NCBI GenBank assembly: GCA_016223135.1
Contig: JACRPQ010000009.1
Coordinates: 62,001-126,000 of the forward strand
From: Chloroflexota bacterium
Lineage (GTDB): Bacteria > Chloroflexota > Anaerolineae > Anaerolineales > Villigracilaceae
DNA: 64,000 nt
Direction: 5' to 3'
Made by a program: the position numbers and the translations under genes. The stretch's first letter is position 1; each line of letters opens with the position of its first letter. Of this stretch, positions 1 through 64,000 are shown in pieces. The notes under the pieces were generated by a model. It was given only the letters and a program-made list of their open reading frames with translations, made no database searches and was not told the origin of the DNA.

Positions 1-2
1 CG

Positions 3-371
3 CTGTTACTTGCTGCCTGCGGAGGCGGCGCTAATTCCTCAAGCCAAACCGCCGCGCTGGACCCCGTCCCTGCGGAATATGCCGGCAAAACAAATCCCCT
101 CGGCGCGGATGCTGCAGCCGAAGGCGCAAAAATATTCAAAACCAACTGTGAAACTTGCCACGGACCGCAGGGGCATGGCGATGGACCCGCCGGACAAGCA
201 CTCGACCCCCAACCCAAGAACCTCCCCGAACTGGCTGCTCAAGCGGGGGATGACTATCTGTTCTGGCGCATTTCCGAAGGCAAACCCGGCACCTCCATGG
301 TTTCCTGGAAGAGCATTCTCACTGAAGAACAAATCTGGCAGGTAGTGGCATTCATCCGCACCCTGAAATAA
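3..371 (+). CDS. Lipoprotein c-type cytochrome (5'-truncated by window edge)
   Basis: The reading frame is open from the left edge and ends at TAA 369-371. The first residues in view read LLLAACGGG, a lipobox whose Cys would be lipidated, so only a few signal-peptide residues are missing. A low-complexity linker follows, then a single haem-binding CETCH motif (147-161) and a downstream Met (297-299, GTSMVSW) as probable sixth haem ligand. This is the plan of a small monohaem cytochrome c anchored outside the membrane, an electron carrier. Its partner is not visible. A strong terminator follows directly. Family is certain; specific role unknown. Confidence 0.9.
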   Translation: MLLAACGGGANSSSQTAALDPVPAEYAGKTNPLGADAAAEGAKIFKTNCETCHGPQGHGDGPAGQALDPQPKNLPELAAQAGDDYLFWRISEGKPGTSMVSWKSILTEEQIWQVVAFIRTLK

Positions 372-393
372 ACAGCGAAGCAAGCCAAAATAA

Positions 394-433
394 CAAGGAG
401 TCCTCGCAGTAAGAGAGACTCCTTGTTTTTTTT
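394..433 (+). terminator. Rho-independent terminator after cytochrome c
   Basis: A 9-bp perfect stem (CAAGGAGTC at 394-402 pairing with GACTCCTTG at 417-425) is followed by a run of Ts. It sits 22 bases after the cytochrome stop codon. Confidence 0.9.
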
Positions 434-437
434 CTTA

Positions 438-546
438 ACTGATATTACGCGGTAGCGCGAGATTCTTGCCTTGTGCCTGTGAAGGGTATCTCACGTTTTT
501 AGGCGACATGAATGTCGCGCTACGAAGAAACTGGGTAAGATGACCT
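438..546. repeat. Dispersed element family H, copy 1
   Basis: Begins ACTGATATTACGCGGTAGCGCGAG and contains an inner GGCGACAT...ATGTCGC hairpin. A second copy lies at 47835-47934 with the same start and the same inner hairpin. No coding content. Confidence 0.7.
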
Positions 547-570
547 GCCAAACAGTGACCGTTTGAATAA

Positions 571-602
571 ATACGACCTCCGAATTTTTCGGAGGTCGTG
601 TG
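571..602 (-). terminator. Strong hairpin, likely terminator of the toxin/immunity locus
   Basis: An 11-bp perfect stem (ACGACCTCCGA, 573-583, with its complement at 589-599) has a short AT loop and AT-rich flanks. It lies just downstream of the last minus-strand reading frame of the 0.6-4.6 kb locus. Confidence 0.75.
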
Positions 603-617
603 TTTTGAGAGTATGTC

Positions 618-863
618 TTATGCCGCTTTCTGGTCCTTTTGCCTTTGCTTCTTCTCGGCTTCGCTCAAGGCGGGGTTCTGAAGCATTACTTCGAGCGCGG
701 CTTTGCTTTGCAGGTAACTTTGAATTTTCGCCTGCTCGCGCGCCTGCTCTTTCTGGCGGTGCAGGGACTCGGTCTTGGCGTCCGCTTCGGCGCGGACCCG
801 TTCCCCCTGGGCGCGGTCAGGTCGGGGTAGCGCGCTGGGGATGATGCGCCGGGAGTCGTCCAT
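618..863 (-). CDS. Small coiled-coil protein or remnant, end of toxin locus
   Basis: A minus-strand frame of 81 codons ending in a highly charged Gln/Lys/Glu/Ala-rich helix (about residues 25-81), predicted coiled coil. There is no convincing ribosome-binding site before the ATG. The frame stays open upstream to a TGA near 895, so this may be the 3' end of a lost gene rather than a real small gene. It follows the third immunity-like gene and precedes the terminator. Family not recognised. It could be a leftover of the non-toxin part of an ancestral toxin protein. Confidence 0.4.
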   Translation of the reverse strand: MDDSRRIIPSALPRPDRAQGERVRAEADAKTESLHRQKEQAREQAKIQSYLQSKAALEVMLQNPALSEAEKKQRQKDQKAA

Positions 864-923
864 GCCCGCGCTGAGTTGCTCGCCGCGTTTGCGGGGTCAT
901 CTTTGTCTGTTGCCAAAGTTTTA

Positions 924-1358
924 TCAGCCCTCGCCATCCCTTTTTCGATCCTGTTCCGCAAGTCTGCTTTTTATTTTTTCCATTTCTTCTACTGACATCC
1001 TCTTCTTCCTTACATCTTCTTCCATTCTCATAATCAATATCGCAGCCGCTGTTTCGTGTCGGAACTGGTCATCTTTTGGGTCGTGACCTATCCATTTTTT
1101 CAAAAACTGCTTCGCCACATTAATCGCATCATCCAGGCTCGACGCTTTGCCAAACGGGTATGGTATGAAGCTTCCCCCATAGCTATAAACGACAAAGAAC
1201 ACTTCTCCATCCAAGTATTGAAAGTGGTATTCGCTCTCTATTTCCCAGCCAGTCTCTTCCTCGAGGAGACACTTAATACCTAGAAAACCGGGTATCTTAC
1301 CGTCAGGTAGATACCGTACACGCAGGAATTTAGGAAGTTCGGGATTATAAGAACCCAT
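924..1358 (-). CDS. Immunity-like protein 3 of the toxin locus
   Basis: A 144-residue cytosolic protein. The ATG is preceded by TAGGAG, which overlaps the stop codon of the toxin-like fragment before it (10-base gap), so the two are a coupled pair. It shares a core pattern with the other two immunity-like proteins here: an FQY strand, a P-[IF]-G step, then a DDAIxxAKQFLKKW helix. It has a longer charged C-terminal tail rich in Lys, Arg and Glu. No enzyme motif is seen. By position and by homology to its siblings it probably protects against the cognate C-terminal toxin domain; this is inference. Confidence 0.7.
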   Translation of the reverse strand: MGSYNPELPKFLRVRYLPDGKIPGFLGIKCLLEEETGWEIESEYHFQYLDGEVFFVVYSYGGSFIPYPFGKASSLDDAINVAKQFLKKWIGHDPKDDQFRHETAAAILIMRMEEDVRKKRMSVEEMEKIKSRLAEQDRKRDGEG

Positions 1359-1368
1359 CGTCGGTCTC

Positions 1369-2057
1369 CTATGGAGTTGCAAAAGGCGTGTGAATCACCG
1401 TGCCATCGGGATTGAAAATAATCGAGCCGGGCGGCACATTGATGCGCGGATCGGACCAGCCAAGTTCTATTTTCTCCAGAGACAGGTTCTGATAGAAATC
1501 AACTTTAAATCTCGGGTCATCGTCCGGATTGAAAACCTCAAGCCGCTGACGAATCAAATTCTGCTGCTCAGACGACAAGGCGTCCCAAGCATCTTTTGGA
1601 ATAAACACGTCAACTTCAGGATCACCGCTTGACACTTTCACCTGATGTGGATTAATTCCAAACTCGCCGGCTGCCTGTAGCCTTGCCAGATTTTCGTCCA
1701 TGCCCTGTGCCACCAAATCTTTCATCCTCTCGGCTGCCTGAGCGCGTTTCGCTGCATCTGCTGGCGTATCTGCCCAACGCCCAGTAATTGTAATCGGTAT
1801 GTCAAGTTCCTGCGACAATTCGCTGACGACATATCCCTGCTCTAGGTTGATATTTACCAAGTCAACATCCGCTCGTTGTTCAGATAGCGGTATGCGTCAT
1901 CCTGATGTTCCGCCAATAACTCCGCGCCTTCGTTGCCAAACCGCCTGACCAGCCTGGCAATCTCGTCTCCATGCCGCCCAACCAGCGTGGAAAGCGCCTC
2001 CTGCACTTCGCGGAAGGTGGTATTGCCCGGCGTGTTGTCCAGGCGTTTTGCTGATTT
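1369..2057 (-). pseudogene. Orphan toxin cassette 3 (pretoxin piece plus toxin domain, frameshifted)
   Basis: Two pieces of one protein in two frames. The first (2057 to 1854) reads RLDNTPGNTTFREVQEAL...LLAEHQDDAYRYLNNER and matches residues about 234-285 of the full-length protein at 3118-4539. A single-base frameshift near 1865-1880 then separates it from the toxin-like domain (1860 to 1369; DVDLVNINLEQGY ... HTPFATP). That domain is very like the full-length C-terminus and keeps PITITGRWADTP and the D-x-D strand (EVDVF). The first piece starts directly in frame after the stop codon of immunity gene 2, with no gap and no start codon. Only a TTG at 1860 could start the toxin part. It is best read as a silent, orphan cassette. 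Confidence 0.75.
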
Positions 2058-2423
2058 TCAGCGTTTGCCTTTTTTCTGCCTCTGCTCCTCTTCCAACTGC
2101 ATAATTTTTGCATGTGTTTCTTGTTGAAATGTCCAATACTGAGGCTCTCCCGTCAGCCATTTGACCAAAAATTGTTTTGCCTGCTCAATAGCATCATCTA
2201 CATTCTCGGCAATGCCAATAGGGAGGTAAACAAAGTTACTGCCAAAAGTTGGACAAACAAAGAATAATTCGCCAGTATCTGACTTATATTGAAAGTCATA
2301 GCCACATTTTTGCTCTCGTATCCCAAACTCCATAATCAGGCACCCGATGCCAAGATAGCCTGGGATAGGATCGTGATTGGGAATATAAATAGCATCAAGA
2401 AACTCCTTGATAAAAGTACCCAT
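2058..2423 (-). CDS. Immunity-like protein 2 of the toxin locus
   Basis: A 121-residue soluble protein starting MGTFIKEF. A GAGAGG ribosome-binding site lies 9-10 bases before the ATG, and the toxin fragment before it ends 14 bases upstream. It shares FQYKSDTGELFF, YLPIGIAENVDDAI and QAKQFLVKW with the equivalent segments of immunity-like proteins 1 and 3. The C-terminus is a charged helix (QLEEEQRQKKGKR). No catalytic signature is seen. Probably an antitoxin to the preceding toxin domain. Confidence 0.7.
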   Translation of the reverse strand: MGTFIKEFLDAIYIPNHDPIPGYLGIGCLIMEFGIREQKCGYDFQYKSDTGELFFVCPTFGSNFVYLPIGIAENVDDAIEQAKQFLVKWLTGEPQYWTFQQETHAKIMQLEEEQRQKKGKR

Positions 2424-2437
2424 AACATCAAACCCTC

Positions 2438-2773
2438 TCAAGGTTGCGCAAAAGGCTGGTGAATGATCGTTCCATCTGGATTGAACGTGATGGAACCGGG
2501 TGGCACATTTATTCTTGGATCGGGCCAACCCGGTAAAATTTCCTGAATCTCCTGGTAAAAGTCAACAGTAAACCTGGAGCTATTTGTCTCGTTAAAGATG
2601 TTGAGTCTTTTTCGAATATAATTTTGCTGTTCCGGAGATAGAGCATCCCATAGACCTTTTGAAATAAACACATCCACCTCAGGTTGCTTGCTTGACACCT
2701 TCACCTGATGTGGATTGATTCCAAACTCGCTAGCGGCCTGCAACACGACCAGATTCTCAAATACCTTATGCCG
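2438..2773 (-). pseudogene. Orphan toxin cassette 2 (5'-truncated C-terminal half)
   Basis: About 105 codons matching the second half of the toxin-like domain: ENLVVLQAASEFGINPHQVKVSS, then PEVDVF, then WDALSPEQQNYI, then GWPDPRINVPPGS and the ITFNPDGTIIH end. The first half of the domain, including GRWADTP, is missing. The frame runs back without a start codon directly into the stop codon of immunity gene 1 (2774-2776). It cannot encode a complete toxin alone. It is followed by its own immunity-like gene, so it looks like an archived cassette. Confidence 0.75.
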
Positions 2774-3115
2774 TCAATTCCTACTTTTACGTTTTTCTTC
2801 CCATAGGTGCAGAAATTTTTTCTCCTCCACAATAGCAAATTTTAGATCGGTGAATATCCTTTCTAGGTATGTTCGCGCAATTGTGATGGCTTGCTCGACA
2901 TCTTCAGCATGCCCTATTGGCAATGAAACGCCTTCCAAACTAAAAAATCGGCATACCGTTTTTGTATCCCTTGTATATTGGAATGAGAACTTGTCAGTGC
3001 GTACACGGCCGTAATCATTAACGGTCTTGTAAATCAGGTCAAGCTCTCCTGGCATCTTTTCATTGTCTTGATTATATTCGTAACCAAGATATTCCAGCAG
3101 TTTAGTAGGTTCCAT
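2774..3115 (-). CDS. Immunity-like protein 1 of the toxin locus
   Basis: A 113-residue protein. The ATG at 3115 sits in TGAACATG, two bases after the toxin gene stop, with GGAG in the toxin's last codons as ribosome-binding site, so translation is coupled. A TTG two codons earlier is an alternative start. It contains SFQYTRDT, SLPIGHAEDVEQAI and ARTYLERIF, the same core as the two siblings downstream, but is otherwise diverged from them. This pattern is typical of immunity proteins that track different toxin variants. Function is inferred from position. Confidence 0.7.
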   Translation of the reverse strand: MEPTKLLEYLGYEYNQDNEKMPGELDLIYKTVNDYGRVRTDKFSFQYTRDTKTVCRFFSLEGVSLPIGHAEDVEQAITIARTYLERIFTDLKFAIVEEKKFLHLWEEKRKSRN

Positions 3116-3117
3116 GT

Positions 3118-4539
3118 TCAATCTCCACTCCCGGCTACAAAAGGAATATGCACAATTGTTCCATCAGAATTGAAAGTGATAGCGCCCCTTGGCAGATTTA
3201 CCTGTGGATTGGGCCAGCCAAACGGAACTTTCTCAAGGGGGATATCTTGATAGAAATCCACTTTATCCACTCCGAAGGTGCGAAGTAGCCAATTTTCTAT
3301 TGTAGATTTTTGTTGCTGCGAGAGTTTATCCCACTGATCTTTAGGAGTAAAAATGTCTAAATCCCTTTCTGTACTTTGGCCGGATATCTTAACTTGAAAG
3401 GGATCAATGTTAAACTCGCGTGCGGCGAGCCGTTGCGCTTCCAAAGAATCCATGCCTTGGGAAATCAATTCCTCCATCCTCTCAACTGCCTGAAGACGAT
3501 GTGTTGTTTCTGCCGGCGTATCTGCCCAGCGCCCGGTAATTGTAATCGGAACATCGAACTCCTGCGCCAATTTGCTGACTTCATATCCCTGCTTCAGACT
3601 GAGATTTGCCAGGTCAACATCAACGACATTGTGTACATATCGCGAAACATCCTCAGCCTCATCCGCATGCTTTCTGAAAAATTCTACCGCATCATCCTGG
3701 TACTTCGCCAATAACTCCGCGCCTTCGTTGCCAAACCGCCTGACCAGCTTGGCAATTTCGTCCCCGTGTTTCCCAACCAGCGTGGAAAGCGACTCTTGAA
3801 TTTCACGGAACGTGGTATTCCCCGGCGTGTTGTCCAGTCGCTCCAGCTGCAATTCCAGCGCGGTCTCCGCTGCGCGCGGGTCGCCGCGGGCGGTTTGAAT
3901 GGCAAGTTTGGCTTGCAGCCCCCAATCTTCTACTTTGTCCCACAGTTCTATGGCGGCTCCAACACGGGCGCAGCCAGTAGGATAGGCGACACAAAGACGA
4001 GTTGCTGCGTTTCCAGCAGTGTACAGCCCTTGTTGGACAACTCCGCTTTGAACCAGTAATCCTCCACCAATGACTACCAGCGATGTGGCTGCGGCTGCCC
4101 CAGCAGCATAGAGTGTGTTTTTCAGCAGGTTGGTTCTCAGGGAACGATGGAAATAGGCATTCAATCCCAGCGTGCCCGCGCCGACGACCAAGCCTGCCGC
4201 TCCCACTGCCAGACCAATAGCAATAGGAGCAGCCAATCCGCCGGTCAGAACAATTGCCGCAGCCGCCAGCCCTATGCCCCCCCCCATAACCAAAGCGGTT
4301 TCGGGTTGGCGCTGATCTACCCAGTTCATGACTTTGGGCACTGCCTGCTGCACCGGCTGGAGGATCTTCTGCTGCACCCACTCCCCCGCCCGCTGCCACC
4401 AGGGTTTGGGCTGCGAAGGCGCGGCGGGCGTGACGTATTCCCCCCGCTCGCCTTGACGGTAGTCCTGCACGGCTTTGCGTGTTTGGTATTCGGCGGCGAT
4501 GGTTTCGGCGTTGCGTTCCCCGGCGCGGTATTCTTGCAC
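3118..4539 (-). CDS. Membrane-associated polymorphic-toxin-like protein
   Basis: A 473-residue protein from a GTG start. Residues 1-35 carry two copies of a VQ-[ED]-YR-x-GER motif. Residues about 80-178 are two Gly/Ala-rich hydrophobic stretches (membrane segments). Residues 225-310 are an acidic helical pretoxin region, and 315-473 a C-terminal domain with PITITGRWADTP, ERDLDIF and a closing NPQVNLPRGAITFNSDG. The last domain recurs as two orphan copies downstream, each followed by an immunity-like gene, as in CdiA, Rhs or MafB toxin loci. No signal peptide or secretion domain is seen. The frame is open only a little upstream of the GTG, so a larger N-terminal part may have been lost. The catalytic activity is unknown. 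A nucleotidyltransferase-like fold is only a guess from the G-R and D-x-D motifs. Confidence 0.7.
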   Translation of the reverse strand: MQEYRAGERNAETIAAEYQTRKAVQDYRQGERGEYVTPAAPSQPKPWWQRAGEWVQQKILQPVQQAVPKVMNWVDQRQPETALVMGGGIGLAAAAIVLTGGLAAPIAIGLAVGAAGLVVGAGTLGLNAYFHRSLRTNLLKNTLYAAGAAAATSLVVIGGGLLVQSGVVQQGLYTAGNAATRLCVAYPTGCARVGAAIELWDKVEDWGLQAKLAIQTARGDPRAAETALELQLERLDNTPGNTTFREIQESLSTLVGKHGDEIAKLVRRFGNEGAELLAKYQDDAVEFFRKHADEAEDVSRYVHNVVDVDLANLSLKQGYEVSKLAQEFDVPITITGRWADTPAETTHRLQAVERMEELISQGMDSLEAQRLAAREFNIDPFQVKISGQSTERDLDIFTPKDQWDKLSQQQKSTIENWLLRTFGVDKVDFYQDIPLEKVPFGWPNPQVNLPRGAITFNSDGTIVHIPFVAGSGD

Positions 4540-4616
4540 GGGTTTGCGCGATTTTATCGCCGCCGTGCTGTGTGCGAGTTTGCAGTTTTGTTAGAGCGGG
4601 GAGTTATGATGATACA

Positions 4617-5001
4617 TGAGTCCACTGCAAAAACTCACCGCGGAGACGCGGAGAGCGCAGAGTTTTTTTTTCATTATTGAGTCCACTGCAAAAAGGTTTT
4701 TTCACCACAAAGTTTGCGCTCTCTTGCGCAAACCCGGCGGTAGAGACCGCCGAGTACGCTCGGAAAAATCCTTGCAACAGAGCGATTTACCGTGCCTATC
4801 TCATGTTTGCAACAGAGCAAGTCCACTGCAAAAAGGTTTTTTCGCCACAAAGGGCACGAAGTACACGAAGGTTAACATGATGAAGAGTATTTCCTTTGTG
4901 CTCCTTTGTGACCTTCGTGGTTAATGAGTTTTTGCAGTAGAGTCATTCTTGTAATCTCCGCGTACTCTGCGGCTCGGCGGTAAACGACCTTTTTGCAGTA
5001 A
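4617..5001. repeat. Nested pile of dispersed elements (families E and F)
   Basis: This gene-free stretch holds three copies of GTCCACTGCAAAAA (near 4620, 4681 and 4821) and two inverted partners TTTTTGCAGTA (near 4929 and 4991). The outer pair pairs as one E element split by inserted DNA. Between 4711 and 4820 is most of an F element lacking its left end (other copies at 49866 and 60446). No gene is supported here; short open frames are by-products of the repeats. Confidence 0.75.
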
Positions 5002-5011
5002 AGCCATACAT

Positions 5012-5995
5012 TCATCTCAAAAACGATCCTGCGCTCACGAAAATATCCATCAGTGACGAGCGCTCTTGCAGGTCATCCACGTACACCCCGTTATTGCCGC
5101 GCGAAGAGTGGATCATCACCCAGCCGCCCAGGCTCATGCCCACGTGCGTAATGCGCCGCTCGCTTCCGCCCTCGCCGAAGAAAAACAAGTCGCCGATTTG
5201 ATAAGGCGGTTCGACAGGTTTCGCCGCGGCGTACTGCATATCGGCGTCGCGCGGGATGTCCACGCCAACCCAGCGGTGCAGGAGGCGCACAAAGCCCGAG
5301 CAGTCAATGCCGTTGCCGCTTGCGCCGCCCCACAAATACGGCACGCCGATCATCCGCTTCGCATCCGCGACCATCAGTTTGCGCTTCTCTTCGATTTCTT
5401 GGGGGATGTCTGCCAATGGACGCAGATTCGACGCCCGCACCCATCCTTCCCGATTTGCCTTAACCAACGCCCAATTTCCCCGCTTCTTCACTACACTGAC
5501 GCCTGTCCCGCTGACGAGGCGCGTTACCACCCCGCTGGCTTCTTGCGGCTTCTCGCGCACCTCCACCGACGGCGCCAGGACGAGATGTGTCGGCGCAGGC
5601 GGAGTCTCTTCACTCAGGTAACGGCGGTACGCCCAGCCCAGATAACCGTCGGTCTGGCGGACGAAGACCCAGCTGCCGCTTTCATCCAGCGCCTCCAGCG
5701 GCGTGCCGAAGTACAACTCGCTGGAGAGGGGCATGCCAAACGTCGGCTTTTCGTACAGCCCTGTGAGGTTCGTCGCCACGTGGAGGCAGGGATGGCTTTC
5801 AGCGTTGAGAATGCGGATCGAAGCGGTATCCAGTTTTCGGTCGGGGAAGAGGCGGGGTAATTCGTCCAGTTGCGATGCGTCGAGGACGCGTCCGCTGAGG
5901 ACGAGGGTCTCATCGGATTCGGAAACGATTTGCACGTCGAAGAGAGAGGTGCGCGGGTCAATGGTTTTGGCGTAGTTTTCGAGGGGAGTGGTCAT
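5012..5995 (-). CDS. NlpC/P60 family cell-wall hydrolase with SH3 domains
   Basis: A 327-residue protein. Residues about 70-195 hold two bacterial SH3-like domains, each ending in a GYLGWAY/EGWVRASNL-type strand. Residues 200-327 are an NlpC/P60 peptidase domain with Cys232 in DCSGF and His284 and His296 as the other catalytic residues. The family cleaves gamma-D-glutamyl bonds in cell-wall peptides (dipeptidyl-peptidase VI-like). No signal peptide is visible, so it may act on imported muropeptides. A dipeptide epimerase gene 950 bases away fits a murein-peptide recycling role. The ATG chosen lies 6 bases after a TACAAT box; an upstream extension of the frame has no support. Confidence 0.9.
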   Translation of the reverse strand: MTTPLENYAKTIDPRTSLFDVQIVSESDETLVLSGRVLDASQLDELPRLFPDRKLDTASIRILNAESHPCLHVATNLTGLYEKPTFGMPLSSELYFGTPLEALDESGSWVFVRQTDGYLGWAYRRYLSEETPPAPTHLVLAPSVEVREKPQEASGVVTRLVSGTGVSVVKKRGNWALVKANREGWVRASNLRPLADIPQEIEEKRKLMVADAKRMIGVPYLWGGASGNGIDCSGFVRLLHRWVGVDIPRDADMQYAAAKPVEPPYQIGDLFFFGEGGSERRITHVGMSLGGWVMIHSSRGNNGVYVDDLQERSSLMDIFVSAGSFLR

Positions 5996-6001
5996 GGAGC
6001 G

Positions 6002-6030
6002 ATTGTAATGAGTTGTGTTAAGATAGGCAA
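6002..6030 (-). promoter_or_regulatory. Promoter of the NlpC/P60 gene
   Basis: On the minus strand TTGCCT and TACAAT (complement of 6002-6007) are spaced by 17 bases. The -10 box lies 6 bases before the ATG, so the transcript would start at or next to the start codon. The divergent hydrolase gene begins at 6032, so its own control region overlaps this one. Confidence 0.65.
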
Positions 6031-6031
6031 T

Positions 6032-6796
6032 ATGCCGCACATCACCATCAACGATGCCAATATTTACTACGAGGAATATGGGAAAGCGGGCGGGACGCCC
6101 ATCCTGCTGATTCACGGCTCGACGATTGACAGCCATACCGATTGGGATGCGGTCATCCCGGCGATGGCGAGGGAGTACAAGGTCTTTGCGCCCGATTGCC
6201 GCGGTCACGGACGATCGAACAATCCGCGCATGAGTTATTCGTTCCGCGAACTGGCAGATGACGCGGCGGCGTTCGTGCGGGCGATGGGCTACGAGCAGGC
6301 GCATATCATCGGTCACAGTAACGGCGGCAATGTGGCGCTGGTGACGGCGGTGGAACATCCCGAAGTGACGCGGACGTGCATCCCGCAGGCGGCGAACGCC
6401 TATGTGACGCGTTACCTGGTGGAGCGCGAGCCGAAAGTGTTCGACCCTGTCCGCGTGGAGCGCGAGGCGCCCGAATGGCGCGATGAGATGATCCGTTTGC
6501 ATGAGGCGGTCAACGGCGCGGGCTACTGGCGCGACCTGCTGTGGATGACGATGAAGGAAATCCTCTCCGAGCCGAATTATTCCCCCGCCGATTTGGCGCG
6601 CGTGGAAGCGCCGATGCTGGTCATTCAGGGCGCGGAGGATAAGGTCAATGCGCCGGATGAACACGCGCAGTATATTGCGAACCATGTGCCGAATGCCGAG
6701 TTGTGGATTCCCGAAGCGACAGGGCATAATGTGCATCAGGAACGCAGGGAGGAGTGGGCGGAGAGGGTGTTGGAGTTTTTGAAGAGGAGAGGGTGA
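6032..6796 (+). CDS. Alpha/beta hydrolase
   Basis: A 254-residue single-domain protein. An oxyanion-hole LIHGS lies near residue 27, the nucleophile is Ser96 in GHSNGG, the acid Asp is in GAEDKV and the His is in TGHNVH, giving a complete catalytic triad. The cap region is short. This is the general esterase/hydrolase plan and the substrate cannot be told from sequence. There is no good ribosome-binding site; TAAGAT lies 6-7 bases before the ATG. It is divergent from the NlpC/P60 gene. Confidence 0.85.
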   Translation: MPHITINDANIYYEEYGKAGGTPILLIHGSTIDSHTDWDAVIPAMAREYKVFAPDCRGHGRSNNPRMSYSFRELADDAAAFVRAMGYEQAHIIGHSNGGNVALVTAVEHPEVTRTCIPQAANAYVTRYLVEREPKVFDPVRVEREAPEWRDEMIRLHEAVNGAGYWRDLLWMTMKEILSEPNYSPADLARVEAPMLVIQGAEDKVNAPDEHAQYIANHVPNAELWIPEATGHNVHQERREEWAERVLEFLKRRG

Positions 6797-6814
6797 AAAA
6801 GCGGGAAGTAGAAA

Positions 6815-6926
6815 CTAGCGACCTGACAGCTTTAAATGGGACGCTGAAAAACGCAGATAAACGCAGAAAAAAACAACTTAAATCAGCGTTTATCTGCGTC
6901 CCAAAACAAAAGTGTCGGGTGGCTAG
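6815..6926. mobile_element. MITE family A, copy 1
   Basis: A 112-bp element with imperfect inverted ends CTAGCGACCTGACA / TGTCGGGTGGCTAG and inner inverted GGGACGC...GCGTCCC. It is in reverse orientation to the other copies. No target duplication is evident at this site. Confidence 0.75.
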
Positions 6927-6942
6927 AAAGGTGGTATTTTGA

Positions 6943-7950
6943 ATGAAACTATCTTGGGAACCGATTAACCTTGAATTACGGACGACGTTCCGCGTGGCAC
7001 ATGGAGCGAGCGATGTGCGCCGCAATGTGCTGGTCTATCTCGATGACGGGGTGGGGGAGGCGGCGGCTGTGCCGTATTACGGCGAGACGCAGGAAGGTAT
7101 CATCGAATATCTGAAGTCCGTGCCAGATTTGGGCGATGACCCATTCGATTTGGACGGCGTCCTTGCGAAACGTCCCGCAGGCTCGCGCGCGGCGCGCTGT
7201 GCCATTGACGCTGCCCTGCACGATTTGTGGGGCAAGCAGATCGGTCAGCCGTTGTATCGTCTGCTGGGGTTGAACCCGAAGAACCTGCCGTTGACCTCCT
7301 TCACCATCGGCATGGATGAGCCGCACGTCATGGCGGAGCAGGCAAGGGAATCGGGACATCCGATTCTGAAGATCAAGTTGGGCAGGGAGGAGGACGAGGC
7401 GAGGGTCAAAGCCATTCGAGGGGCAACCAGCGCCAGGTTAAGGGTGGATGCGAATGCAGGCTGGAGCCGCGAGCAGGCGCTTCGTCTCATCCCGCGCCTG
7501 GCAGAATACGACTTGGAACTCATCGAACAGCCGCTGGCGGTGGACGATGTGGAGGGGTATTTCTGGCTCAAGGAGCGGTTGAACGCGCTGCGCGTGAGCG
7601 TCCCGATTTTTGCTGATGAGACGGCGAAAAATTCGCACGATGTGGCGAAACTGGCGGGCGCGGTGGACGGGGTGGTGGTCAAGACGATGAAGAGCGAAGG
7701 CATTCGCGAGGCGCTGAGGATGATTCACGCCGCGCGGGCGCACGATATGCAGGTGATGGTCAGTTGCATGGTCGAATCGTCGGTGGGGGTGACGGCGGCG
7801 GCGCATTTGGCTCCGCTGTGCGATTACGCCGATTTGGATGGACCGCTGCTGATCAAAAACGACCCGTATCGCGGGCTGCGCTATGACGGAGCGAAGATGT
7901 CGTTGCCTGAAGGCGCGGGGCTGGGGTTGGAGCGGCGGCAGACATGCTGA
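6943..7950 (+). CDS. Enolase-superfamily dipeptide epimerase (L-Ala-D/L-Glu epimerase-like)
   Basis: A 335-residue protein of the muconate-lactonizing/dipeptide epimerase branch of the enolase superfamily. Catalytic KxK is at 143/145, metal ligands are Asp169 (VDANAGW), Glu195 (LIEQPL) and Asp225 (FADE), and the second base is Lys247. A DxD (ADLDGPL, 297/299), typical of dipeptide epimerases, contacts the substrate amino group. The likely reaction is epimerisation of an amino acid in a dipeptide such as L-Ala-D-Glu from peptidoglycan. The nearby NlpC/P60 hydrolase supports that role. Exact substrate is not certain. Confidence 0.85.
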   Translation: MKLSWEPINLELRTTFRVAHGASDVRRNVLVYLDDGVGEAAAVPYYGETQEGIIEYLKSVPDLGDDPFDLDGVLAKRPAGSRAARCAIDAALHDLWGKQIGQPLYRLLGLNPKNLPLTSFTIGMDEPHVMAEQARESGHPILKIKLGREEDEARVKAIRGATSARLRVDANAGWSREQALRLIPRLAEYDLELIEQPLAVDDVEGYFWLKERLNALRVSVPIFADETAKNSHDVAKLAGAVDGVVVKTMKSEGIREALRMIHAARAHDMQVMVSCMVESSVGVTAAAHLAPLCDYADLDGPLLIKNDPYRGLRYDGAKMSLPEGAGLGLERRQTC

Positions 7951-7996
7951 GGAAAAGTCACTCAATCACTTTTATCCGTTTCATCTGTGGTTAGAA

Positions 7997-8092
7997 AACC
8001 TGAATTCGGGATAAGGCTTTTGAATCGTCCCGAAGGCTTTTGACGCAGCGGGTTCGAGAGCAGAATCAGCCTTCGGGACGCTTATCCCAAAT
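7997..8092. repeat. Dispersed element family C, copy 1
   Basis: Ends are AACCTGAATTCGGGATAAG and CTTATCCCAAATT (inverted). Inside are inverted GTCCCGAAGGCTT / AGCCTTCGGGAC. It is flanked by a long direct repeat, TTTATCCGTTTCATCTGTG, on both sides. A near-identical copy lies at 60865-60960. Confidence 0.75.
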
Positions 8093-8114
8093 TTATCCGT
8101 TTCATCTGTGATTA

Positions 8115-8155
8115 AAACAAAGAGCCAAAGGCGTTTGCCTCTGGCTCTTTTGGTT
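8115..8155 (-). terminator. Terminator of the 8171-8581 gene
   Basis: The inverted repeat AAGAGCCAAAGGC / GCCTCTGGCTCTT, read on the minus strand, is followed by a T-rich tract. It lies 16 bases downstream of the stop codon at 8171. Confidence 0.8.
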
Positions 8156-8170
8156 ATTTGGTTGTGTGGG

Positions 8171-8581
8171 TCATGCGGCGGGCTGATTCTGATAAAACTG
8201 GCGCACCCGCGCAATCATTTGATTCTTCGTCATCTTGTCGGCGGTCTCCACTTTGAGGAGTCGATTCTGCATGGATTTATATCTTTTGAGCGCCTTTTCG
8301 AATTCGATCTTTGCCTCGCCCGGTCCCATTACGAAGACCGAGTCAACATCCTTCAGGGCGGCAATGACCCGCCGGTAAAACTGGGTCAATTTCACCCTGT
8401 AACGGTCATTATGGCGCAGTTCCAAATCTCCTTTTTGGTTGAGTTTGCCTCCAAGCTGCGTGCCGCCCGAAAAATGCTGCGGCGGCTCGATGTTGGAGGG
8501 GATCACATCAACCCTGCCTTCCTTGTACCAGATGAGATATGCCTGCTTATGGTCAATCCATACTCCGACGTTTCGATCCAT
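8171..8581 (-). CDS. Small conserved protein resembling a stand-alone eRF1 domain 3
   Basis: A 136-residue protein starting MDRNVGVWIDHKQAYLI, with a perfect AAGGAGG ribosome-binding site 7 bases upstream. The middle (VIAALKDVDSVFVMGPGEAKIEFEK) and the end (VETADKMTKNQMIARVRQFY) resemble the L7Ae/eRF1 domain-3 fold seen in small bacterial proteins with no established function. The GPGEAK loop is characteristic. A role near the ribosome is only a family-level guess. Its own terminator marks it as a single-gene unit. Confidence 0.75.
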   Translation of the reverse strand: MDRNVGVWIDHKQAYLIWYKEGRVDVIPSNIEPPQHFSGGTQLGGKLNQKGDLELRHNDRYRVKLTQFYRRVIAALKDVDSVFVMGPGEAKIEFEKALKRYKSMQNRLLKVETADKMTKNQMIARVRQFYQNQPAA

Positions 8582-8690
8582 AGTACGACCTCCTTCTCTG
8601 GGCTTGACTGTTAACGTGCCGTCTGTTTCCCCCGCAATATTTATAGCACCTTTGGCGGCAAAAATCAAACCACCCGAAAGTATGTATTAA

Positions 8691-8820
8691 CGTCAATTCG
8701 GGATAGCGGAAAACGTTGGGCAAGTCTTTGACTTGCCGCGCAAATCGGAGATTTGCGCCACGCTGCGTCATGTGTTTCGGGTGTCGGCGCGGCTTAAAGG
8801 GCTTATCCTGAATTCAGGTT
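8691..8820. repeat. Diverged family C element, copy 3
   Basis: Starts CGTCAATTCGGGATA and ends GCTTATCCTGAATTCAGG, the same ends as the two better copies. The centre differs and has an inner AAATCGGAGATTTGCG palindrome. It fills most of the gene-free 8582-8828 gap. Confidence 0.55.
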
Positions 8821-8828
8821 ATTAGGCA

Positions 8829-9413
8829 TTAAGGTCGCTGCGCCTGAAACCACTCTTCGCCGAGCGGCGTCCACTCGTCGCTTTGCAGGGCGCGCTCCTT
8901 CCAGTTTTCCTTGCCGCTCCATTCCTCGATTTGGATGGCATAAACGGTCGTGCGCTGCAATTCCTTGTCGGTGATGGGACGGTATTCTTTGCCTGCCTGC
9001 ATGTTCGGAAAATATTTTTGGATGAAGCCGTAGAGCGCGCGCCGCGCCTCCGCCGGCTCTGTCAGCAGACGCACCGTGCCGAAGGCGATGACGCTTCGAT
9101 ACTGGACCGAAAACTCGAGCGCCACATTCGAAGGGAGCAGTTTCCCCATCTCGCTCGCCTCAAAACAGACCTTGGGATTGCTCTCCAAATTCGACCTGAT
9201 TCTCCCCGCGACATTTGAGTGGAAGATAATCTGGCGATTCTCCTCATCGAACCAGAAGAGGCTGGGGGTGATGAACGGCTGATCGTCGCGCGAGGAAGCG
9301 ATGTGTCCCACTTTGGCAGTGCGGAGAAAAGCGCGGATCCAGTCATCGTCTCGTTTGTATTCGGGCAGACGTTGGTAGGCGGTGGGATGGGCGTTGGTGT
9401 AATCACGGGGCAT
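8829..9413 (-). CDS. Pyridoxamine 5'-phosphate oxidase-like flavin/haem-binding protein
   Basis: A 194-residue protein. The pattern FLRTAKVGHIASSRDDQPFITPSLFWFDEENRQIIFHS is the split-barrel core of the PNPOx-like/NimA family, followed by GRIRSNLESNPKVCFEA. Members bind FMN, F420 or haem; some reduce nitro compounds. The ATG at 9413 is two bases after the stop of the preceding gene, so the two are translationally coupled; an in-frame ATG at 9443 would overlap that gene. Substrate unknown. Confidence 0.85.
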   Translation of the reverse strand: MPRDYTNAHPTAYQRLPEYKRDDDWIRAFLRTAKVGHIASSRDDQPFITPSLFWFDEENRQIIFHSNVAGRIRSNLESNPKVCFEASEMGKLLPSNVALEFSVQYRSVIAFGTVRLLTEPAEARRALYGFIQKYFPNMQAGKEYRPITDKELQRTTVYAIQIEEWSGKENWKERALQSDEWTPLGEEWFQAQRP

Positions 9414-9415
9414 GG

Positions 9416-10006
9416 TCAGGTCAACATCCTTTTGTAAAGCCACATTTGAATATAGACGGCAAGCGTTCCAAGCAGGAGTGAGATCAGCCAGGTGATGGCG
9501 CTGACCGGCAGAAACGCCTGCTGCAAAAAGAACATCGCCGCGCCAAACGTCAACCCGCCGATGATGGAGACCTCCAGCGCCTGGTAGTAGGAAACGCTGT
9601 TTCGTTTGTATTTGCGGGGAATGGTGCTGGTCTTCCAGCGGAAGGCTTCAGCGAGTTCGGGGTTTTGCTTCATGGCGAAGTCTTTGATTTGGTTCATCGC
9701 CCGCATGGATTCATGCCAGGCGGAGCGCAGCTGCGCCAATTGCAAAACCGTAGATGCGCCCAGCAGGGTCAGCAGAATGAACAGCCCGCTGAACATCAGA
9801 CGCACGGTTGGGGTGAGTTTTTCGGGGTCGAAGAATTGGGTGCCAAACAGGGCGGCGACCAGCGATCCCACTGCCAGCAAATAGAAAGATGAAACGCGTG
9901 CGCGGTCTTCGTTTGCCTGGGTGGCGGTGAGGGCGATGTAGTTGAATTCGGCGGCAAGCAGTTCGTCCAGTTCGACGCGCTGGTTACGTTCTTCCTGCTT
10001 TTCCAT
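9416..10006 (-). CDS. Four-helix membrane protein, unknown function
   Basis: A 196-residue protein. After a charged N-terminus (about 35 residues) come hydrophobic segments near 41-60, 72-93, 148-165 and 170-190, with a basic cytosolic loop containing KYKRNSVSYY between the pairs. GGAG precedes the ATG. It is followed immediately by the PNPOx-like gene and preceded by the M29 peptidase gene. No family recognised. Confidence 0.75.
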   Translation of the reverse strand: MEKQEERNQRVELDELLAAEFNYIALTATQANEDRARVSSFYLLAVGSLVAALFGTQFFDPEKLTPTVRLMFSGLFILLTLLGASTVLQLAQLRSAWHESMRAMNQIKDFAMKQNPELAEAFRWKTSTIPRKYKRNSVSYYQALEVSIIGGLTFGAAMFFLQQAFLPVSAITWLISLLLGTLAVYIQMWLYKRMLT

Positions 10007-10027
10007 ACACGGCGCTCCTTTGCTTGT

Positions 10028-11290
10028 TTACACGTCGAATGCCCACTCGCCCTGCCGCATGACCGGCTCGCGTTTGCCATCGGCAGTGATGCCGTCAATG
10101 TCCATGTGCGGGGAGCCAATCATGAAGTCCACGTGGCTGAGGCTGACGTTGCCGCCGGCGGCGGTGAATTCTTCATCGGTCAGTTCTTCGCCGCCGGTCA
10201 GGGTGAAGCGGTAGGCGCGTCCGATGGCGAGGTGGCAGGAGGCGTTTTCGTCGAAGAGTGTGTTGTAGAAGAGATGTCCGCGCTGGGCAATGGGTGAGCT
10301 GGCAGGGACGAGCGCCACCTCGCCAAGCCGCTTCGAGCCTTCGTCGGTTTCGATGAGTTTTTGCAGCAAGGCTTCGTTCTTTTTGGCGCTGACTTTGACA
10401 ATCTGCCCGTCTTTGAACGTCACGCTGAAGTCCTCAATCAGGTTTCCGCCGTAACTGAGCGGGAAGGTGGCAGAGACGGTTCCATCGGCGCGGTGACGGT
10501 CGGGCAGGGTAAAGATTTCCTCGGTGGGCATGTTGGCGGTGAAGTCAATGCCGTTTTCGGCAGGCATGCGGGCGGCGATCCAGCGGTGTCCCTGCGGCAA
10601 GCCGAGGGTGAAGTCGGTGCCGGGGGCTTTGTAGTGAAGCGCCGTGTATTTTTTCGCCTGCATGTATTGGGCGCGTTTAATCAGGCTCTGGATGTGCGCC
10701 TGCCAGGCGGCAATTGGGTCGGGCTGGGTGGCGCGGGTGGTCTCGAAGATTGCCCGCCAGAGCCGTTCTTCCGCCTCCTGCGCCGGCAGATCGGGGAAAA
10801 TCTTCGCCGCCCAGGCGGGGGAAGCGGACGCCACCACACACCAGTTGACGGCGTTGCGGCTGATTGCGGCGCTGACGGGAGCGTAGTTTTGCAGGTGACT
10901 CTTTTGCATGGCGGCGACGCGTTCGGAATCCAGCCCGGCATAGGCGTCCGGGTCATTGGCATAGACCGAAAGCAGGGCGTCGCCGTTTTGAATCATCTCC
11001 ATCACGCCGCTCACTTGGAATTTGGGATATTCATCGAAAGAATCCGCAGGGGCGTGCTGCAGGCGAATGCGGTGCATTTCCTCGTCGCCCCAAATTGCCT
11101 CCACGTATTTTGCGCCGGCGGCATAGGCGGCGCGGGTCACAGCGTGGACGAGGGCGCGCCCGGCGTGCGGCACGCCGCGCGCGGTGGCGTTGGTGATGAT
11201 GAGGCGCTGTCCCTTTTGCAGGTTCAGCCCGATTTTGACGATGGCTTCGGCGTATTTCTGGAGAAGTTCCTGATGCGCGTTGTTTGGCAT
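10028..11290 (-). CDS. M29 family aminopeptidase
   Basis: A 420-residue protein matching thermophilic aminopeptidases of family M29 (AmpS/AmpT/PepS type) over its full length. The metal site is visible: Glu in NMPTEEIFT, Glu in LGEVALVP, His in ASCHLAIG, then SHVDFMIGSPHMDIDG with two His and two Asp. These are cytosolic dimetal enzymes removing N-terminal residues from peptides. A ribosome-binding site AAGGAA lies before the ATG. It probably heads the three-gene minus-strand unit 11290 to 8829. Confidence 0.93.
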   Translation of the reverse strand: MPNNAHQELLQKYAEAIVKIGLNLQKGQRLIITNATARGVPHAGRALVHAVTRAAYAAGAKYVEAIWGDEEMHRIRLQHAPADSFDEYPKFQVSGVMEMIQNGDALLSVYANDPDAYAGLDSERVAAMQKSHLQNYAPVSAAISRNAVNWCVVASASPAWAAKIFPDLPAQEAEERLWRAIFETTRATQPDPIAAWQAHIQSLIKRAQYMQAKKYTALHYKAPGTDFTLGLPQGHRWIAARMPAENGIDFTANMPTEEIFTLPDRHRADGTVSATFPLSYGGNLIEDFSVTFKDGQIVKVSAKKNEALLQKLIETDEGSKRLGEVALVPASSPIAQRGHLFYNTLFDENASCHLAIGRAYRFTLTGGEELTDEEFTAAGGNVSLSHVDFMIGSPHMDIDGITADGKREPVMRQGEWAFDV

Positions 11291-11335
11291 GGCGGCGTTC
11301 CTTGATAAGAAATGTCGGGAAATCCCTGTTCTCTT

Positions 11336-11487
11336 GTAACTGCCTATCTGATTTCATTGCCCAAGACCCTAAAGGTCTTCTTTGTAGTGGAAATTGTGTT
11401 TCAAGCCAGATTTCCCTGAGAATTTGCCCGTTCGATTGGCGGGCAAGACCTTTAGGGTCTGCATGGATGACCGGCGTAGGCAGTTAC
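11336..11487. repeat. Inverted-end element J (GTAACTGCCTA)
   Basis: Bounded by GTAACTGCCTA (11336) and its inverted partner TAGGCAGTTAC (ending 11487). Inside are inverted AGACCCTAAAGGTCTT and AAGACCTTTAGGGTCT segments, also found in family B. This is most of the gene-free 11291-11609 stretch; a TTATAG -10-like box near 11570 could serve the next gene. Confidence 0.65.
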
Positions 11488-11609
11488 GTTCTCTTCCCAT
11501 ACTGCGCAGAATACGCTTGCTTGCGCATCGCGTTCAAGTATAGCATGAACCTGCGGACGGCAATTGGTGTTATAGTCGGCGAAAGGGAATCTCACACTCA
11601 GGAGCCGCC

Positions 11610-12740
11610 ATGCTGACCATTGAGAAGGTAGATACCGACAACAAAAAACAGGTAAAACGGTTCGTGGAACTGCCGCACAGGCTGTACAGGAATTGCCCGC
11701 AGTGGGTGCCGATGATTAATCTGGATGCTTACACTTACCTCAACCGCAAAAAGCATCCTTTCCACGAACATTCGGATGTGGATTTCTTTCTGGCAGTGCG
11801 CGACGGGCGCGACGTGGGGCGCATCGCCGCCATCGAAAACAAACCCTTCAACCAATATCACCAGACCAAAAAGGCAAACTTCTACTTCTTCGATTGCGAG
11901 GATGATTTGGAAGTTGCCGCGGCTTTGTTCGAGACCGTCTCCGAATGGGCGCGGGCGCGCGGCTTGACCGAACTGGTCGGTCCCAAGGGCATGGGTCCGC
12001 TCGATGGATACGGCATCCTCATCTTTGGGCATGAACACCGCAACACCATGACGATGCTCAACTACAACTACCCCTATTATCAGCGGCTGGTCGAAGCGCT
12101 CGGTTTTGAAAAAGAAGTGGACTTCGTCTCATGTTATTTGCCCGCCGACAAGTTTCAAGTCCCCGAACGCGTGGAACGCATTGCCCAGCGCGTCATGCAG
12201 CGCGGCGGCTTACAGGTGAAGCGCTTCAAGAACAAGCGGGAACTCATCGCCTGGGCGCCGCGCATCGGTCAGGCGTACAACAAAGCGTTCGTCCGCAACT
12301 GGGAATATTATCCCCTTTCCCAGCGGGAGATTGATTTCGTCGTGGACAACATCATGACCATCGCCGATCACCGCCTCATCAAAATCATCACCCATGGCGA
12401 GGACGTGGTCGGCTTTCTCTTTGCCTTTCACGACGTATCGGCGGCGCTTCAACGTTCCCGCGGACGGCTGTTCCCGTTTGGAATCATTGACATCCTCCTC
12501 GAACTTCGCCGCACGAACAAAGTCTCGGTCAATGGCATGGGCATCCTGCCGGAGTTTCAGGGTCACGGCGGCAACGCCATTCTCTATTCCGAAATGGGGC
12601 ATACACTGCTGGGCTTCAAGCAATTCACCCAGGTCGAGATGACTCAGGTTGCCGAAACCACCGAACAAATGCGCGCCGACTTGAAAAACCTGAACGGCGT
12701 GGAATACAAAAACCACCGCGTGTACCGCAAGAAAATCTAA
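11610..12740 (+). CDS. GNAT-like N-acetyltransferase
   Basis: A 376-residue protein starting MLTIEKVDTDNKKQVKRFVELPHRLYR, typical of a large GNAT-related family (YghO-like). It contains VGRIAAIEN in the N-terminal half and a GILPEFQGHGGNAILYSEMG acetyl-CoA-binding segment near residues 310-330. AGGAG is 6 bases before the ATG. The acceptor substrate is unknown. The stop codon is already part of a 7-mer repeat array that continues downstream. Confidence 0.8.
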   Translation: MLTIEKVDTDNKKQVKRFVELPHRLYRNCPQWVPMINLDAYTYLNRKKHPFHEHSDVDFFLAVRDGRDVGRIAAIENKPFNQYHQTKKANFYFFDCEDDLEVAAALFETVSEWARARGLTELVGPKGMGPLDGYGILIFGHEHRNTMTMLNYNYPYYQRLVEALGFEKEVDFVSCYLPADKFQVPERVERIAQRVMQRGGLQVKRFKNKRELIAWAPRIGQAYNKAFVRNWEYYPLSQREIDFVVDNIMTIADHRLIKIITHGEDVVGFLFAFHDVSAALQRSRGRLFPFGIIDILLELRRTNKVSVNGMGILPEFQGHGGNAILYSEMGHTLLGFKQFTQVEMTQVAETTEQMRADLKNLNGVEYKNHRVYRKKI

Positions 12741-12747
12741 AATCGCA

Positions 12748-12845
12748 TTCTTTATCGTACACAGAAACCCTAAAGGTCTGCTTTCCCTTGAAAATTTCCA
12801 AAAAGACCTTTAGGGTTTTTCACGAGAGAAATGTACGGTAAAGAG
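12748..12845. mobile_element. MITE family B, copy 1
   Basis: 98 bp, ends TTCTTTATCGTACA / TGTACGGTAAAGAG, with inner inverted AACCCTAAAGGTC. Flanked by the exact duplication AAATCGCA. Confidence 0.85.
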
Positions 12846-12874
12846 AAATCGCAAATCGTAAATCTAAAATCGTA

Positions 12875-12997
12875 CTAGCCACCCGACACTTTTGTTTTGG
12901 GACGCAGATGAACGCTGATTTACGCTGATTTAAGTTGTTTTTTTTCTGCGTTTATCTGCGTTTTTCAGCGTCCCATTTGAAACTGTCAGGTCGCTAG
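12875..12997. mobile_element. MITE family A, copy 2
   Basis: 123 bp, ends CTAGCCACCCGACA / TGTCAGGTCGCTAG (imperfect inverted). Flanked by the exact duplication AAATCGTA. This is the uninterrupted reference copy of the family. Confidence 0.85.
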
Positions 12998-13045
12998 AAA
13001 TCGTAAATCTAAAATCGCAAATCTAAAATCGCAAACCTCCCCCCT

Positions 13046-15304
13046 CTACGGAATTCTAAAATTTACCTCCGTCCCTGCCATGCTCTCATCCTTGCTGAGG
13101 GGCAGCGCAACGTGAAAGTGACTGCCGGGGAAATTGACCTCATCATAGCCGGGGCTTTCCACCCAAATGCGTCCGCCGTGGACCTCCACAATGCCCTTCG
13201 AGAGCGCCAGCCCCAATCCCGCGCCGCTTCCCTTGAAGCGCGTCTTGCTTGTGGAATGCTTGGAAAGATCGCCGGGTTGATAGAACTTGCTGAAAATGAT
13301 TTCGCGCGCCTGCGGGTCCACGCCCACGCCGGTGTCGCTGACGATGATTTCGATGCCGCCGTTGGTCATATCTCCGCTTGGGGCGGTGACTTTCCTGCCG
13401 GTGATCTTGATTTGACCGTTATCCGGGGTGAATTTGATTGCGTTGTTTAATAAATGTTGAAATAGTTTTTCCAGCAGATTTGGATCCGCCTTGATTTTCG
13501 GCAGCGGCGGAATTTCGATGCTGAGCGTCTGCCGTCGTTCACGAATGGTCTTTTCGAGTTTGAGCGCCACGTCTTTGACGATGACAGCGGTATCCACAGG
13601 GATTAAATGCAGTTGCAGGGAGCGCGTGTCAATTTGAGCGATGTCGAACATGGAATCCACGATTTCGTGCAGGCGGCGGGTGCTTTTGGCAATGCCGAGC
13701 AGCATTTCGTGCGCCATCTCCGGCAGGGAGCGGTCTTCGATCAGCATTTCGGTGTAGCCGATCATGGTGGTGAGCGGCGTGCGCAGTTCATGCGAGGCGA
13801 TGCTGATGAAGTCCGATTTGGTCTGGTCGAGGCGTTCGAGGTCGCGCTTGGCTTTGTCGAGGTCGCGGTATGCCTGCCGCAGTTCGTTGTTGAGTTGAAT
13901 CAGGTTTTCAACGAGACGCGCATTTTCGAGAGCAACGGCGGTCTGATTGGCGAGCGTCGAAAGGGTGACCAGGTCCTCCTCGGTATAGCGATTGCCGCTG
14001 ATTTTTGCGCCCAAAGCCAGCAGACCAATCCACTCGCGCTTGGAGAAAATGGGCAGGTACACCTCGGCTTCCAGATGCTGGAACCAGCCGCGGGCGGTGT
14101 CCGAAACGTCGCGGTAAGCGGGGAGCAGGTCCAGGTCATATTGCAGAAGCGGGGTTTGGTTTTGCAGGAAATGTCTGACCAGCGGGTTGTCTTCTGAGAG
14201 GGAGAGGATTTGAATCTGCCGCTCGCCGGGGTTTCGCACCGCGCGGATGTTGTAAACCCTCCCTCGTTCGCTGTCATGTTCGGTATCCACCAAAAAGAGG
14301 AAGCCGCGCGTCAGCCCCAGCGCATCGATGATGAGACCCACCGCCACGTTGGCGAGTTTCTGCATGTCGAGGATGTTGCTGATTTGCTGGCTGTAGGCGT
14401 GCAGGGTCTTGGTGGGGTGAAGTTCTCCAACGTGGAACCATTTATCCACCATACGGCGGACGAGGGCAAGCAGCGGCGTGAAAATAAACGAAAGCAGGAG
14501 CGCAATCCCCGCGCCGACCAGCATCGGGTTGAAGTTGGGGAGCGCCCGGAACACCGTTTGCGAAGCGGAAAACCCCACCATATAAAAAGCGACAATGAGC
14601 ACGGTGGTGATGATGTAGGTCAGCACACGGCGCGCAATGACGCGCAAATCGGGCGGGTTGTGCGTGGCAATGATATATGCCGCCATTCCCGCCGCCATCA
14701 CCCGCAGGGGATTCCCCGGAATTTGCCGCCCGGCAATCAACAGAATGTCGTTGACGAAAATCAAAAGGAAGACCGCCACCCAATAGTTCAGACGGTTGCG
14801 CAGGAGCGGCTGGCGCGAACGCGCATGGGACGCCCGCACAATCACCAGTCCGCCGACCGTGAACACAAACCATCCCAGCGCCGAAAGCGCCGGCGCAAGC
14901 CGCTCGCGGGGAAGCGTGATGGCGCCATTCGTCCAAACCACCTCGCCCACTTGCAGGATATTTGAAAGAATGGCTGCAATTGCCGCTCCCCACAAAAGCC
15001 CGATGGTCAGCCATGTTCCTATCCTGCGCCGCGTAAATTCAAGCGTCAAAATCAACAGAATGACCGCCAGCAGGAGCGCCCCGTAAATCTGCAAATCGCT
15101 GATCAGCAAAGGTTCTGCCTGCAGCCTTCCCCCGCGCCACAACGCCTCCACCGCAGTCAGCCCCATCGCAATGACGGCATACGCACCCAGCAAAGCGGCG
15201 GCTGCTTCCTGCCCTTCGTGTCTGCGTATGACTGAAATGAGCGCCGGCAGGTAAAATGCCGCCACTATCAGAAGCAGAATCATAAAGAGAATCGGCTGGG
15301 ACAT
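13046..15304 (-). CDS. Membrane sensor histidine kinase with GAF domain
   Basis: A 752-residue protein. The N-terminal 320 residues hold about eight or nine membrane helices with histidine-kinase N-terminal 7TM-like character. A GAF domain follows (about 340-490, GFLFLVD...GLLALGAKISG), then a short coiled coil. The HisKA helix has the phospho-acceptor His in IASHELRTPL (about 530), and the ATPase domain has NAIKFTP, DTGVGV and GAGLGLAL (about 640-740). It is catalytically complete; no response regulator is adjacent. The start is the ATG 7 bases after TATACT; longer N-terminal extensions are unlikely. It is divergent from the GH13 gene. Confidence 0.93.
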   Translation of the reverse strand: MSQPILFMILLLIVAAFYLPALISVIRRHEGQEAAAALLGAYAVIAMGLTAVEALWRGGRLQAEPLLISDLQIYGALLLAVILLILTLEFTRRRIGTWLTIGLLWGAAIAAILSNILQVGEVVWTNGAITLPRERLAPALSALGWFVFTVGGLVIVRASHARSRQPLLRNRLNYWVAVFLLIFVNDILLIAGRQIPGNPLRVMAAGMAAYIIATHNPPDLRVIARRVLTYIITTVLIVAFYMVGFSASQTVFRALPNFNPMLVGAGIALLLSFIFTPLLALVRRMVDKWFHVGELHPTKTLHAYSQQISNILDMQKLANVAVGLIIDALGLTRGFLFLVDTEHDSERGRVYNIRAVRNPGERQIQILSLSEDNPLVRHFLQNQTPLLQYDLDLLPAYRDVSDTARGWFQHLEAEVYLPIFSKREWIGLLALGAKISGNRYTEEDLVTLSTLANQTAVALENARLVENLIQLNNELRQAYRDLDKAKRDLERLDQTKSDFISIASHELRTPLTTMIGYTEMLIEDRSLPEMAHEMLLGIAKSTRRLHEIVDSMFDIAQIDTRSLQLHLIPVDTAVIVKDVALKLEKTIRERRQTLSIEIPPLPKIKADPNLLEKLFQHLLNNAIKFTPDNGQIKITGRKVTAPSGDMTNGGIEIIVSDTGVGVDPQAREIIFSKFYQPGDLSKHSTSKTRFKGSGAGLGLALSKGIVEVHGGRIWVESPGYDEVNFPGSHFHVALPLSKDESMAGTEVNFRIP

Positions 15305-15352
15305 CGGCGAAAGTATAACCGAAATCACTTGAGAATGGATTATCATTGCCTC

Positions 15353-18211
15353 ATGCGCATCACAAAATCCTCCCGCGATTTCTATCAATTCTCATTGGAC
15401 TTCTTCCGCCCGGACGGACGCGCCGCCTTTGAGACCTTTGCCGACGCCCGAGCCTTTGCCGCCCAAATGACAGCGCGTCGGACTCAGCCTGTGCCTGCCT
15501 CTGAACTATACGCCTTATTCCTCATTGACGAGGCGATGCGTCTCCTCGTGCGGCGTTTTGCCCCCGATGACACCTTGCGTGCGGCAGCGACCTTCGTTCA
15601 CGCAGCGCTTGGTGCACAGCAAGTGGATGCCACCCTCAAAACATTCCTGGCAGCATACCCGCCGCAGACGGTCTATCGCGGCGTGGAAACCGTCGAAGCA
15701 TATCTCGCAAGACACACCAACGGACACCCCCGCGTCATCGAGGAACTGCTCTACGTCTTCACCCACAACATCAATCCTGCCATTGCCCCCCTGCTCGAAC
15801 TTGTGGACGACGAACCCCTCGAACCGACCGCTTACAAAGCCCTGATTGCCGAACTGAAAACCTTCTTCGAGCGGAGAACAAAAGAAGCGCCCATTGCCGT
15901 CAGCGGCGGCGCTTCCCTATTTGAGATCCTGCAAGCCCCGGCGCAAGCCTCGCCTCATTCCCTCGAAGGGCAGCTGCAATACATCCTCACTCACTGGGGC
16001 GGTCTGCTCGGCGAGACATTTGCCGCGCGTCTCCTGCGCGGCATGGACTACCTGCGCGAGGAAACCCTCCGTCAGCATCTGGCGCATGGCGATTTCAAAC
16101 CAGAAATCCCTCCGCCCGCTTACAGCGGCGGCGAATACGCCGAATACGAACGCTACAGCCCCGACCGCGACTGGATGCCGCGCCTCGTCCTGCTTGCCAA
16201 AAATACCTACGTCTGGCTCGAACAACTCTCCCGCAAATACGGACGCTGGATTCAAACCCTCGACCAAATCCCCGACGAAGAACTCGACCTGCTGCAGCAG
16301 CGCGGCTTCACGGGGCTGTGGCTCATCGGTTTGTGGGAGCGTTCGCGCGCCAGCCAAAAGATCAAACAGCGCATGGGACAGGAGGATGCAGTCGCTTCGG
16401 CATACTCGCTTTACTCCTACGACATCGCCGCTGACCTGGGCGGATGGTCTGCGCTGGAAAATCTGCGTTCCCGCGCCTGGCAGCGGGGCATTCGCCTCTC
16501 GGCAGATATGGTCCCCAACCACATGGGCATTGACTCGAAGTGGGTCATCGAACACCCCGACTGGTTCTTATCCCTCCCTTATCCGCCTTATCCCTCCTAC
16601 ACCTTCAACTCCGAAAACCTCTCCGACGACCCGCGCGTTGGGATTTTCCTCGAAGACCACTACTACACCAAAACCGACGCCGCCGTCGTCTTCAAGCGAA
16701 TAGACTATCAGACTCCCGACCATCAGACTGACGACTATCAGACTCTCTACATCTACCACGGCAACGACGGCACCTCCTTCCCCTGGAACGACACTGCTCA
16801 ACTCAACTACCTGAAAGCCGAAGTGCGCGAGGCGGTCATTCAAACCATTTTGCACGTGGCGCGCAACTTTCCCATCATCCGCTTCGACGCGGCAATGACG
16901 TTGGCGAAGAAGCACATTCAGCGGCTGTGGTTTCCCGAACCTGGCGCGGGCGGCGCAATCCCGTCCCGGGCGGAGCACGGCATGACCAGGTCCGAGTTTG
17001 ATGCGTTGATGCCGAACGAATTCTGGCGCGAGGTGGTGGATCGCGTCGCGGCGGAAGTCCCCGACACCTTGCTCCTCGCCGAGGCATTCTGGCTGCTCGA
17101 AGGCTACTTCGTCCGCACGTTGGGCATGCACCGCGTCTACAACTCCGCCTTCATGCACATGCTGCGCGATGAAGATAACGCCAACTACCGCCTGACAATC
17201 AAGAACACGCTGGAGTTCGATCCGCAAATCCTCAAACGCTACGTCAATTTCATGAACAACCCCGATGAAAAGACCGCCATCGAACAATTCGGCGACGGCG
17301 ACAAGTATTTCGGCGTGTGCACTTTGCTGGCTACTTTGCCCGGTCTGCCCATGTTCGGTCACGGACAAATCGAAGGCTTCCGCGAAAAATACGGGATGGA
17401 ATTCCGCAAACCGAAATGGGATGAGACTCCCAGCGAGGCGCTGATTGCCGCTCACGAGTGGAAAATCTTCCCGCTTCTTCACCGCCGCTACCTGTTCGCC
17501 GACGTGGAGCATTTCTTCCTCTATGACTTCTACACCCCGAACGGCTCTGTGGACGAAAACGTCTTCGCCTACTCCAACATCCACAACGACGAACGCGGAC
17601 TCGTTCTTTATCATAATAAGTTCGCCGAAACCCGCGGCTGGATCAAAACCTCCGCCGCCTATCTTGACAAAGCCACCGGCGACCTGCGGCAGAAATCTTT
17701 GGCTGAAGCATTAGGCTTGCCGTTTGAGGGCTATGTCATCTTCAAAGATTACGTCACACACCTGGAGCATATCCGTTCATGCGAGGAACTCTGGGATAAG
17801 GGACTGTACGTGGAACTCAACGCATATCAGCACCACGTCTTCATGGACTGGCGCTTTGTGGACGATGAGCGGTGGCGCGAGGTTTATGTCGCGCTGAACG
17901 GCGCGGGCGTGGAGTCCATGCAGGGGAAATGGGAGGAAATGTTCGGAAAGAAAGAAACGAGAGATAAAGTGGAGGAAGTGAAGGTCAAGAAGCCGCGCAA
18001 GAAACCAGCGGCAAAAAAGGCAGAAAGCGGCTCCCGCTCAACGAAAGCGGCAAAGAAAACGACCGCCAAAAAGTCTGTTTCCAAAACGACCGTAAAGGCA
18101 GTGAAAAAAGCCCCCGTCAAGAAGAAACCGGCGGCAAAGAAGACCACCGTGAAAAAATCACCGGCTCAAGCGGTTAAACCCAAGGCAAGGACGAGGAAGT
18201 CTCCCTCTTGA
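15353..18211 (+). CDS. GH13 alpha-amylase-family protein with histone-H1-like tail
   Basis: A 952-residue protein. An N-terminal helical extension (1-300) precedes a GH13 catalytic barrel. Region I is DMVPNHM (near 385), region II IRFDAAM with the nucleophile Asp (near 510), region III LLLAEAFW with the acid Glu (near 575) and region IV FMNNPDE (near 635). All three catalytic acids are present. Residues about 865-952 are almost wholly Lys/Ala/Pro/Thr repeats of KKxxAKK type, like a histone H1 tail. A short repeat insertion near residues 450-465 encodes DYQTPDHQTDDYQT. The substrate is probably an alpha-glucan; glucanotransferase activity is possible. TATCAT lies 6 bases before the chosen ATG; an ATG at 15335 is an alternative. 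Confidence 0.88.
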   Translation: MRITKSSRDFYQFSLDFFRPDGRAAFETFADARAFAAQMTARRTQPVPASELYALFLIDEAMRLLVRRFAPDDTLRAAATFVHAALGAQQVDATLKTFLAAYPPQTVYRGVETVEAYLARHTNGHPRVIEELLYVFTHNINPAIAPLLELVDDEPLEPTAYKALIAELKTFFERRTKEAPIAVSGGASLFEILQAPAQASPHSLEGQLQYILTHWGGLLGETFAARLLRGMDYLREETLRQHLAHGDFKPEIPPPAYSGGEYAEYERYSPDRDWMPRLVLLAKNTYVWLEQLSRKYGRWIQTLDQIPDEELDLLQQRGFTGLWLIGLWERSRASQKIKQRMGQEDAVASAYSLYSYDIAADLGGWSALENLRSRAWQRGIRLSADMVPNHMGIDSKWVIEHPDWFLSLPYPPYPSYTFNSENLSDDPRVGIFLEDHYYTKTDAAVVFKRIDYQTPDHQTDDYQTLYIYHGNDGTSFPWNDTAQLNYLKAEVREAVIQTILHVARNFPIIRFDAAMTLAKKHIQRLWFPEPGAGGAIPSRAEHGMTRSEFDALMPNEFWREVVDRVAAEVPDTLLLAEAFWLLEGYFVRTLGMHRVYNSAFMHMLRDEDNANYRLTIKNTLEFDPQILKRYVNFMNNPDEKTAIEQFGDGDKYFGVCTLLATLPGLPMFGHGQIEGFREKYGMEFRKPKWDETPSEALIAAHEWKIFPLLHRRYLFADVEHFFLYDFYTPNGSVDENVFAYSNIHNDERGLVLYHNKFAETRGWIKTSAAYLDKATGDLRQKSLAEALGLPFEGYVIFKDYVTHLEHIRSCEELWDKGLYVELNAYQHHVFMDWRFVDDERWREVYVALNGAGVESMQGKWEEMFGKKETRDKVEEVKVKKPRKKPAAKKAESGSRSTKAAKKTTAKKSVSKTTVKAVKKAPVKKKPAAKKTTVKKSPAQAVKPKARTRKSPS
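16701..16746. repeat. GACTATCAGACTCC-type repeat inside the GH13 gene
   Basis: The same repeat words (ACTATCAGACT, CCGACCATCAGACT) fill 45436-45541 between genes. Here they are read in frame as DYQTPDHQTDDYQT. Confidence 0.75.
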
Positions 18212-18352
18212 GTGTTTGCCATAGAATTTCACCGCTGAGCATGCGGAGAACGCAGAGTTTTCGAGATTTTCTCGGCGATATCTGTGCTTTTTGCGTTAAA
18301 ATCGGCTCGTCGTTTCTGTATCAGCGCTTTATAGAGACTACCGGAGTTTGAA

Positions 18353-20311
18353 ATGAAAATCTTTAACGTGTTTATTCGTTGGATATTCCTGCTGACCATC
18401 CTGTCTTTGTCATTAATCGCTTGCACCCTGCTAGATTCTATACGCAACCTTGAACTATTCGTCTCGCCAACAGGCAGCGACGAAAACGACTGCCAAACCG
18501 TGGAGCGCGCCTGTCGGCATATCCGCACAGCAGTGGAACGCGCGGCGCCAAACAGTATCATCCGCATTGCTCCTGGTCGCTACCAAGAGAATATATGGGT
18601 TGATCGCTCTCTTCAATTGCTGGGTGAAGAGGGCGTCATTCTTGAAGGAGGAGAAGGCGCAAGGCGTGATCCGCGACTTCTTGAACATGACTTTGTTTTG
18701 TTTATTAGTGCTAGAAGGGAAGAACGGACCATACAGGTGAGAATCGAAAATCTCACCATCCAAAACAGCCGCAGAATAGACGGACCCCACGGGAGTGGAA
18801 TCCATAAGGGAAACGCTGAGCTTGTCCTGAAAAACGTCACTGTTCAAAACAATGAAGGTCCAGGTTTGCTCGTGGTCGGCGAGGGAAATCTCATTGTGGA
18901 TAATTCCCGCTTTCTCAACAACGGCGGAGCAGGAATCGAGATTACACACCGCGCGAATATCTTGGTGAAGAACAGCCTTGTGGAAGGTAACCGACAAAAC
19001 GGGATCGTCAACGAAGGCGTGCTGGTTATGCACGATTCCACTATTCGTGCAAACAGCGGTCAGGAAGGGGGGATTGAGAATCGCAGCGACGCTTCCATCT
19101 ATGGCTCTACCATATATGATAACAACGTAGATGATGCATCTCGTAGGAGTTATTCGGGAGGCATTACAAACTATGGGCAAATCCTGTTAGTCAATACAAC
19201 CATCAGCAGCAATCGAGGAGCGGGGTTTTCCAACATTGGACCGGAAGCCAACGCTAATCTCATTCATGTAACGATTGCCCAAAACCTCACTCATGGTATA
19301 AGCATAAGTGGGGAGAATTCGTTCCGCATGCAGAACAGTCTCGTTGTTTTCAACAACAATCAAGATTGTTATTCCCTGTTTCTAACCGCTTCCATTACCA
19401 CTTCGCCGCTTGCAGGGGTGAACATTGACTCAGATAATAGTTGCCTGGATTATGATACCAACCAGCGAGCCTCCTGGGATTTTAATCCCGGTGTAGGTTC
19501 GTTAGGAAACTATGGCGGATCAACGCTGACGCATCCTCTCCTGCTTGGAAGCCCTGCCATAGATGCGGCGGATTGCCCGTCAGAGATTACCACCGATCAG
19601 CGTGGGGTTGCCCGTCCGCAAGGCGAGCGCTGTGATGTGGGCGCCTTTGAATGGAATATTGAACTTGTGGACGAAATTGCCATCACTCCTCCTCTCATCG
19701 CGCCTACGGCAACTCCTTTCGCCATTGTGGCGGTTGAAGGAACGGTAACCCCTTCACCTACTCTGCCGGCCGTGCCCACCTTCATCCCTACCGAAACGTC
19801 AACGCCCGGCTTGCCTCTGATTGTCTTCACGCAAAATGCTAATTGCCGGAAAGGTCCTTCCACTGTCTTCAAGGTAGTTACTACCTTCGAGCAAGGTAAA
19901 CAAGTTCAGGCATTAGGTCGCAATGCCGAGAACACGTGGCTGCTGGTGGCAATTCCAAGCGGCGGAGAATGTTGGGTGGCTGTATCGCTCATCGAGCCGA
20001 TAGATCTGGTCCTATTGCCTCTCGTGCCCACACCAATTCCTCCACCGCCGCCGCCGTCTCAATTGAGTTTAGATAGTTCGCAGTGCAGCCCCAATGGATA
20101 TGTATTGGTTCTACGATGGCAGGATGTGAACGGCGAAAGCGGCTACCGCCTCTACCGCGATGGCGCGCTTCTTGCCACCCTCGCAGCGAATACGACCTCC
20201 TATAAGGACAATCCTCCCCTTGGCGGACCCTATACATATACCCTCGAAGCATTCAGTGAAGCAGGATCATCTCTTCCCGTACAACTCCAGGTTCCTAAGT
20301 GCAAGCCCTAA
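18353..20311 (+). CDS. Secreted beta-helix lipoprotein, choice-of-anchor Q type
   Basis: A 652-residue protein. The signal peptide ends in the lipobox LSLIAC (Cys near 23). Residues about 45-330 are right-handed parallel beta-helix repeats rich in Asn, Ile and Val (SGIHKGNAELVLKNVTVQNN style). The segment SLGNYGGSTLTHPLLLGSPA with GVARPQGERCDVGAFE is the choice-of-anchor Q signature. A Thr/Pro linker follows, then an SH3-like domain (NCRKGPSTVFKVV, about 500-550) and a C-terminal fibronectin-III-like domain (about 580-650). It is probably a surface protein binding polysaccharide or cell wall. GGAG precedes the ATG. Confidence 0.88.
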   Translation: MKIFNVFIRWIFLLTILSLSLIACTLLDSIRNLELFVSPTGSDENDCQTVERACRHIRTAVERAAPNSIIRIAPGRYQENIWVDRSLQLLGEEGVILEGGEGARRDPRLLEHDFVLFISARREERTIQVRIENLTIQNSRRIDGPHGSGIHKGNAELVLKNVTVQNNEGPGLLVVGEGNLIVDNSRFLNNGGAGIEITHRANILVKNSLVEGNRQNGIVNEGVLVMHDSTIRANSGQEGGIENRSDASIYGSTIYDNNVDDASRRSYSGGITNYGQILLVNTTISSNRGAGFSNIGPEANANLIHVTIAQNLTHGISISGENSFRMQNSLVVFNNNQDCYSLFLTASITTSPLAGVNIDSDNSCLDYDTNQRASWDFNPGVGSLGNYGGSTLTHPLLLGSPAIDAADCPSEITTDQRGVARPQGERCDVGAFEWNIELVDEIAITPPLIAPTATPFAIVAVEGTVTPSPTLPAVPTFIPTETSTPGLPLIVFTQNANCRKGPSTVFKVVTTFEQGKQVQALGRNAENTWLLVAIPSGGECWVAVSLIEPIDLVLLPLVPTPIPPPPPPSQLSLDSSQCSPNGYVLVLRWQDVNGESGYRLYRDGALLATLAANTTSYKDNPPLGGPYTYTLEAFSEAGSSLPVQLQVPKCKP

Positions 20312-20320
20312 TGTGCACGG

Positions 20321-20400
20321 CTATCTCACAAATGATCCTGCGCTCACGAAAATATCCATCCACGATGGATGCTCCTGTAGATTATCCACGTACAGTCTGC
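20321..20400 (-). pseudogene. C-terminal remnant of an NlpC/P60 protein
   Basis: On the minus strand this reads LYVDNLQEHPSWMDIFVSAG then SFVR and a stop. It is nearly the same as the last residues (GVYVDDLQERSSLMDIFVSAG then SFLR, stop) of the intact gene at 5012-5995, and the DNA is clearly related too. No upstream part of that gene is present. It is a decayed gene end lying between two unrelated genes. Confidence 0.8.
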
Positions 20401-20480
20401 GCTTCAGCGTGGATGGATTCCTGTTCCGCTTCGTTCCGAATGCGCTGAACGAGAGACGAAAGAATGGGGCGTAGTTTCCC

Positions 20481-21941
20481 TCAGTTGCCCCAGCGGGGCT
20501 GGTAGTCGCAGTAATGGTTGTCGGTCAGTTGCCGCACGTCTGAGCCGTCTGTCCGCATGATGAAGATTTCGCAAGAGTTGGGGTCCTTGCCGGCGACATT
20601 CGTGTAGGCAGTAAAGGCAATCCATTTGCCGTCAGGGGAGAAACTGACGCCTTGGGCGTTGTCTCCGTTGGTGATTTGCGTCAGACCGCTCCCATCCAGA
20701 TTCATCGTGAAGATCTCGTGGGCAAACGGTCCGCCCTGATCGAACGCAAGCAGGTTGAGGGGCGACCAGTCGCTCCGCCCGCGTGTGTCAATGGTGTCGT
20801 TGACCAGCCTTGGCGTGCCGCCGTTAAAATCCATGATGTAGAGTTGGTTTTTCTCACCCTTCCCCAACGCAAAGAGAATCTGGGAGCCGTCCGGCGACCA
20901 CACGCCGTCATGCACATCTTTTCCGGGGACGCTGTAAAACTCACGGGGGCTGCTCCCGTCGCGGTTCATGAGCCAGAGTTGCAGCGTGCTGGCGCGGTAA
21001 TGGAAGATGATGTAACGATTATCCGGCGAGACCTCGGGCGCACCCACGCCCTTTTCAAAATCGGTCAACTGTTTTGTTTTGCCGCTATTCACATCCAGCT
21101 CGTGAATTTCGGTGTAATCGCCATAGTTGACCACATAGACCGCCAACTTGCCATCCGGCGTCAGCGAAGGATTGAAACTGGCAAGCGTGGAGTTCGTCAA
21201 CTGCCGCCAACCGCTTCCGTCGGCGTTGATGATGCAGACCTCGCTCCCCTGAATCTCGCAGGTGAAGATGATTCTGCCCGTCGGCTCGCCTGCCGTGATG
21301 ACGGCTGGGGCTGTGGCTGTATCCGTGATAAGCGGCTCCACCAGCGGCGCTTCGGTTGTGACGGGAGGCGGGGTTGCTGTTTTCCCGCCGTTTTTGTTCC
21401 ACACTGCCAACGCCCCCATGACAATCAACATCCCCGTCAAGCCAATCAAGGCAGGCACGCCAAACCTTTTCAAATCAGCGGGCGGTTTGGTTTTTGTCTG
21501 TGTGAGGACAGGCTGACTCTGCCCTGCAATCTCCTGTTTGATGCCAATATAGTTTTTGAGGGCGTCTGCCAATTCGTCCAGCCCCGCTTCGAAGCGTGTG
21601 CGCAAGTCCACGCGCTGGTGGCTGGCAAGCCGCAGAGGGGTGGAAGTGTGATCGTCTCCCTCGATCAACACGGGGAAGATGCGCTTGCGATGCTGTTCCC
21701 CAAAACTGATTTCACGCCGCACCCATTCCGAATTGTTTGACTCCGGCGAGAGCAGTACGATAATGCCCATCGCTTCGCGGATTGCCCGTTCGATTTCGCG
21801 TTCCCAAGTGGGAGTGCCAGGCGTCAGGTTTTCAATATCCACCCAAATTTCCACGCCGCGCTCACGCAGTTCCTTGATAATCCGCCTTTGTTTGGCAGTG
21901 TCTTCACGGCTGTAACTCATAAAAAAATAAGGGGTGTTCAT
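20481..21941 (-). CDS. TIR domain - membrane helix - TolB-like beta-propeller protein
   Basis: A 486-residue protein. Residues 1-135 are a TIR domain starting NTPYFFMSYSREDTAK. The motif SEWVRRE at 71-77 places a Glu (77) where TIR NAD-cleaving enzymes have their catalytic residue. One membrane helix lies at about 163-185, then a Thr/Pro-rich linker. Residues 225-486 form a beta-propeller of PD40/TolB repeats (SPDGKWIAF, SPDGSQILF, NRDGSS). The layout suggests an outside or periplasmic sensor propeller joined to a cytosolic TIR effector. GAGG precedes the ATG at 21941. Partner genes for a known TIR defence system are not seen. Confidence 0.88.
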   Translation of the reverse strand: MNTPYFFMSYSREDTAKQRRIIKELRERGVEIWVDIENLTPGTPTWEREIERAIREAMGIIVLLSPESNNSEWVRREISFGEQHRKRIFPVLIEGDDHTSTPLRLASHQRVDLRTRFEAGLDELADALKNYIGIKQEIAGQSQPVLTQTKTKPPADLKRFGVPALIGLTGMLIVMGALAVWNKNGGKTATPPPVTTEAPLVEPLITDTATAPAVITAGEPTGRIIFTCEIQGSEVCIINADGSGWRQLTNSTLASFNPSLTPDGKLAVYVVNYGDYTEIHELDVNSGKTKQLTDFEKGVGAPEVSPDNRYIIFHYRASTLQLWLMNRDGSSPREFYSVPGKDVHDGVWSPDGSQILFALGKGEKNQLYIMDFNGGTPRLVNDTIDTRGRSDWSPLNLLAFDQGGPFAHEIFTMNLDGSGLTQITNGDNAQGVSFSPDGKWIAFTAYTNVAGKDPNSCEIFIMRTDGSDVRQLTDNHYCDYQPRWGN

Positions 21942-22054
21942 GCGCAGACCTCTCTCCTCAATCACTCATAAAAACGCATAAGCGGGCTTCCGTGTTCAGA
22001 CGTTGGCGGGCGTGTGTTGATTATAGGTGAAAAGCGGTAATCGGTAAACAAATT

Positions 22055-22301
22055 CTAGCCACCCGACACTTTTGTTGTAGGACGCAGATGAACGCCGACT
22101 TACGCTGATTTAAGTTCTTGACTTACGCAAAACCTGAAATCAATCCACCAAGCTTGACTGGACTGCGCTAATTCGTTCAAAATTCGCGAAGATTGGCGTA
22201 GATTAGCGGACAAGAAAGCCATTTTGCATAAGTCCAGAAGTTGTTTTATCTGCGTTTATCTGCGTTTTTCAGCGTCCCGTTTGAAACTGTCAGGTCGCTA
22301 G
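22055..22301. mobile_element. MITE family A, copy 3, with nested family D element
   Basis: Ends CTAGCCACCCGACA / TGTCAGGTCGCTAG, flanked by the exact duplication AACAAATT (22047-22054 and 22302-22309). It carries a family D insert at 22117-22237. It lies at the left edge of a family B element. Confidence 0.88.
22117..22237. mobile_element. MITE family D, copy 1 (nested)
   Basis: 121 bp, ends CTTGACTTACGCAAAA / TTTTGCATAAGTCCAG (inverted). It is inserted in the middle of a family A element; AAGTT on both sides may be the target duplication. Confidence 0.75.
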
Positions 22302-22307
22302 AACAAA

Positions 22308-22415
22308 TTCTTTACCGTACACAGAAACCCTAAAGGTCTGCTTTCCCTTCGTGAATTTGAGAATTTCCAAAAAGACCTTTAGGGTTTTTTCACGAGAGAA
22401 ATGTACGGTAGAGAG
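22308..22415. mobile_element. MITE family B, copy 2
   Basis: Ends TTCTTTACCGTACA / TGTACGGTAGAGAG. Its own 8-bp duplication TAAACAAA is at 22045-22052 and 22416-22423. The left copy is now separated from it by the later family A insertion. Confidence 0.85.
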
Positions 22416-22420
22416 TAAAC

Positions 22421-22451
22421 AAAAAAAACGACACGGCTGGCGCGTGTCGTT
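22421..22451 (-). terminator. Terminator of the PilZ gene
   Basis: On the minus strand AACGACACG / CGTGTCGTT (9-bp stem) is followed by a run of eight Ts. It is 18 bases after the PilZ stop codon. Confidence 0.88.
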
Positions 22452-22468
22452 ACTTTGTCAGAGAGGTT

Positions 22469-22864
22469 TTATTCGGAAATGTTGAGCTCGTTAGGGTGGG
22501 GTGGATAATTGGGCGTTTGGCGGCGGAATTCATAGTTTTCCAGGATGGCGCGGATGATTTCTTTCTGCCGTGCAGTGACCGCCTTGAATTCCATGCCCAC
22601 GTTGAAATACTCCGGGCTGAGGTCGCGTTTGCACCATACCACCCGTACTGGCACCGTGATGGTTTCATCGGAGAAATTATCCAGTTCGGGCAGTTGAATT
22701 TGGACGATCAAATCCGTGTTGGGCTTTACTTCGTCGTCGCTGATGACCATGGCGCCCAGTTCGGTCAGGTCGCCCAAGTAGCCAAGCAGGTACCCTCCCT
22801 CCACATTGAATACCTGGGAATACGACATCAAGTCTTTGCGCGGCTGTTTGCGTCGTTCCTGCAT
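22469..22864 (-). CDS. PilZ domain protein (cyclic-di-GMP receptor candidate)
   Basis: A 131-residue single-domain protein. RRKQPRK at residues 4-10 fits the PilZ RxxxR arm, and DLTELGAMV fits the D/NxSxxG motif, with Thr in the Ser position. NVGMEF closes the barrel. GGAGG lies 6 bases before the ATG. These proteins bind cyclic-di-GMP and alter motility or surface polymer output. It is a single-gene unit with its own terminator, divergent from the PIG-L gene. Confidence 0.85.
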   Translation of the reverse strand: MQERRKQPRKDLMSYSQVFNVEGGYLLGYLGDLTELGAMVISDDEVKPNTDLIVQIQLPELDNFSDETITVPVRVVWCKRDLSPEYFNVGMEFKAVTARQKEIIRAILENYEFRRQTPNYPPHPNELNISE

Positions 22865-22930
22865 TTCTGCCTCCAAAACAAGTGTACATGAATATCGGCT
22901 GAAATTCAATTGCGCAATGTTCTTAAAATC

Positions 22931-22959
22931 ATTGCGGCGGCAGGGCGCTGCGGTACAAT
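22931..22959 (+). promoter_or_regulatory. Promoter of the PIG-L deacetylase gene
   Basis: TTGCGG and TACAAT (22954-22959) are spaced 16 bases apart. The -10 box ends 6 bases before the ATG, so the mRNA would be leaderless. Confidence 0.55.
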
Positions 22960-22965
22960 CACTCC

Positions 22966-23709
22966 ATGCGATGGATTTATCTTTCCCCTCATCTCGATGA
23001 CGCCGTCCTTTCGGCAGGCGGGCTGATTCACGACCAGGCAAAGGCGGGCATTCCCGTCGAAATTTGGACGTTCATGTGCGGCGTGCCAGCCGATACCGAG
23101 TTTTCCATGTTTGCCCAAGTGCTTCATTACCAGTGGGGCTTTGCCTCCGCCGAGGAGACGGTGCTTGCCCGCCGCGCGGAGGACCGCCGCGCCGCGCAGA
23201 TTCTCGGCGCACAGGCACAGCACTTCGATTTTCTGGATTGCATCTACCGCCGCGGCAGAGACGGCGCATGGCTCTATACGGACATCTACGCCCCGCCTCA
23301 TGAGGACGACGCGGACCTGCCTGCCCAAATTGCAGCCGCCATCGCCCCCCGCCTCCAACCGGACGATGTGCTGGTCTGCCAACTGGCGGTCGGTTCTCAC
23401 GTGGACCATGTCATCGTGCGCCGCGCGGCGGAATTGCTCGGACGCCCCCTTCTCTACGACGCCGACATTCCCTACCTGCAAAACTACCCTGCCGATCTGG
23501 CTCCGAAAACGGCCGGGATGCAGGAAAAGGTTTATGCGGTCTCAGAAGCAGGCTTGAGGTCGTGGGGGGAGGCGGTTTTGGCGTATCAATCCCAAATTTC
23601 GACGCTCGGAGGCGGGTTTAATATCCCACAATCCATCCATGAATCCCTCCGTTCCTACTGGCAGGAGCGGCAGGGCATTCGTCTCTGGGAGCGGGCTGAG
23701 GGGCTGTAA
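22966..23709 (+). CDS. PIG-L (LmbE) family deacetylase
   Basis: A 247-residue protein. SPHLDDAVLS near the N-terminus and GSHVDHVIV near residue 145 are the zinc-binding motifs (HxDD and HxxH) of the PIG-L/LmbE fold. Members remove acetyl from N-acetylglucosamine-linked small molecules or glycolipids, as in bacillithiol or mycothiol synthesis. The physiological substrate here is unknown. No ribosome-binding site is visible; the -10 box is 6 bases from the ATG. Confidence 0.88.
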   Translation: MRWIYLSPHLDDAVLSAGGLIHDQAKAGIPVEIWTFMCGVPADTEFSMFAQVLHYQWGFASAEETVLARRAEDRRAAQILGAQAQHFDFLDCIYRRGRDGAWLYTDIYAPPHEDDADLPAQIAAAIAPRLQPDDVLVCQLAVGSHVDHVIVRRAAELLGRPLLYDADIPYLQNYPADLAPKTAGMQEKVYAVSEAGLRSWGEAVLAYQSQISTLGGGFNIPQSIHESLRSYWQERQGIRLWERAEGL

Positions 23710-23713
23710 ATCC

Positions 23714-23742
23714 TTGAACTGTCCTGCAAACCGTGATATATT
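23714..23742 (+). promoter_or_regulatory. Promoter of greA
   Basis: TTGAAC (23714-23719) and TATATT (23737-23742) have the ideal 17-base spacing. It gives a leader of about 65 bases before greA. Confidence 0.7.
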
Positions 23743-23814
23743 ATGCCCGCTTCTGGCACGATCAATCCCTTTGTCCCGCTTGTCGGGACAAAATTCTTAT
23801 AGCAGGAATGAGAT

Positions 23815-24282
23815 ATGCCTAACAACTTTTTGACCAGGGAAGGGTACCAAAAACTTCAGGAGGAGTTGGAATACCTGCGCAAAGTGAAGCGTCAGGAGGT
23901 TGCCAACCGCCTGCACGAGGCGATGGAGGGGGGGGAATTGATCGAAAACGCCGAATACGAAGCCGCCAAGAACGAGCAGGCGTTCGTGGAAGGTCGCATC
24001 CAGGAACTGGAAGCCCTGCTGGCGAGCGCGAAAATCATCGAGGATGACGGCAGGAAGAAGAGCGACGTCATTCAGATTGGCTCGAAAGTGACCATCAAAG
24101 AGGGCAACTTTGAAGCCGAGACCTTTACCATCGTGGGGGCGGCAGAAGCCAACCCGCGCGAGGGGAAAATCTCCAACGAGTCGCCCATTGGAAAGGCGAT
24201 TTTGGGGCACAAGGCGGGCGATACCGTCAAAGTGGAAACGCCCGGCGGCACATATAATGTTAAAATCCTGAAGGTCGGTTAA
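23815..24282 (+). CDS. greA: Transcription elongation factor GreA
   Basis: A 155-residue protein of normal GreA length. The N-terminal coiled coil carries the acidic tip (GGELIENAEYEAAKNEQAF, about residues 40-58) that enters the RNA polymerase secondary channel and stimulates cleavage of backtracked RNA. The C-terminal FKBP-like domain (ISNESPIGKAILGHKAGD) is complete. AGGA lies 8 bases before the ATG. It has its own promoter and terminator. lysS follows, a common neighbour. Confidence 0.97.
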   Translation: MPNNFLTREGYQKLQEELEYLRKVKRQEVANRLHEAMEGGELIENAEYEAAKNEQAFVEGRIQELEALLASAKIIEDDGRKKSDVIQIGSKVTIKEGNFEAETFTIVGAAEANPREGKISNESPIGKAILGHKAGDTVKVETPGGTYNVKILKVG

Positions 24283-24310
24283 CGCGGCGCATCACAGGAG
24301 CGACCTTTCT

Positions 24311-24346
24311 CCCCGCGTGCCTGTGATGGACGCGGGGTTATTTTTT
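24311..24346 (+). terminator. Terminator of greA
   Basis: CCCCGCGT (24311-24318) pairs with ACGCGGGG (24330-24337), followed by TTATTTTTT. Confidence 0.88.
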
Positions 24347-24373
24347 ATACCCCCTCCTGCCTTTGGCACCCTC

Positions 24374-24404
24374 CCCCAATTTTCACGGAAATTGGGGAAG
24401 GCTA
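24374..24404. repeat. Palindrome in the lysS leader
   Basis: CCCCAATTT and AAATTGGGG flank a six-base loop, set in purine-rich/pyrimidine-rich arms. It could be a leader hairpin or a small palindromic repeat; a similar CCCCTCTCCCAT palindrome lies near 54500. Confidence 0.45.
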
Positions 24405-24425
24405 GGGGTGGGGTTGGAGGATTGG

Positions 24426-25943
24426 ATGGCAGAATACACATCACTCGAAAAAATTCGTTTGCAAAAACTGGAAGAACTGCGCGCCGCAGGCATCGAAGCC
24501 TACCCCACGCGCGCCCGCCGCTCGCACCTGAGCGTGGAGGCGATTGCCGAGTTTGAGGCAAAAGAGAAAGAAGGCGGCGAAGTGCGCGTCATTCTTGCCG
24601 GGCGCATCCGCGCCATGCGGGCAATGGGCAAGATTTCCTTTGCGCACATCGAAGACGGCGCCGGCAAGGTGCAGTTGTTTTTCCGCACCAATGAACTTGG
24701 CAAGGAGCGTCTCGACCTCTTCAACCGCCTGTTCGACATCGGCGACTTCATCGAAGCGGAGGGCGTCATGTTCCGCACCAAATCGGGGGAAGTGACGCTT
24801 CACGTCCACGACTTCAAACTGCTCGCCAAATCCATCAGCCCTCTCCCCGCCGCCAAAGACGAGACCCTCCCCGACGGCACGGTCGTCCGTCACGCCGCGC
24901 TGGAAGACCCCGAACTGCGCGCCCGTCAGCGCTACGCCGACCTGGCGGTCAATCCCGAGGTCCGCGAGACGTTCCGCAAGCGCGCCGCGATCGTCCGCGC
25001 CCTGCGCGAGTTTTTAGACAGCCGCGGCTTCCTCGAAGTGGAAACACCCATCCTCCAGCCGCTCTATGGCGGCGCGGCGGCGCGTCCCTTCGTGACTCAT
25101 CACAACGAACTCGACCAGGACATGTACCTGCGTATCTCCTTCGAGTTGTATCTCAAACGTTTGCTCGTCGGCAATCTCGAAAGGGTCTATGAAATCGGGC
25201 GCGATTTCCGCAACGAGGGCGTCTCCTTCAAACACAACCCGGAGTTTACCCAACTCGAATTTTATTGGGCATACGCCGACTATCTTCAGGTCATGGAACT
25301 GACCGAGCAGATGGTCTCCTATGTGGCGCAGAGCGTATTAGGCACGTACAAAATCCGCTTCAAGGAACACGAGATTGACCTGACCCCCCCTTGGCGGCGT
25401 CTGGAAATGCGGCAAGGCATTCTCGAAACCTCAGGCATTGACTTTGCCCAGCATCCCACCGCCGAGTCGCTCTTCCAAGCCATCCGCGAAAAACATCCCC
25501 GCCTCACTCCCGACCCCAAAGCCACGCGCGGCAAATTGATTGACTTCCTGCTCTCCGAGTTCCTCGAACCGACCCTCATCCAGCCGACCTTCCTCTACAA
25601 CTACCCGCGCGACATCTCCCCGCTGGCGAAATCCATCCCCGGCGACCCGCTCACTGTGGAACGCTTCGAAGGTTACGTGGCAGGCTTCGAATTGTGCAAC
25701 GCCTTCACCGAACTCAACGACCCGCTCGACCAGGAACAGCGCTTCCTCGAAATGGGACGCGACTACGCCGCCGACGACGAAGAAAAACACCCCATGGACG
25801 AAGACTACCTGCGCGCCATGCGTTACGGTATGCCCCCCAACGGCGGCTTCGGCATGGGCGTGGATCGTCTCACCATGCTTCTGCTCGATAAGCACTCCAT
25901 CCGCGAAGTGCTTCTATTCCCTGCCCTGCGAAAGGAAGAATAA
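24426..25943 (+). CDS. lysS: Lysyl-tRNA synthetase, class II
   Basis: A 505-residue protein with the bacterial LysRS layout: OB-fold anticodon domain (about 45-150), then the class II core. Motif 2 is in VYEIGRDFRNEGVSFKHNPEFTQLE and motif 3 in GGFGMGVDRLTMLL near the end. It charges tRNA-Lys. The ATG at 24426 was chosen because the upstream extension is low-complexity leader DNA. The stop codon overlaps the next gene's ATG (TAATG). Confidence 0.97.
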   Translation: MAEYTSLEKIRLQKLEELRAAGIEAYPTRARRSHLSVEAIAEFEAKEKEGGEVRVILAGRIRAMRAMGKISFAHIEDGAGKVQLFFRTNELGKERLDLFNRLFDIGDFIEAEGVMFRTKSGEVTLHVHDFKLLAKSISPLPAAKDETLPDGTVVRHAALEDPELRARQRYADLAVNPEVRETFRKRAAIVRALREFLDSRGFLEVETPILQPLYGGAAARPFVTHHNELDQDMYLRISFELYLKRLLVGNLERVYEIGRDFRNEGVSFKHNPEFTQLEFYWAYADYLQVMELTEQMVSYVAQSVLGTYKIRFKEHEIDLTPPWRRLEMRQGILETSGIDFAQHPTAESLFQAIREKHPRLTPDPKATRGKLIDFLLSEFLEPTLIQPTFLYNYPRDISPLAKSIPGDPLTVERFEGYVAGFELCNAFTELNDPLDQEQRFLEMGRDYAADDEEKHPMDEDYLRAMRYGMPPNGGFGMGVDRLTMLLLDKHSIREVLLFPALRKEE

Positions 25944-26326
25944 TGTCCTTGAAAAAGTCCATGCTTGTTCTCGGCGACGTGCTCGCCATTGCTGTTGTGA
26001 CCGTCATCGGCTTTGCCACACACGGCGAAGCCGATGTTTCCTTCCTGCCGCGCATGCTCGCCGCCTTCGTTCCTTTAACGGTCGCTTGGTTTCTGTTGGC
26101 TCCCTGGTTCGGGTTGTTTCAAGCGCAGGTTGTTTCCAACCCCAAACAACTTTGGCGTCCCGTCCTTGCCGCGCTCTTTTCTGCGCCCCTTGCCGCCATC
26201 CTGCGCGGACTGTGGCTCAACGCCCCCATCATTCCCATCTTTGCGGTGGTACTCGCTTCCACTGCCGCTTTCGGAATGCTTCTCTGGCGGGGAGCGTATG
26301 CCCTGTTTGTAAGAGACCGCCGCTAG
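25943..26326 (+). CDS. DUF3054-like membrane protein
   Basis: A 127-residue protein with four hydrophobic segments (about 8-26, 38-56, 70-88, 95-115). The spacing, with PWF, RPVLAALFSAPLAAILR and FGMLLWRG motifs, fits the DUF3054 family of unknown function. Its start overlaps the lysS stop, so it is co-translated with lysS. Confidence 0.8.
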   Translation: MSLKKSMLVLGDVLAIAVVTVIGFATHGEADVSFLPRMLAAFVPLTVAWFLLAPWFGLFQAQVVSNPKQLWRPVLAALFSAPLAAILRGLWLNAPIIPIFAVVLASTAAFGMLLWRGAYALFVRDRR

Positions 26327-26393
26327 GTCAACTTGTGCGGGTTGTCCCACGCGCCGAACTTCAACATTCCGAATTTTTTCCTTTGAAATTTCT

Positions 26394-26608
26394 CTAGCCA
26401 CCCGACACTTTTGTTTTGGGACGCAGATGAACGCTGACTTACGCAAAACCTGAATTTAATCCACCAAGCTTGACTGGTCTGCGCTAATTCGTTCAAAATT
26501 CGCGAAGATTGGCGTAGATTAGCGGACAAGAAAGCCATTTTGCGTAAGTCCAGAAGTTGTTTTTATCTGCGTTTTTCAGCGTCCCATTTGAAACTGTCAG
26601 GTCGCTAG
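26394..26608. mobile_element. MITE family A, copy 4, with nested family D element
   Basis: Ends CTAGCCACCCGACA / TGTCAGGTCGCTAG, flanked by the exact duplication AAATTTCT (26386-26393 and 26609-26616). It contains a D element at 26434-26553 with the same right junction as the 22-kb copy, but part of the A left arm is missing. It fills most of the gene-free 26327-26685 stretch. Confidence 0.87.
26434..26553. mobile_element. MITE family D, copy 2 (nested)
   Basis: Ends CTGACTTACGCAAAA / TTTTGCGTAAGTCCAG. The centre is nearly identical to 22117-22237. Confidence 0.75.
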
Positions 26609-26685
26609 AAATTTCTTTGTGTACTTCGTGTTCTTCGTGGAAGATTGTCTATTTGCAGTGGACTTCTGTGGTTTAATTGACCTCA

Positions 26686-27297
26686 ATGAACGAACAAGCC
26701 CTCATCCAGGACGCGCAGCGCGGCAATCTCGATGCTTTCAATACGCTTGTCCTCCACTATCAGGACAGCGTCTTCAACGCCGCCTTGCGCATCCTCGGCG
26801 ATGAAGACCAAGCCGCCGACGCCGCCCAAGAAGCCTTCATCTCCGCCTTCAAGAGCATTGCTTCCTTTCGGGGGGGCTCGTTCAAAGCCTGGCTCATGCG
26901 CACAGTGACCAACGCCTGCTACGACGAACTCCGCCGTAAAAAGCGCCGCCCCACCACCCCCCTCGAACCTGACACGGGCGACGGCGAAGAGATGGACTCC
27001 CCCAAGTGGCTCGCCGACCCCGCCCTCACCCCCGATCAGCAAATGGAAGCCGATGAGGTTGAACACGCCATTCAGCATTGCCTCGACAACCTGCCCATCG
27101 AATTCAAAACCGTCGTCGTCATGGCGGATATTCAAGGTATGGATTACACCGAAGTAGCCAGCGCCATCCGTGTGCCGCTCGGTACCATCAAGAGCCGCCT
27201 CGCCCGCGCCCGTTTGCGCCTGCGCGAGTGTTTGCAGGGCTTCGCGGAACTTTTGCCCGCTAACTATCGTCTGGAAGAAGGAATCAAAGCCCGATGA
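26686..27297 (+). CDS. ECF-type RNA polymerase sigma factor
   Basis: A 203-residue protein. Sigma region 2 has AFNTLVLHYQDSVFNAALRILGDEDQAADAAQEAF. Region 4 has the helix-turn-helix MDYTEVASAIRVPLGTIKSRLARARLRLRE. Region 3 is absent, as expected for ECF (group 4) factors. The next gene overlaps it by ATGA and encodes an anti-sigma-like protein. The stimulus is unknown. Confidence 0.93.
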   Translation: MNEQALIQDAQRGNLDAFNTLVLHYQDSVFNAALRILGDEDQAADAAQEAFISAFKSIASFRGGSFKAWLMRTVTNACYDELRRKKRRPTTPLEPDTGDGEEMDSPKWLADPALTPDQQMEADEVEHAIQHCLDNLPIEFKTVVVMADIQGMDYTEVASAIRVPLGTIKSRLARARLRLRECLQGFAELLPANYRLEEGIKAR

Positions 27298-27959
27298 ATA
27301 GACGAGACCTTGAACTTCTTTCGGCATACCTGGATGGGGAACTCAAGCCTGCTGACTCTGCACGACTGGAAGCCCGCCTCAACACCGACCCCGAACTTGC
27401 CGCTGTCTTAAACGACCTGCGCGCCGCCCGCGCCTTGCTCCGCAAACTTCCCACCCGCAAAGCGCCGCGCAACTTTACCCTCACGCGAAAAATGGTTGGT
27501 CAGAACCCGCCCTTGCCGCGCGCCTATCCTGCCTTTCGCCTGGCGACCCTTGTGGCAACCCTGCTCTTCTTTTTCTCCTTTGGCGTGAACTTTGTCGGCA
27601 CACAAATGGCATCTTCGGGACAATTTGGCATGGGAGGCGGCGGAGCAGAAGCCTATTCTGTTCAAGAAGCCGCTCCTCAATTGGCGGCGCCGACGGAGGA
27701 ACCCCCTCTTTCGCTCGCGCTTGCGCAGCCCACCGAAGATGCTCTCCGCGCCATGGATACCCCCTCCGCCAAAAATGGGGGCGAGGAAACTGCCCCTGCT
27801 GAGGATCAGCCTCCGGCGGTGGTCGAACCGTTGTCCCAGCCGCAGAGCCGCGCTCCGCTGGTGCCGTCTGTCTGGCAGATTGGGCTGGCGGCAGCGGCGA
27901 TGGTCAGCGCCGTGCTGATGGGTTTGATGAGGCAGCTCGCCGCCCGCCGCTGGAAATAA
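27294..27959 (+). CDS. Anti-sigma factor-like membrane protein
   Basis: A 221-residue protein. The N-terminal MNRRDLELLSAYLDGELKPADSARLEARL is the anti-sigma start seen in RsgI/RseA/ZAS-like proteins, though the zinc-binding His-Cys-Cys is not present. A membrane helix at about 80-103 is followed by a Pro/Glu-rich outer segment and a second helix at about 190-212. Four-base overlap with the sigma gene. Probably sequesters that sigma factor at the membrane. Confidence 0.85.
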   Translation: MNRRDLELLSAYLDGELKPADSARLEARLNTDPELAAVLNDLRAARALLRKLPTRKAPRNFTLTRKMVGQNPPLPRAYPAFRLATLVATLLFFFSFGVNFVGTQMASSGQFGMGGGGAEAYSVQEAAPQLAAPTEEPPLSLALAQPTEDALRAMDTPSAKNGGEETAPAEDQPPAVVEPLSQPQSRAPLVPSVWQIGLAAAAMVSAVLMGLMRQLAARRWK

Positions 27960-27965
27960 ACTTTT

Positions 27966-27996
27966 TGCAGGGACGACAGTTTGCCGTCCCTGTGTT
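27966..27996 (+). terminator. Possible terminator after the anti-sigma gene
   Basis: AGGGACGAC / GCCGTCCCT is a near-perfect stem with a five-base loop. It has only a weak T tract, so function is uncertain. Confidence 0.45.
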
Positions 27997-28000
27997 CAAT

Positions 28001-28495
28001 ATGGCAAACAACGAATACAAATTCTGTCCCCGCTGTGGTCAGCCATTGAATCTGGAACAACGATTCGGAAAACTGCGCCCCGTGTGCCCTGCCTGCGGCT
28101 GGATCCATTTTGTGGACCCGAAAGTCGCAGCGGCGGCGCTGGTGGTGCAAAACGGGCGCGTCCTGCTGGTGCGACGCGTCAACGAACCCTTTCGCGGATT
28201 ATGGACTCTGCCGGCTGGTTTCGTCAACGGCGGCGAGGACCCCGCCCAGGCGGCGCAAAGGGAATGTTTGGAAGAAACAGGCTTGAGCGTGCGCGTGACG
28301 CGCGTCTACGACATCGTCTCCGGGCGCGAGCATCCGCGCGGCGCAGATTTTGTCATCATCTATGAGGCGGAAGTCTGCGGCGGCGATTTGAAAGCCGATG
28401 ACGATGCCGACGCCGCCGAATGGTTCGACCGCGAACATCTGCCGCCGCTTGCTTTTCTCGCCACAAAAAAAGTGCTACAATCTTTTTATGGTTGA
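28001..28495 (+). CDS. Nudix hydrolase with N-terminal zinc ribbon
   Basis: A 164-residue protein. The N-terminus has CPRCG and CPACG (a zinc ribbon as in NudC-like and related ADP-ribose/NADH hydrolases). The Nudix box GFVNGGEDPAQAAQRECLEETG is complete (about residues 69-91), with REUxEE intact. It cleaves a nucleoside diphosphate linked to another group; substrate not predictable. It overlaps the start of the next gene by 8 bases. Confidence 0.9.
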   Translation: MANNEYKFCPRCGQPLNLEQRFGKLRPVCPACGWIHFVDPKVAAAALVVQNGRVLLVRRVNEPFRGLWTLPAGFVNGGEDPAQAAQRECLEETGLSVRVTRVYDIVSGREHPRGADFVIIYEAEVCGGDLKADDDADAAEWFDREHLPPLAFLATKKVLQSFYG

Positions 28496-29330
28496 CATTC
28501 GTCCTTCACCCATCGCCGGCAGGTGGTATGAGGGGAACCCCCAAGCCTTGGCGGAGTCTGTGGATGAGTTCTTGACCAATGTAAAACTTCCCGCATTGAA
28601 GGGGGAGGTGATGGGCGTCATCGCTCCTCATGCAGGACATATCTACTCCGGCGCGGTGGCGGGTTATGCCTTCGCAGCGCTTCGCTCACGGACCCCGGAC
28701 CTGGTCGCCGTCATCTCGCCGATGCACCACCCCTATTACGAGCCCCTGCTGACCACCTCGCATGCCGCCTATTGGACGCCTTTGGGCGAAATCCCGGTTG
28801 ACCGAGACGCCGTGAACCAGCTCGACGTGCTTCTCAAATCCGAATTGGGGGTTGGGCTTGCGCCTGTTGCGCGCGACCCCGAACATTCGCTGGAAATCGA
28901 ACTGCCGTTCCTCCAGCGCGCTTTGAAGCCAGGCTGGAAGTTGCTGCCCGTGATGGTGCGGGCGCAGGAACTGCGCGTCTCGCAGGGATTGGGCAGGGCG
29001 CTGGCACAGGTTCTGCGCGGCAAAGACTCCATCCTCGTCGCCAGCACCGACCTCTCCCACTACTACAACCAGACCGCCGCCCTGAAATTCGACCGCGCCA
29101 TGTTGAACGCCATCGAGGCTTTCGACCCCGAAGCCGCCTTTGACGTGGAGCGAGCGGGCAAAGGCTTTGCCTGCGGGCTGGGCGCGGTGACGGCGGTTCT
29201 GTGGGCGGCGAAGGAACTTGGCGCGGATCAAGTCAGGGTGCTGCGTCACGCCACCTCCGGCGACGTGACCGGAGATTACACCTCTGTGGTCGGATACGGC
29301 GCGGCGGTCATTTTGAAATCGTCGAAGTAG
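28488..29330 (+). CDS. MEMO1/AmmeMemoRadiSam-B family protein
   Basis: A 280-residue protein with MEMO1 hallmarks: RPSPIAGRWYEGNP at the N-terminus, GVIAPHAGHIYSG with conserved His, and DLSHYY near residue 187. The fold is related to class III extradiol dioxygenases; function is debated. TACAAT ends 6 bases before the ATG, so it may have its own leaderless promoter inside the Nudix gene. Confidence 0.92.
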   Translation: MVDIRPSPIAGRWYEGNPQALAESVDEFLTNVKLPALKGEVMGVIAPHAGHIYSGAVAGYAFAALRSRTPDLVAVISPMHHPYYEPLLTTSHAAYWTPLGEIPVDRDAVNQLDVLLKSELGVGLAPVARDPEHSLEIELPFLQRALKPGWKLLPVMVRAQELRVSQGLGRALAQVLRGKDSILVASTDLSHYYNQTAALKFDRAMLNAIEAFDPEAAFDVERAGKGFACGLGAVTAVLWAAKELGADQVRVLRHATSGDVTGDYTSVVGYGAAVILKSSK

Positions 29331-29356
29331 CAAGACACACACGTTTCTCGCTTTAT

Positions 29357-29413
29357 CCACGAAGATACCCATCAAGAGACCCTCATAAATTCCGTGTCTG
29401 GGTATCTTCGTGG
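29357..29413. repeat. Long inverted repeat (CCACGAAGATACCCA)
   Basis: CCACGAAGATACCCA and TGGGTATCTTCGTGG, 15 bp each, flank a loop of roughly 27 bases just after the MEMO1 gene. It could act as a terminator or be a small palindromic element. Confidence 0.6.
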
Positions 29414-29429
29414 TTTATATTTTGGCTTT

Positions 29430-29531
29430 ACTGCAAAAAGGTCGTTTCACCGCCGAGCCGCAGAGCACGCGGAGATATACAAGAATGAAAAACTCTGCGC
29501 TCTCCGCGTCTCCGCGGTGAGTTTTTGCAGT
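29430..29531. repeat. Dispersed element family E, full copy
   Basis: 102 bp bounded by ACTGCAAAAA and TTTTTGCAGT. The inside holds inverted CACCGC...GCGGTG with GCAGAG words. Parts of the same element make up the 4617-5001 pile. No exact target duplication. Confidence 0.75.
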
Positions 29532-29560
29532 GGGCTCTTTTTTGCAAACGGAGCGCATGG

Positions 29561-30202
29561 ATGACACAAAAACAATACTCGATTCGCTGGGAGGACGACA
29601 TCGCCGTCTCCTTTGAGGTGGACGGCGTGACTTACGACAGCCTCGACGATGTCCCCAATGAAAGAGACCGCCGCAAACTCGAAGCGCTGATGGATTCATC
29701 CTTCGACCTCGAACTGGAACACATGAGCCGGACAGGCGGGCAGGGCGGAGGGGTGAATGTGGAAAAGGTCATCCTTTCGGTCTTTTCCGGCGTCGCCGCG
29801 CTGATGCTGTTGATTGCCGGCTTCGCCTCTTACAACAACGTCCTGAAACTCAGCCGCGAAGCGAGCGCACCCGGCCGGGTGGTGGAGGTGGTGGAGCAGC
29901 GACAGTACGTCAATGAGCAGGATCGCATCATCGAAACCTATTACTACCCCGTCGTCGAATTCACCGCCAGCGACGGCAAACGCCGCTCCGTGCAAATGAG
30001 CGAGGGCAGTTCCTTGCCGGAGTATGAGGCAGGCGACGAGGTGACCGTGCTTTATAACCCAGATCGCCCGCTGGATGCGCGCATCAAGTCCTTTGGCAGT
30101 TCCGCGCTGATGTGGGTGCTGCCTGGCATTACCGGCATTTTGGGGCTTGCATTCCTCGGCGCGGTTATTGCCGTGCGAAAGTTCATGCCGGCGGAAGAGT
30201 AA
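29561..30202 (+). CDS. DUF3592-like membrane protein
   Basis: A 213-residue protein. A cytosolic N-terminus of about 75 residues precedes a membrane helix (about 77-95), then a small beta domain (GRVVEVVEQRQ, TYYYPVVEFTASDGKRRSVQ, GDEVTVLYNPDRP) of DUF3592 type, and a second helix (about 180-203). GGAG lies 8 bases before the ATG. Function unknown. Confidence 0.8.
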   Translation: MTQKQYSIRWEDDIAVSFEVDGVTYDSLDDVPNERDRRKLEALMDSSFDLELEHMSRTGGQGGGVNVEKVILSVFSGVAALMLLIAGFASYNNVLKLSREASAPGRVVEVVEQRQYVNEQDRIIETYYYPVVEFTASDGKRRSVQMSEGSSLPEYEAGDEVTVLYNPDRPLDARIKSFGSSALMWVLPGITGILGLAFLGAVIAVRKFMPAEE

Positions 30203-30326
30203 GAAAGTGCTTTGAAATTAACCACCGATAAACACAGATAAAAGGGATTGGGGAACGTTGTAGCGGCAACAGTTTCCAAGAATCGGCGTTCCTCCGTGTT
30301 TATCTGCGGTTAAAACACTCTCTAAA
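30203..30326. repeat. Dispersed element family I, copy 1
   Basis: AGAAAGTGCTTTGAAATTAACC and TTAAAACACTCTCT form imperfect inverted ends; GATAAACACAGATAAA and TTTATCTG lie inside. A second copy is at 60722-60863. Confidence 0.6.
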
Positions 30327-30350
30327 CGAACCTGCCTTTCCCAATGCGCT

Positions 30351-30356
30351 TATAAT
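30351..30356 (+). promoter_or_regulatory. -10 box of priA
   Basis: A perfect TATAAT ends 7 bases before the priA ATG. The -35 region is poor. Confidence 0.55.
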
Positions 30357-30363
30357 CGCCTCG

Positions 30364-32877
30364 ATGACTGCCTTCGTTCAAATCGTTGTCAATGTGCCGG
30401 CTGTGTCGGGCGCCTTCGATTATGCCGTCCCCGAATCGCTTGCGGGGAGGGTGGGAGTCGGGCATTTGGTCATCGTCCCGTTTGGCGGGCAGACCGTGCA
30501 AGGCGTCGTCGTGCGCTTTGTGGATTCGCCCTCCGTGCCGAACGTCAAAGAGATTCTCGAAGCGGTGGACGACGAACCGGTTCTGACTCCGCCCCAACTT
30601 GCCCTCGCCCACGAACTGGCGGACTCCACGCTCCAGCCTTTGGCGTCCATCGTTGGCTTGTTCCTTCCCATCGGCTTGAGTCAGCAGGCAGATACCATTT
30701 ACGAACTCCGACTTACCAATTACCAATTACACCCCCCCAAAGAATCCAACAACCAAAAAACACAACGTCAAACCGTCGAAGACCGCCTGCTGAGCCTGCT
30801 GCGCCTGCGCGGACCTTTACGCGGGCGGCAGATTGACGCGCACTTCGCCAAAGTGGACTGGCGCAAGACGGCAAATTACCTCGTGCGCAAGGGCGTGCTT
30901 TCGGCGCGGAGCGTTTTGCCCCCGCCTCGGGTGAGGACCAAGTTCGTTCGCGTTGCCCAGTTATCGGTCCCGCCTGAAGCGGCAGAGGCGGCGATGGAAA
31001 CATTGGGAACGAAGCAAACCCTCGCCCGCCGTCAATCTGCTTTACGTTTTCTTATCCGCCAGCCAGAGGCGGTCAACGTGTCGTGGGTGTATGCCGAGAG
31101 CGGATGCAATCTCTCAGACCTGGAGGCGCTTGAAGAACGCGGGCTGATCCGTCTGTTCGAGAGTGAAATCTTCCGTGACCCGCTGGAGAAGACAAGTACA
31201 CAAGTAGAGAACACAGGTAAACAAGCAATTGAGTTGACGCCTGAGCAGGATTTTGCGCTGAAGAAAATTACCGAGGCAATCCGTGGCGCGCAATCCGAAA
31301 CCTTTCTGCTGCAAGGCGTGACCGGCTCGGGCAAAACCGAAATTTACCTGCGCGCCGCTGAGGAGGCGGTGAAGCGCGGGCGGCAGGCGCTGATCATCGT
31401 CCCTGAAATTGCCCTCACGCCGCAAACGGTACGGCGGTTTCTGCGCCGCTTCCCTGGGCAAGTCGGCTTGGTGCATTCCAAACTCTCCGAAGGCGAACGA
31501 TATGACACATGGCGGCGGGCGCGCGCCGGCGCGCTCAAGGTCATCATCGGCGCGCGCAGCGCCCTGTTTACGCCCCTGCCGGACATCGGGCTCATCGTGG
31601 CGGATGAGTGTCACGACTCGTCGTATCACCAGTCCGAGCCGCCGTTTTATCACGCAGTGACGGCGGCGCAGGCATACGCGCGTTTGTGCGGCGCGGTGTG
31701 CGTGCTTGGCTCCGCCACGCCGACGGTCATTCAACGCTATCAGGCGGAGAGCGGTCAAATTCACCGGTTGGATTTGCCAAAGCGCATCAAGACTTCCGAT
31801 GTCTTTAGAGACTCGGGAAGTCTGCCGCCGGTTCACATTGTGGATATGCGCGAGGAACTCAAAGCCGGTCATCGCGGGACCTTCAGCCGGCTCCTGCTCG
31901 AGGAGCTTGAGTCCACCCTCAAGCGCGGCGAGCAAGCCATCCTCTTCCTCAACCGCCGCGGCACCGCCACCTACGTCTTCTGCCGCGATTGCGGACACGT
32001 GATGAAATGTCCCAATTGCGAAACGCCGCTGACGCTGCACGTGGAAGGTCTAAAGTCGAAAGCCGCAAGTCCAACATCCGACCTTCGACCTTCGACCTTC
32101 GAGTTGTTATGCCACACCTGCGGATACGAACGCGGCAAGCCAAAGACCTGCCCTCAATGCGGCGGGAAGCAGATTCGCGAGTATGGCTTGGGGAGCGAAA
32201 AGGTCGAGGCGGAGGTCAATGCGCTGTTCCCCAAAGCCCGCACCCTGCGCTGGGACTGGGACACCACCCGCGCCAAGGACGCGCACGACATGATTTTGAC
32301 TCACTTCGCCAACCACCAAGCCGACGTGCTGGTCGGCACGCAGATGCTCGCCAAAGGGCTTGACCTGCCGATGGTCACGCTGGTAGGCATCGTGCTGGCG
32401 GATGTGGGCTTGCAATTGCCCGATCCCTTTGCAGGGGAACGGGTCTTTCAAGTGCTGACGCAAGTCGCCGGACGGGCAGGGCGCAGCGAGCGCGGCGGTA
32501 AAGTCATTTTGCAAACTTTTGCCCCGGAGCATCCGGTCATCCAGTCTGCGGCGAAGCATGATGTGGAGGGGTTCTACCGCTACGAGTTGGAACAACGCCG
32601 GCGGCTGGGCTATCCGCCGTTCAGCCATCTGGTGAGGCTGGAATATCGGAGCCCGGACCCGGGGTCGGCGGAGAAAGAAGCGAGAAAAGTGGGGGAGAAG
32701 TTGTCAGTGATCAGTCATCAGTCATCGGTTATCGGTCCGGTGCCGTGTTTCTTTGCGAAGGTCGGCGGGTATTATCGCTGGCAAATCGTCCTGCGCGGGG
32801 CGAATCCGAGGGAATTGCTGCGCGGCATCCGCCTGGACGGCTGGCGCGTGGAAGTGGACCCCATTAGCCTGTTGTAG
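30364..32877 (+). CDS. priA: Primosomal replication restart helicase PriA
   Basis: An 837-residue protein. The N-terminal DNA-binding part (GAFDYAVP...VPFGGQTVQGVV) is PriA-type. Walker A is GVTGSGKTE and the Walker B box reads DECH in place of the usual DEEH. Zinc-binding pairs CRDCG, CPNCE, CHTCG and CPQCG follow, and the helicase C part has VLVGTQMLAKGLD and QVAGRAGR. It reloads the replisome at stalled forks. Four short low-complexity insertions match dispersed short repeats (TNYQLHPPKES, possibly TSTQVENTG, KSKAASPTSDLRPSTFE, SVISHQSSVIG). TATAAT lies 7 bases before the ATG and there is no ribosome-binding site. Confidence 0.95.
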   Translation: MTAFVQIVVNVPAVSGAFDYAVPESLAGRVGVGHLVIVPFGGQTVQGVVVRFVDSPSVPNVKEILEAVDDEPVLTPPQLALAHELADSTLQPLASIVGLFLPIGLSQQADTIYELRLTNYQLHPPKESNNQKTQRQTVEDRLLSLLRLRGPLRGRQIDAHFAKVDWRKTANYLVRKGVLSARSVLPPPRVRTKFVRVAQLSVPPEAAEAAMETLGTKQTLARRQSALRFLIRQPEAVNVSWVYAESGCNLSDLEALEERGLIRLFESEIFRDPLEKTSTQVENTGKQAIELTPEQDFALKKITEAIRGAQSETFLLQGVTGSGKTEIYLRAAEEAVKRGRQALIIVPEIALTPQTVRRFLRRFPGQVGLVHSKLSEGERYDTWRRARAGALKVIIGARSALFTPLPDIGLIVADECHDSSYHQSEPPFYHAVTAAQAYARLCGAVCVLGSATPTVIQRYQAESGQIHRLDLPKRIKTSDVFRDSGSLPPVHIVDMREELKAGHRGTFSRLLLEELESTLKRGEQAILFLNRRGTATYVFCRDCGHVMKCPNCETPLTLHVEGLKSKAASPTSDLRPSTFELLCHTCGYERGKPKTCPQCGGKQIREYGLGSEKVEAEVNALFPKARTLRWDWDTTRAKDAHDMILTHFANHQADVLVGTQMLAKGLDLPMVTLVGIVLADVGLQLPDPFAGERVFQVLTQVAGRAGRSERGGKVILQTFAPEHPVIQSAAKHDVEGFYRYELEQRRRLGYPPFSHLVRLEYRSPDPGSAEKEARKVGEKLSVISHQSSVIGPVPCFFAKVGGYYRWQIVLRGANPRELLRGIRLDGWRVEVDPISLL
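30711..30734. repeat. ACCAATT 7-mer repeat inside priA
   Basis: CTTACCAATTACCAATTAC, the same word as the intergenic array at 44662-44701, is read here as LTNYQL. Confidence 0.7.
32047..32104. repeat. CGACCTT 7-mer repeat inside the zinc region of priA
   Basis: Three tandem CGACCTT units, preceded by AAAGTCGAAAG-type sequence, insert about 17 residues between the second and third zinc-binding cysteine pairs. Confidence 0.75.
32701..32737. repeat. ATCAGTC 7-mer repeat inside priA
   Basis: Units of the ATCAGTC type (GTGATCAGTCATCAGTCATC, then GGTTATCGGT) are read as SVISHQSSVIG. Related arrays are at 40980-41010 in sbcC and 51998-52038 between genes. Confidence 0.75.
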
Positions 32878-32923
32878 GCGAATATGAGACACGGCGCAGG
32901 GTCTATTCCTGGTAATCCTTTGC

Positions 32924-32929
32924 TATAAT
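32924..32929 (+). promoter_or_regulatory. -10 box upstream of the 33032 gene
   Basis: TATAAT about 100 bases before the start codon. The leader that follows contains a GTCATTCTGAACCGCGAAGCG-type dispersed repeat with CTCAGAGTGGC near its end (32942-33016). Confidence 0.5.
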
Positions 32930-33031
32930 CAAAGCCAGTTTGTCATTCTGAACCGCGAAGCGGTGAAGTATCTCTCCCACGGTGGGAAGACCCTTCGCTG
33001 CGCTCAGAGTGGCGTATCATTGGAGCGTGTT

Positions 33032-33928
33032 ATGGAAGCGTTTTCCCGCGGCTGGTCATTTTTGAAACAAGCCTGGAGCATGGCGTTCAAGGATAAAGAC
33101 CTGCTCAAGCCTTCGATTTATGCGCTGGTGGTCGGGATGATTGTCTCGGTGCTTGGTGTCATTCCGATTGTGATGGTGGCGTTCCTGTTGGGTGGGTCGG
33201 ATTTCGGGAACTTGATCATCGCTGCGCTGGGCGCAATACTGGTCTTTGTGCAATTTGTGGTTTCCTATGTATTCTCAGGGATGACCGCTTATCTGATCTT
33301 CGGCTATCTCTCCGAGGGCGATGGGCGCATGGACAAAGCCTGGGCGATTGTCCGCCGCGACCTTTTCGACATCCTCACCCTCGCCGCGGCTTCGACGTTC
33401 GTCAACATGCTCAAGAACGCCGCCAACCGCAGACGGCGCGGCGTTGCGGCGGGACTCATTCGCAGTGCGGCAAACCTGCTCGAGGCGCTGTGGACGGAGG
33501 CGTCGTACCTCATCCTGCCCGCCATGGTCATTGACGACCTGAATCTCAAGAACGCCATGCAGCGGGTGTTGAACATCACCAAACAGAACTTACTGCTGAT
33601 CGGCATCAGCACTGTAGGCGTGCGCTGGGTGACGGGCTTGATCGGCTTTCTGTTCGGCTTTGGCGGTTTTGTCATTGCGCTGGCGCTCGGCGGGGGAGCG
33701 GTGTATGCGACGGGCGGCTTCAACGCCCTGTCCATTATGGCGATTGCCCTTGCGGCGTTTATCTTCTTTGCTTTAGTGGCTGTCGCCAGCGTGATTGGTT
33801 CCTACACGTCCATTGCATATCACACCTGCCTCTATATCTGGGCGCGTGATGTGGAGAAGGCGCAAGCCGCTGGTCAGCCTGTGCAAATCCCTGCGCCGGC
33901 GCCGCTGGCAGCGGTGTTGGCGTCATAG
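33032..33928 (+). CDS. Polytopic membrane protein, DUF6159-like
   Basis: A 298-residue protein. About six hydrophobic segments: two in residues 30-100, one or two around 165-215, and a pair in 215-275. A basic loop NAANRRRRG lies near residue 130. The pattern FSRGWSFLKQAWSMAFKDKDLLKP at the N-terminus fits a family of uncharacterised bacterial membrane proteins. The ATG at 33032 was chosen because the upstream frame is repeat DNA. Function unknown. Confidence 0.75.
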   Translation: MEAFSRGWSFLKQAWSMAFKDKDLLKPSIYALVVGMIVSVLGVIPIVMVAFLLGGSDFGNLIIAALGAILVFVQFVVSYVFSGMTAYLIFGYLSEGDGRMDKAWAIVRRDLFDILTLAAASTFVNMLKNAANRRRRGVAAGLIRSAANLLEALWTEASYLILPAMVIDDLNLKNAMQRVLNITKQNLLLIGISTVGVRWVTGLIGFLFGFGGFVIALALGGGAVYATGGFNALSIMAIALAAFIFFALVAVASVIGSYTSIAYHTCLYIWARDVEKAQAAGQPVQIPAPAPLAAVLAS

Positions 33929-33955
33929 CCTCGTTCCTCTTTCGGTAAGGATTTC

Positions 33956-34471
33956 ATGCAACCTCAGAATCAACCCCGCCGTGAAGTAATCTCTTGGGCA
34001 GAAATTGACCGCCTGATTGACCATCTTATCCCGCAATTCAGGCGCGAGTTTACCGCCATGGTCATCATCACGCGCGGCGGAATCATCCCCGGCGGCATGC
34101 TTGCCGAAGCGATGAACATTACCCACATCCTGACGGCGGCGGTGGACTTCCCTGCCCAGTCTGCGAGCGAGAAGGCAAAATTGATGGCTTGGCCCGAGTT
34201 CATCCAGTTCCCTGCCGAGGACAAACTGCGCGGCAGACCCACGCTCATTGTGGACGATGTGTGGGGCTCCGGGCGCACGATTACGGCAGTAAAGAACCGC
34301 GTCTCGGCGGCGGGCGGTTTTCCGGAAACGTGCGTGCTGCATTTCAACCCGTACCGCAACCTGTTCGGTCATGTGCGCCCCGATTATTACGCCGCTATCA
34401 CCGATGCCTTTATTGTGTATCCCTGGGAAATTGACCGCGGCGCAGACCGCGTCCTGTTGGGTGATTTGTAG
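33956..34471 (+). CDS. Phosphoribosyltransferase family protein
   Basis: A 171-residue protein. TLIVDDVWGSGRT (about residues 97-109) is the PRPP-binding motif of type I phosphoribosyltransferases, and VIITRGGIIPGGMLAEAM is the usual pyrophosphate loop region. It resembles the hypoxanthine/xanthine type of purine salvage, but specificity cannot be read from this sequence. It follows the membrane protein gene by 27 bases and may be co-transcribed. Confidence 0.85.
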   Translation: MQPQNQPRREVISWAEIDRLIDHLIPQFRREFTAMVIITRGGIIPGGMLAEAMNITHILTAAVDFPAQSASEKAKLMAWPEFIQFPAEDKLRGRPTLIVDDVWGSGRTITAVKNRVSAAGGFPETCVLHFNPYRNLFGHVRPDYYAAITDAFIVYPWEIDRGADRVLLGDL

Positions 34472-34480
34472 GTTCTCATT

Positions 34481-34610
34481 GATTACCTTACGCTTTGACT
34501 CGGGACGCTGAAAAACGCAGACGAGCGCAGATTTTTAAGCGCAACCGCCAAGAAAAAACAAGAAGAATCAGCGTTCATCTGCGTCCAAATTTTGAAAGTG
34601 TAAGGTAATC
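34481..34610. mobile_element. Inverted-end element K (GATTACCTTAC)
   Basis: GATTACCTTAC and GTAAGGTAATC bound 130 bp with inner GGGACGCTGAAAAACGCAGA / TCAGCGTTCATCTGCGTCC, like family A. AGGTTCTCA occurs on both sides (34470-34478 and about 34613-34621), possibly a target duplication. Confidence 0.65.
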
Positions 34611-34621
34611 AGAGGTTCTCA

Positions 34622-35305
34622 ATGAAACTTATTGAAATGCCAAAAAGCGAAAAACTCAAAACGTTGAAGGCTAATCCCTATTTCGACGACCTGCCTGAGG
34701 CTGTATTGAAAGACCTGGCGGCGGTCACGCAATTGCATGAATACGAACGGGGCGACATTCTCTTTTGGGAAGGCGACGAATGCGCAGGGCTGCATATCAT
34801 CCAAAGCGGGAGCGTCAAACTCTACCGCATCTCCCCGCAAGGACGGCAGTACATCATTGCCGTCCTTACCGAAGGCGCAACCTGCAACGAGGTCCCCGCT
34901 TTTGACGGCGGCACGAACCCGGTCAACGTGGAGGCGCTCGAAACGACGCGCGTTTGGGTGGTGGATGCGTTTACCCTGCGGGAACTCGTCAAAACCAATC
35001 CGGCGTTTGCGTTGAAGATTTTGAGCAAGTTCGGTCAGAACCTGCGCAATTTGGTGAGCAAGGTCAGCGAGATGGCGTTCTATCAGGTCACGCACCGGCT
35101 GGCGCGGCTCATCGCTGAAATGGAGGTGAGCCCGCACCCACATTGGACGCAGGAGCAGTTGGCGGCGCGGCTGGGAACCGTGCGCGAAGTGGTCTCGCGT
35201 TCATTGAAGGAATTGGAAAAAAGCGGAGCGATTCGTGTGGATGACCGGCGCATCCAAATCGCGGACGAGAGCATCCTCCGTCAGTGGACGCAGCCGTATA
35301 ACTAA
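34622..35305 (+). CDS. Crp/Fnr family transcription regulator
   Basis: A 227-residue protein. The cyclic-nucleotide-binding-like sensor domain (about 15-135) has YERGDILFWEGDECAGLHIIQSG. The C-terminal winged helix (about 150-225) has WTQEQLAARLGTVREVVSRSLKELEKSGAI. The recognition helix keeps the R-E-x-x-x-R pattern of Crp, which reads TGTGA half-sites. No four-Cys Fe-S motif is present. The matching TTGTGA-N6-TCACAA palindrome upstream of nrfHA, 3 kb away, makes this protein its plausible regulator. The ligand is unknown. Confidence 0.9.
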   Translation: MKLIEMPKSEKLKTLKANPYFDDLPEAVLKDLAAVTQLHEYERGDILFWEGDECAGLHIIQSGSVKLYRISPQGRQYIIAVLTEGATCNEVPAFDGGTNPVNVEALETTRVWVVDAFTLRELVKTNPAFALKILSKFGQNLRNLVSKVSEMAFYQVTHRLARLIAEMEVSPHPHWTQEQLAARLGTVREVVSRSLKELEKSGAIRVDDRRIQIADESILRQWTQPYN

Positions 35306-35399
35306 AAGCGCAGCGGACGTTCTCTTACGCCCGCTATTTTTCGCTTCTTTCTTAAACCGACAGTCGACTCTGCTCAAGGAAGCGGATCGAACCCCAAAA

Positions 35400-35434
35400 C
35401 GAAAACTCCCCGTTGCCGGGGAGTTCATCTTTTT
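35400..35434. terminator. Bidirectional terminator
   Basis: AACTCCCCG (35404-35412) pairs with CGGGGAGTT (35417-35425). A T-run follows on the plus strand and an A-rich start precedes it. It serves the regulator gene and the convergent copper chaperone gene. Confidence 0.85.
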
Positions 35435-35885
35435 AGTATCCGTTCATGTTTTGCATGCCGTCCGCATCCTTGACGGTTACCTTGAGGGTAAGGTCGGGGC
35501 TGCTTTTAAAGTGGAGGGTGATTTCGACTTCATCGCCCGCTTTGAGGTCACGCGTGAGGCGGATGAGCATGACATGGTAGCCGCCCGGTTTGAATTCGAC
35601 TGCGGTGGACGGTTCCAATATAACTGCTTCGGCGTGGCTCATCATCATCATATCCCCTTCCATCTTGCTCTCATGGATTTCGACCGCCTCTGCCGCATCG
35701 GATTCTGCTCCAATCAATTCGTCTGCTTGTGCGTTGTGATTTTCGATGACGAAATACACCGCGCTGTTCATCCCTTGTGTGGATGAGCGCGCCCAGGCAT
35801 CGCGGACTTCGATACCCTCCCTGGCTGTGCCGCAGGCGCTCAACAAGAGTGCTGTTGCAAGTGTGAAAAGAAAAATTCGTTTCAT
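35433..35885 (-). CDS. PCu(A)C-type copper chaperone lipoprotein
   Basis: A 150-residue protein. The signal peptide ends in LLLSACG (Cys 18). The copper motif is present: VEIHESKMEGDMMMM followed about 20 residues later by GGYHVMLI (H-x-M pattern). This family delivers Cu(I) to the CuA centre of respiratory oxidases outside the cytosol. No oxidase genes are in view. AGGA precedes the ATG. Confidence 0.93.
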   Translation of the reverse strand: MKRIFLFTLATALLLSACGTAREGIEVRDAWARSSTQGMNSAVYFVIENHNAQADELIGAESDAAEAVEIHESKMEGDMMMMSHAEAVILEPSTAVEFKPGGYHVMLIRLTRDLKAGDEVEITLHFKSSPDLTLKVTVKDADGMQNMNGY

Positions 35886-35935
35886 GGTTCCTCGCTATGG
35901 ATGTGTTTATTCAACTATATCATCACCGGTGTGAA

Positions 35936-35972
35936 TGAAAAAGAGACGCTGTCCGCATGAACAGCGTCTCTT
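35936..35972 (-). terminator. Terminator of nrfHA
   Basis: A 12-bp perfect stem AAGAGACGCTGT / ACAGCGTCTCTT is followed on the minus strand by TTTTTC. It lies about 60 bases after the nrfA stop. Confidence 0.9.
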
Positions 35973-36035
35973 GCAGGACAATGAGTTGGGGAGACGGCGG
36001 ACTTATAAGGTGTGGAGAGCGCCCGCCTGCCCATA

Positions 36036-37397
36036 TTACTGCGGCGGCTTCGGCTTGGGTTCCATCTTGTCGTAGATGCCGGTTTCCAGCAGCGACATAT
36101 CGTTCACCGACTGCGCCGCCAGCATTTGCGCCTGCCGCGCGCGGTTGGTGGCATCTGCCAGAATTTTGAGCGCATATTCGGGGTTGTGGAAGCCCGTCGA
36201 ATTTTCGGCGGAGACAAAGTCCCACATGAATTGCGCTTCGCGGTGCAACTGCCGCGCCTGATTCAGGAGTTCCTGATCGGCGTTGGGGTTGGCGGCGGCG
36301 AGTTTGATGGCGTTGATGGCGTCAATAATGGCGTCTTCGGTGGCGATCTTGGTGGTGGCAACCTGTTCCTGAATGGCGTTCACGCGGCGGACGACGTATT
36401 CTGTGTCGGTGTGGCACTGTCCGCATGCCTGCTCCGGATTGAGCAAGGGACTGTGGACATCGTGTGTAGAGTATTTTGCCGCTCCATCGCGGACATAAGG
36501 CATGTGACAATCAGAGCAGGAGACGCCCGCATTGTAATGCGTGGAGCCGGCTGTGAAGAACTCATATTCAGGATGCTGCGCTTTGAGCGCGGGCGTCCCC
36601 GTGTCGGGATATTCCCAGTCCTTGAAGCCGAGTTCATCGTAGTATTCGATGATGGAGTAAATATCGGTGCCGTTTGCCCAGGGGAAGGTCAGGTATTTTC
36701 CGGGACCCGCAAAGTAATATTCCACATGGCAATTGGCGCAGACGACCGTGCGCATTTCCTGACGGGTGAAGGTCGTCCAATCCTTGCCTTGGGCTTGGAG
36801 CGCCTCTTCCAGCGCAGGGTTGGTTACGATGAGACGCATCGTCCCGGCTTCATGACAGTTGGCGCAGCCGATGGTGTTGTTGATGTTCGGCGTCATTTCG
36901 TTGAATGACATCTTGTCATAGGCTTCCATGCCCATTTCCGACCATAGCTTGGGGTTATCGGCAGACTTGCAGGAGTAACACGTGGCAGGCGTGCGCTTGG
37001 GGTCTGCATCGTTGAGGTTCAGGCGTTTCGTAGCGCGCACATCCACCAGCGCGTTGGCGTGACCGCGGTCATCGTTATAGTCCTTGCTGAAAGGATACCC
37101 TGCAAACAGAATAACCTGGCGCGGGTCGCGTTCCAGCCACGAAAATTGAGACGAACCGCCATAGGTTGTATCAGTATTGTTCGTCTCAGTTTTGAGGAAG
37201 GTTGTGTATTGATTGGGGAAGTTCACACCCCACTTCGATGAATCGGGTTCCATCGGGGCGATTTCCACCAGCGGCTGAAAGCCTCTTTCCTGCACCGGCT
37301 GGTTTTTTATGAAAACCAGCACGCCCGTCAACACGGCGGCAAGCACGATAATGATGCCGACCAGGATGAGGGTCGTGTATTTTGTCAGCGTATTCAT
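36036..37397 (-). CDS. nrfA: Ammonia-forming cytochrome c nitrite reductase catalytic subunit
   Basis: A 453-residue protein with an N-terminal membrane anchor (about 8-30). There are five haem motifs: the catalytic CYSCK (140-144) with Lys as haem ligand, then CANCH (178), CANCH (220), CSDCH (294) and CGQCH (325). Tyr in CHVEYYF and His in STHYNAG fit the active site. It reduces nitrite to ammonia with six electrons outside the membrane. AGGAGA precedes the ATG. nrfH lies just upstream. Confidence 0.97.
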   Translation of the reverse strand: MNTLTKYTTLILVGIIIVLAAVLTGVLVFIKNQPVQERGFQPLVEIAPMEPDSSKWGVNFPNQYTTFLKTETNNTDTTYGGSSQFSWLERDPRQVILFAGYPFSKDYNDDRGHANALVDVRATKRLNLNDADPKRTPATCYSCKSADNPKLWSEMGMEAYDKMSFNEMTPNINNTIGCANCHEAGTMRLIVTNPALEEALQAQGKDWTTFTRQEMRTVVCANCHVEYYFAGPGKYLTFPWANGTDIYSIIEYYDELGFKDWEYPDTGTPALKAQHPEYEFFTAGSTHYNAGVSCSDCHMPYVRDGAAKYSTHDVHSPLLNPEQACGQCHTDTEYVVRRVNAIQEQVATTKIATEDAIIDAINAIKLAAANPNADQELLNQARQLHREAQFMWDFVSAENSTGFHNPEYALKILADATNRARQAQMLAAQSVNDMSLLETGIYDKMEPKPKPPQ

Positions 37398-37445
37398 AAG
37401 CGTTTCTCCTTTTGAACGTATGTGGGCTGTTCAAGCCTCACGGAA

Positions 37446-37934
37446 TTACTTGACGGGATAGAAATTCGAGTCCTGATACGGAACGATGGATGTGCCGCGC
37501 GGTCCATGCGCGACGTTGCGGTGACACTCCCAGCAGTAGCGGTCGAACGGTTGAGCGCCCATCATGATTGTTTCCACTGCGTCTTCGTGGCAGCGGATGC
37601 AGTTTCCCTGAATGATTTGTTGGGAATGTTCGCTCGCGCGAATGACCTCGGGCGTTTGCCCTGTGCTGAAGACATACACGTCGTGCATGCCCTGTCGTCC
37701 CTTTTCGAGGTAATAATTCACGATGGTATCGTGGGGCAGGTGACAGTCCGAACATTCTGCCCAGGGTTGATGCGCGCTGTGATAGTAGTTCTCATACATC
37801 GAATCCATCACATGGCAGTTGGCGCACGTTTGAGATGCGGTGCCGGCGTAGGCGGGGGCGTCGGTCACAAATACGAACGTCCCTAACGCGATGACTGCCG
37901 CAGCGACAGCAATGAAAAGCGGGTTTCTCAACAT
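37446..37934 (-). CDS. nrfH: Tetrahaem quinol dehydrogenase subunit of nitrite reductase
   Basis: A 162-residue protein of the NapC/NirT/NrfH family. One N-terminal membrane helix (about 6-27) is followed by four haem motifs: CANCH (37), CSDCH (61), CIRCH (about 112) and CWECH (about 134). Met in HVMDSMY after the first motif is the typical NrfH haem-1 ligand region. It passes electrons from quinol to NrfA. AAGGTG lies 5 bases before the ATG. First gene of the nrfHA operon. Confidence 0.96.
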   Translation of the reverse strand: MLRNPLFIAVAAAVIALGTFVFVTDAPAYAGTASQTCANCHVMDSMYENYYHSAHQPWAECSDCHLPHDTIVNYYLEKGRQGMHDVYVFSTGQTPEVIRASEHSQQIIQGNCIRCHEDAVETIMMGAQPFDRYCWECHRNVAHGPRGTSIVPYQDSNFYPVK

Positions 37935-37963
37935 CGGTTCACCTTTTGATTAATCTGCCGCTC

Positions 37964-37969
37964 ATTTTA
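37964..37969 (-). promoter_or_regulatory. -10 box of nrfHA
   Basis: TAAAAT on the minus strand, about 30 bases before the nrfH ATG. No good -35 box. The predicted start (37957) puts the palindrome centre at exactly -41.5. Confidence 0.6.
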
Positions 37970-37989
37970 CCTAACTTTGGTGGTTTTTA

Positions 37990-38007
37990 TTGTGACTTAA
38001 ATCACAA
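37990..38007 (-). promoter_or_regulatory. Crp/HcpR-type operator upstream of nrfHA
   Basis: TTGTGACTTAAATCACAA has perfect 6-base inverted half-sites TTGTGA/TCACAA with a six-base spacer (also mostly symmetric). This is the consensus of Crp- and HcpR-type regulators. A Crp-like regulator with the right recognition helix is encoded at 34622-35305. Confidence 0.85.
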
Positions 38008-38275
38008 AATGAAAGGGGGAATCTCGCTTCGTTCTCGACCGAAGCCTGATACGCCCCATCAAGCCTTTTCTTCCCCCAGCCGTATGGTTTTCTCAAAGTC
38101 TGGATGCGAGCCTTCTTTGTACACGGATTTCGCGGAATGAACGGATTTCTTTCTGTTTTTTACGGAGAATTCCGTATCATCCGTGCGATCGGTGTACAAA
38201 AATTGATTCCGTCGAGCGATAATGAGAAAGCCATATCCCCCAGCCGTCGGCGTGTGAGAACGCCAACCACATCGT

Positions 38276-39463
38276 TCAGTCTGTTTTATACACCCGCCCT
38301 TTCCATGTCACCCCCTGGCGGGAGATCACCCTCCATGCCGAGGTGAGCATCATCGCGCCAAAGACCATTGCCCCGAGGGGCGTTGTCAGCGCATACCAGC
38401 GCGAGATGTTCATCGCTTTGGCAACTTTGGAACGGGCAAAAACCAGATACGCCCACATTGCCAGCGCCTCGCCGATGACCGTCAGCGCCAGCCAGCCGCC
38501 GCCGTGCAGGTACCAAATCCCTCCCAGCAGGGGCCAGAGAGGCAGAAAGAGTGATGCCATGAACGCCAGAAACGCGCCGAACGCTCCCAGCCACAGCAAG
38601 CCTGCCTGATCGCGCAGACCGAGATAGATATTCTTCGTCCAGCCTTCCCACATTTCAGGCAGGGAGGTGTACATGCGTGTCTTTGCCATCTTCATCCCGT
38701 CGGCAACGATGAGGCGGTAACCGTTCCATTTCACCTTTTCCGAGATTGCCTTGTCTTCCACAATGCTGTCCTTCACGCTTGCATGTCCGCCAATGGCATC
38801 ATAGACCGGACGCTTGATGAGGATGAATTGCCCGTTGGCGATGGCGTCTTTTGTCTTCGGGTCGTTGACTTTGCGCGGCGAAAAGCCCACTGAAAGCGCG
38901 GTCATCACCAGCGGCATGACCGTCCGCTCCCAAAACGAGCCGAGGATTTGGAAGGTCATGATAGTGAACATGTCCGCTTGCGTTTCGATGGCTTTGACAT
39001 AACAGGAGGAAAGGGCAGATGGTTCGAGGAAGGTGTCGGCGTCTATGAAACACAGCCATTCGCCGCGTGCAAAGGCTGAGGCTTGGTGCAAGGCATGGGG
39101 CTTGCCCGCCCAGCCCGCGGGTAGTTCCGAACCGCTGATTGGGCGGAGGCGAGAGTCGCGGGCGGCGAGGTCGGTCAAAATGTGGGGAGTCGCGTCCGTC
39201 GAGCGGTCATCCACAACAATGACTTCAAAGTTGGGATAATCTTGTTTCAAAACTGCTTCCACGCAGGCGCGGATGTTGCGCTCTTCATTGCGGGCGGGAA
39301 TGCAGACCGAAATAAGCGGCGGGTTCGGCGGCGGCGGCGCGGCTGCGACGACGATGTCGAGATGATATTGGTTGTGAAGCCAATAGATGATGAGGATGCC
39401 GCCGAGGAACAAGAGGGTGGATGCGATGAGACAGGGCATGGGATAAAGGGTCAAACGCCTCAA
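38276..39463 (-). CDS. Membrane glycosyltransferase, family 2
   Basis: A 395-residue protein. An N-terminal helix (about 8-28) is followed by a GT-A domain with SVCIPARNEERNI, VIVVDDRSTD, FIDADTFLEPSAL (DxD) and SIVEDKAISEKVK. Four C-terminal membrane helices follow (about 285-380). The layout resembles HpnB (hopene-associated) and CrtQ-like carotenoid glycosyltransferases. The acceptor is therefore probably a lipid, but this is inference. The start is TTG 39463 or ATG 39439. Confidence 0.85.
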   Translation of the reverse strand: MRRLTLYPMPCLIASTLLFLGGILIIYWLHNQYHLDIVVAAAPPPPNPPLISVCIPARNEERNIRACVEAVLKQDYPNFEVIVVDDRSTDATPHILTDLAARDSRLRPISGSELPAGWAGKPHALHQASAFARGEWLCFIDADTFLEPSALSSCYVKAIETQADMFTIMTFQILGSFWERTVMPLVMTALSVGFSPRKVNDPKTKDAIANGQFILIKRPVYDAIGGHASVKDSIVEDKAISEKVKWNGYRLIVADGMKMAKTRMYTSLPEMWEGWTKNIYLGLRDQAGLLWLGAFGAFLAFMASLFLPLWPLLGGIWYLHGGGWLALTVIGEALAMWAYLVFARSKVAKAMNISRWYALTTPLGAMVFGAMMLTSAWRVISRQGVTWKGRVYKTD

Positions 39464-39490
39464 GCCAGACCTTTGACTTGGGGCGTCCGA

Positions 39491-42052
39491 CTATATGACT
39501 CTTACCACCGACCCGCGTTCCCCTTTTTCGACTTCAATGCGCGCGGGAAAGGCGTCCTTGAGTTCGTCGAGGTGCGTGATGACGATGATTTTTGCAAAGT
39601 CATTCTTCACGAGGTTGATGGCTTCGATGAGACGCTGGCGCCCCAGGGCATCCTGTGAGCCGAAGCCCTCGTCAATGACCAGCGTTTGCAGGCGCGCTCC
39701 CTTGCGCTGGGCGAGGATTTCGGAGAGGGCGAGGCGGATGGCGAAGTTGACGCGGAAGGCTTCGCCGCCGGAATACATTTCGTAGTTGCGGGCGCCCGCC
39801 GAGTCGCTGATTTGGATATCGAGGGTTTCTCTCAGGTCGCCGCGTTTCTTGTCTTTGTATTCGGTTTGCGTCACGAAACGGACAGACATTTGCCCGTCGG
39901 AGAGGCGGTCGAGGATTTCGTTTGCCTTGTCTTCGATTTGCGGGAGCGCCTGCTCGATGAGCAGGGCGGGGACGCCGTCCTTGCCGAAGGCGCGTTCGAG
40001 GGTGCGGTGACGGGCGATTTGCTTTTGAAGTTCTTCGCGTTCCTGTTCCAGTTCTTTTTTGCGGATGCGCTGGTTCTCGAGCACAGCCACGCGCTGTTGT
40101 GCGCCGCCCAGTTCGGCGCGCATTTTGTTTTCCTCCTCACGCAGCCGGAACAGGTCGCGCTCGGCGTTTTCCAGATTGGGCGATTGGGCTTGCGCCGCCT
40201 CCAGGCTGGCTTGGGCAGTGCGATATTCCGTCTCCAGATTTTCAATTTCTGCTTTTCGATTTTCGATTTCTGTCGTCAGGCTGGCGATTTCGCCTTCGAT
40301 TTGTTCGCGCGCCGCCTTTGCCGATTGAAGTTGAAGGTGTTCTTCCTCCACGCTGCGCAGTTCGTTTTCGCGCCGGCGGGCGGCATCGTGGGCGGCGGCA
40401 TCGTAGCCGAGTTGGGCAAGCTGCCGGTCGAGTTGGGCGAGTTGTCGCTGTGCCTCGCTGGCGTATGCGCCGTTTGCCAGCAAGGCTTCCACTTCCCTCA
40501 GGCGCTGCTGACCGGTGGTTGCCCACTCGTTTGCCCGCGTCTGCAATCTCTCCAGGCGTTCGGTGAGTTGAGAGATTTCAGCGGCAAGGCGGAGACGGTC
40601 GTTTTCGGCGGAGGCGAGGCTGGAAATTTTTGATTGGTAATTGGCAATTTCAGCAGAGAGGGATTTTGCCTCTTCCGTATTCGCGCGGTATTTATCGCCC
40701 TTCTCTTTGCCTTCGGACTCCAACTGCTCCAGCGTGGACTTGCGATGGTCTTCGCTCAACGCCTGACCACACAGCGGACATTCCGAACCCTCGGCGGATT
40801 TCAATCGTTCAATGCGGGATTTCAGTTCATCCATCTGGGCTTTGAGACTCTCGTTTTCCGCTTTCAGTTCGGCTTGTCTTTCCCGCGCCGCGTTTCTCTT
40901 GTTTTCCAGCTCGGCGCGTTCGGCAATTTGGGCTTCCGCCTCTTTCAATAGCGTCTGCTTTGTTTCGATTTCCTCCCGCCACTGACTGATCACTGATAAC
41001 TGATTACTTATCTCTTCTTCTTCCGCCTTCAGCCTTCGCCTTTCCTCTTCCAGTGTTGCTTTTTCCGCTTCGATCTTCATCAGCAGCGGCGTGCGTTCCT
41101 TTTCCTGCTCGCGGAATTGGGCAGCGGTCTTTTCCCACGCTTCCAACTCTTTGCGGACGTTTTGCCATTCCTTGTAGGCGGCTTCGATTTCTGCGGCGCG
41201 GTTGAGGAGGTCAAGGTAAGAGCGGAGGTCAGATTCTCTCGAGGCGAGGCGGGTTTCCAGTCCGGTAAGAGCCGCGCGCGCGCGTTCGAGGTTGTTCAGC
41301 AGGGAGGCGGTCAGTTTGCGTTGTTCGTCCAGCAGGGCGGCATTCTGTTTGATGTTTTCCAACACGGATTCTTGTGCGGCGCGGGCGGATGTGAGTCGTT
41401 CCAAATCTGCTTTCAATTCGGCGAGCCGGGCTTTGCGGGGTTCCTCCTCGCTGAGTTCGGCTTCGATTTCAGCGAGGCGCCCCTCAATTTCATCCACCTC
41501 GCGCTCGAGGTCTCTGCGCCGTTCGGCGGCGCGGTTTTTGTATTCCTCCCACGCCTCGAGACCCAGGATGCTGCTCAACACTTCCTTGCGTTTGGCGGCG
41601 TTTTGCTGGGTGAACTGGTCGGCTTTGCCTTGCAGAAAAAAGGATGCGTTGACAAAGGTCTCATAATCGAGGCGCAGGGTTTGTTCGATGCGTGCCTGCG
41701 TGTCGCGCGTGGTCTTTTCGGTGAGCGGACGCCAGCCATCCTCGCCTCTGATTTGAAATTCAAGAACAGTGCTTTTGTTGCGCGGCAGTGTGCGCTGCAC
41801 GCGGTAGGTGCTGCCCTCGTGCTGGAAGGTGAGCGTCACCTCCGCGGCTTTGACTTCCTGATTCAGGTTGATGACTTCGCTGCTTTTGCCGCGCGCTTCG
41901 CCGAACAGGCACCAGGTGATGGCATCGAGCAGGGACGATTTGCCTGCGCCGTTATGTCCGGAAATACAGGCAAGCGCGATGGGGCTGAAATCCAGTTCCA
42001 CCGGGTCGCGGTAGGAAAGAAAGCCGGCAATGCGTAATTGAAGGGGAATCAT
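39491..42052 (-). CDS. sbcC: SbcC-like DNA repair ATPase
   Basis: An 853-residue SMC-like protein. Walker A GHNGAGKSS (32-40), a long coiled coil (about 180-680) with a zinc hook CPLC near residue 425, ABC signature YSGGEAFR and Walker B LVIDEGFGS near the C-terminus. With SbcD it forms a nuclease that opens hairpins and processes DNA ends. sbcD is not adjacent in this window. A short 7-mer repeat insertion (SNQLSVISQ) lies in the first coiled-coil arm. Confidence 0.93.
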   Translation of the reverse strand: MIPLQLRIAGFLSYRDPVELDFSPIALACISGHNGAGKSSLLDAITWCLFGEARGKSSEVINLNQEVKAAEVTLTFQHEGSTYRVQRTLPRNKSTVLEFQIRGEDGWRPLTEKTTRDTQARIEQTLRLDYETFVNASFFLQGKADQFTQQNAAKRKEVLSSILGLEAWEEYKNRAAERRRDLEREVDEIEGRLAEIEAELSEEEPRKARLAELKADLERLTSARAAQESVLENIKQNAALLDEQRKLTASLLNNLERARAALTGLETRLASRESDLRSYLDLLNRAAEIEAAYKEWQNVRKELEAWEKTAAQFREQEKERTPLLMKIEAEKATLEEERRRLKAEEEEISNQLSVISQWREEIETKQTLLKEAEAQIAERAELENKRNAARERQAELKAENESLKAQMDELKSRIERLKSAEGSECPLCGQALSEDHRKSTLEQLESEGKEKGDKYRANTEEAKSLSAEIANYQSKISSLASAENDRLRLAAEISQLTERLERLQTRANEWATTGQQRLREVEALLANGAYASEAQRQLAQLDRQLAQLGYDAAAHDAARRRENELRSVEEEHLQLQSAKAAREQIEGEIASLTTEIENRKAEIENLETEYRTAQASLEAAQAQSPNLENAERDLFRLREEENKMRAELGGAQQRVAVLENQRIRKKELEQEREELQKQIARHRTLERAFGKDGVPALLIEQALPQIEDKANEILDRLSDGQMSVRFVTQTEYKDKKRGDLRETLDIQISDSAGARNYEMYSGGEAFRVNFAIRLALSEILAQRKGARLQTLVIDEGFGSQDALGRQRLIEAINLVKNDFAKIIVITHLDELKDAFPARIEVEKGERGSVVRVI
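40980..41010. repeat. ATCAGTN 7-mer repeat inside sbcC
   Basis: On the coding strand it is AATCAGTTATCAGTGATCAG, read as NQLSVISQ within the coiled coil. Same repeat family as 32701-32737 and 51998-52038. Confidence 0.75.
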
Positions 42053-42071
42053 AGGCGTGTTTGTTCAATGG

Positions 42072-42079
42072 ATTATAAT
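42072..42079. promoter_or_regulatory. Shared divergent -10 region (sbcC / 42089 gene)
   Basis: ATTATAAT reads as a TATAAT box on both strands, so the same bases can act as the -10 element in either direction. Confidence 0.5.
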
Positions 42080-42088
42080 CTACCCATC

Positions 42089-42547
42089 ATGCATGAATCT
42101 TCGAACCCAGTGACGCGCCGCCGTTTGATTTTAATTTCCATCATTCTTGCAACGATCCCTTGCTACTGTTTGGGTGGACTTGCGGTGATGTTCGCGCCGG
42201 CTGGTTCTCCCACTGCGACTCCCACAGCAACCCTCACCTTTACCGCGACGGAACCGCTTCAACTCCCGACCTCGACGCTGACACCTGCCATCCTCACCGC
42301 CACGCCATCCCATACGCCCACCGTCACCCCCTCGCCGACCCAAACCATCCCCCCCACGTTTACGCCCTCCGTTACCCCCACATGGACGGCGTCGGTCACG
42401 CCTTCGTTCACGTTCACTGTCACGCCGTCGTTCACGCCCTCCAACACTCCTGTGCCGACCAGCACCTTCACGCCGACAGCCAGCTTTACGCCGGTCATTC
42501 CCTCCGAGACTTTCACCCCAACAATTACCTCCTTCCCCTCCCCCTAA
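42089..42547 (+). CDS. Membrane-anchored Thr/Pro-rich low-complexity protein
   Basis: About 152 residues. After a basic N-terminus (TRRR) comes one hydrophobic helix (about 13-35, with a Cys-Tyr-Cys), then about 110 residues of Thr/Pro/Ser repeats (TPTATLTFTATE, SVTPTWTASVTPSFT). It is probably an extracytoplasmic stalk or glycosylated segment with no folded domain. TATAAT lies 9 bases before this ATG; an ATG at 42068 overlaps that box and is less likely. Divergent from sbcC. Confidence 0.7.
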   Translation: MHESSNPVTRRRLILISIILATIPCYCLGGLAVMFAPAGSPTATPTATLTFTATEPLQLPTSTLTPAILTATPSHTPTVTPSPTQTIPPTFTPSVTPTWTASVTPSFTFTVTPSFTPSNTPVPTSTFTPTASFTPVIPSETFTPTITSFPSP

Positions 42548-42548
42548 C

Positions 42549-43610
42549 ATGACAGACATCCTTCCCTTTCTAAAATCCCTTGTTTCCACTTCCGGCGTAT
42601 CGGGGCATGAAGCGCCGGTTGCCAAACTCATCGAGGAAAAATGGCGCACGCTGGTGGACGAGACCAGTCTGAGCCGCGTCGGTTCTTTGCACGGACTGAA
42701 AAAAGGCGCCGGCAAAACCCCGCGCCCCTCGGTGATGATTGCCGCCCACATGGACGCCATCGGCATGATGGTTTCCAGCATCGAAGCCGGCTTTTTGCAC
42801 ATCACCCAGGTTGGCGGGGTGGACGTGCGCGTCCTGCCGGGGGCGCAGGTGACGGTTCATGCCAGCAGCGGGGAAGACCTGCCCGCCGTCATTGCCATGC
42901 CGCCTGCCCGTCTGCTGCCCGAAGGCGAAGGCAACGGCGTGGTGGCTATCAAGCATCTATTGGTGGACACGGGCTTGACCCAACGGGAAGTGGAAAAGAA
43001 AGTCAGGGTGGGCGACCTGGTCTCGTTTTCCAACGACCCGCTGGAACTGGCGGGCGATGTGCTCTCCGGTCACACGCTGGATAACCGCGCCTCCGTCGCT
43101 GCGCTGACGGTTTGCCTGGAAGAGCTGCAGGGCAAGAGTCATGTTTGGGATGTGTGGGCAGTGGCGACGGTCCAGGAAGAAACGAGTTTCCTCGGCGCGT
43201 ACACGTCCGCGTTTCAGTTGCGTCCCAGCATCGCCATTGCAGTGGACGGGACGTTTGCCAAAGGTCCCGGCGCGAACGGCTGGCAGACGCATCCCATGGG
43301 GAAGGGCGTGGGCATCTGCATGGGTCCGAACCTGCATCCCTTTTTGCACAAGAAACTGACCGAACTGGCGGATAAACTGGAAATCCCCTGGTTCTTGGAT
43401 GTGGCACCGCGGCATTCCGGAACGGACGCCTACCCAATGCAGGTGACGATGGAGGGCATCCCCACCGCTTTGGTGGAGTTCCCGCTCCGCTACATGCACA
43501 CCACCGTTGAGTCGGTTTCAATCAAGGACATTCAACGGGCGGGGCGTTTGCTTGCCGAGTTCATCGCTTCGCTCGAAGCGGATTTCGTCGAAAAGATCAC
43601 TTGGGAATAA
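42549..43610 (+). CDS. M42 family peptidase 1
   Basis: A 353-residue protein of the M42 glutamyl aminopeptidase/endoglucanase-like family. Metal and catalytic residues: His in IAAHMDAIG, Asp in LDNRASVA, Glu-Glu in VQEETS, Asp in AVDGTF and His in RYMHTT. These dimetal enzymes trim peptides in large cytosolic shells. First of three M42 genes in 4 kb; the second starts 4 bases after its stop. Confidence 0.92.
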   Translation: MTDILPFLKSLVSTSGVSGHEAPVAKLIEEKWRTLVDETSLSRVGSLHGLKKGAGKTPRPSVMIAAHMDAIGMMVSSIEAGFLHITQVGGVDVRVLPGAQVTVHASSGEDLPAVIAMPPARLLPEGEGNGVVAIKHLLVDTGLTQREVEKKVRVGDLVSFSNDPLELAGDVLSGHTLDNRASVAALTVCLEELQGKSHVWDVWAVATVQEETSFLGAYTSAFQLRPSIAIAVDGTFAKGPGANGWQTHPMGKGVGICMGPNLHPFLHKKLTELADKLEIPWFLDVAPRHSGTDAYPMQVTMEGIPTALVEFPLRYMHTTVESVSIKDIQRAGRLLAEFIASLEADFVEKITWE

Positions 43611-43614
43611 TTTC

Positions 43615-44664
43615 ATGCCAGCCTTTGGAACTGCACAACTCAAACTGCTCGAAAAACTTTGCAACGTCATCGCTGTCTCCGGCGATGAAGGCGAGGTACG
43701 GAAGATTGTCCTCGAGGAAATCAAGGCTTACGCCGACGAGGTCAAAGTGGATGCGCTGGGCAATGTCCTGGCGGTCAAAAAGGGGCGGGGGGCGAAGCGT
43801 CTGCGCGTCATGCTCGATGCGCACATGGACGAAGTCGGCTTCATGATTGTGGCGGAAGATGGCGAGGGAATCTATCGCTTTGAAACTGTCGGCAGTATTG
43901 ATGTCCGTTATCTGATTGGTAAACAGGTTCTTGTCGGAAAAGAACGCACGCCCGGCGTGATTGGCGGCAAACCGGTCCACTTGATGGAAGGCGACGAATT
44001 CACCCGCAAAGTGCCGCTGGACGCCCTGCGCATTGACGTGGGACTGGGCGGCAAGGCAAAAGTCGGCGACCGCGCCGGCTTTGCCACGAAGTTTCGCCGC
44101 GTGGGTCAAACCATCATGTCCAAAGCCATTGACGACCGCATTGGCGTGGCGACGCTGATCGAACTCTTCAAAAACGCTCCCGCCAACATTGACCTGTGCG
44201 CGGCGTTCACCGTGCAGGAGGAAATCGGTCTGCGCGGCGCGAAGGTGGCGGCGCAATACTTCAACCCCGATCTGGCAATTGCCATTGACTCAACGCCCGC
44301 CAACGACCTGCCCGTCCACGACGGCAGCGAAAACACGGCATACAACACAAAACTCGGCTTGGGTCCCGCCATCTACATCGCCGACGGCTCGACGCTCCAT
44401 GACCCGCGGCTGGTGCGCTTCCTCAGCGAAACGGGCGACGCTGAAAAGATTCCTTATCAGTTCCGTCAGCCCGGCGGAGGCAGCACCGATTCAGGCGCCA
44501 TCCAGCGCGCGCTGGCAGGCATTCCCACCGTTTCAGTCTCTGTCCCGCACCGCTACACCCATTCCCCGCTCAGCCTCTCGCGCCTCGACGATTGGAAACA
44601 TACCCTTGCCCTCCTCCACGCGGCATTGAAGAGAATCACCCCCGCCGTGCTCTCCGCCCGTTAA
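43615..44664 (+). CDS. M42 family peptidase 2
   Basis: A 349-residue protein. Key residues: LDAHMDEVGF, IDDRIGVATL, VQEEIGLRG, AIDSTPA and HRYTHSP, all metal-site positions present. It is diverged from the upstream copy. The ATG at 43615 follows the previous stop by 4 bases; longer starts run inside that gene. Probably the same operon. Confidence 0.92.
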   Translation: MPAFGTAQLKLLEKLCNVIAVSGDEGEVRKIVLEEIKAYADEVKVDALGNVLAVKKGRGAKRLRVMLDAHMDEVGFMIVAEDGEGIYRFETVGSIDVRYLIGKQVLVGKERTPGVIGGKPVHLMEGDEFTRKVPLDALRIDVGLGGKAKVGDRAGFATKFRRVGQTIMSKAIDDRIGVATLIELFKNAPANIDLCAAFTVQEEIGLRGAKVAAQYFNPDLAIAIDSTPANDLPVHDGSENTAYNTKLGLGPAIYIADGSTLHDPRLVRFLSETGDAEKIPYQFRQPGGGSTDSGAIQRALAGIPTVSVSVPHRYTHSPLSLSRLDDWKHTLALLHAALKRITPAVLSAR

Positions 44665-44701
44665 CCAATTACCACTTACCAATTACCAATCGCCAATCAC
44701 C
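44662..44701. repeat. ACCAATT 7-mer array between genes
   Basis: AACCAATTACCACTTACCAA and following units (ATTACCAATCGCCAATCACC), directly after the M42-2 stop codon. Confidence 0.75.
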
Positions 44702-44715
44702 GCCCTTCCACCCTC

Positions 44716-45426
44716 ATGAACGGACTCCTCGCCCTCGCCGGCTCCGGCGAATACCTCCCCGTCATGGAAGACGTTGACCGTTATTTACTCGCCAGCCTCT
44801 CCCTCAACGGACGCAAACCGCGCGTCGTTTGCCTGCCTACTGCGGCGGGACGGGAGGGCGACGCCAGCGTCAACCGCTGGTCCGACATGGGAGTGGCACA
44901 CTTTGAAAAACTCGACGCAGACGTAAAGGCGCTTCGCATCCTGGACCGTGAATCTGCGGACGACCCTCAATGGGAATCGGCGCTCGAAACCGCCGACCTC
45001 ATCTACTTCTCCGGCGGCGACCCGGGTTACCTCTACGAAACCATGCACGGAAGCCGCGCTTGGAGCGCCGCCATGCGCGCCTGGGAACGCGGCGCGATCT
45101 ATGCCGGCTGTTCGGCAGGCGCGATGATCCTCGCCCGGCGCATCCCCCGCCTCCGCCTGGCGCAAACGCAGACCGGCTTCGCCGTCATCCCGGCAGAATT
45201 CATCATCCCGCACTTCGACGCCATCCCTGTCATGTTCAAACCCTTCGTCTTCGCCCTGCGCCGTCAACTGCGCGAAGGCGAACGGATAATCGGCGTGGAC
45301 GAAGAGACCGCCCTCGTCGGCAGGCTCGGCGGCGAATGGCGAGTCATGGGACGCGGCAGCGTCCATCTGTTCACAAAAAAAGGCGAGCAGGTTTACCTAA
45401 GCGGACAAATCCTCACGCTCGACTGA
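44716..45426 (+). CDS. Peptidase S51-like (cyanophycinase/peptidase E-like) protein
   Basis: A 236-residue protein. YAGCSAGAMIL (nucleophile Ser near residue 137), YFSGGDPGYLYE and HFDAIP fit the S51/class I glutamine-amidotransferase-like fold. Family members cleave Asp-containing dipeptides or cyanophycin. Set between M42 peptidase genes, it probably belongs to a peptide-degradation cluster. No ribosome-binding site is obvious. Confidence 0.85.
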   Translation: MNGLLALAGSGEYLPVMEDVDRYLLASLSLNGRKPRVVCLPTAAGREGDASVNRWSDMGVAHFEKLDADVKALRILDRESADDPQWESALETADLIYFSGGDPGYLYETMHGSRAWSAAMRAWERGAIYAGCSAGAMILARRIPRLRLAQTQTGFAVIPAEFIIPHFDAIPVMFKPFVFALRRQLREGERIIGVDEETALVGRLGGEWRVMGRGSVHLFTKKGEQVYLSGQILTLD

Positions 45427-45435
45427 CTCGACTGA

Positions 45436-45541
45436 CCACAACCCAGCCATCAGACTCCCGACCATCAGACTCTCGACTATCAGACTCCCGACCATCAGAC
45501 CATCAGACTCTCGACTATCAGACTCCCGACTATCAGACTAC
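45436..45541. repeat. CCATCAGACTCTCGACTATCAGACTCC repeat array
   Basis: About eight near-copies of CATCAGACT or TATCAGACT separated by CCCGAC or CTCGAC fill the gap between two genes. The same words occur in frame in the GH13 gene. Confidence 0.8.
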
Positions 45542-45567
45542 AAAACCATAAGACTCAGGACTCCCAA

Positions 45568-46572
45568 ATGAAAAAACTCCTCAAACAACTCACCGAAACC
45601 TTTGCCCCCTCCGGCTACGAAGACGAAATCCGCAAACTCGTGCGGGCGGAAGTTGAACCGCTCGCCGACGAAATCCAAGTGGACGCGCTTGGCAGCCTCA
45701 TCGTCCGCAAAAAGCCAACCAAACCGTCCAAAGCCTCGAAAAAGATTATGATCGCCGCCCACATGGACGAAATCGGTCTCATGGTTAGCCATGTGGACGA
45801 GAGAGGCTTCGTCCGCTTCTCGCCGATTGGCGGCGTGTTCGGCAAATATGTTCACGGCGGACGCGTCCGCTTTTTGAACGGCGTACAAGGCGTCATCGGC
45901 TACGACCGCTTTGACAAAACCCACGAGGCGCCCCCTCTCGACAAAGTCTTCATAGACGTAGGCGCCACCAGCCCCAAAGACTGCCCCGTCAAAGTGGGCG
46001 ACGTCGCCGCCTTCGACCGCCCCTTCATCGAAATGGGGGACCGCCTCGTTGCCAAATCCATGGATGACCGCGTCGGCGTGCTGGTCGCCATCGAAGCGCT
46101 GCGCGCTCTCCAATCCACCCCGCACGACGTGTACTTCGTCTTCACCACACAAGAGGAAGTCGGCGTGCGCGGCGCAACCACCTCCGCCTTTGGCATTGAC
46201 CCCGACCTCGGCATTGCCCTCGACGTAACCCCCGCCGCCGACACCCCCGACGCCGCAAAAATGGCAATGGCACTGGGCAAAGGTCCCTGCATCAAAATCA
46301 AAGACGCCGGCGCGCTCTCCGACCCGCGCGTCGTTCAGTGGATGATTCGCACAGCGGAAAAGAACAACATCCCCTACCAGCGCGAAGTTCTGTTGTTCGG
46401 CGGCACCGACGCGCGCGCCATGCAATCTGCCCGCGCCGGCGTGCCGGCAGGTTGTATTTCCGTCGCCACCCGTTACGTCCACTCGCCCTCCGAAATGGTG
46501 GACTACGCCGACGTGCAGAACTCAGTCAAACTGCTGATCGCCCTCCTGCGTGCGCCGATTGACCTCGAATGA
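45568..46572 (+). CDS. M42 family peptidase 3
   Basis: A 334-residue protein. IAAHMDEIGLM, MDDRVGVLVA, TQEEVGVRG, ALDVTPAADT and TRYVHSP mark a complete M42 site. It overlaps the start of the solute-binding lipoprotein gene by four bases. Confidence 0.92.
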   Translation: MKKLLKQLTETFAPSGYEDEIRKLVRAEVEPLADEIQVDALGSLIVRKKPTKPSKASKKIMIAAHMDEIGLMVSHVDERGFVRFSPIGGVFGKYVHGGRVRFLNGVQGVIGYDRFDKTHEAPPLDKVFIDVGATSPKDCPVKVGDVAAFDRPFIEMGDRLVAKSMDDRVGVLVAIEALRALQSTPHDVYFVFTTQEEVGVRGATTSAFGIDPDLGIALDVTPAADTPDAAKMAMALGKGPCIKIKDAGALSDPRVVQWMIRTAEKNNIPYQREVLLFGGTDARAMQSARAGVPAGCISVATRYVHSPSEMVDYADVQNSVKLLIALLRAPIDLE

Positions 46573-47831
46573 CCTCACGATTTTGGCGGATCGCGTCACT
46601 GACGCTCACCCTGCTGCTGGCTGGCTGCGCGTCCCTCGCCCCGCTTCTTTCCCCGCCGACGCCTGTTCCGTCCCCTCAAGCCACCGCCACTCCTCAGGCG
46701 ACTCCCACCCTCCCTGCTCCGGCAGTGACCAGCCAGCCGCGTCTCTTGCGCGTCTGGCTGCCGGCGCGCTTTGATCCAAACTCCGGCGCTCCCTCCGCCG
46801 AACTGCTCAAAGCCCGCCTGCAAACCTTCGAGGCGGAACATCCTGGCATAAAACTCGATGTTCGCATCAAATCCGAGACGGACATCCTGCGCACCCTTTC
46901 CCTAACAAACAATGCCGCCCCCGCCGCCATGCCGGACCTGATTGCTCTATCCTATTGGAACATGCAAAAGGCGGCGTCGGCTGGTTTTTTGCACCCGCTC
47001 GAAGGATTGACCTCCCTCTTGCAAGACCCCGATTGGTATGCCTTTGCCCGCGAACTGGGGCATCTCAAAAACGTCGAATACGGCATTCCCTTTGCGAGCG
47101 ACGTTTTGGTCATCGTTCACCGCCGCGGCTTGTTCGATGCGCCTCCCGCCTCCTGGGACGACGTCCTTGTCTCAACGGCTTCACTGACGTTTCCCGCATC
47201 CGACCCCCAGGCGTTGTTTCCACTTTCACTTTACCTTTCCAACAACCTGCCGCTGGTGGACGAACAAGGCGCGCTGACTTTGGATGAAGGCGCTTTAATT
47301 CGCCTGTTTACTTTTTACCGCCAAGCGCTGGACAGAGGAACCATTCCGCTCTCCATCCGTGACCAACAGACAGACGCGCAGTCGCTTCAGTTTTATCAGG
47401 CAGGTCAATCCAATTTGGCGGTCGTGTGGCTTTCCAGCGCGCTCCAAACGCCCGACGGAAATTACCTCCCTTTACCGGCTTTGGAAAACGGATATTACAC
47501 GCTGGGGGATGGCTGGGTGTGGGCGCTGGCGGGTTCAAATATCGAAAATCAACCGCTGGCAGTGGAATTGGCGTCGTACCTTGTTGAAAGCAGTTTCATG
47601 TCCCAGTGGACGCGCGCCGCAGGCGTCCTGCCAGCCCGTCCGCAGGCGCTGAACGAATGGGATGTTGAATTGCGAGCGCCGCTTCATGAAGCGCTTCAGT
47701 CGGCTCACCCGCTTCCACCCGAAGATGCCGTATCGGTGATGGGACCTCTTTTGCAAAAGGCGCTGATGCGGCTGTTTAATGGCGAACAGCCCGAAGCGGT
47801 GGCGCGAAGCGTGATGGAAGAATTAAAGTAA
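46569..47831 (+). CDS. ABC-type solute-binding lipoprotein (family 1)
   Basis: A 420-residue protein. The signal peptide ends in LLLAGCA (Cys 20), then a Thr/Pro linker to residue 58, and a family 1 (sugar-type) binding-protein fold with LLKARLQTFEAEHPGIKLDVRI, MPDLIALSYWNMQKA and TLGDGWVWALAG. It captures a ligand outside the cell. No permease or ATPase genes are adjacent. Coupling to the M42 gene suggests a peptide or amino-acid-derived ligand, but this is weak. Confidence 0.88.
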   Translation: MTSRFWRIASLTLTLLLAGCASLAPLLSPPTPVPSPQATATPQATPTLPAPAVTSQPRLLRVWLPARFDPNSGAPSAELLKARLQTFEAEHPGIKLDVRIKSETDILRTLSLTNNAAPAAMPDLIALSYWNMQKAASAGFLHPLEGLTSLLQDPDWYAFARELGHLKNVEYGIPFASDVLVIVHRRGLFDAPPASWDDVLVSTASLTFPASDPQALFPLSLYLSNNLPLVDEQGALTLDEGALIRLFTFYRQALDRGTIPLSIRDQQTDAQSLQFYQAGQSNLAVVWLSSALQTPDGNYLPLPALENGYYTLGDGWVWALAGSNIENQPLAVELASYLVESSFMSQWTRAAGVLPARPQALNEWDVELRAPLHEALQSAHPLPPEDAVSVMGPLLQKALMRLFNGEQPEAVARSVMEELK

Positions 47832-47834
47832 CTG

Positions 47835-47934
47835 ATGTTACGCGGTAGCGCGAGATTTATCTCGCGTTTTCAGGCGACATATTTTCAGGCGACATAAATG
47901 TCGCCCTACGAATAAACTGCGTAATGTCAGTTAA
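47835..47934. repeat. Dispersed element family H, copy 2
   Basis: ACTGATGTTACGC and GCGTAATGTCAGT are inverted ends; inner GGCGACATAAATGTCGCC is a hairpin. It abuts a truncated family A element. Confidence 0.75.
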
Positions 47935-47998
47935 GTTGGTTTTTTTCTGCGTTTATCTGCGTTTTTCAGCGTCCCATTTGAAACTGTCAGGTCGCTAG
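47935..47998. mobile_element. MITE family A, truncated right half
   Basis: It keeps the right arm up to TGTCAGGTCGCTAG but has no left end. The H element occupies the position of the missing half. Confidence 0.7.
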
Positions 47999-48011
47999 AT
48001 GTTTTTTTGAA

Positions 48012-48118
48012 TTCTTTACCGTACACAGAAACCCTAAAGGTCTGCTTTCCCTTCGTGAATTTGAGAATTTCCAAAAAGACCTTTAGAGTTTTTCACGAGA
48101 GAAATGTACGGTAGAGAG
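48012..48118. mobile_element. MITE family B, copy 3
   Basis: 107 bp, ends TTCTTTACCGTACA / TGTACGGTAGAGAG, flanked by the exact duplication TTTTTGAA (48004-48011 and 48119-48126). With H and A it accounts for most of the gene-free 47832-48221 stretch. Confidence 0.87.
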
Positions 48119-48221
48119 TTTTTGAAAAAAATCCGCGCAATCTGCCTCATCAGCGTAATTCGCGTTGAGGGGTTGGCGCTTGTACGGTACCGAAATTTTC
48201 CCACCCTTTGCGCCAGAGCAG

Positions 48222-48986
48222 TTACTCTTTCATTTTGACGTACATCACAGTCGTGCCGCCCACATCCTGCGTGCGGATTTCGAAGCGGTCTTTGAGTTTG
48301 GCGATCATGCGCGAGAGTTGTTTGTGACCGTACGTGCGCGGGTCGAAACTCGGGTCCACTTGATAGATTGCCTGTCCCAGTGTGGCGAGGGGTGCCCAGC
48401 CATCCTGCCCGACCGCCATTTCGAATGCCTGACTCAGGACGGGCATGGGATCAAGTTCCTCTTTGCCTTCTTCTTGCTTCTTGCCGGTCGTTTTCTTCGT
48501 TTGCGCCTGTTTTTGCCGGGTGGCTTTCTTTTCCGCCGCAAGATTTTCGGTGAAGACGAACACGTCGCAGGCGTTGACGAAGGCTTTGGGGGTCTTCTTT
48601 TCGCCGATGCCCATCACGAAGATGCCCGATTCGCGGATGCGCGTGGCAAGGCGGGTATAGTCGCTGTCGGAGGAGACGAGGCAGAAGCCGTCCACCACGC
48701 CGGAATGGAGGATATCCATGGCGTCAATGATCATGGCGCTGTCGGTGGCGTTCTTGCCAACCGTGTAGCGGAACTGCTGGATGGGCTGGAAGGCGTGATA
48801 GTTGAGAATGTCCTTCCAGGAGTTCATGTTGCTGGTGGTCCAGTCACCGTAGATGCGGCGGACGGTGACCTGCCCGTGTTTACCAGCCTCCACCAGCATT
48901 TCCGGGAGGAGGGAAGGCTGAGCGTTATCGCCGTCTATCAGGATGGCGATTTTATTGCGAAGGGTGGATAAATTATCGTTTGCCAT
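48222..48986 (-). CDS. NYN-domain protein with C-terminal OST-HTH/LOTUS-like domain
   Basis: A 254-residue protein. Residues about 10-155 form a NYN/PIN-like nuclease domain with IAILIDGDNAQP, KNATDSAMIIDAMD and CLVSSDSDYTRLA, supplying the conserved Asp residues. A Lys/Gln-rich linker (about 155-180) leads to a winged domain (DGWAPLATLGQAI...YGHKQLSRMIAKL) of OST-HTH type. LabA/Limkain-type proteins of this plan bind RNA. TATAAT lies 6 bases before the ATG on the minus strand; likely leaderless. Confidence 0.9.
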   Translation of the reverse strand: MANDNLSTLRNKIAILIDGDNAQPSLLPEMLVEAGKHGQVTVRRIYGDWTTSNMNSWKDILNYHAFQPIQQFRYTVGKNATDSAMIIDAMDILHSGVVDGFCLVSSDSDYTRLATRIRESGIFVMGIGEKKTPKAFVNACDVFVFTENLAAEKKATRQKQAQTKKTTGKKQEEGKEELDPMPVLSQAFEMAVGQDGWAPLATLGQAIYQVDPSFDPRTYGHKQLSRMIAKLKDRFEIRTQDVGGTTVMYVKMKE

Positions 48987-49115
48987 ACTTTAATTATAAC
49001 CTTCCGGCAGCGTTAGTATTACAGCGAAAATCCAATGCTAGAGAGCGTCGCTTATGTTGTGACGCAGCAAACGTTCTCTAACATTTGTGCATCGTTTACA
49101 GATGAGCCCTCTGCT

Positions 49116-49790
49116 TTATGGCGTGAGAGGCACGGGCGTGTTCAAGCCGTCGGGTTTGGGGGCGAAGCGTCCGATGTCCCGGCAGGAGGCGGCGCCTTCG
49201 CGGGGGAAGAGTCCCTGGTCGCTTCGCACCTCCACCTGGATGGGGCTTTCCGCCTGGTAGGTGCTGTCCACCGTCATCTTGAGGGTGATTTCGTAGCCGA
49301 CGGGGAGGAGGGCGATTTCCTGAGTCTTGTCGGGATGTTCCCTGCCTTCGTCGAGGGCGTAGAGGGTGGCAACCAAATTGGTCAGCGGGACGTTGCCGAT
49401 ATTCTTGAGCGTGACGTAGGCATTGGTCACTTCGCCCATGCCGTGCAGGATGTCAATGTCGGTGTTGCAGCCCAAGATGACGATGCGGAGCGCAGGCGCG
49501 TTGGTGATGGGCGTAGGGGTGAAAGTGTTGACCGGCGTTTCCGTAACAGTGGGGGAGGGCTGGTTGGTGTTGGTGGGGAGGAAGGTCGGTGTGAGGGACG
49601 GGGAGGGAGTAAGCGTGGCGATGAACGGCGTGGCGGTAGCGCCGCCGATCACCACCGGCGTGGGGCTGACGATGGACGGTGTCCGCGTGGGGGGCAGGAA
49701 GGGTGTGGGCTGGGGCAAAGGATTGACGCCCCAACCGCTGCAGGCGGCAAGGACAGCGGCGGACAGGATAAGCAGGGTGGTTCTCTTCAT
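49116..49790 (-). CDS. Thr/Pro-rich lipoprotein with Ig-like domain
   Basis: A 224-residue protein. The signal peptide ends in LAACSG (Cys 17), then 80 residues of Thr/Pro-rich linker, then a beta domain (about 105-195) with AYVTLKNIGNVPLTNLVATLYALD, an FxLYD/CARDB-like fold. GGAGGAG is just before the ATG. Function unknown; exposed on the outside of the membrane. Confidence 0.82.
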   Translation of the reverse strand: MKRTTLLILSAAVLAACSGWGVNPLPQPTPFLPPTRTPSIVSPTPVVIGGATATPFIATLTPSPSLTPTFLPTNTNQPSPTVTETPVNTFTPTPITNAPALRIVILGCNTDIDILHGMGEVTNAYVTLKNIGNVPLTNLVATLYALDEGREHPDKTQEIALLPVGYEITLKMTVDSTYQAESPIQVEVRSDQGLFPREGAASCRDIGRFAPKPDGLNTPVPLTP

Positions 49791-49865
49791 TTTTTCTCCT
49801 CCCTTTGATTGTATCTCGTTGCTCGTCATTGTGGAGACCCTAACTCGGACGAGCCGAAACTGCTC

Positions 49866-49999
49866 TGTTGCAAACATGAGATAGGCATGGTAAATCGCTC
49901 TGTTGCAAGGATTTTTCCGAGCGTACTCGGCGGTCTCTACCGCCGGGTTTGCGCAAGAGAGCGCAAACTACGCAGATTTTTTTTGATGATTGCAACAGA
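49866..49999. repeat. Dispersed element family F, copy 2
   Basis: Begins TGCTCTGTTGCAAACATGAG and ends TGATTGCAACAGA. It contains the same CGGCGGTCTCTACCGCCG hairpin as the 60446-60585 copy, in reverse. Open frames across it are not genes. Confidence 0.75.
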
Positions 50000-50054
50000 A
50001 AAGGATTCAACCACAAAGGTCACGAAGGAACACAAAGGAAACTCTTTTTAAAAC

Positions 50055-50166
50055 CTCTCTACCGTACATTTCTTCTCTCGTGAAAAACCCTAAAGGTCTT
50101 TTTGGAAATTCTCAAATTCACGAAGGGAAAGCAGACCTTTAGGGTTTCTGTGTGTACGGTAAAGAA
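50055..50166. mobile_element. MITE family B, copy 4 (reverse orientation)
   Basis: 112 bp, ends CTCTCTACCGTACA / TGTACGGTAAAGAA, flanked by the exact duplication TTTAAAAC (50047-50054 and 50167-50174). With the F element it explains most of the gene-free 49791-50224 stretch; the rest is CACAAAGGTCACGAAGG-type repeat. Confidence 0.88.
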
Positions 50167-50224
50167 TTTAAAACTTCGTGTCCTTTGTGTCCTTCGTGGA
50201 AATCCTTGCTTAGGGTCTTGTAAC

Positions 50225-51571
50225 CTACAACTGCCCGCTGTCGCCCCAGTGTTCCAGTTTCTTTTGATATTCTGGGTTGTCGTAACGCGAGAGGGCAAAG
50301 GCATGGGCATATTCAGGCAGGGCGGCTCCTGTCACATGTGCCGCCAGCAGTTCACCCACCGCACACGCCGACATGATGCCATACCCCGACACCGCTCCCG
50401 CCACGAACGCCCCCTCCACGCCCATAGGTCCCACCAACGGACGGTTCTCGCGCGTTTTGGTGTAAAAACCGCCGTCCAATTGAGGGCGCGGTATTCTGCC
50501 GAAATATTCCTTCATGCGCGGCAGCATGGCGGCGAGTCCGCGCAGCGCGATTTCAGGATATTGCTCATCCAACGGGGGCGCGTCCACAGGGTCCATTGGC
50601 AGGGTGTGATATTCCCACAGCATCAAAATATCCGTTCCGCCGCCTTCGGGACGCGTATGCGCGCCCGGCGGGAAGGTCCCGGTCAGCCAGCGGGTTTCGG
50701 GGTCGTCTGCCAATGCCGCCCGTTCGTCGTCAGTCCACGGCAGGGCCTGCGCGTCGTTCCAAATCAACAGCGGCGCGTCGCGTCCCACCACGCCCAGCGC
50801 ATCCTTGATGACAGCCTTGAGATGTAACTCAGTGTACACAGGCAGGTCCACGCCAACCAGTTTGCCGACCTCCTTGAGGAACGGTCCCGCCGCGTTGATG
50901 AAGACGGGGGATTCGACTCGGACTCCCGAACTTAATTGGACGCCTCGAACTCGTCCTCCATCCACAGCCACACCTGTCACCCTGCCCGCCTCAAAACGGA
51001 CCCCGAGCCTGCGTCCGCTTTCGAGGAGATACATCCCCAACTGTTGCGCCGAAAGCCACCCCGCCCGCCTCGCGTGCAGCGCCGCGACGGCTTTGTCGGT
51101 CAGGTAAGGGAAGTGTCTGCGGATGAGGTCGCTGCCGAGGAGCAGGTCGGCTCCGCTGGGGGCGTGGAGGAAGCCTTCGGGTTGGGAAGGTTGGTAGTCT
51201 GAAGTTTCGGAGGAGTGAATGCGAATCGGACCGGCGCCCAGGCTCGAGATTAAGTCCGAAGCGGCTTTCATCTCCGCAATCTTGCTTTCATCTGCGGTGA
51301 CGTAGAGGTAGCCGCGGCGGTTCATCCGAAAGACATTCCCGCTTTCGTTGGCGAACGCTTCCATCAGGTCAATGGAGCGGTTCATCAGGGCGAGCATGGC
51401 GGGGTCGGGCCACCAGTTGCGATAGCACTCGGTGGAGCGGTCGCTGGTGAAGGAGAGGGGCGGGCGCTCGTCCACGAGCAGGATGCGGCGGATGCCCGCT
51501 TTGGCGAGGAAGTGCGCGGCGGAAACGCCGACGATGCCCGCGCCGCAAATGACGGCGTCGTAGTGTTCCAT
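50225..51571 (-). CDS. FAD-dependent oxidoreductase (DAO family)
   Basis: A 448-residue protein. The N-terminus ICGAGIVGVSAAHFLAKAG is the FAD-binding GxGxxG fold. VFINAAGPF and VAGAVSGYGIMSACAVGELLA are the later FAD contacts of the D-amino-acid oxidase/sarcosine-oxidase family. It probably oxidises an amine or N-methyl amino acid; substrate is not predictable. Single gene, not obviously in an operon. Confidence 0.9.
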   Translation of the reverse strand: MEHYDAVICGAGIVGVSAAHFLAKAGIRRILLVDERPPLSFTSDRSTECYRNWWPDPAMLALMNRSIDLMEAFANESGNVFRMNRRGYLYVTADESKIAEMKAASDLISSLGAGPIRIHSSETSDYQPSQPEGFLHAPSGADLLLGSDLIRRHFPYLTDKAVAALHARRAGWLSAQQLGMYLLESGRRLGVRFEAGRVTGVAVDGGRVRGVQLSSGVRVESPVFINAAGPFLKEVGKLVGVDLPVYTELHLKAVIKDALGVVGRDAPLLIWNDAQALPWTDDERAALADDPETRWLTGTFPPGAHTRPEGGGTDILMLWEYHTLPMDPVDAPPLDEQYPEIALRGLAAMLPRMKEYFGRIPRPQLDGGFYTKTRENRPLVGPMGVEGAFVAGAVSGYGIMSACAVGELLAAHVTGAALPEYAHAFALSRYDNPEYQKKLEHWGDSGQL

Positions 51572-51646
51572 AAAAAACTCCGCCTGATTGTATCAGACGG
51601 AGCAGGAACGTCTCGAAGGTTTTAGAGGTGTTGCGATTTGGGCGAT

Positions 51647-51907
51647 TTAGTTGAATTTCTGCTTGAGTTCATCCCAGCCCGGCTCGACGAGGATGGAGCC
51701 GTCGGGGAAGATGATGGTCGGCACGCTTCTCATGCCGTTGTTGACTTGGACGACGAATTCGGTCGCCTCGCGGTTGCCCTCGAGGTTGATGCGCAGGTGC
51801 GGGATGTTGTGCGCCTCGAAGAATTTCTTCGCGCGGTGACAATCGGGACAGTATTCAGTCACGTACATGACGATTTGGGAGGGGGTGAGGGTGCAGCAGT
51901 CGGACAT
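51647..51907 (-). CDS. Glutaredoxin family protein
   Basis: An 86-residue thioredoxin-fold protein. The active site CPDC (residues about 20-23) follows MYVTEY, and SVPTIIF supplies the cis-Pro. Small NrdH/Mrx-like thiol-disulfide oxidoreductase. A Cys-Cys pair at residues 4-5 is unusual. Confidence 0.92.
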   Translation of the reverse strand: MSDCCTLTPSQIVMYVTEYCPDCHRAKKFFEAHNIPHLRINLEGNREATEFVVQVNNGMRSVPTIIFPDGSILVEPGWDELKQKFN

Positions 51908-51997
51908 GGTTTTGCCTCTTCAATGAATTTTCGGTCTTTTTGAACGGTTTCCGCCTCAAAATCTTACCCCAAAAGCCGTGTGCTGTTTTGCCTGCCC

Positions 51998-52038
51998 AGT
52001 TACCAGTCATCAGTTATCAGTCATCAGTTATCAGTTGC
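51998..52038. repeat. ATCAGTT/ATCAGTC 7-mer array between genes
   Basis: CAGTCATCAGTTATCAGTC and following units, five tandem 7-mers. The same word occurs inside priA and sbcC. Confidence 0.8.
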
Positions 52039-52042
52039 CAAG

Positions 52043-52258
52043 CTATTCCCGCTTCGCTGCTTGTGTGAGAATGTGCAAGGCAGTTGTGACGGCGAGGGAA
52101 AGCGCCTGCCGGTCGGGCGGGTGTCCCTTTTCTTCCTCCTCCAGCAGGCGGAGTAACGATCCTCGCACGCCGCTGGCGCGGTGCGCCCAGACCGAATCGG
52201 CGGAGATGCGCTCGAGGCGCTCGGTCAACATGCAGAGGAGGTGGGACTCATGCGGCAT
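52043..52258 (-). CDS. Small helical protein, unknown
   Basis: About 71 residues from the ATG at 52258 (an upstream TTG would add 11). It looks all-helical: SHLLCMLTERLERISADSVWAHRASGVRGSLLRLLEEEEKG, then an Ala-rich helix. The regular hydrophobic pattern and coding-like composition support a real gene, but no family is recognised. Ends next to a 7-mer repeat array. Confidence 0.55.
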   Translation of the reverse strand: MPHESHLLCMLTERLERISADSVWAHRASGVRGSLLRLLEEEEKGHPPDRQALSLAVTTALHILTQAAKRE

Positions 52259-52319
52259 AAAAGCAATGTGTTGCGATAAGATGTTTCTCAAACAAATCCA
52301 GATTGTTTTGTCAATGGAT

Positions 52320-52325
52320 TATAAT
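52320..52325 (+). promoter_or_regulatory. -10 box of the tRNA gene
   Basis: TATAAT, 11 bases before the tRNA 5' end. The surrounding TCAATGGATTATAAT also occurs before the 42089 gene. Confidence 0.55.
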
Positions 52326-52336
52326 TACACAAAGTT

Positions 52337-52410
52337 GCGCCCATAGCTCAATTGGACAGAGCACTTGTCTTCGGAACAAGCGGTTGGGAGTTCGAGTCTC
52401 TCTGGGCGCA
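52337..52410 (+). tRNA. tRNA-Arg (anticodon TCG)
   Basis: A full cloverleaf: acceptor GCGCCCA / TGGGCGC, D stem GCTC/GAGC, anticodon stem CTTGT/ACAAG with loop CTTCGGA (anticodon TCG), T arm GGGAG-TTCGAGT-CTCTC. The discriminator is A and CCA is not encoded. A T-rich tract follows. Confidence 0.95.
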
Positions 52411-52550
52411 CTTTTACTTTTTGGCGCGGCTTTTTATCTTTTTCCAAACCACACTTTGAACAAATTCGCGTTTTCATACTAAGCCCTTGTATAACTGAAG
52501 AAAACTTGGCTTACTGCAAAGGCAGACGTTAGAGAACGTTTGCTGCGCGG

Positions 52551-53096
52551 TTACTTGATAACTCCCCTCACCACCACCACGCCATCGCCCCACTCCGCGG
52601 ACGTAAAGCGCACGGGGAGCAGTTCCGCGCGGCGCAATTGACGTTGAATCTCGCTTTCGATGGCGTTCTTCATGTTGCCGGGCAGGGGCAGGTTCAAGTC
52701 CAGGATTTCAACCACCGGCAAGCCGTTTTCCAACGTGATGCGCGCCTCCCCGCTGACGTGGAAATGCAAACCGGTGATAATCACATCTCCCTCGCCGCGA
52801 ATCGACTGCGGCGTGATTTGGATTTCGGGATAGGCAAAGGGAATTTGCGGGTAACGGTTCAAGTACCAGGTGATGGTTTGCTCCGCTTCGAGTTCGGTCA
52901 GCGTGACCTCCCAAGCCTCGCCGGAATGTTCCCCCGAATGGATGTAATCCAGCAGCGCGCGCACTTCCGGGTCCATGATGGGCTCGACCACGTGCGGGTT
53001 CGACGCTGCCAGCAAAATCTGCCCCCATGCGAACAGATTGGCGGCGATGACGCCGATGGCAACGAACAGGTTGAGGCGGGTCTTTAGCGCAGCCAT
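52551..53096 (-). CDS. Membrane-anchored protein of unknown function
   Basis: A 181-residue protein. An N-terminal membrane anchor (about 8-30) is followed by a mixed alpha/beta extracytoplasmic domain (EVTLTELEAEQTITWYLN, GEGDVIITGLHFHVSGEARITLENGLPVVEILDLNLPLPG) that resembles lipid-binding or DUF2993-like folds in style. It overlaps the preceding PrsW gene by 13 bases, so the two are co-expressed. Confidence 0.78.
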   Translation of the reverse strand: MAALKTRLNLFVAIGVIAANLFAWGQILLAASNPHVVEPIMDPEVRALLDYIHSGEHSGEAWEVTLTELEAEQTITWYLNRYPQIPFAYPEIQITPQSIRGEGDVIITGLHFHVSGEARITLENGLPVVEILDLNLPLPGNMKNAIESEIQRQLRRAELLPVRFTSAEWGDGVVVVRGVIK

Positions 53097-54421
53097 AGTT
53101 TAAGTCCCGCAATTCCAGCTGGCACAATGGCAAGCAGGCAGGCGACCGCCCACAGCGCGATGGCGCGTTCCGAAGGGACGAGCCCCGTCTCTGCCTCGCC
53201 GCCCTCCGCCGGCAGGAAGGGTTTGTCGTGACCATAGGCGCGCCCGATCCACAGCGCGGCAAGCCCCAGGATGAGCAGGAACGCCAGCACGGTCCCAGCG
53301 GCGGAAATGCCCAGGATGTCAATCTCCGGCGGCAGGTCCCCAAAGAAGCGCGCGCCTCCCAGCGTGATGACCAGCAGCGAGCCCCCGTTCCACGCCGCAT
53401 GGACCGCCACCGCAATCCCGAATCGCTTCCACCAATTTTTGCCGGCGTCCTTTTCGCCGCATAACACATCCCGCCAGCCCTGCGCCACCAACCCCGCTCC
53501 CAGCGGATGCAGCCCGCCGCCAATTGCCCGCACTGCCAGAATGCCCGCCCAGATGGTAAAGCCGCTCATGGCGTAGATGACATTCTCCAGCGCGGCAAAG
53601 CCCGCCCCCGCCAGCGCTCCCAGCCAAAACGTCTCGCGGCGGCTCAAGCGGCGGGCGATGGGCAGGATGACCAGCGGTTTGGCAAACTCCTCTGCCAGCG
53701 GCGCAATGACCGCAATCTGCACAAACAAATAAATGAAACCGCGACTGGTCAACGCCTCCGCCACATCACCGTTCGAGAGCGCGCGGACCACCGCCTCCAT
53801 TTGCGCCGAAACCTGTTTCACCAGATCGAAAATCAGCGCAAAGACGGTGAGCGGCAGAAGGATCTCCAGCACGATGGCGATGAAGACTCCCACCGTCGCG
53901 CCGCCGGCAAACGCCAGCAGCCCCCGCCTCCAACTCAGGGACGGTTGATCCGCCGCCCCAGCCTCTCTCTCCGCGGACGGCTTCGCCTGCGGCATCATCC
54001 ACGCCATTGCCCACAGCGGAGGCAATGCCGCCGCCGCCAGCAGAAGCGGCGGGAAGAAGAGACCCGCCGCCGTCTCGGCAGAGACAATCGAAACCCCCAA
54101 CCAAACCAAAAAGATAAAGATGCCAACCAGCAAAAAGGTGGATGGGAACCTCAGCGGCTTTGATGGCTTGCCGCGCAGCGAATGATGGGCATGCAAAAAC
54201 GCCGCCAGCCCCGCGCCGAGCGTGAGCAGCGCCAGCGTCAGACTAATGACGCCAAAATACACAACCTCACTGCCGCCTCCGCCCATGGCAACCAGCGGCA
54301 GAATGCACAGCAGGTTGAGTATCAACGGGACGCCGATGATAATGAGAATCAGCCCAAGGATGCGGATGAGCCGCTTCAACCCGTCAGGGGCTGCGCTTGT
54401 AAACGTCTGCATTTCACTCAT
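53084..54421 (-). CDS. PrsW family intramembrane protease
   Basis: A 445-residue protein with about ten membrane helices. PrsW motifs are present: PLAEEFAKPL (EExxK, near residue 243), ALENVIY, the His in HPLGAGLVAQG and HAAWN. These glutamic-type intramembrane proteases cut membrane proteins such as anti-sigma factors. Its natural target is unknown; the ECF anti-sigma at 27294 is far away. Followed by an overlapping membrane-anchored protein gene. Confidence 0.88.
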   Translation of the reverse strand: MSEMQTFTSAAPDGLKRLIRILGLILIIIGVPLILNLLCILPLVAMGGGGSEVVYFGVISLTLALLTLGAGLAAFLHAHHSLRGKPSKPLRFPSTFLLVGIFIFLVWLGVSIVSAETAAGLFFPPLLLAAAALPPLWAMAWMMPQAKPSAEREAGAADQPSLSWRRGLLAFAGGATVGVFIAIVLEILLPLTVFALIFDLVKQVSAQMEAVVRALSNGDVAEALTSRGFIYLFVQIAVIAPLAEEFAKPLVILPIARRLSRRETFWLGALAGAGFAALENVIYAMSGFTIWAGILAVRAIGGGLHPLGAGLVAQGWRDVLCGEKDAGKNWWKRFGIAVAVHAAWNGGSLLVITLGGARFFGDLPPEIDILGISAAGTVLAFLLILGLAALWIGRAYGHDKPFLPAEGGEAETGLVPSERAIALWAVACLLAIVPAGIAGLKLWLR

Positions 54422-54487
54422 TTGCGCTTACCTCATAACCAACTCCATGAACCATTGAGAGACGGAGACGTTTTTCGCCCTCCCCCC

Positions 54488-54530
54488 AACCCCTCTCCCA
54501 TATGGGAGAGGGGCAAGGGGTGAGGGGAAA
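54488..54530. repeat. Perfect palindrome CCCCTCTCCCAT/ATGGGAGAGGGG
   Basis: A 24-base perfect palindrome between the giant membrane gene and prsW, within CCCCAACCCC/GGGGTGAGGGG arms. It could fold into a hairpin in the transcript; there is no T tract. Confidence 0.6.
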
Positions 54531-54535
54531 CGGTA

Positions 54536-57500
54536 TCATTCCCAACTCTCCAATACCTGCTGCCAGGCTTTGATCGCCTCCAGCCGCCGCTCTACAAGCA
54601 CCGCCAGAATCACCAGCAGCAAACCGATTAACCCAAACGTAATCCACTGGTTGACTTCCTGCAGCGCATTGAGCAGCTGCCCCACTCCCGCCAGCACCAC
54701 GCCAACCATGCCGGCATAGAAGAACCGCCTCAACCGCCGCGCGCTTCCCCACCAAAACGCGGCAAAACCTTCCGCGCCCAGCAGCAGGGCAAACTGCCAG
54801 CCAAAGACCAGCGTCTGCCAGAAGAGCGAGCCGAGCAGCAGCAGAATCGCCGCGTAATCCAGCCAGCGCGCCAAATTGCGGCTGCCGCGTTCCCACTCCA
54901 TAAAACCGACCCCCAACAAATACAAGCCGGCCGGTATGGCATACCACTGCATCTGCCGCAGGTTCTCCCAAACGTTGACGTAAAACGCATAGAGGAACCA
55001 GCCCGCCAGCAGCATCCCCACCGCCAGATACCCCAGCCTCACGCGGCGATACACAGCGGCGGCGCCGGCATACAACAAGCCCACCAGCGACAACACCCAG
55101 ACAGCCATGTACACCGTCTCAAGATCCACCAGCCGGCGGAACGACACGCCAAACAGCGCCATCACGCTCCATGCGGCGATGTCAATGCCGAGGAACGCCG
55201 CCAGACCCAGCGATAGAAACGAGAGAATGATTCCCGACCGCTGCAAGGGGACTTCCCAAACCGTATGCCACCTCGCCTCGGACATGACCTCGCTTCCCTC
55301 CCCGCCCAAACCTGACCGGCGTTTCAGGAGGCTGTAGCCAAAGCCCAAGCCGCCGTACCCCAACGACAGCCCCGCCAAATGGACCGGCAGGCTGGTTGTG
55401 ATGGCATCCGCCGCCCCGCGCCATTGCGTGAGTGTGACAAAGCCGAGCAATGCGCTGACGTATGCCAGCCCTGCCGACCTCCAGGCAGAAGCCAGCACGA
55501 TAGCAATCAACATATTGCCAAGCGAGAGCCAAACGCTCTCCCAAGTTTCGTGCAGACTGCCGAGTTGCGACAAGATAACATCGAAAAATACAAACCAATA
55601 GAACGGACGCGACCACCCATCAAACAGTCGTTTCATGTGCAGGGGCGTATCTTCGTCCAAGCGTTTTTCAAGGAACAAGCCAGCCGCCGTCAGCGCGGCG
55701 GTCAACGGCAGGAAGCGCAGCCAGGCTTTGTCCTCCTGCCCAAACTGCCACAAGTGGAGGTGTTCGAGATAATAGCCCAGGCTGAGGTGAACGGCGAGCA
55801 GCGCCGCCGTCAGCCAGAAGCGCGAGCGGAAGCGATACACCGCCCAACCGTAGAACGCGGCAAGCAGCAGGAAGTTCAGCGCGATGAGGTTTGCGCGGGA
55901 GTCGGCAAAGAAGGGCGCGGCGGTCGCCAGTCCCAATCCCAGGATGTAGAGCGGGAATGCCCAATCGTGCAGGAAGCGGTTGACGAGGCGGGCGGACCAT
56001 CCGCCTTGTAAATTCGTCAGCCTCCCAAAGCGGCGCTCCAATGCCCAGCCTGCAAGCAGTGCAAGCAATGCGCCCGGCAGCAAACTGAGTCCTTGATATT
56101 GCAGCGGAATGACCCATTGCTGGATGAGCGCGGCGTAAGGGACGACGATCAAGGCGCTGGCGGGAGTTAGCAGGAGCGGCTGGCGCAGCCAGAAGGCGCA
56201 GACGGCGTAAAGAAGCGCGGCGGCGCCGTAGCCCCACATCGCGCCGACCCGGTCGAGGCTGGAGGGAGGCAGTGAGAGGGCGGTCACGGCGAAGCCCATG
56301 GCAATCAACACCGAGCCGTAAGAGGTCAACTTGAGCCGCCGCAGCAGCCATGCGCCGAGCAGATAAAGCGCCGCCAGCCCCATCAACCACCAGCCCTGCC
56401 GTTCCGCAGGTACATTCGCTTCGTTGAGCGCGATGAGCAGCGAGAGGATGGGCAACGCAGCCGCAGGGTACAACCACAGCGAACTGCGGAAAAGCCATGC
56501 CGAGACCGCCATCAGCAGGGAGTCGTAGAGCAGCGCCCAAGCGAGGGGAATCCGCAGGTGGGCAACCAGCATCGTGCCGACGATGAGGGAGAGGTAAGCC
56601 GTCAGATAGGCGGGAAGCCCATAGGGGCGTTTCAGGTTCGGGCGGGGGGCGAGGCGTTCCAGTCCCAGCCCGGCAAGCAAGCCGAGAATGCCGAAGGTCA
56701 ACAGGAGCAGTCCGTAGTGTTCGTGCGGGGCGTCGGGACGGAGGTAGTGTAGCCAATAGACGCTCCAGACCGGCAGCAATCCGAGCGCCGGGTAGAGGAA
56801 TTTGGTCGCGGCGAAAGGAGGGAGTTCGGTTTGCGTTGATTGCCGATGTCTCAGCCAGGCAGAGACGGCGTACAGCGCAGCCGACAGTCCCACCGTGAAC
56901 AGGCTGGCTTCGGTATCCGCCACCGACCAGAGCATCGAGAAGGGCAAAAGGAGATGGGTCGCGGTTTTGAGCGGGCGGGCATAGGCAAGCGGAGCGCGCG
57001 CCGCAACCCACAGACTGATGAGAAAGAGCAGCCAGGCGAGCGCCGTCCAACTGACGCCGAAATCGGGCAGGGTAGGCTTGAACGAGGTGAACCAGCCGAG
57101 GTTGGTGAGGATGGTCCACGGTGCGAAGACCACGATGACAGCAAACCAAACAAAGCGCGCCCGCTGAAAGAGACGCGCCGAAAGGGCATAGAGCGCGGTG
57201 ATGATGAGCAGTCCCACCGCCGCCCAGGTTTGTTGAATGCGCCCGCCGCCGAGCAGGATAAGGTTGCGGATGAGCGCCAGCAGTGTGACCGCCACAGATG
57301 CAGTCCAACCCGCAACGAGCAGCGGACGCTGGTACAGGCTCCAGGCGAGGCGGAAGAAGGCGCGGAGATGTTCCTTCAGCGACTCACGTTGTTTCAGGTG
57401 GTTCAGTCCGCGCTCCGCCAGCACCATGATGGATGCGATGATTGCGCCTTTGGCGGCAAGTGAACCGTGTCCTTGACTGTAAGCGGCGGCGGCAAACCCG

Positions 57501-60358
57501 CCTCCGAGCATACCCAGCCAGGCGGCGATGTGACCCCAAAATTCCTGATAGCGCCTCCACGCGAAGAGTCCATAGACCACGCCAAAGAGCAGTTGGCTCC
57601 CTGCGCCCCACAGTTGATCGGCTTTCGTCCATTCGGAGAAGCCTAAAAATTCATCCATCGGCTGAATATAGATTCGCGCCACCAGCACGAAGGCGATAAA
57701 ATGAGCGGTGTTGTAGAGCGGCGCGAGGAAGTTGTAAGTTGCGCCCGGCAGTTTTCGGCGTTCCGCTTCGAGCCCAGCCAGGAAATAGACCGCCGTCAGC
57801 AGGCATAACGCAAACGCCTTGACATCGTTGTCCGCCCCTGCCTCGCCGAGGATTTGCCAAAGTCCCGCCGCCGTGACCAGTCCCGCCGGGTAAAAGCCGA
57901 CCTCCGCTCTCGAAAGCAGGGCATTGACGAAATACAGGATGCCGACCGCCAGCAGGGAGGCGGCGGGGACGTATCCCTCCTGCACGTTGACATACGCCAC
58001 AAGCGGCACGGCAATACTGACCGTCAGCCCGGTCAGCCGCCAAGGGAGCGCATACTCCCCCCGACTCTTTTCAAGCCTGTGACTGAGCAGTACCATAAAC
58101 CACGCCAGCGCCGTGAGCAGAATCGGCAGGACTTCAACCCGCCATTCGTTGTTATCGTTGACCACCCACATCCACAAGGGGAGCGGCAGACTGGCAAACC
58201 AATGATAGAGCGAGCCGTTCTGGGTCAGCCTGTTGAACAGACGCGGCTTGTCTGTTTCATGGAGGGGAATGAAGCCGGGCTGTTTATGATGCGAAAGATA
58301 CGCGCCCCACGCCGAGAGCGCAATCCAGTTGCCGAGGGCGTAGGCAAGCGTCGCGCCGTTGTAGAGAAAGAGAGACGGCAGAATCGCCAGCGCGGCAATG
58401 GCATACGCTGAGACCACCAGCGGCGGCAGGAAAGGCTTGGATGATTCCAGTGACGGAGGGATGCGGGCGAAGCGCAAAACGAGAAGAATGTGCAAAATCG
58501 CCAGCGACGCCCAGCCCACGCCCAACTGGTTCAGCCCCACGTTCAACTCGGTCATGGCGAAGGTGGAGGCGCTGAACGCAAAGAAGGACGCGGCGTAGAG
58601 TGTGCGCGGCTGCTTCCACAGCAGGGCAGAGAGCGTCATGCTTATGACCAAAACCGCATGAGACGCGGCGGCGGCGGTCCCGTTCCGCAGGTCGGTCAGG
58701 GAGAGCAATGCGGCAGTGATGACGAGCGCTGTGCCCCAGCGTGTGGCGGTCTGTCCATGTGCAGCGAGGACGGTGTCATCTTTATAGGCAGAGAGTCTCC
58801 AGCCCGCATACATGTAGATAGGGGTGAGCAGCGCCAGCCCAAAGGCATGCCAGGCGGGGTTGACTCCGCTATGGTCGAACCATGCGCCCTGCGCCATGTA
58901 CACGGAGACCGGCAGGGCAATGGCGGCGAGTATCCCCAAACTCCGTGAGCGGTGGTACACCGCGCCCCAGCCGAACAGGAACGCGCCGATGAACCAATTG
59001 ACTGCCATGGCGTAGTGCAGGGAATCGTAGGTATCGCGCGTGACGAGGCGCAGACCCAGCGTCAGCGGCATAAGCACGGCAGGCAGCCAAAGCGCCAGCT
59101 GCAGAAAAGGCTCGAAGAACACGCGCCAGCGCCCGGGTCGGGGATGATGCGCGAGCCATCGTCCGAGCAGGAACATCGTCAGGGCAAGCATCGAAAGCGC
59201 GGCGGAATACCAGTCGCGCGGAAGGTCTGTCAGCAGTTCGAGCAGGGCAAGCAGTGCGCTTCCTGCCGCCGCGCCGGTGATGTAACCAAAGAAGCGGCTC
59301 TGGATTTGCAGCGCAGCGAGGATGTAGGCGGCGAGGCTGGCAAACGAGGTCATTACCCAAAATTGTTCCCAGCCGTCCGGCGGGGTTCCGTAGTTGGCGT
59401 AGATGGTGTAGCAGTCAATCGGCACCAGCAGCGCGGCAATGGCGCTGAGCGCAATGGCGGATCGGTATAACGGGGTGCGTGTGCGCACGAACCAACCCAG
59501 TCCAAAGAACAGCGCGGTGAACCCCATCGGGATGGCAACCCGCACAGGCGCGGAAAAATCCTTCCAGCCCCACACAACGAACGAAATCGCCGCCACGAAC
59601 AGCAGGAAGATGCCCAGGAAGAGCAGCGCCTGCAGTGTGCGCTCGGAAAGCAGCGTGCGCCACAACCGTTCACGCAGGGGGGGCGGGGGAGGTTTAGGGA
59701 CGAGGGGGGCAGGCTCAGGGGCGGGAGGAGTCGCCGGTGTCTCCACTTCCGGGGCAGACGGCTTCGCCGCTTCTTCCTCGACGGGGGGATAGAGCGCGGC
59801 TTCGAGGCGGTCTTTCTCCATAAGAAGGGGAACGATAACCTTTTGTTTGGTGGTCCGCGAGGTGAAATCTCCTTTTTGGTCGAGAGCGCGAATGGCTTCA
59901 CGTAAAAAGTTGATTTCTGCCAGGCGGGTTTCGGGGGTGTTTTCGATTTGCGGGCGAGGATGTCCCTCCAGACGAGCTTGCAGTTCGATCATCCGGGCAT
60001 AGTAGAGGGGAAGGAAACCGCTATTGACCCACCCCGCCTTCTGCCACTCTTCGAGCTGTTTAAAAAGAATTTCATGAAGATAAAGTTCCCCCCAAGCCTC
60101 TGCCGCTTCTTCGGCAGTGAAGGGCGGATACGTCAATCCCAGCGCGGCGAGCGCTTCCTCGCGGCGGGAGAGGTAATGTTGTTTGAGTGTTTCGGGAAGT
60201 TCGGGGAGAATGCCCTGCGCCGTCCACGTTTCCATCTCGCTCAACAGCCAGTCGAGGCGGGCGAGTTCTTCGAGCCGGCTTGCCTCCCCCTCAAAGCCGC
60301 AGCGGGGACAGGTTGTATCGGCGGTGAAATCTGCATGCTTGCAGCGCGGACAGTACAT
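54536..60358 (-). CDS. Giant polytopic membrane protein with N-terminal zinc ribbon
   Basis: A 1940-residue protein. Cys3/Cys6 and Cys17/Cys20 (CPRC twice) form a zinc ribbon. Residues 20-200 are soluble and helical, 205-240 Pro-rich. From about 243 to the end it is nearly continuous hydrophobic segments, by eye more than 50 helices, with short loops. It resembles large zinc-ribbon membrane proteins annotated as SCO7613 C-terminal-domain or DUF2157/DUF2339-like. No transport or enzyme motif is recognised. It may be a fusion of repeated membrane modules. It ends 115 bases before prsW and might share a transcript. Confidence 0.9.
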   Translation of the reverse strand: MYCPRCKHADFTADTTCPRCGFEGEASRLEELARLDWLLSEMETWTAQGILPELPETLKQHYLSRREEALAALGLTYPPFTAEEAAEAWGELYLHEILFKQLEEWQKAGWVNSGFLPLYYARMIELQARLEGHPRPQIENTPETRLAEINFLREAIRALDQKGDFTSRTTKQKVIVPLLMEKDRLEAALYPPVEEEAAKPSAPEVETPATPPAPEPAPLVPKPPPPPLRERLWRTLLSERTLQALLFLGIFLLFVAAISFVVWGWKDFSAPVRVAIPMGFTALFFGLGWFVRTRTPLYRSAIALSAIAALLVPIDCYTIYANYGTPPDGWEQFWVMTSFASLAAYILAALQIQSRFFGYITGAAAGSALLALLELLTDLPRDWYSAALSMLALTMFLLGRWLAHHPRPGRWRVFFEPFLQLALWLPAVLMPLTLGLRLVTRDTYDSLHYAMAVNWFIGAFLFGWGAVYHRSRSLGILAAIALPVSVYMAQGAWFDHSGVNPAWHAFGLALLTPIYMYAGWRLSAYKDDTVLAAHGQTATRWGTALVITAALLSLTDLRNGTAAAASHAVLVISMTLSALLWKQPRTLYAASFFAFSASTFAMTELNVGLNQLGVGWASLAILHILLVLRFARIPPSLESSKPFLPPLVVSAYAIAALAILPSLFLYNGATLAYALGNWIALSAWGAYLSHHKQPGFIPLHETDKPRLFNRLTQNGSLYHWFASLPLPLWMWVVNDNNEWRVEVLPILLTALAWFMVLLSHRLEKSRGEYALPWRLTGLTVSIAVPLVAYVNVQEGYVPAASLLAVGILYFVNALLSRAEVGFYPAGLVTAAGLWQILGEAGADNDVKAFALCLLTAVYFLAGLEAERRKLPGATYNFLAPLYNTAHFIAFVLVARIYIQPMDEFLGFSEWTKADQLWGAGSQLLFGVVYGLFAWRRYQEFWGHIAAWLGMLGGGFAAAAYSQGHGSLAAKGAIIASIMVLAERGLNHLKQRESLKEHLRAFFRLAWSLYQRPLLVAGWTASVAVTLLALIRNLILLGGGRIQQTWAAVGLLIITALYALSARLFQRARFVWFAVIVVFAPWTILTNLGWFTSFKPTLPDFGVSWTALAWLLFLISLWVAARAPLAYARPLKTATHLLLPFSMLWSVADTEASLFTVGLSAALYAVSAWLRHRQSTQTELPPFAATKFLYPALGLLPVWSVYWLHYLRPDAPHEHYGLLLLTFGILGLLAGLGLERLAPRPNLKRPYGLPAYLTAYLSLIVGTMLVAHLRIPLAWALLYDSLLMAVSAWLFRSSLWLYPAAALPILSLLIALNEANVPAERQGWWLMGLAALYLLGAWLLRRLKLTSYGSVLIAMGFAVTALSLPPSSLDRVGAMWGYGAAALLYAVCAFWLRQPLLLTPASALIVVPYAALIQQWVIPLQYQGLSLLPGALLALLAGWALERRFGRLTNLQGGWSARLVNRFLHDWAFPLYILGLGLATAAPFFADSRANLIALNFLLLAAFYGWAVYRFRSRFWLTAALLAVHLSLGYYLEHLHLWQFGQEDKAWLRFLPLTAALTAAGLFLEKRLDEDTPLHMKRLFDGWSRPFYWFVFFDVILSQLGSLHETWESVWLSLGNMLIAIVLASAWRSAGLAYVSALLGFVTLTQWRGAADAITTSLPVHLAGLSLGYGGLGFGYSLLKRRSGLGGEGSEVMSEARWHTVWEVPLQRSGIILSFLSLGLAAFLGIDIAAWSVMALFGVSFRRLVDLETVYMAVWVLSLVGLLYAGAAAVYRRVRLGYLAVGMLLAGWFLYAFYVNVWENLRQMQWYAIPAGLYLLGVGFMEWERGSRNLARWLDYAAILLLLGSLFWQTLVFGWQFALLLGAEGFAAFWWGSARRLRRFFYAGMVGVVLAGVGQLLNALQEVNQWITFGLIGLLLVILAVLVERRLEAIKAWQQVLESWE

Positions 60359-60445
60359 GGAAAAATTATGACACAGGAAGAATTAAAAGACAAGCGCGAG
60401 TTTGAAAACCGTCTGCAAAGAGAAATAGACTTTATCGGGATTAAC

Positions 60446-60585
60446 TGCTCTGTTGCAATCATCAAAAAATCTGCGTAGTTTGCGCTCTCTTGCGCAAACC
60501 CGGCGGTAGAGACCGCCGAGTACGCTCGGAAAAATCCTTGCAACAGAGCGATTTACCATGCCTATCTCATGTTTACAACAAAGCA
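60446..60585. mobile_element. MITE-like family F element with target duplication
   Basis: 140 bp, ends TGCTCTGTTGCAA / TTTACAACAAAGCA, flanked by the exact duplication GGATTAAC (60438-60445 and 60586-60593). The centre holds CGGCGGTAGAGACCGCCG and a second TTGCAACAGAGC. Confidence 0.85.
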
Positions 60586-60593
60586 GGATTAAC

Positions 60594-61006
60594 TTTTTAT
60601 CCACGAAGTTCACGAAGGATCACGAATTTCCCTTATTTCTTCGTGAAAATTCGTGTCCTTCGTGGAAGATCATCACCCTAAAGGTCTGCTTTCCCTTTGT
60701 GAATTTGAGAATTTCCAATTTAGAGAGTGTTTTGAAATTCATTTTCCAACTATAGATGAACACAGATAAATTGGATTTAAGGGTGATTGCATCACGTTTT
60801 TCATCAAAATCAGCGTCCATTTGCGTTTATCTGTGGTGAATCTCGATTTATAAAACACTCTCTTAACCTGAATTCGGGATAAGGCTTTTGAATCGTCCCG
60901 AAGGCTTTTGACGCAGCGGGTTCGAGAGCAGAATCAACCTTCGGGACGCTTATCTCGAACTGACGTCTCTTAGGGTTTTTCACGAGAGAAATGTATGGTA
61001 GAGAGA
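60594..61006. repeat. Nested pile: family G, split B, I and C elements
   Basis: This non-coding stretch contains, in order: a TCCACGAAGTTCACGAAGG...CCTTCGTGGA inverted element (60600-60670); the left half of a B element (60675-60717); an I element (60722-60863, ends AGAGAGTGTTTT / AAAACACTCTCT); a C element (60865-60960); and the right half of the B element (60968-61005). Together with F it explains nearly all of the 60359-61050 gap. Confidence 0.75.
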
Positions 61007-61056
61007 TTTCCGATAATGTTTAATGGATACCCCTCCGCAGAAGGGGGCGTTTGCAC

Positions 61057-61085
61057 TTGCCCATCCCCTCCGTCTCTCGTACAAT
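61057..61085 (+). promoter_or_regulatory. Promoter upstream of the moxR operon
   Basis: TTGCCC (61057-61062) and TACAAT (61080-61085), spacing 17. It resembles the TTGCCT-17-TACAAT promoter of the NlpC/P60 gene. The 220-base leader holds inverted GGTGCGTCGCACC / GGTGCGACGCAC (about 61160-61250), another small inverted-end element. Confidence 0.6.
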
Positions 61086-61308
61086 CAAAAAGATTGTTGA
61101 CGTTACACCTGCCCTAGCGGGCGGTGCCAGGGGAGAACGTCAACTACGCCAGAACATTTCGGTGCGTCGCACCTTCGCTGCCGAAGAAAGTCCCAAGCCG
61201 CGTTTTGACTGTTTTTGTGGGTATATCTGCCCGTATGGTGCGACGCACTGTGTAAGCAAGGACAGCCCCATACGCGCCATTTGCACCGCAGCAGGAAAGG
61301 AACCGCTC

Positions 61309-62307
61309 ATGACAGACATCAAGGAATTTGGGGAACGGTTGATTGGCAATCTGGAGCAGGTCATCGTCGGCAAGCGCCGCTCGCTCGAACTGGTGGTCAT
61401 CGGCTTGTTGAGCCAGGGACACATCTTGATTGAAGATGTCCCCGGCGTGGGCAAGACGATGCTGGCGCGCAGCCTGGCAAAATCGCTCGACTGCACCTTC
61501 AGCCGCATCCAATTCACGCCCGATATGCTCCCCAGCGACGTGACCGGCGTCTCGATTTACAACCAGCAGAAGCGCGTCTTTGAATTTCGCCCCGGTCCGA
61601 TCATGGGGCAGATTGTGCTGGCAGACGAGGTCAACCGCGCCACACCCAAAACGCAAGCCGCACTGCTCGAAGCCATGGAGGAACGTCAGGTGACGGTGGA
61701 CGGGGTGACGCATCCGCTCGCGCCGCCGTTCATGGTGCTTGCCACCCAAAACCCCATCGAATACGAAGGCACGTTCCCGCTGCCCGAAGCCCAACTCGAC
61801 CGTTTCCTGATGCGCGTGCGCATTGGCTATCCCTCGGCGTCGGAAGAGATGAAAATCATGAGCGGTCAGCAGAGACAGCATCCGATTGAAACGCTCAAGC
61901 CGGTGGTCAAGGTTAAAGACCTGCTGGCGGCGATGAAGGCGGTACGCGAAGTCTTTGTCTCTCCCGCCGTTCAGCGCTACATCATTGATTTGGTGGGGCG
62001 GACGCGCCAAAGCAGCGATGTGTATCTCGGCGCCAGCCCGCGCGGAAGCCTGGCGTTGTTCCGCGCTGGACAGGCGCGCGCGGCGCTGGATGGGCGCGAT
62101 TACGTCCTGCCCGACGACATCAAAGCGCTGGCAATCCCCGTGCTGGGACATCGCGTCATCGTCTCGCCGGCGGCGCGTCTGCGCGAGTTGAGCGCCGACC
62201 GCATCGTGGACGAAATTCTGCACAGCACGCCGGTGCCCGGCGGCGATTACAAAGCCTCTGCCGAGTCCCAACAGGTTCGACCATCCAGGCAAGGGAAGGC
62301 AAAGTGA
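61309..62307 (+). CDS. MoxR family AAA+ ATPase
   Basis: A 332-residue protein. Walker [11 protein letters not shown] (about 42-51), Walker [11 protein letters not shown] and sensor 1 ATQNP, with the MoxR-type [14 protein letters not shown] and a C-terminal AAA lid. The ATG is preceded by AGGAAAGGA; upstream codons are repeat-like leader. MoxR ATPases act as chaperones for complex assembly, usually next to DUF58 and von Willebrand factor-A genes, as here. Confidence 0.94.
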
Positions 62308-63626
62308 CGCCGGGGCGCATCTTCGTTCTTCTGCTTCTTGCTGTTGGCGGCATCGGCACGTTGGTGAACGGCGCGATCTATTACGTGCGTCTGTTTTATC
62401 TGGGCGGCTTGCTGCTCATCGCCGCCTGGCTGGTGACGGTCACTTCTCTGCGCGGCGTGACGGTGGAGCGGCGCGCCCGCACCTCGCGTGCCGGCGTGGG
62501 CGACATCTTCGAGGAGCATTTCGAAATCATCAACAACAGCCGCATCACCAAACTCTGGCTGGAAGTGGTGAACGAGACGAAAATGCCCAACGCGGGCGGC
62601 TCGCGCATCATCACCCTGCTGCGCGGACGGCAGCGGCGTTCCTACACCGCCCGCACCTGGCTCACCTCCCGCGGTGGATTCACGCTCGGTCCCACCACTC
62701 TCACTTCGGGCGACCCGTTCGGCATCTTTCGCGTCTCGAAAAAAATTCCTCCCGCCGGGCGGCTGGTGGTCTTCCCCATGCTGTACCCGGTGCGTGAGTT
62801 TCTCTCGCCGCCCGGTTTACTGCCCGGCGGCAAAGCCATCCGCCGCAAATCCATAGACATCACCCCTCATGCCGCCGGCGTGCGCGAATACGTCCCCGGC
62901 GATCCGCTGAAGCGCATCCATTGGACCTCCACTGCCCGCCGCGGGCGGCTCATGGTCAAGGAGTTCGAGCAGGACCCGCAGGCGGAGGTCTGGTTCTTCC
63001 TCGATACGCATAAAAGCGTGCATGTTGCCAAAGCGGTTGAAGGCGGCGAAGCGCCGGCAGTGGAGGACGTGTTCTTCATCCGCCGCCGCAAGGTGAAATT
63101 GCCGCCCTCCACACTGGAATATGCTGTCAGCATCACTGCTTCGCTGGCGCATTACTTCATTGAACAGCGGCGGGCGGTGGGGCTGGTGACCGCCTCGGAA
63201 CACGCCTTCGAGGTCATTCCCGCCGAGCGGAGCGAACGGCAGGAGGGTAAAATTCTCGAAGCGCTGGCGTTTTTGCAGGGCGAAAGCGCGCTCACGCTCC
63301 ACAGCCTGGTCTCGGCGCAAATCGGGCAGATGCCGCAAGGGAGCAGCGCCATCCTCGTCACGCCGATGGCATGGGATGAATTGCTTCTGGCAGTGGATAG
63401 CCTTCAGCGCCGCAGTCTGCGTCCGGTCGTTGTCCTGCTGATGGCGCAGTCGTTTGGGGGGCGGCAGAGCAACGAAGACCTTGCCCGCGCACTGATGGAG
63501 CGCAATGTGCCGGTTTGCCCGGTCTATTGCGAAGCCGATCTTTCGGAAGCGCTCTCCAGCTTTACAGCCAACACTTTTTCACAGGAGGTCTCATGGCGTC
63601 AACCCGCATTGTCACACTTGACTTGA
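62304..63626 (+). CDS. DUF58 domain protein
   Basis: A 440-residue protein. Two membrane helices (about 5-45), a beta domain, then the DUF58 signature [27 protein letters not shown] (about 198-224) and a von Willebrand A-like part with FFLDTHKSV. The GTG start overlaps the moxR stop by four bases. It is the standard partner of MoxR and probably anchors the complex to the membrane. Confidence 0.92.
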
Positions 63627-64000
63627 ATTTTCAGGGACGTTCGCATGCGATTGCCGCTTATTTGATTCGCGCGGGGGATGCGGTGGTGCTCATCGAAAGC
63701 GGACCCGGCTCGACTCTTTCCGCGCTGGAGGCGGGTCTGGCAAAGGAAGGTTTATCTCCCCGCGACGTGACTCACGTCCTGCTGACGCACATTCATCTCG
63801 ATCATGCCGGGGCGGCGGGCTGGCTGGCGCGGCAGGGCGCGCAGATTTTCGTGCATCCGGTCGGGGCGCCGCACATGCTCAACCCGGAACGTCTGCTGGC
63901 GAGCGCGGCGCGTATTTACGGGGACAGGATGGAGTCGCTGTGGGGGGAGTTTCTGCCGGTGCCGGAGACTCAGCTCAAGGTCCCGAATGATGCGGAGGCG
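63593..64000 (+). CDS. Metallo-beta-lactamase-fold hydrolase (3' end beyond window)
   Basis: The first 136 residues are visible. LTHIHLDHAG (about 65-74) is the HxHxDH metal motif; the next His expected further on (HPVGAPHM) is present. AGGAGGT precedes the ATG, which lies 34 bases inside the DUF58 gene, so the two are co-translated. Substrate unknown; glyoxalase II-like or general hydrolase. Confidence 0.92.
   Translation, partial: MASTRIVTLDLNFQGRSHAIAAYLIRAGDAVVLIESGPGSTLSALEAGLAKEGLSPRDVTHVLLTHIHLDHAGAAGWLARQGAQIFVHPVGAPHMLNPERLLASAARIYGDRMESLWGEFLPVPETQLKVPNDAEA

What the first reader, a model, noticed from the sequence alone, without database searches (positions are those of the whole stretch)
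22045..22423. Three-level nest of small elements whose insertion order can be read
TAAACAAA flanks the pair (22045-22052, 22416-22423) and is the duplication made by the B element. AACAAATT (22047-22054, 22302-22309) overlaps it and was made when the A element later landed at B's left edge. The A element itself contains a D element at 22117-22237. Order: B, then A (with or before D).
Basis: seen in the sequence. Interest (0 to 1): 0.6.

Follow-up and report, generated by a model that had tools for sequence, protein, structure and literature searches.

The report
Nested mobile elements in readable order
Three small parasitic DNA elements sit one inside or against another between two genes of a bacterium; comparison with relatives shows the spot was once empty and that element B landed first, followed by element A already carrying element D: a clear case of an ordinary process.

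Summary
B (108 bp here) and A (247 bp, carrying the 121-bp D) are non-autonomous elements (MITEs) found in dozens of copies in this genome. Apart from the window, 32 B loci have 8-bp flanking duplications with at most 2 mismatches (21 exact); 52 A loci do (38 exact); 27 D loci have 5-bp ones (23 exact). Seven of seven relatives matched on both sides lack the nest and hold one copy of the site. A's target AACAAATT is 6 bp of that site plus the TT with which B begins, and none of the seven has it, so B came first. D sits at one point in A with one duplication in 12 copies at different places: A arrived with D inside. Likely mobilisers: two related IS4-family insertion sequences in other genomes of the family, one with A-type, one with B-type ends, transposases 32-35% identical. 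Neither was found in the window's genome. A and B abut at a 6-7 bp gap at four loci. No relative with B alone was found, so the order rests on sequence logic. A new member of a known kind.

The parts
22045..22052 (.). left copy of B's target duplication TAAACAAA; overlaps the -35-like hexamer of the gene to the left
22416..22423 (.). right copy of B's target duplication TAAACAAA
22053..22054 (+). first copy of B's terminal TT, left of A, now also the end of A's left duplication
   Evidence: TT present at 37 of 37 intact B left ends
22308..22415 (+). B element, TTCTTTACCGTACA ... TGTACGGTAGAGAG, 108 bp; hairpin
22047..22054 (.). left copy of A's target duplication AACAAATT (6 bp host, 2 bp B)
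22302..22309 (.). right copy of A's target duplication AACAAATT
22055..22301 (+). A element, CTAGCCACC ... GGTCGCTAG, with D inside (247 bp)
22117..22237 (+). D element inside A (121 bp)
22112..22116 (.). left copy of D's 5-bp duplication AAGTT
22238..22242 (.). right copy of D's 5-bp duplication AAGTT
22020..22048 (-). promoter-like TTTACC-17-TATAAT before the gene to the left; similar letters stand in the relatives by eye
   Evidence: consensus match only
22427..22451 (-). terminator-like hairpin with T tail after the PilZ gene; B's target lies in its tail
   Evidence: consensus match only
20481..21965 (-). flanking gene: TIR domain and WD40-like repeats
22469..23041 (-). flanking ORF with a PilZ domain (Pfam run on 22472-22870; true start not determined)

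Best explanation
A sequential MITE nest. (1) D, a 121-bp element making 5-bp duplications, entered one copy of A, and the A+D unit then multiplied (shown by the shared junction). (2) In this lineage B was inserted into the tail of the terminator-like hairpin of the PilZ gene, duplicating TAAACAAA (insertion shown; that a B-type IS4-family transposase did it is inferred). (3) A+D was then inserted 2 bp inside B's left terminus, duplicating AACAAATT = AACAAA of the host site plus TT of B (shown; that an A-type IS4-family transposase did it is inferred). Both duplications leave the terminator-like hairpin and the -35-like hexamer of the next gene whole, which may be why the nest is tolerated (inferred). 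No matching transposase was found in this genome, so the elements there are probably immobile unless one re-enters (inferred).
For: Exact duplications. Single empty site in 7 of 7 relatives matched on both sides: G008, G007, G001, G006, G005, G003, G004. None of the seven has TT after AACAAA, so A's target did not exist before B; TT is B's own start. D in A at TTTAAGTT|D|AAGTT in 12 of 27 D loci with a duplication, with 11 different exact A duplications among the 12. A-type IS: 11 elements with both ends, 1174-1196 bp, duplication 8 of 8 in 7 of them; B-type IS: L251 and L252, 1173 and 1185 bp, 8 of 8 in both (the best of 9 end offsets was taken). IS4 assignment of the G008 protein: NF033591 169.7 bits against a cut-off of 152, PF01609 43.8 against 23; Y(2)R(3)E(6)K in 12 of the 13 ORFs.
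Against: No genome with B alone at this site was found, so the intermediate is inferred. Divergence does not help and if anything leans the other way: B here has 0 substitutions from the consensus of 40 copies (one extra T, shared with L079), A+D has 7, of which two are shared only with L069 and L088, rows that hold B and not D and so are misaligned there: these two are in effect private. The 8 bp next to B on A's side, AGAACAAA, match TAAACAAA at 6 of 8, a level accepted as a duplication for some other copies. That these IS mobilise the MITEs rests on shared ends and duplication length alone; four of the 13 IS have imperfect or missing duplications (L270 7, L268 5, L260 3 of 8; L276 ends at its contig edge).
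Confidence: 0.94

Rival explanations
1. A+D landed first and B was inserted later beside A's right end.
For: At two other A-B junctions, L067 and L102/L192, both orders give the same letters. A's end CTAG supplies the TA that B's targets tend to carry before the duplication. Here AGAACAAA left of B matches TAAACAAA at 6 of 8.
Against: An exact B duplication exists, but on the far side of A. A's left flank AACAAATT does not exist in any of the seven empty sites, where AACAAA or its variant is never followed by TT.
Confidence: 0.02
2. A and B moved in together as one composite unit.
For: The pair also occurs at C12:303628, 90% identical over bases 11-372 of 379.
Against: There the gap between A and B is 28 bp against 6 here, and A has a different duplication, TGCAATGA. 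The AACAAA shared by A's right flank and the host site would be a coincidence. The listing (40 of 201 candidates scored) shows no second copy of this junction.
Confidence: 0.03
3. The nest is one conserved regulatory block rather than a set of insertions.
For: It lies between a terminator-like and a promoter-like site.
Against: Absent from 7 of 7 relatives matched on both sides; its three pieces occur separately in dozens of places in the genome.
Confidence: 0.01

Closest known systems
Small bacterial repeats inserted into one another: BOX, RUP and SPRITE of Streptococcus pneumoniae (PMC3049150 and PMC10969869, passages seen)
   Same: Small hairpin-forming elements clustered and inserted into one another; the authors suggest a common site preference or local tolerance.
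   Different: Other sequences and host. Here the order of three insertions can be read base by base against empty sites, and the likely IS partners were found only in other genomes of the family.
IS4 family insertion sequences (PMC2266710, passages seen)
   Same: The candidate partners have the YREK signature (12 of 13), DDE spacing 62 and 101-102 (11 of 13 measured) and 8-bp duplications (9 of 13 perfect). The paper gives 8-10 bp for IS4Sa, 8-9 for IS50, 7-8 for ISPepr1.
   Different: I did not place them in a named subgroup; the ends CTAGCCACC and TTCTCTACC were not compared with ISfinder.
IS4321/IS5075 (IS1111 group), which target terminal repeats of Tn21-like transposons (recalled; only a search listing seen)
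   Same: One mobile element landing at the end of another.
   Different: Those are autonomous and site-specific (recalled); A has a loose A+T-rich target and mostly lands elsewhere.

Membership tests
MITE (A, B, D) | short, without an own transposase, with terminal inverted repeats | tested here: met
   D-free A 100-123 bp, A+D 230-258 bp; B 107 bp with its TT and G by consensus; D mostly 121 bp; inverted ends pair in the folds
MITE (A, B, D) | many copies with constant-length target duplications | tested here: met
   52 A and 32 other B loci with 8 bp, 27 D loci with 5 bp, mismatches as stated
MITE (A, B) | ends shared with an autonomous IS | tested here: met
   A-type and B-type IS with both ends
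MITE (D) | ends shared with an autonomous IS | not tested
   no search was made for D's partner; D's ends were only looked for in one locus, L171, and the window
MITE (A, B) | moved by that IS's transposase | not testable with these tools
   needs a bench assay
IS4 family (candidate partners) | Y(2)R(3)E(6)K, and DDE with spacing 60-110 and 100-150 | tested here: met
   YREK in 12 of 13 ORFs (miss: L266, 68% identical to the G008 protein); spacing 62 and 101-102 in the 11 where the script located both D (not in L266, L274)
IS4 family (candidate partners) | target duplications of 7-13 bp | tested here: met
   8 of 8 bases in 9 of 13; 7 of 8 in L270; 5 and 3 of 8 in L268 and L260; L276 cut by its contig end
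IS4 family (candidate partners) | curated family model | tested here: met
   NF033591 over cut-off for the G008 A-type protein only; L239, a distant relative without A or B ends, is below it at 117.6; B-type proteins were not scanned

The most novel reading that the evidence does not exclude
A and B are sister MITE families whose related transposases prefer the same kind of target (8 bp, A+T-rich, tendency to TA-N8-TA), so each insertion leaves at its own edges a fresh preferred target for the other, and nests build themselves. In its strongest form A recognises B's terminus: at four loci (window, L053, L067, L102) A's right end faces a B end at a gap of 6-7 bp (B's left end in the window, its right end in the other three), against about 0.02 such pairs expected over the whole genome, or 0.19-0.38 if only 10 or 5% of it can be hit. 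The 10-bp limit was chosen after seeing the data.
Probability: 0.3. Interest if true: 0.45.

Novelty: new member of a known kind. Interest (0 to 1): 0.3.

Why it matters
It is a clean case in which the history of a short intergenic stretch can be read and checked against relatives, and it ties two MITE families to two related IS4-type transposases that occur in other species of the family but were not found in this host. It also gives a testable hint that sister elements create each other's landing sites.

Tried and rejected
Intrinsic terminators as the target: B, 7 of 33 sites against 16 of 660 control positions in the same flanks (P 4e-5); without the window, whose left flank in that script was A and not the host, 6 of 32 (P 3e-4); A, 5 of 53 rows against 60 of 1060 (P 0.23); D, 0 of 27 against 29 of 540 (P 0.39). 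So at most B shows it, by a simple scan.

Partner IS in the own genome: PF01609 gave one sub-threshold stretch at C2:44450 (20.5 bits, cut-off 23), and its locus holds no A, B or D end at up to 2 mismatches. Single A ends were followed into L172-L177: I saw only MITEs or pieces and recognised no transposase by eye; those ORFs were not searched. The distant IS4-like loci L239 and L248 have no convincing A or B ends.

Other searches: solved structures, no relative (one-sequence search, best E 0.24). Plasmids, no B. Exact 29-base B core in genome contigs: one short metagenome contig (L170); the tool says records of the window's own genome may be left out. Host name and phylum were not determined. 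In the genus B has matches in 4 of 18 genomes, the three others (G001, G007, G014) at 74-85% identity.

Dating by divergence: no power. That alignment of 15 A rows wrongly included three rows without D (L069, L088, L167), so its printed '0 private' for the window is corrected to 2.

Corrections made on recount: the B count (33) includes the window by way of AGAACAAA against TAAACAAA, so it is given as 32 others; its A count (53 rows) holds L060 twice, so it is given as 52 loci.

Papers: PMC10969869, PMC3049150 and PMC2266710 were seen as passages; everything else only as listings. Searches tried Chloroflexi and Anaerolineae, my guess at the phylum from gene content; since the phylum is not established, they say little about what is in print.

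Full report
Observation. Searches of the window's own genome (3.82 Mb, 19 contigs, 98.43% complete) show that each piece is a dispersed repeat. B: 40 matches, 40 of 91 first-look candidates scored. D: 40 matches, 40 of 53 scored. D-free A: 41 matches, 40 of 102 scored. Counting ends with up to 1 mismatch: 126 of A type against 3 for the reversed pattern, 115 of B type against 37 for the reversed pattern, so some of the B ends are chance.

Anatomy. A has 8-bp duplications at 52 loci (53 rows, L060 twice; at most 2 mismatches, 38 exact), B 8-bp at 32 loci besides the window (21 exact), D 5-bp at 27 loci (at most 1 mismatch, 23 exact). B's full ends are TTCTTTACCGTACA and TGTACGGTAGAGAG; 37 of 40 fetched B copies have an intact left end and all 37 carry the TT, the other three being L053, L090 and L098. 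B and a D-free A fold as long hairpins (z -6.7 and -7.5), D weakly (z -2.1).

Empty site. A search of the own genome and 40 relatives with 1579 bases around the nest gave matches in 27 of 41 genomes, many only to a gene or to elements. I examined the seven relatives with matches on both sides; several others matched on one side only and were not examined. All seven lack the nest and carry one copy of the site: GTAAACAAA in G008, G007, G001, G003 and G004, GTAAACAAT in G006, GTAAACGAA in G005. In none does TT follow. G001 carries a different A-like element, ending 24 bp from the site, in the -10 region of the same promoter-like stretch.

Order. B's exact duplication encloses A. If B had come second, its left duplication would be AGAACAAA, 6 of 8 against TAAACAAA, and A's left flank AACAAATT would have to come from a site that no relative shows. 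A's duplication uses B's first two bases, so A arrived after B. D lies in A at one point with one duplication in 12 copies; 11 of the 12 have an exact A duplication, all different, and L059 has a damaged flank. So D was inside A before A+D reached this site. Three further copies (L061-L063) are A+D with a short deletion that joins GACTTACGC of A to GACTTACGC of D.

Age. B here equals the consensus of 40 copies except one extra T. A+D differs from its consensus at 7 places, two of them in effect private. Both insertions look young; the clock cannot order them.

Site. The insertion lies between a terminator-like hairpin (minus strand, 22451-22427) after a PilZ gene and a promoter-like TTTACC-17-TATAAT (22048-22020) before a gene for a protein with a TIR domain and WD40-like repeats. 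The left TAAACAAA copy overlaps the -35-like hexamer, so the duplication leaves it whole. These are consensus matches, not tested functions.

Partners. A pattern for A's ends over the 18 genomes of the genus matched in 11; among the 30 loci returned, one element showed two ends 1.19 kb apart, in G008. It holds an ORF that reaches NF033591 (IS4 family transposase, 169.7 bits, cut-off 152) and PF01609 (43.8, cut-off 23). This protein matched in 5 of 18 genomes of the genus, not in the own genome. One weak match, in G013, is an ORF fragment whose ATG lies 78 bp after the start of an exact B-type end. That fragment, searched over 150 genomes of the family, matched in 32, not in the own genome. Of the 30 loci returned, L251 and L252 have B-type ends on both sides with 8-bp duplications; L253 holds a pair of variant ends CTCTACCGGACA 1.16 kb apart, not followed up; six more (L249, L250, L254-L257) have a B-type end near the match without a full-length partner. 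Among the 21 more distant loci (L258-L278), 12 have A-type ends on both sides (one of them, L271, is the G008 element again, and one, L269, is broken), two have one, and seven have none that I would accept. I measured 13 elements: 11 A-type (1174-1196 bp) and 2 B-type (1173, 1185 bp); 9 of 13 have perfect 8-bp duplications. A-type and B-type transposases are 32-35% identical. L274 has ends CTAGCCACCGTACA that combine A's start with B's CCGTACA. A and B are thus best seen as derivatives of two sister IS4-type groups. Absence from the own genome rests on a 98.43% complete assembly.

Adjacency. Of 130 A ends examined in the fetched loci and the window, seven have a B end facing them within 60 bp, with gaps 6, 6, 7, 7, 13, 28 and 29, and one abuts a truncated B. 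In six of the seven it is A's right end that faces B (not in L112). About 0.02 pairs with a gap up to 10 are expected over the whole genome, 0.19-0.38 if only 10 or 5% of it is available; the limit was set after seeing the data. The order is fixed only in the window; in L067 and L102 both orders yield the same letters, and in L053 B's far end is broken. B also lies inside A in L069, L070, L088, L099 and, in broken form, L174/L194. A shared taste for A+T-rich sites with a TA-N8-TA tendency explains this without special recognition, so I hold the stronger reading at 0.3.

Comparison. Mutual insertion of small bacterial repeats is described for BOX, RUP and SPRITE in pneumococcus (PMC3049150, section 8, passage; PMC10969869, passage). 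IS4 family features are from PMC2266710 (passages). The finding is therefore a new, well-resolved example of a known kind.

Noticed in passing
L105 (G001:C182, about 2.37-2.57 kb): A different A-like element (about 205 bp) sits in the -10 region of the same promoter-like stretch in relative G001, duplicating ATTATAGG: the same short intergenic region was hit in two lineages.
   Followed up: partly
L070, L098, L192, L194, L193: A fourth palindromic repeat (about ACTGATGTTACGCAGTTT ... GCGTAAGGTGAGT) lies in several A copies near the place where D sits in others.
   Followed up: no
L061, L062, L063: A+D copies with a deletion between GACTTACGC of A and GACTTACGC of D; they look like a second-generation subfamily.
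   Followed up: partly
window 6815-6926, 12750-12843, 12875-12997, 26394-26608, 47985-48116, 50057-50164: Further A, A+D and B copies in the same window; at 47985-48116 an A right end faces B at 13 bp, at 12750-12997 B and A lie 29 bp apart.
   Followed up: partly
window 20481-21965 (-): Protein with a TIR domain (TIR_2 87.6 bits, ThsB_TIR 34.1 bits) joined to WD40-like repeats, next to the nest.
   Followed up: no
L274 and L253: IS4-type elements whose ends (CTAGCCACCGTACA; CTCTACCGGACA) mix A-type and B-type end sequences.
   Followed up: no
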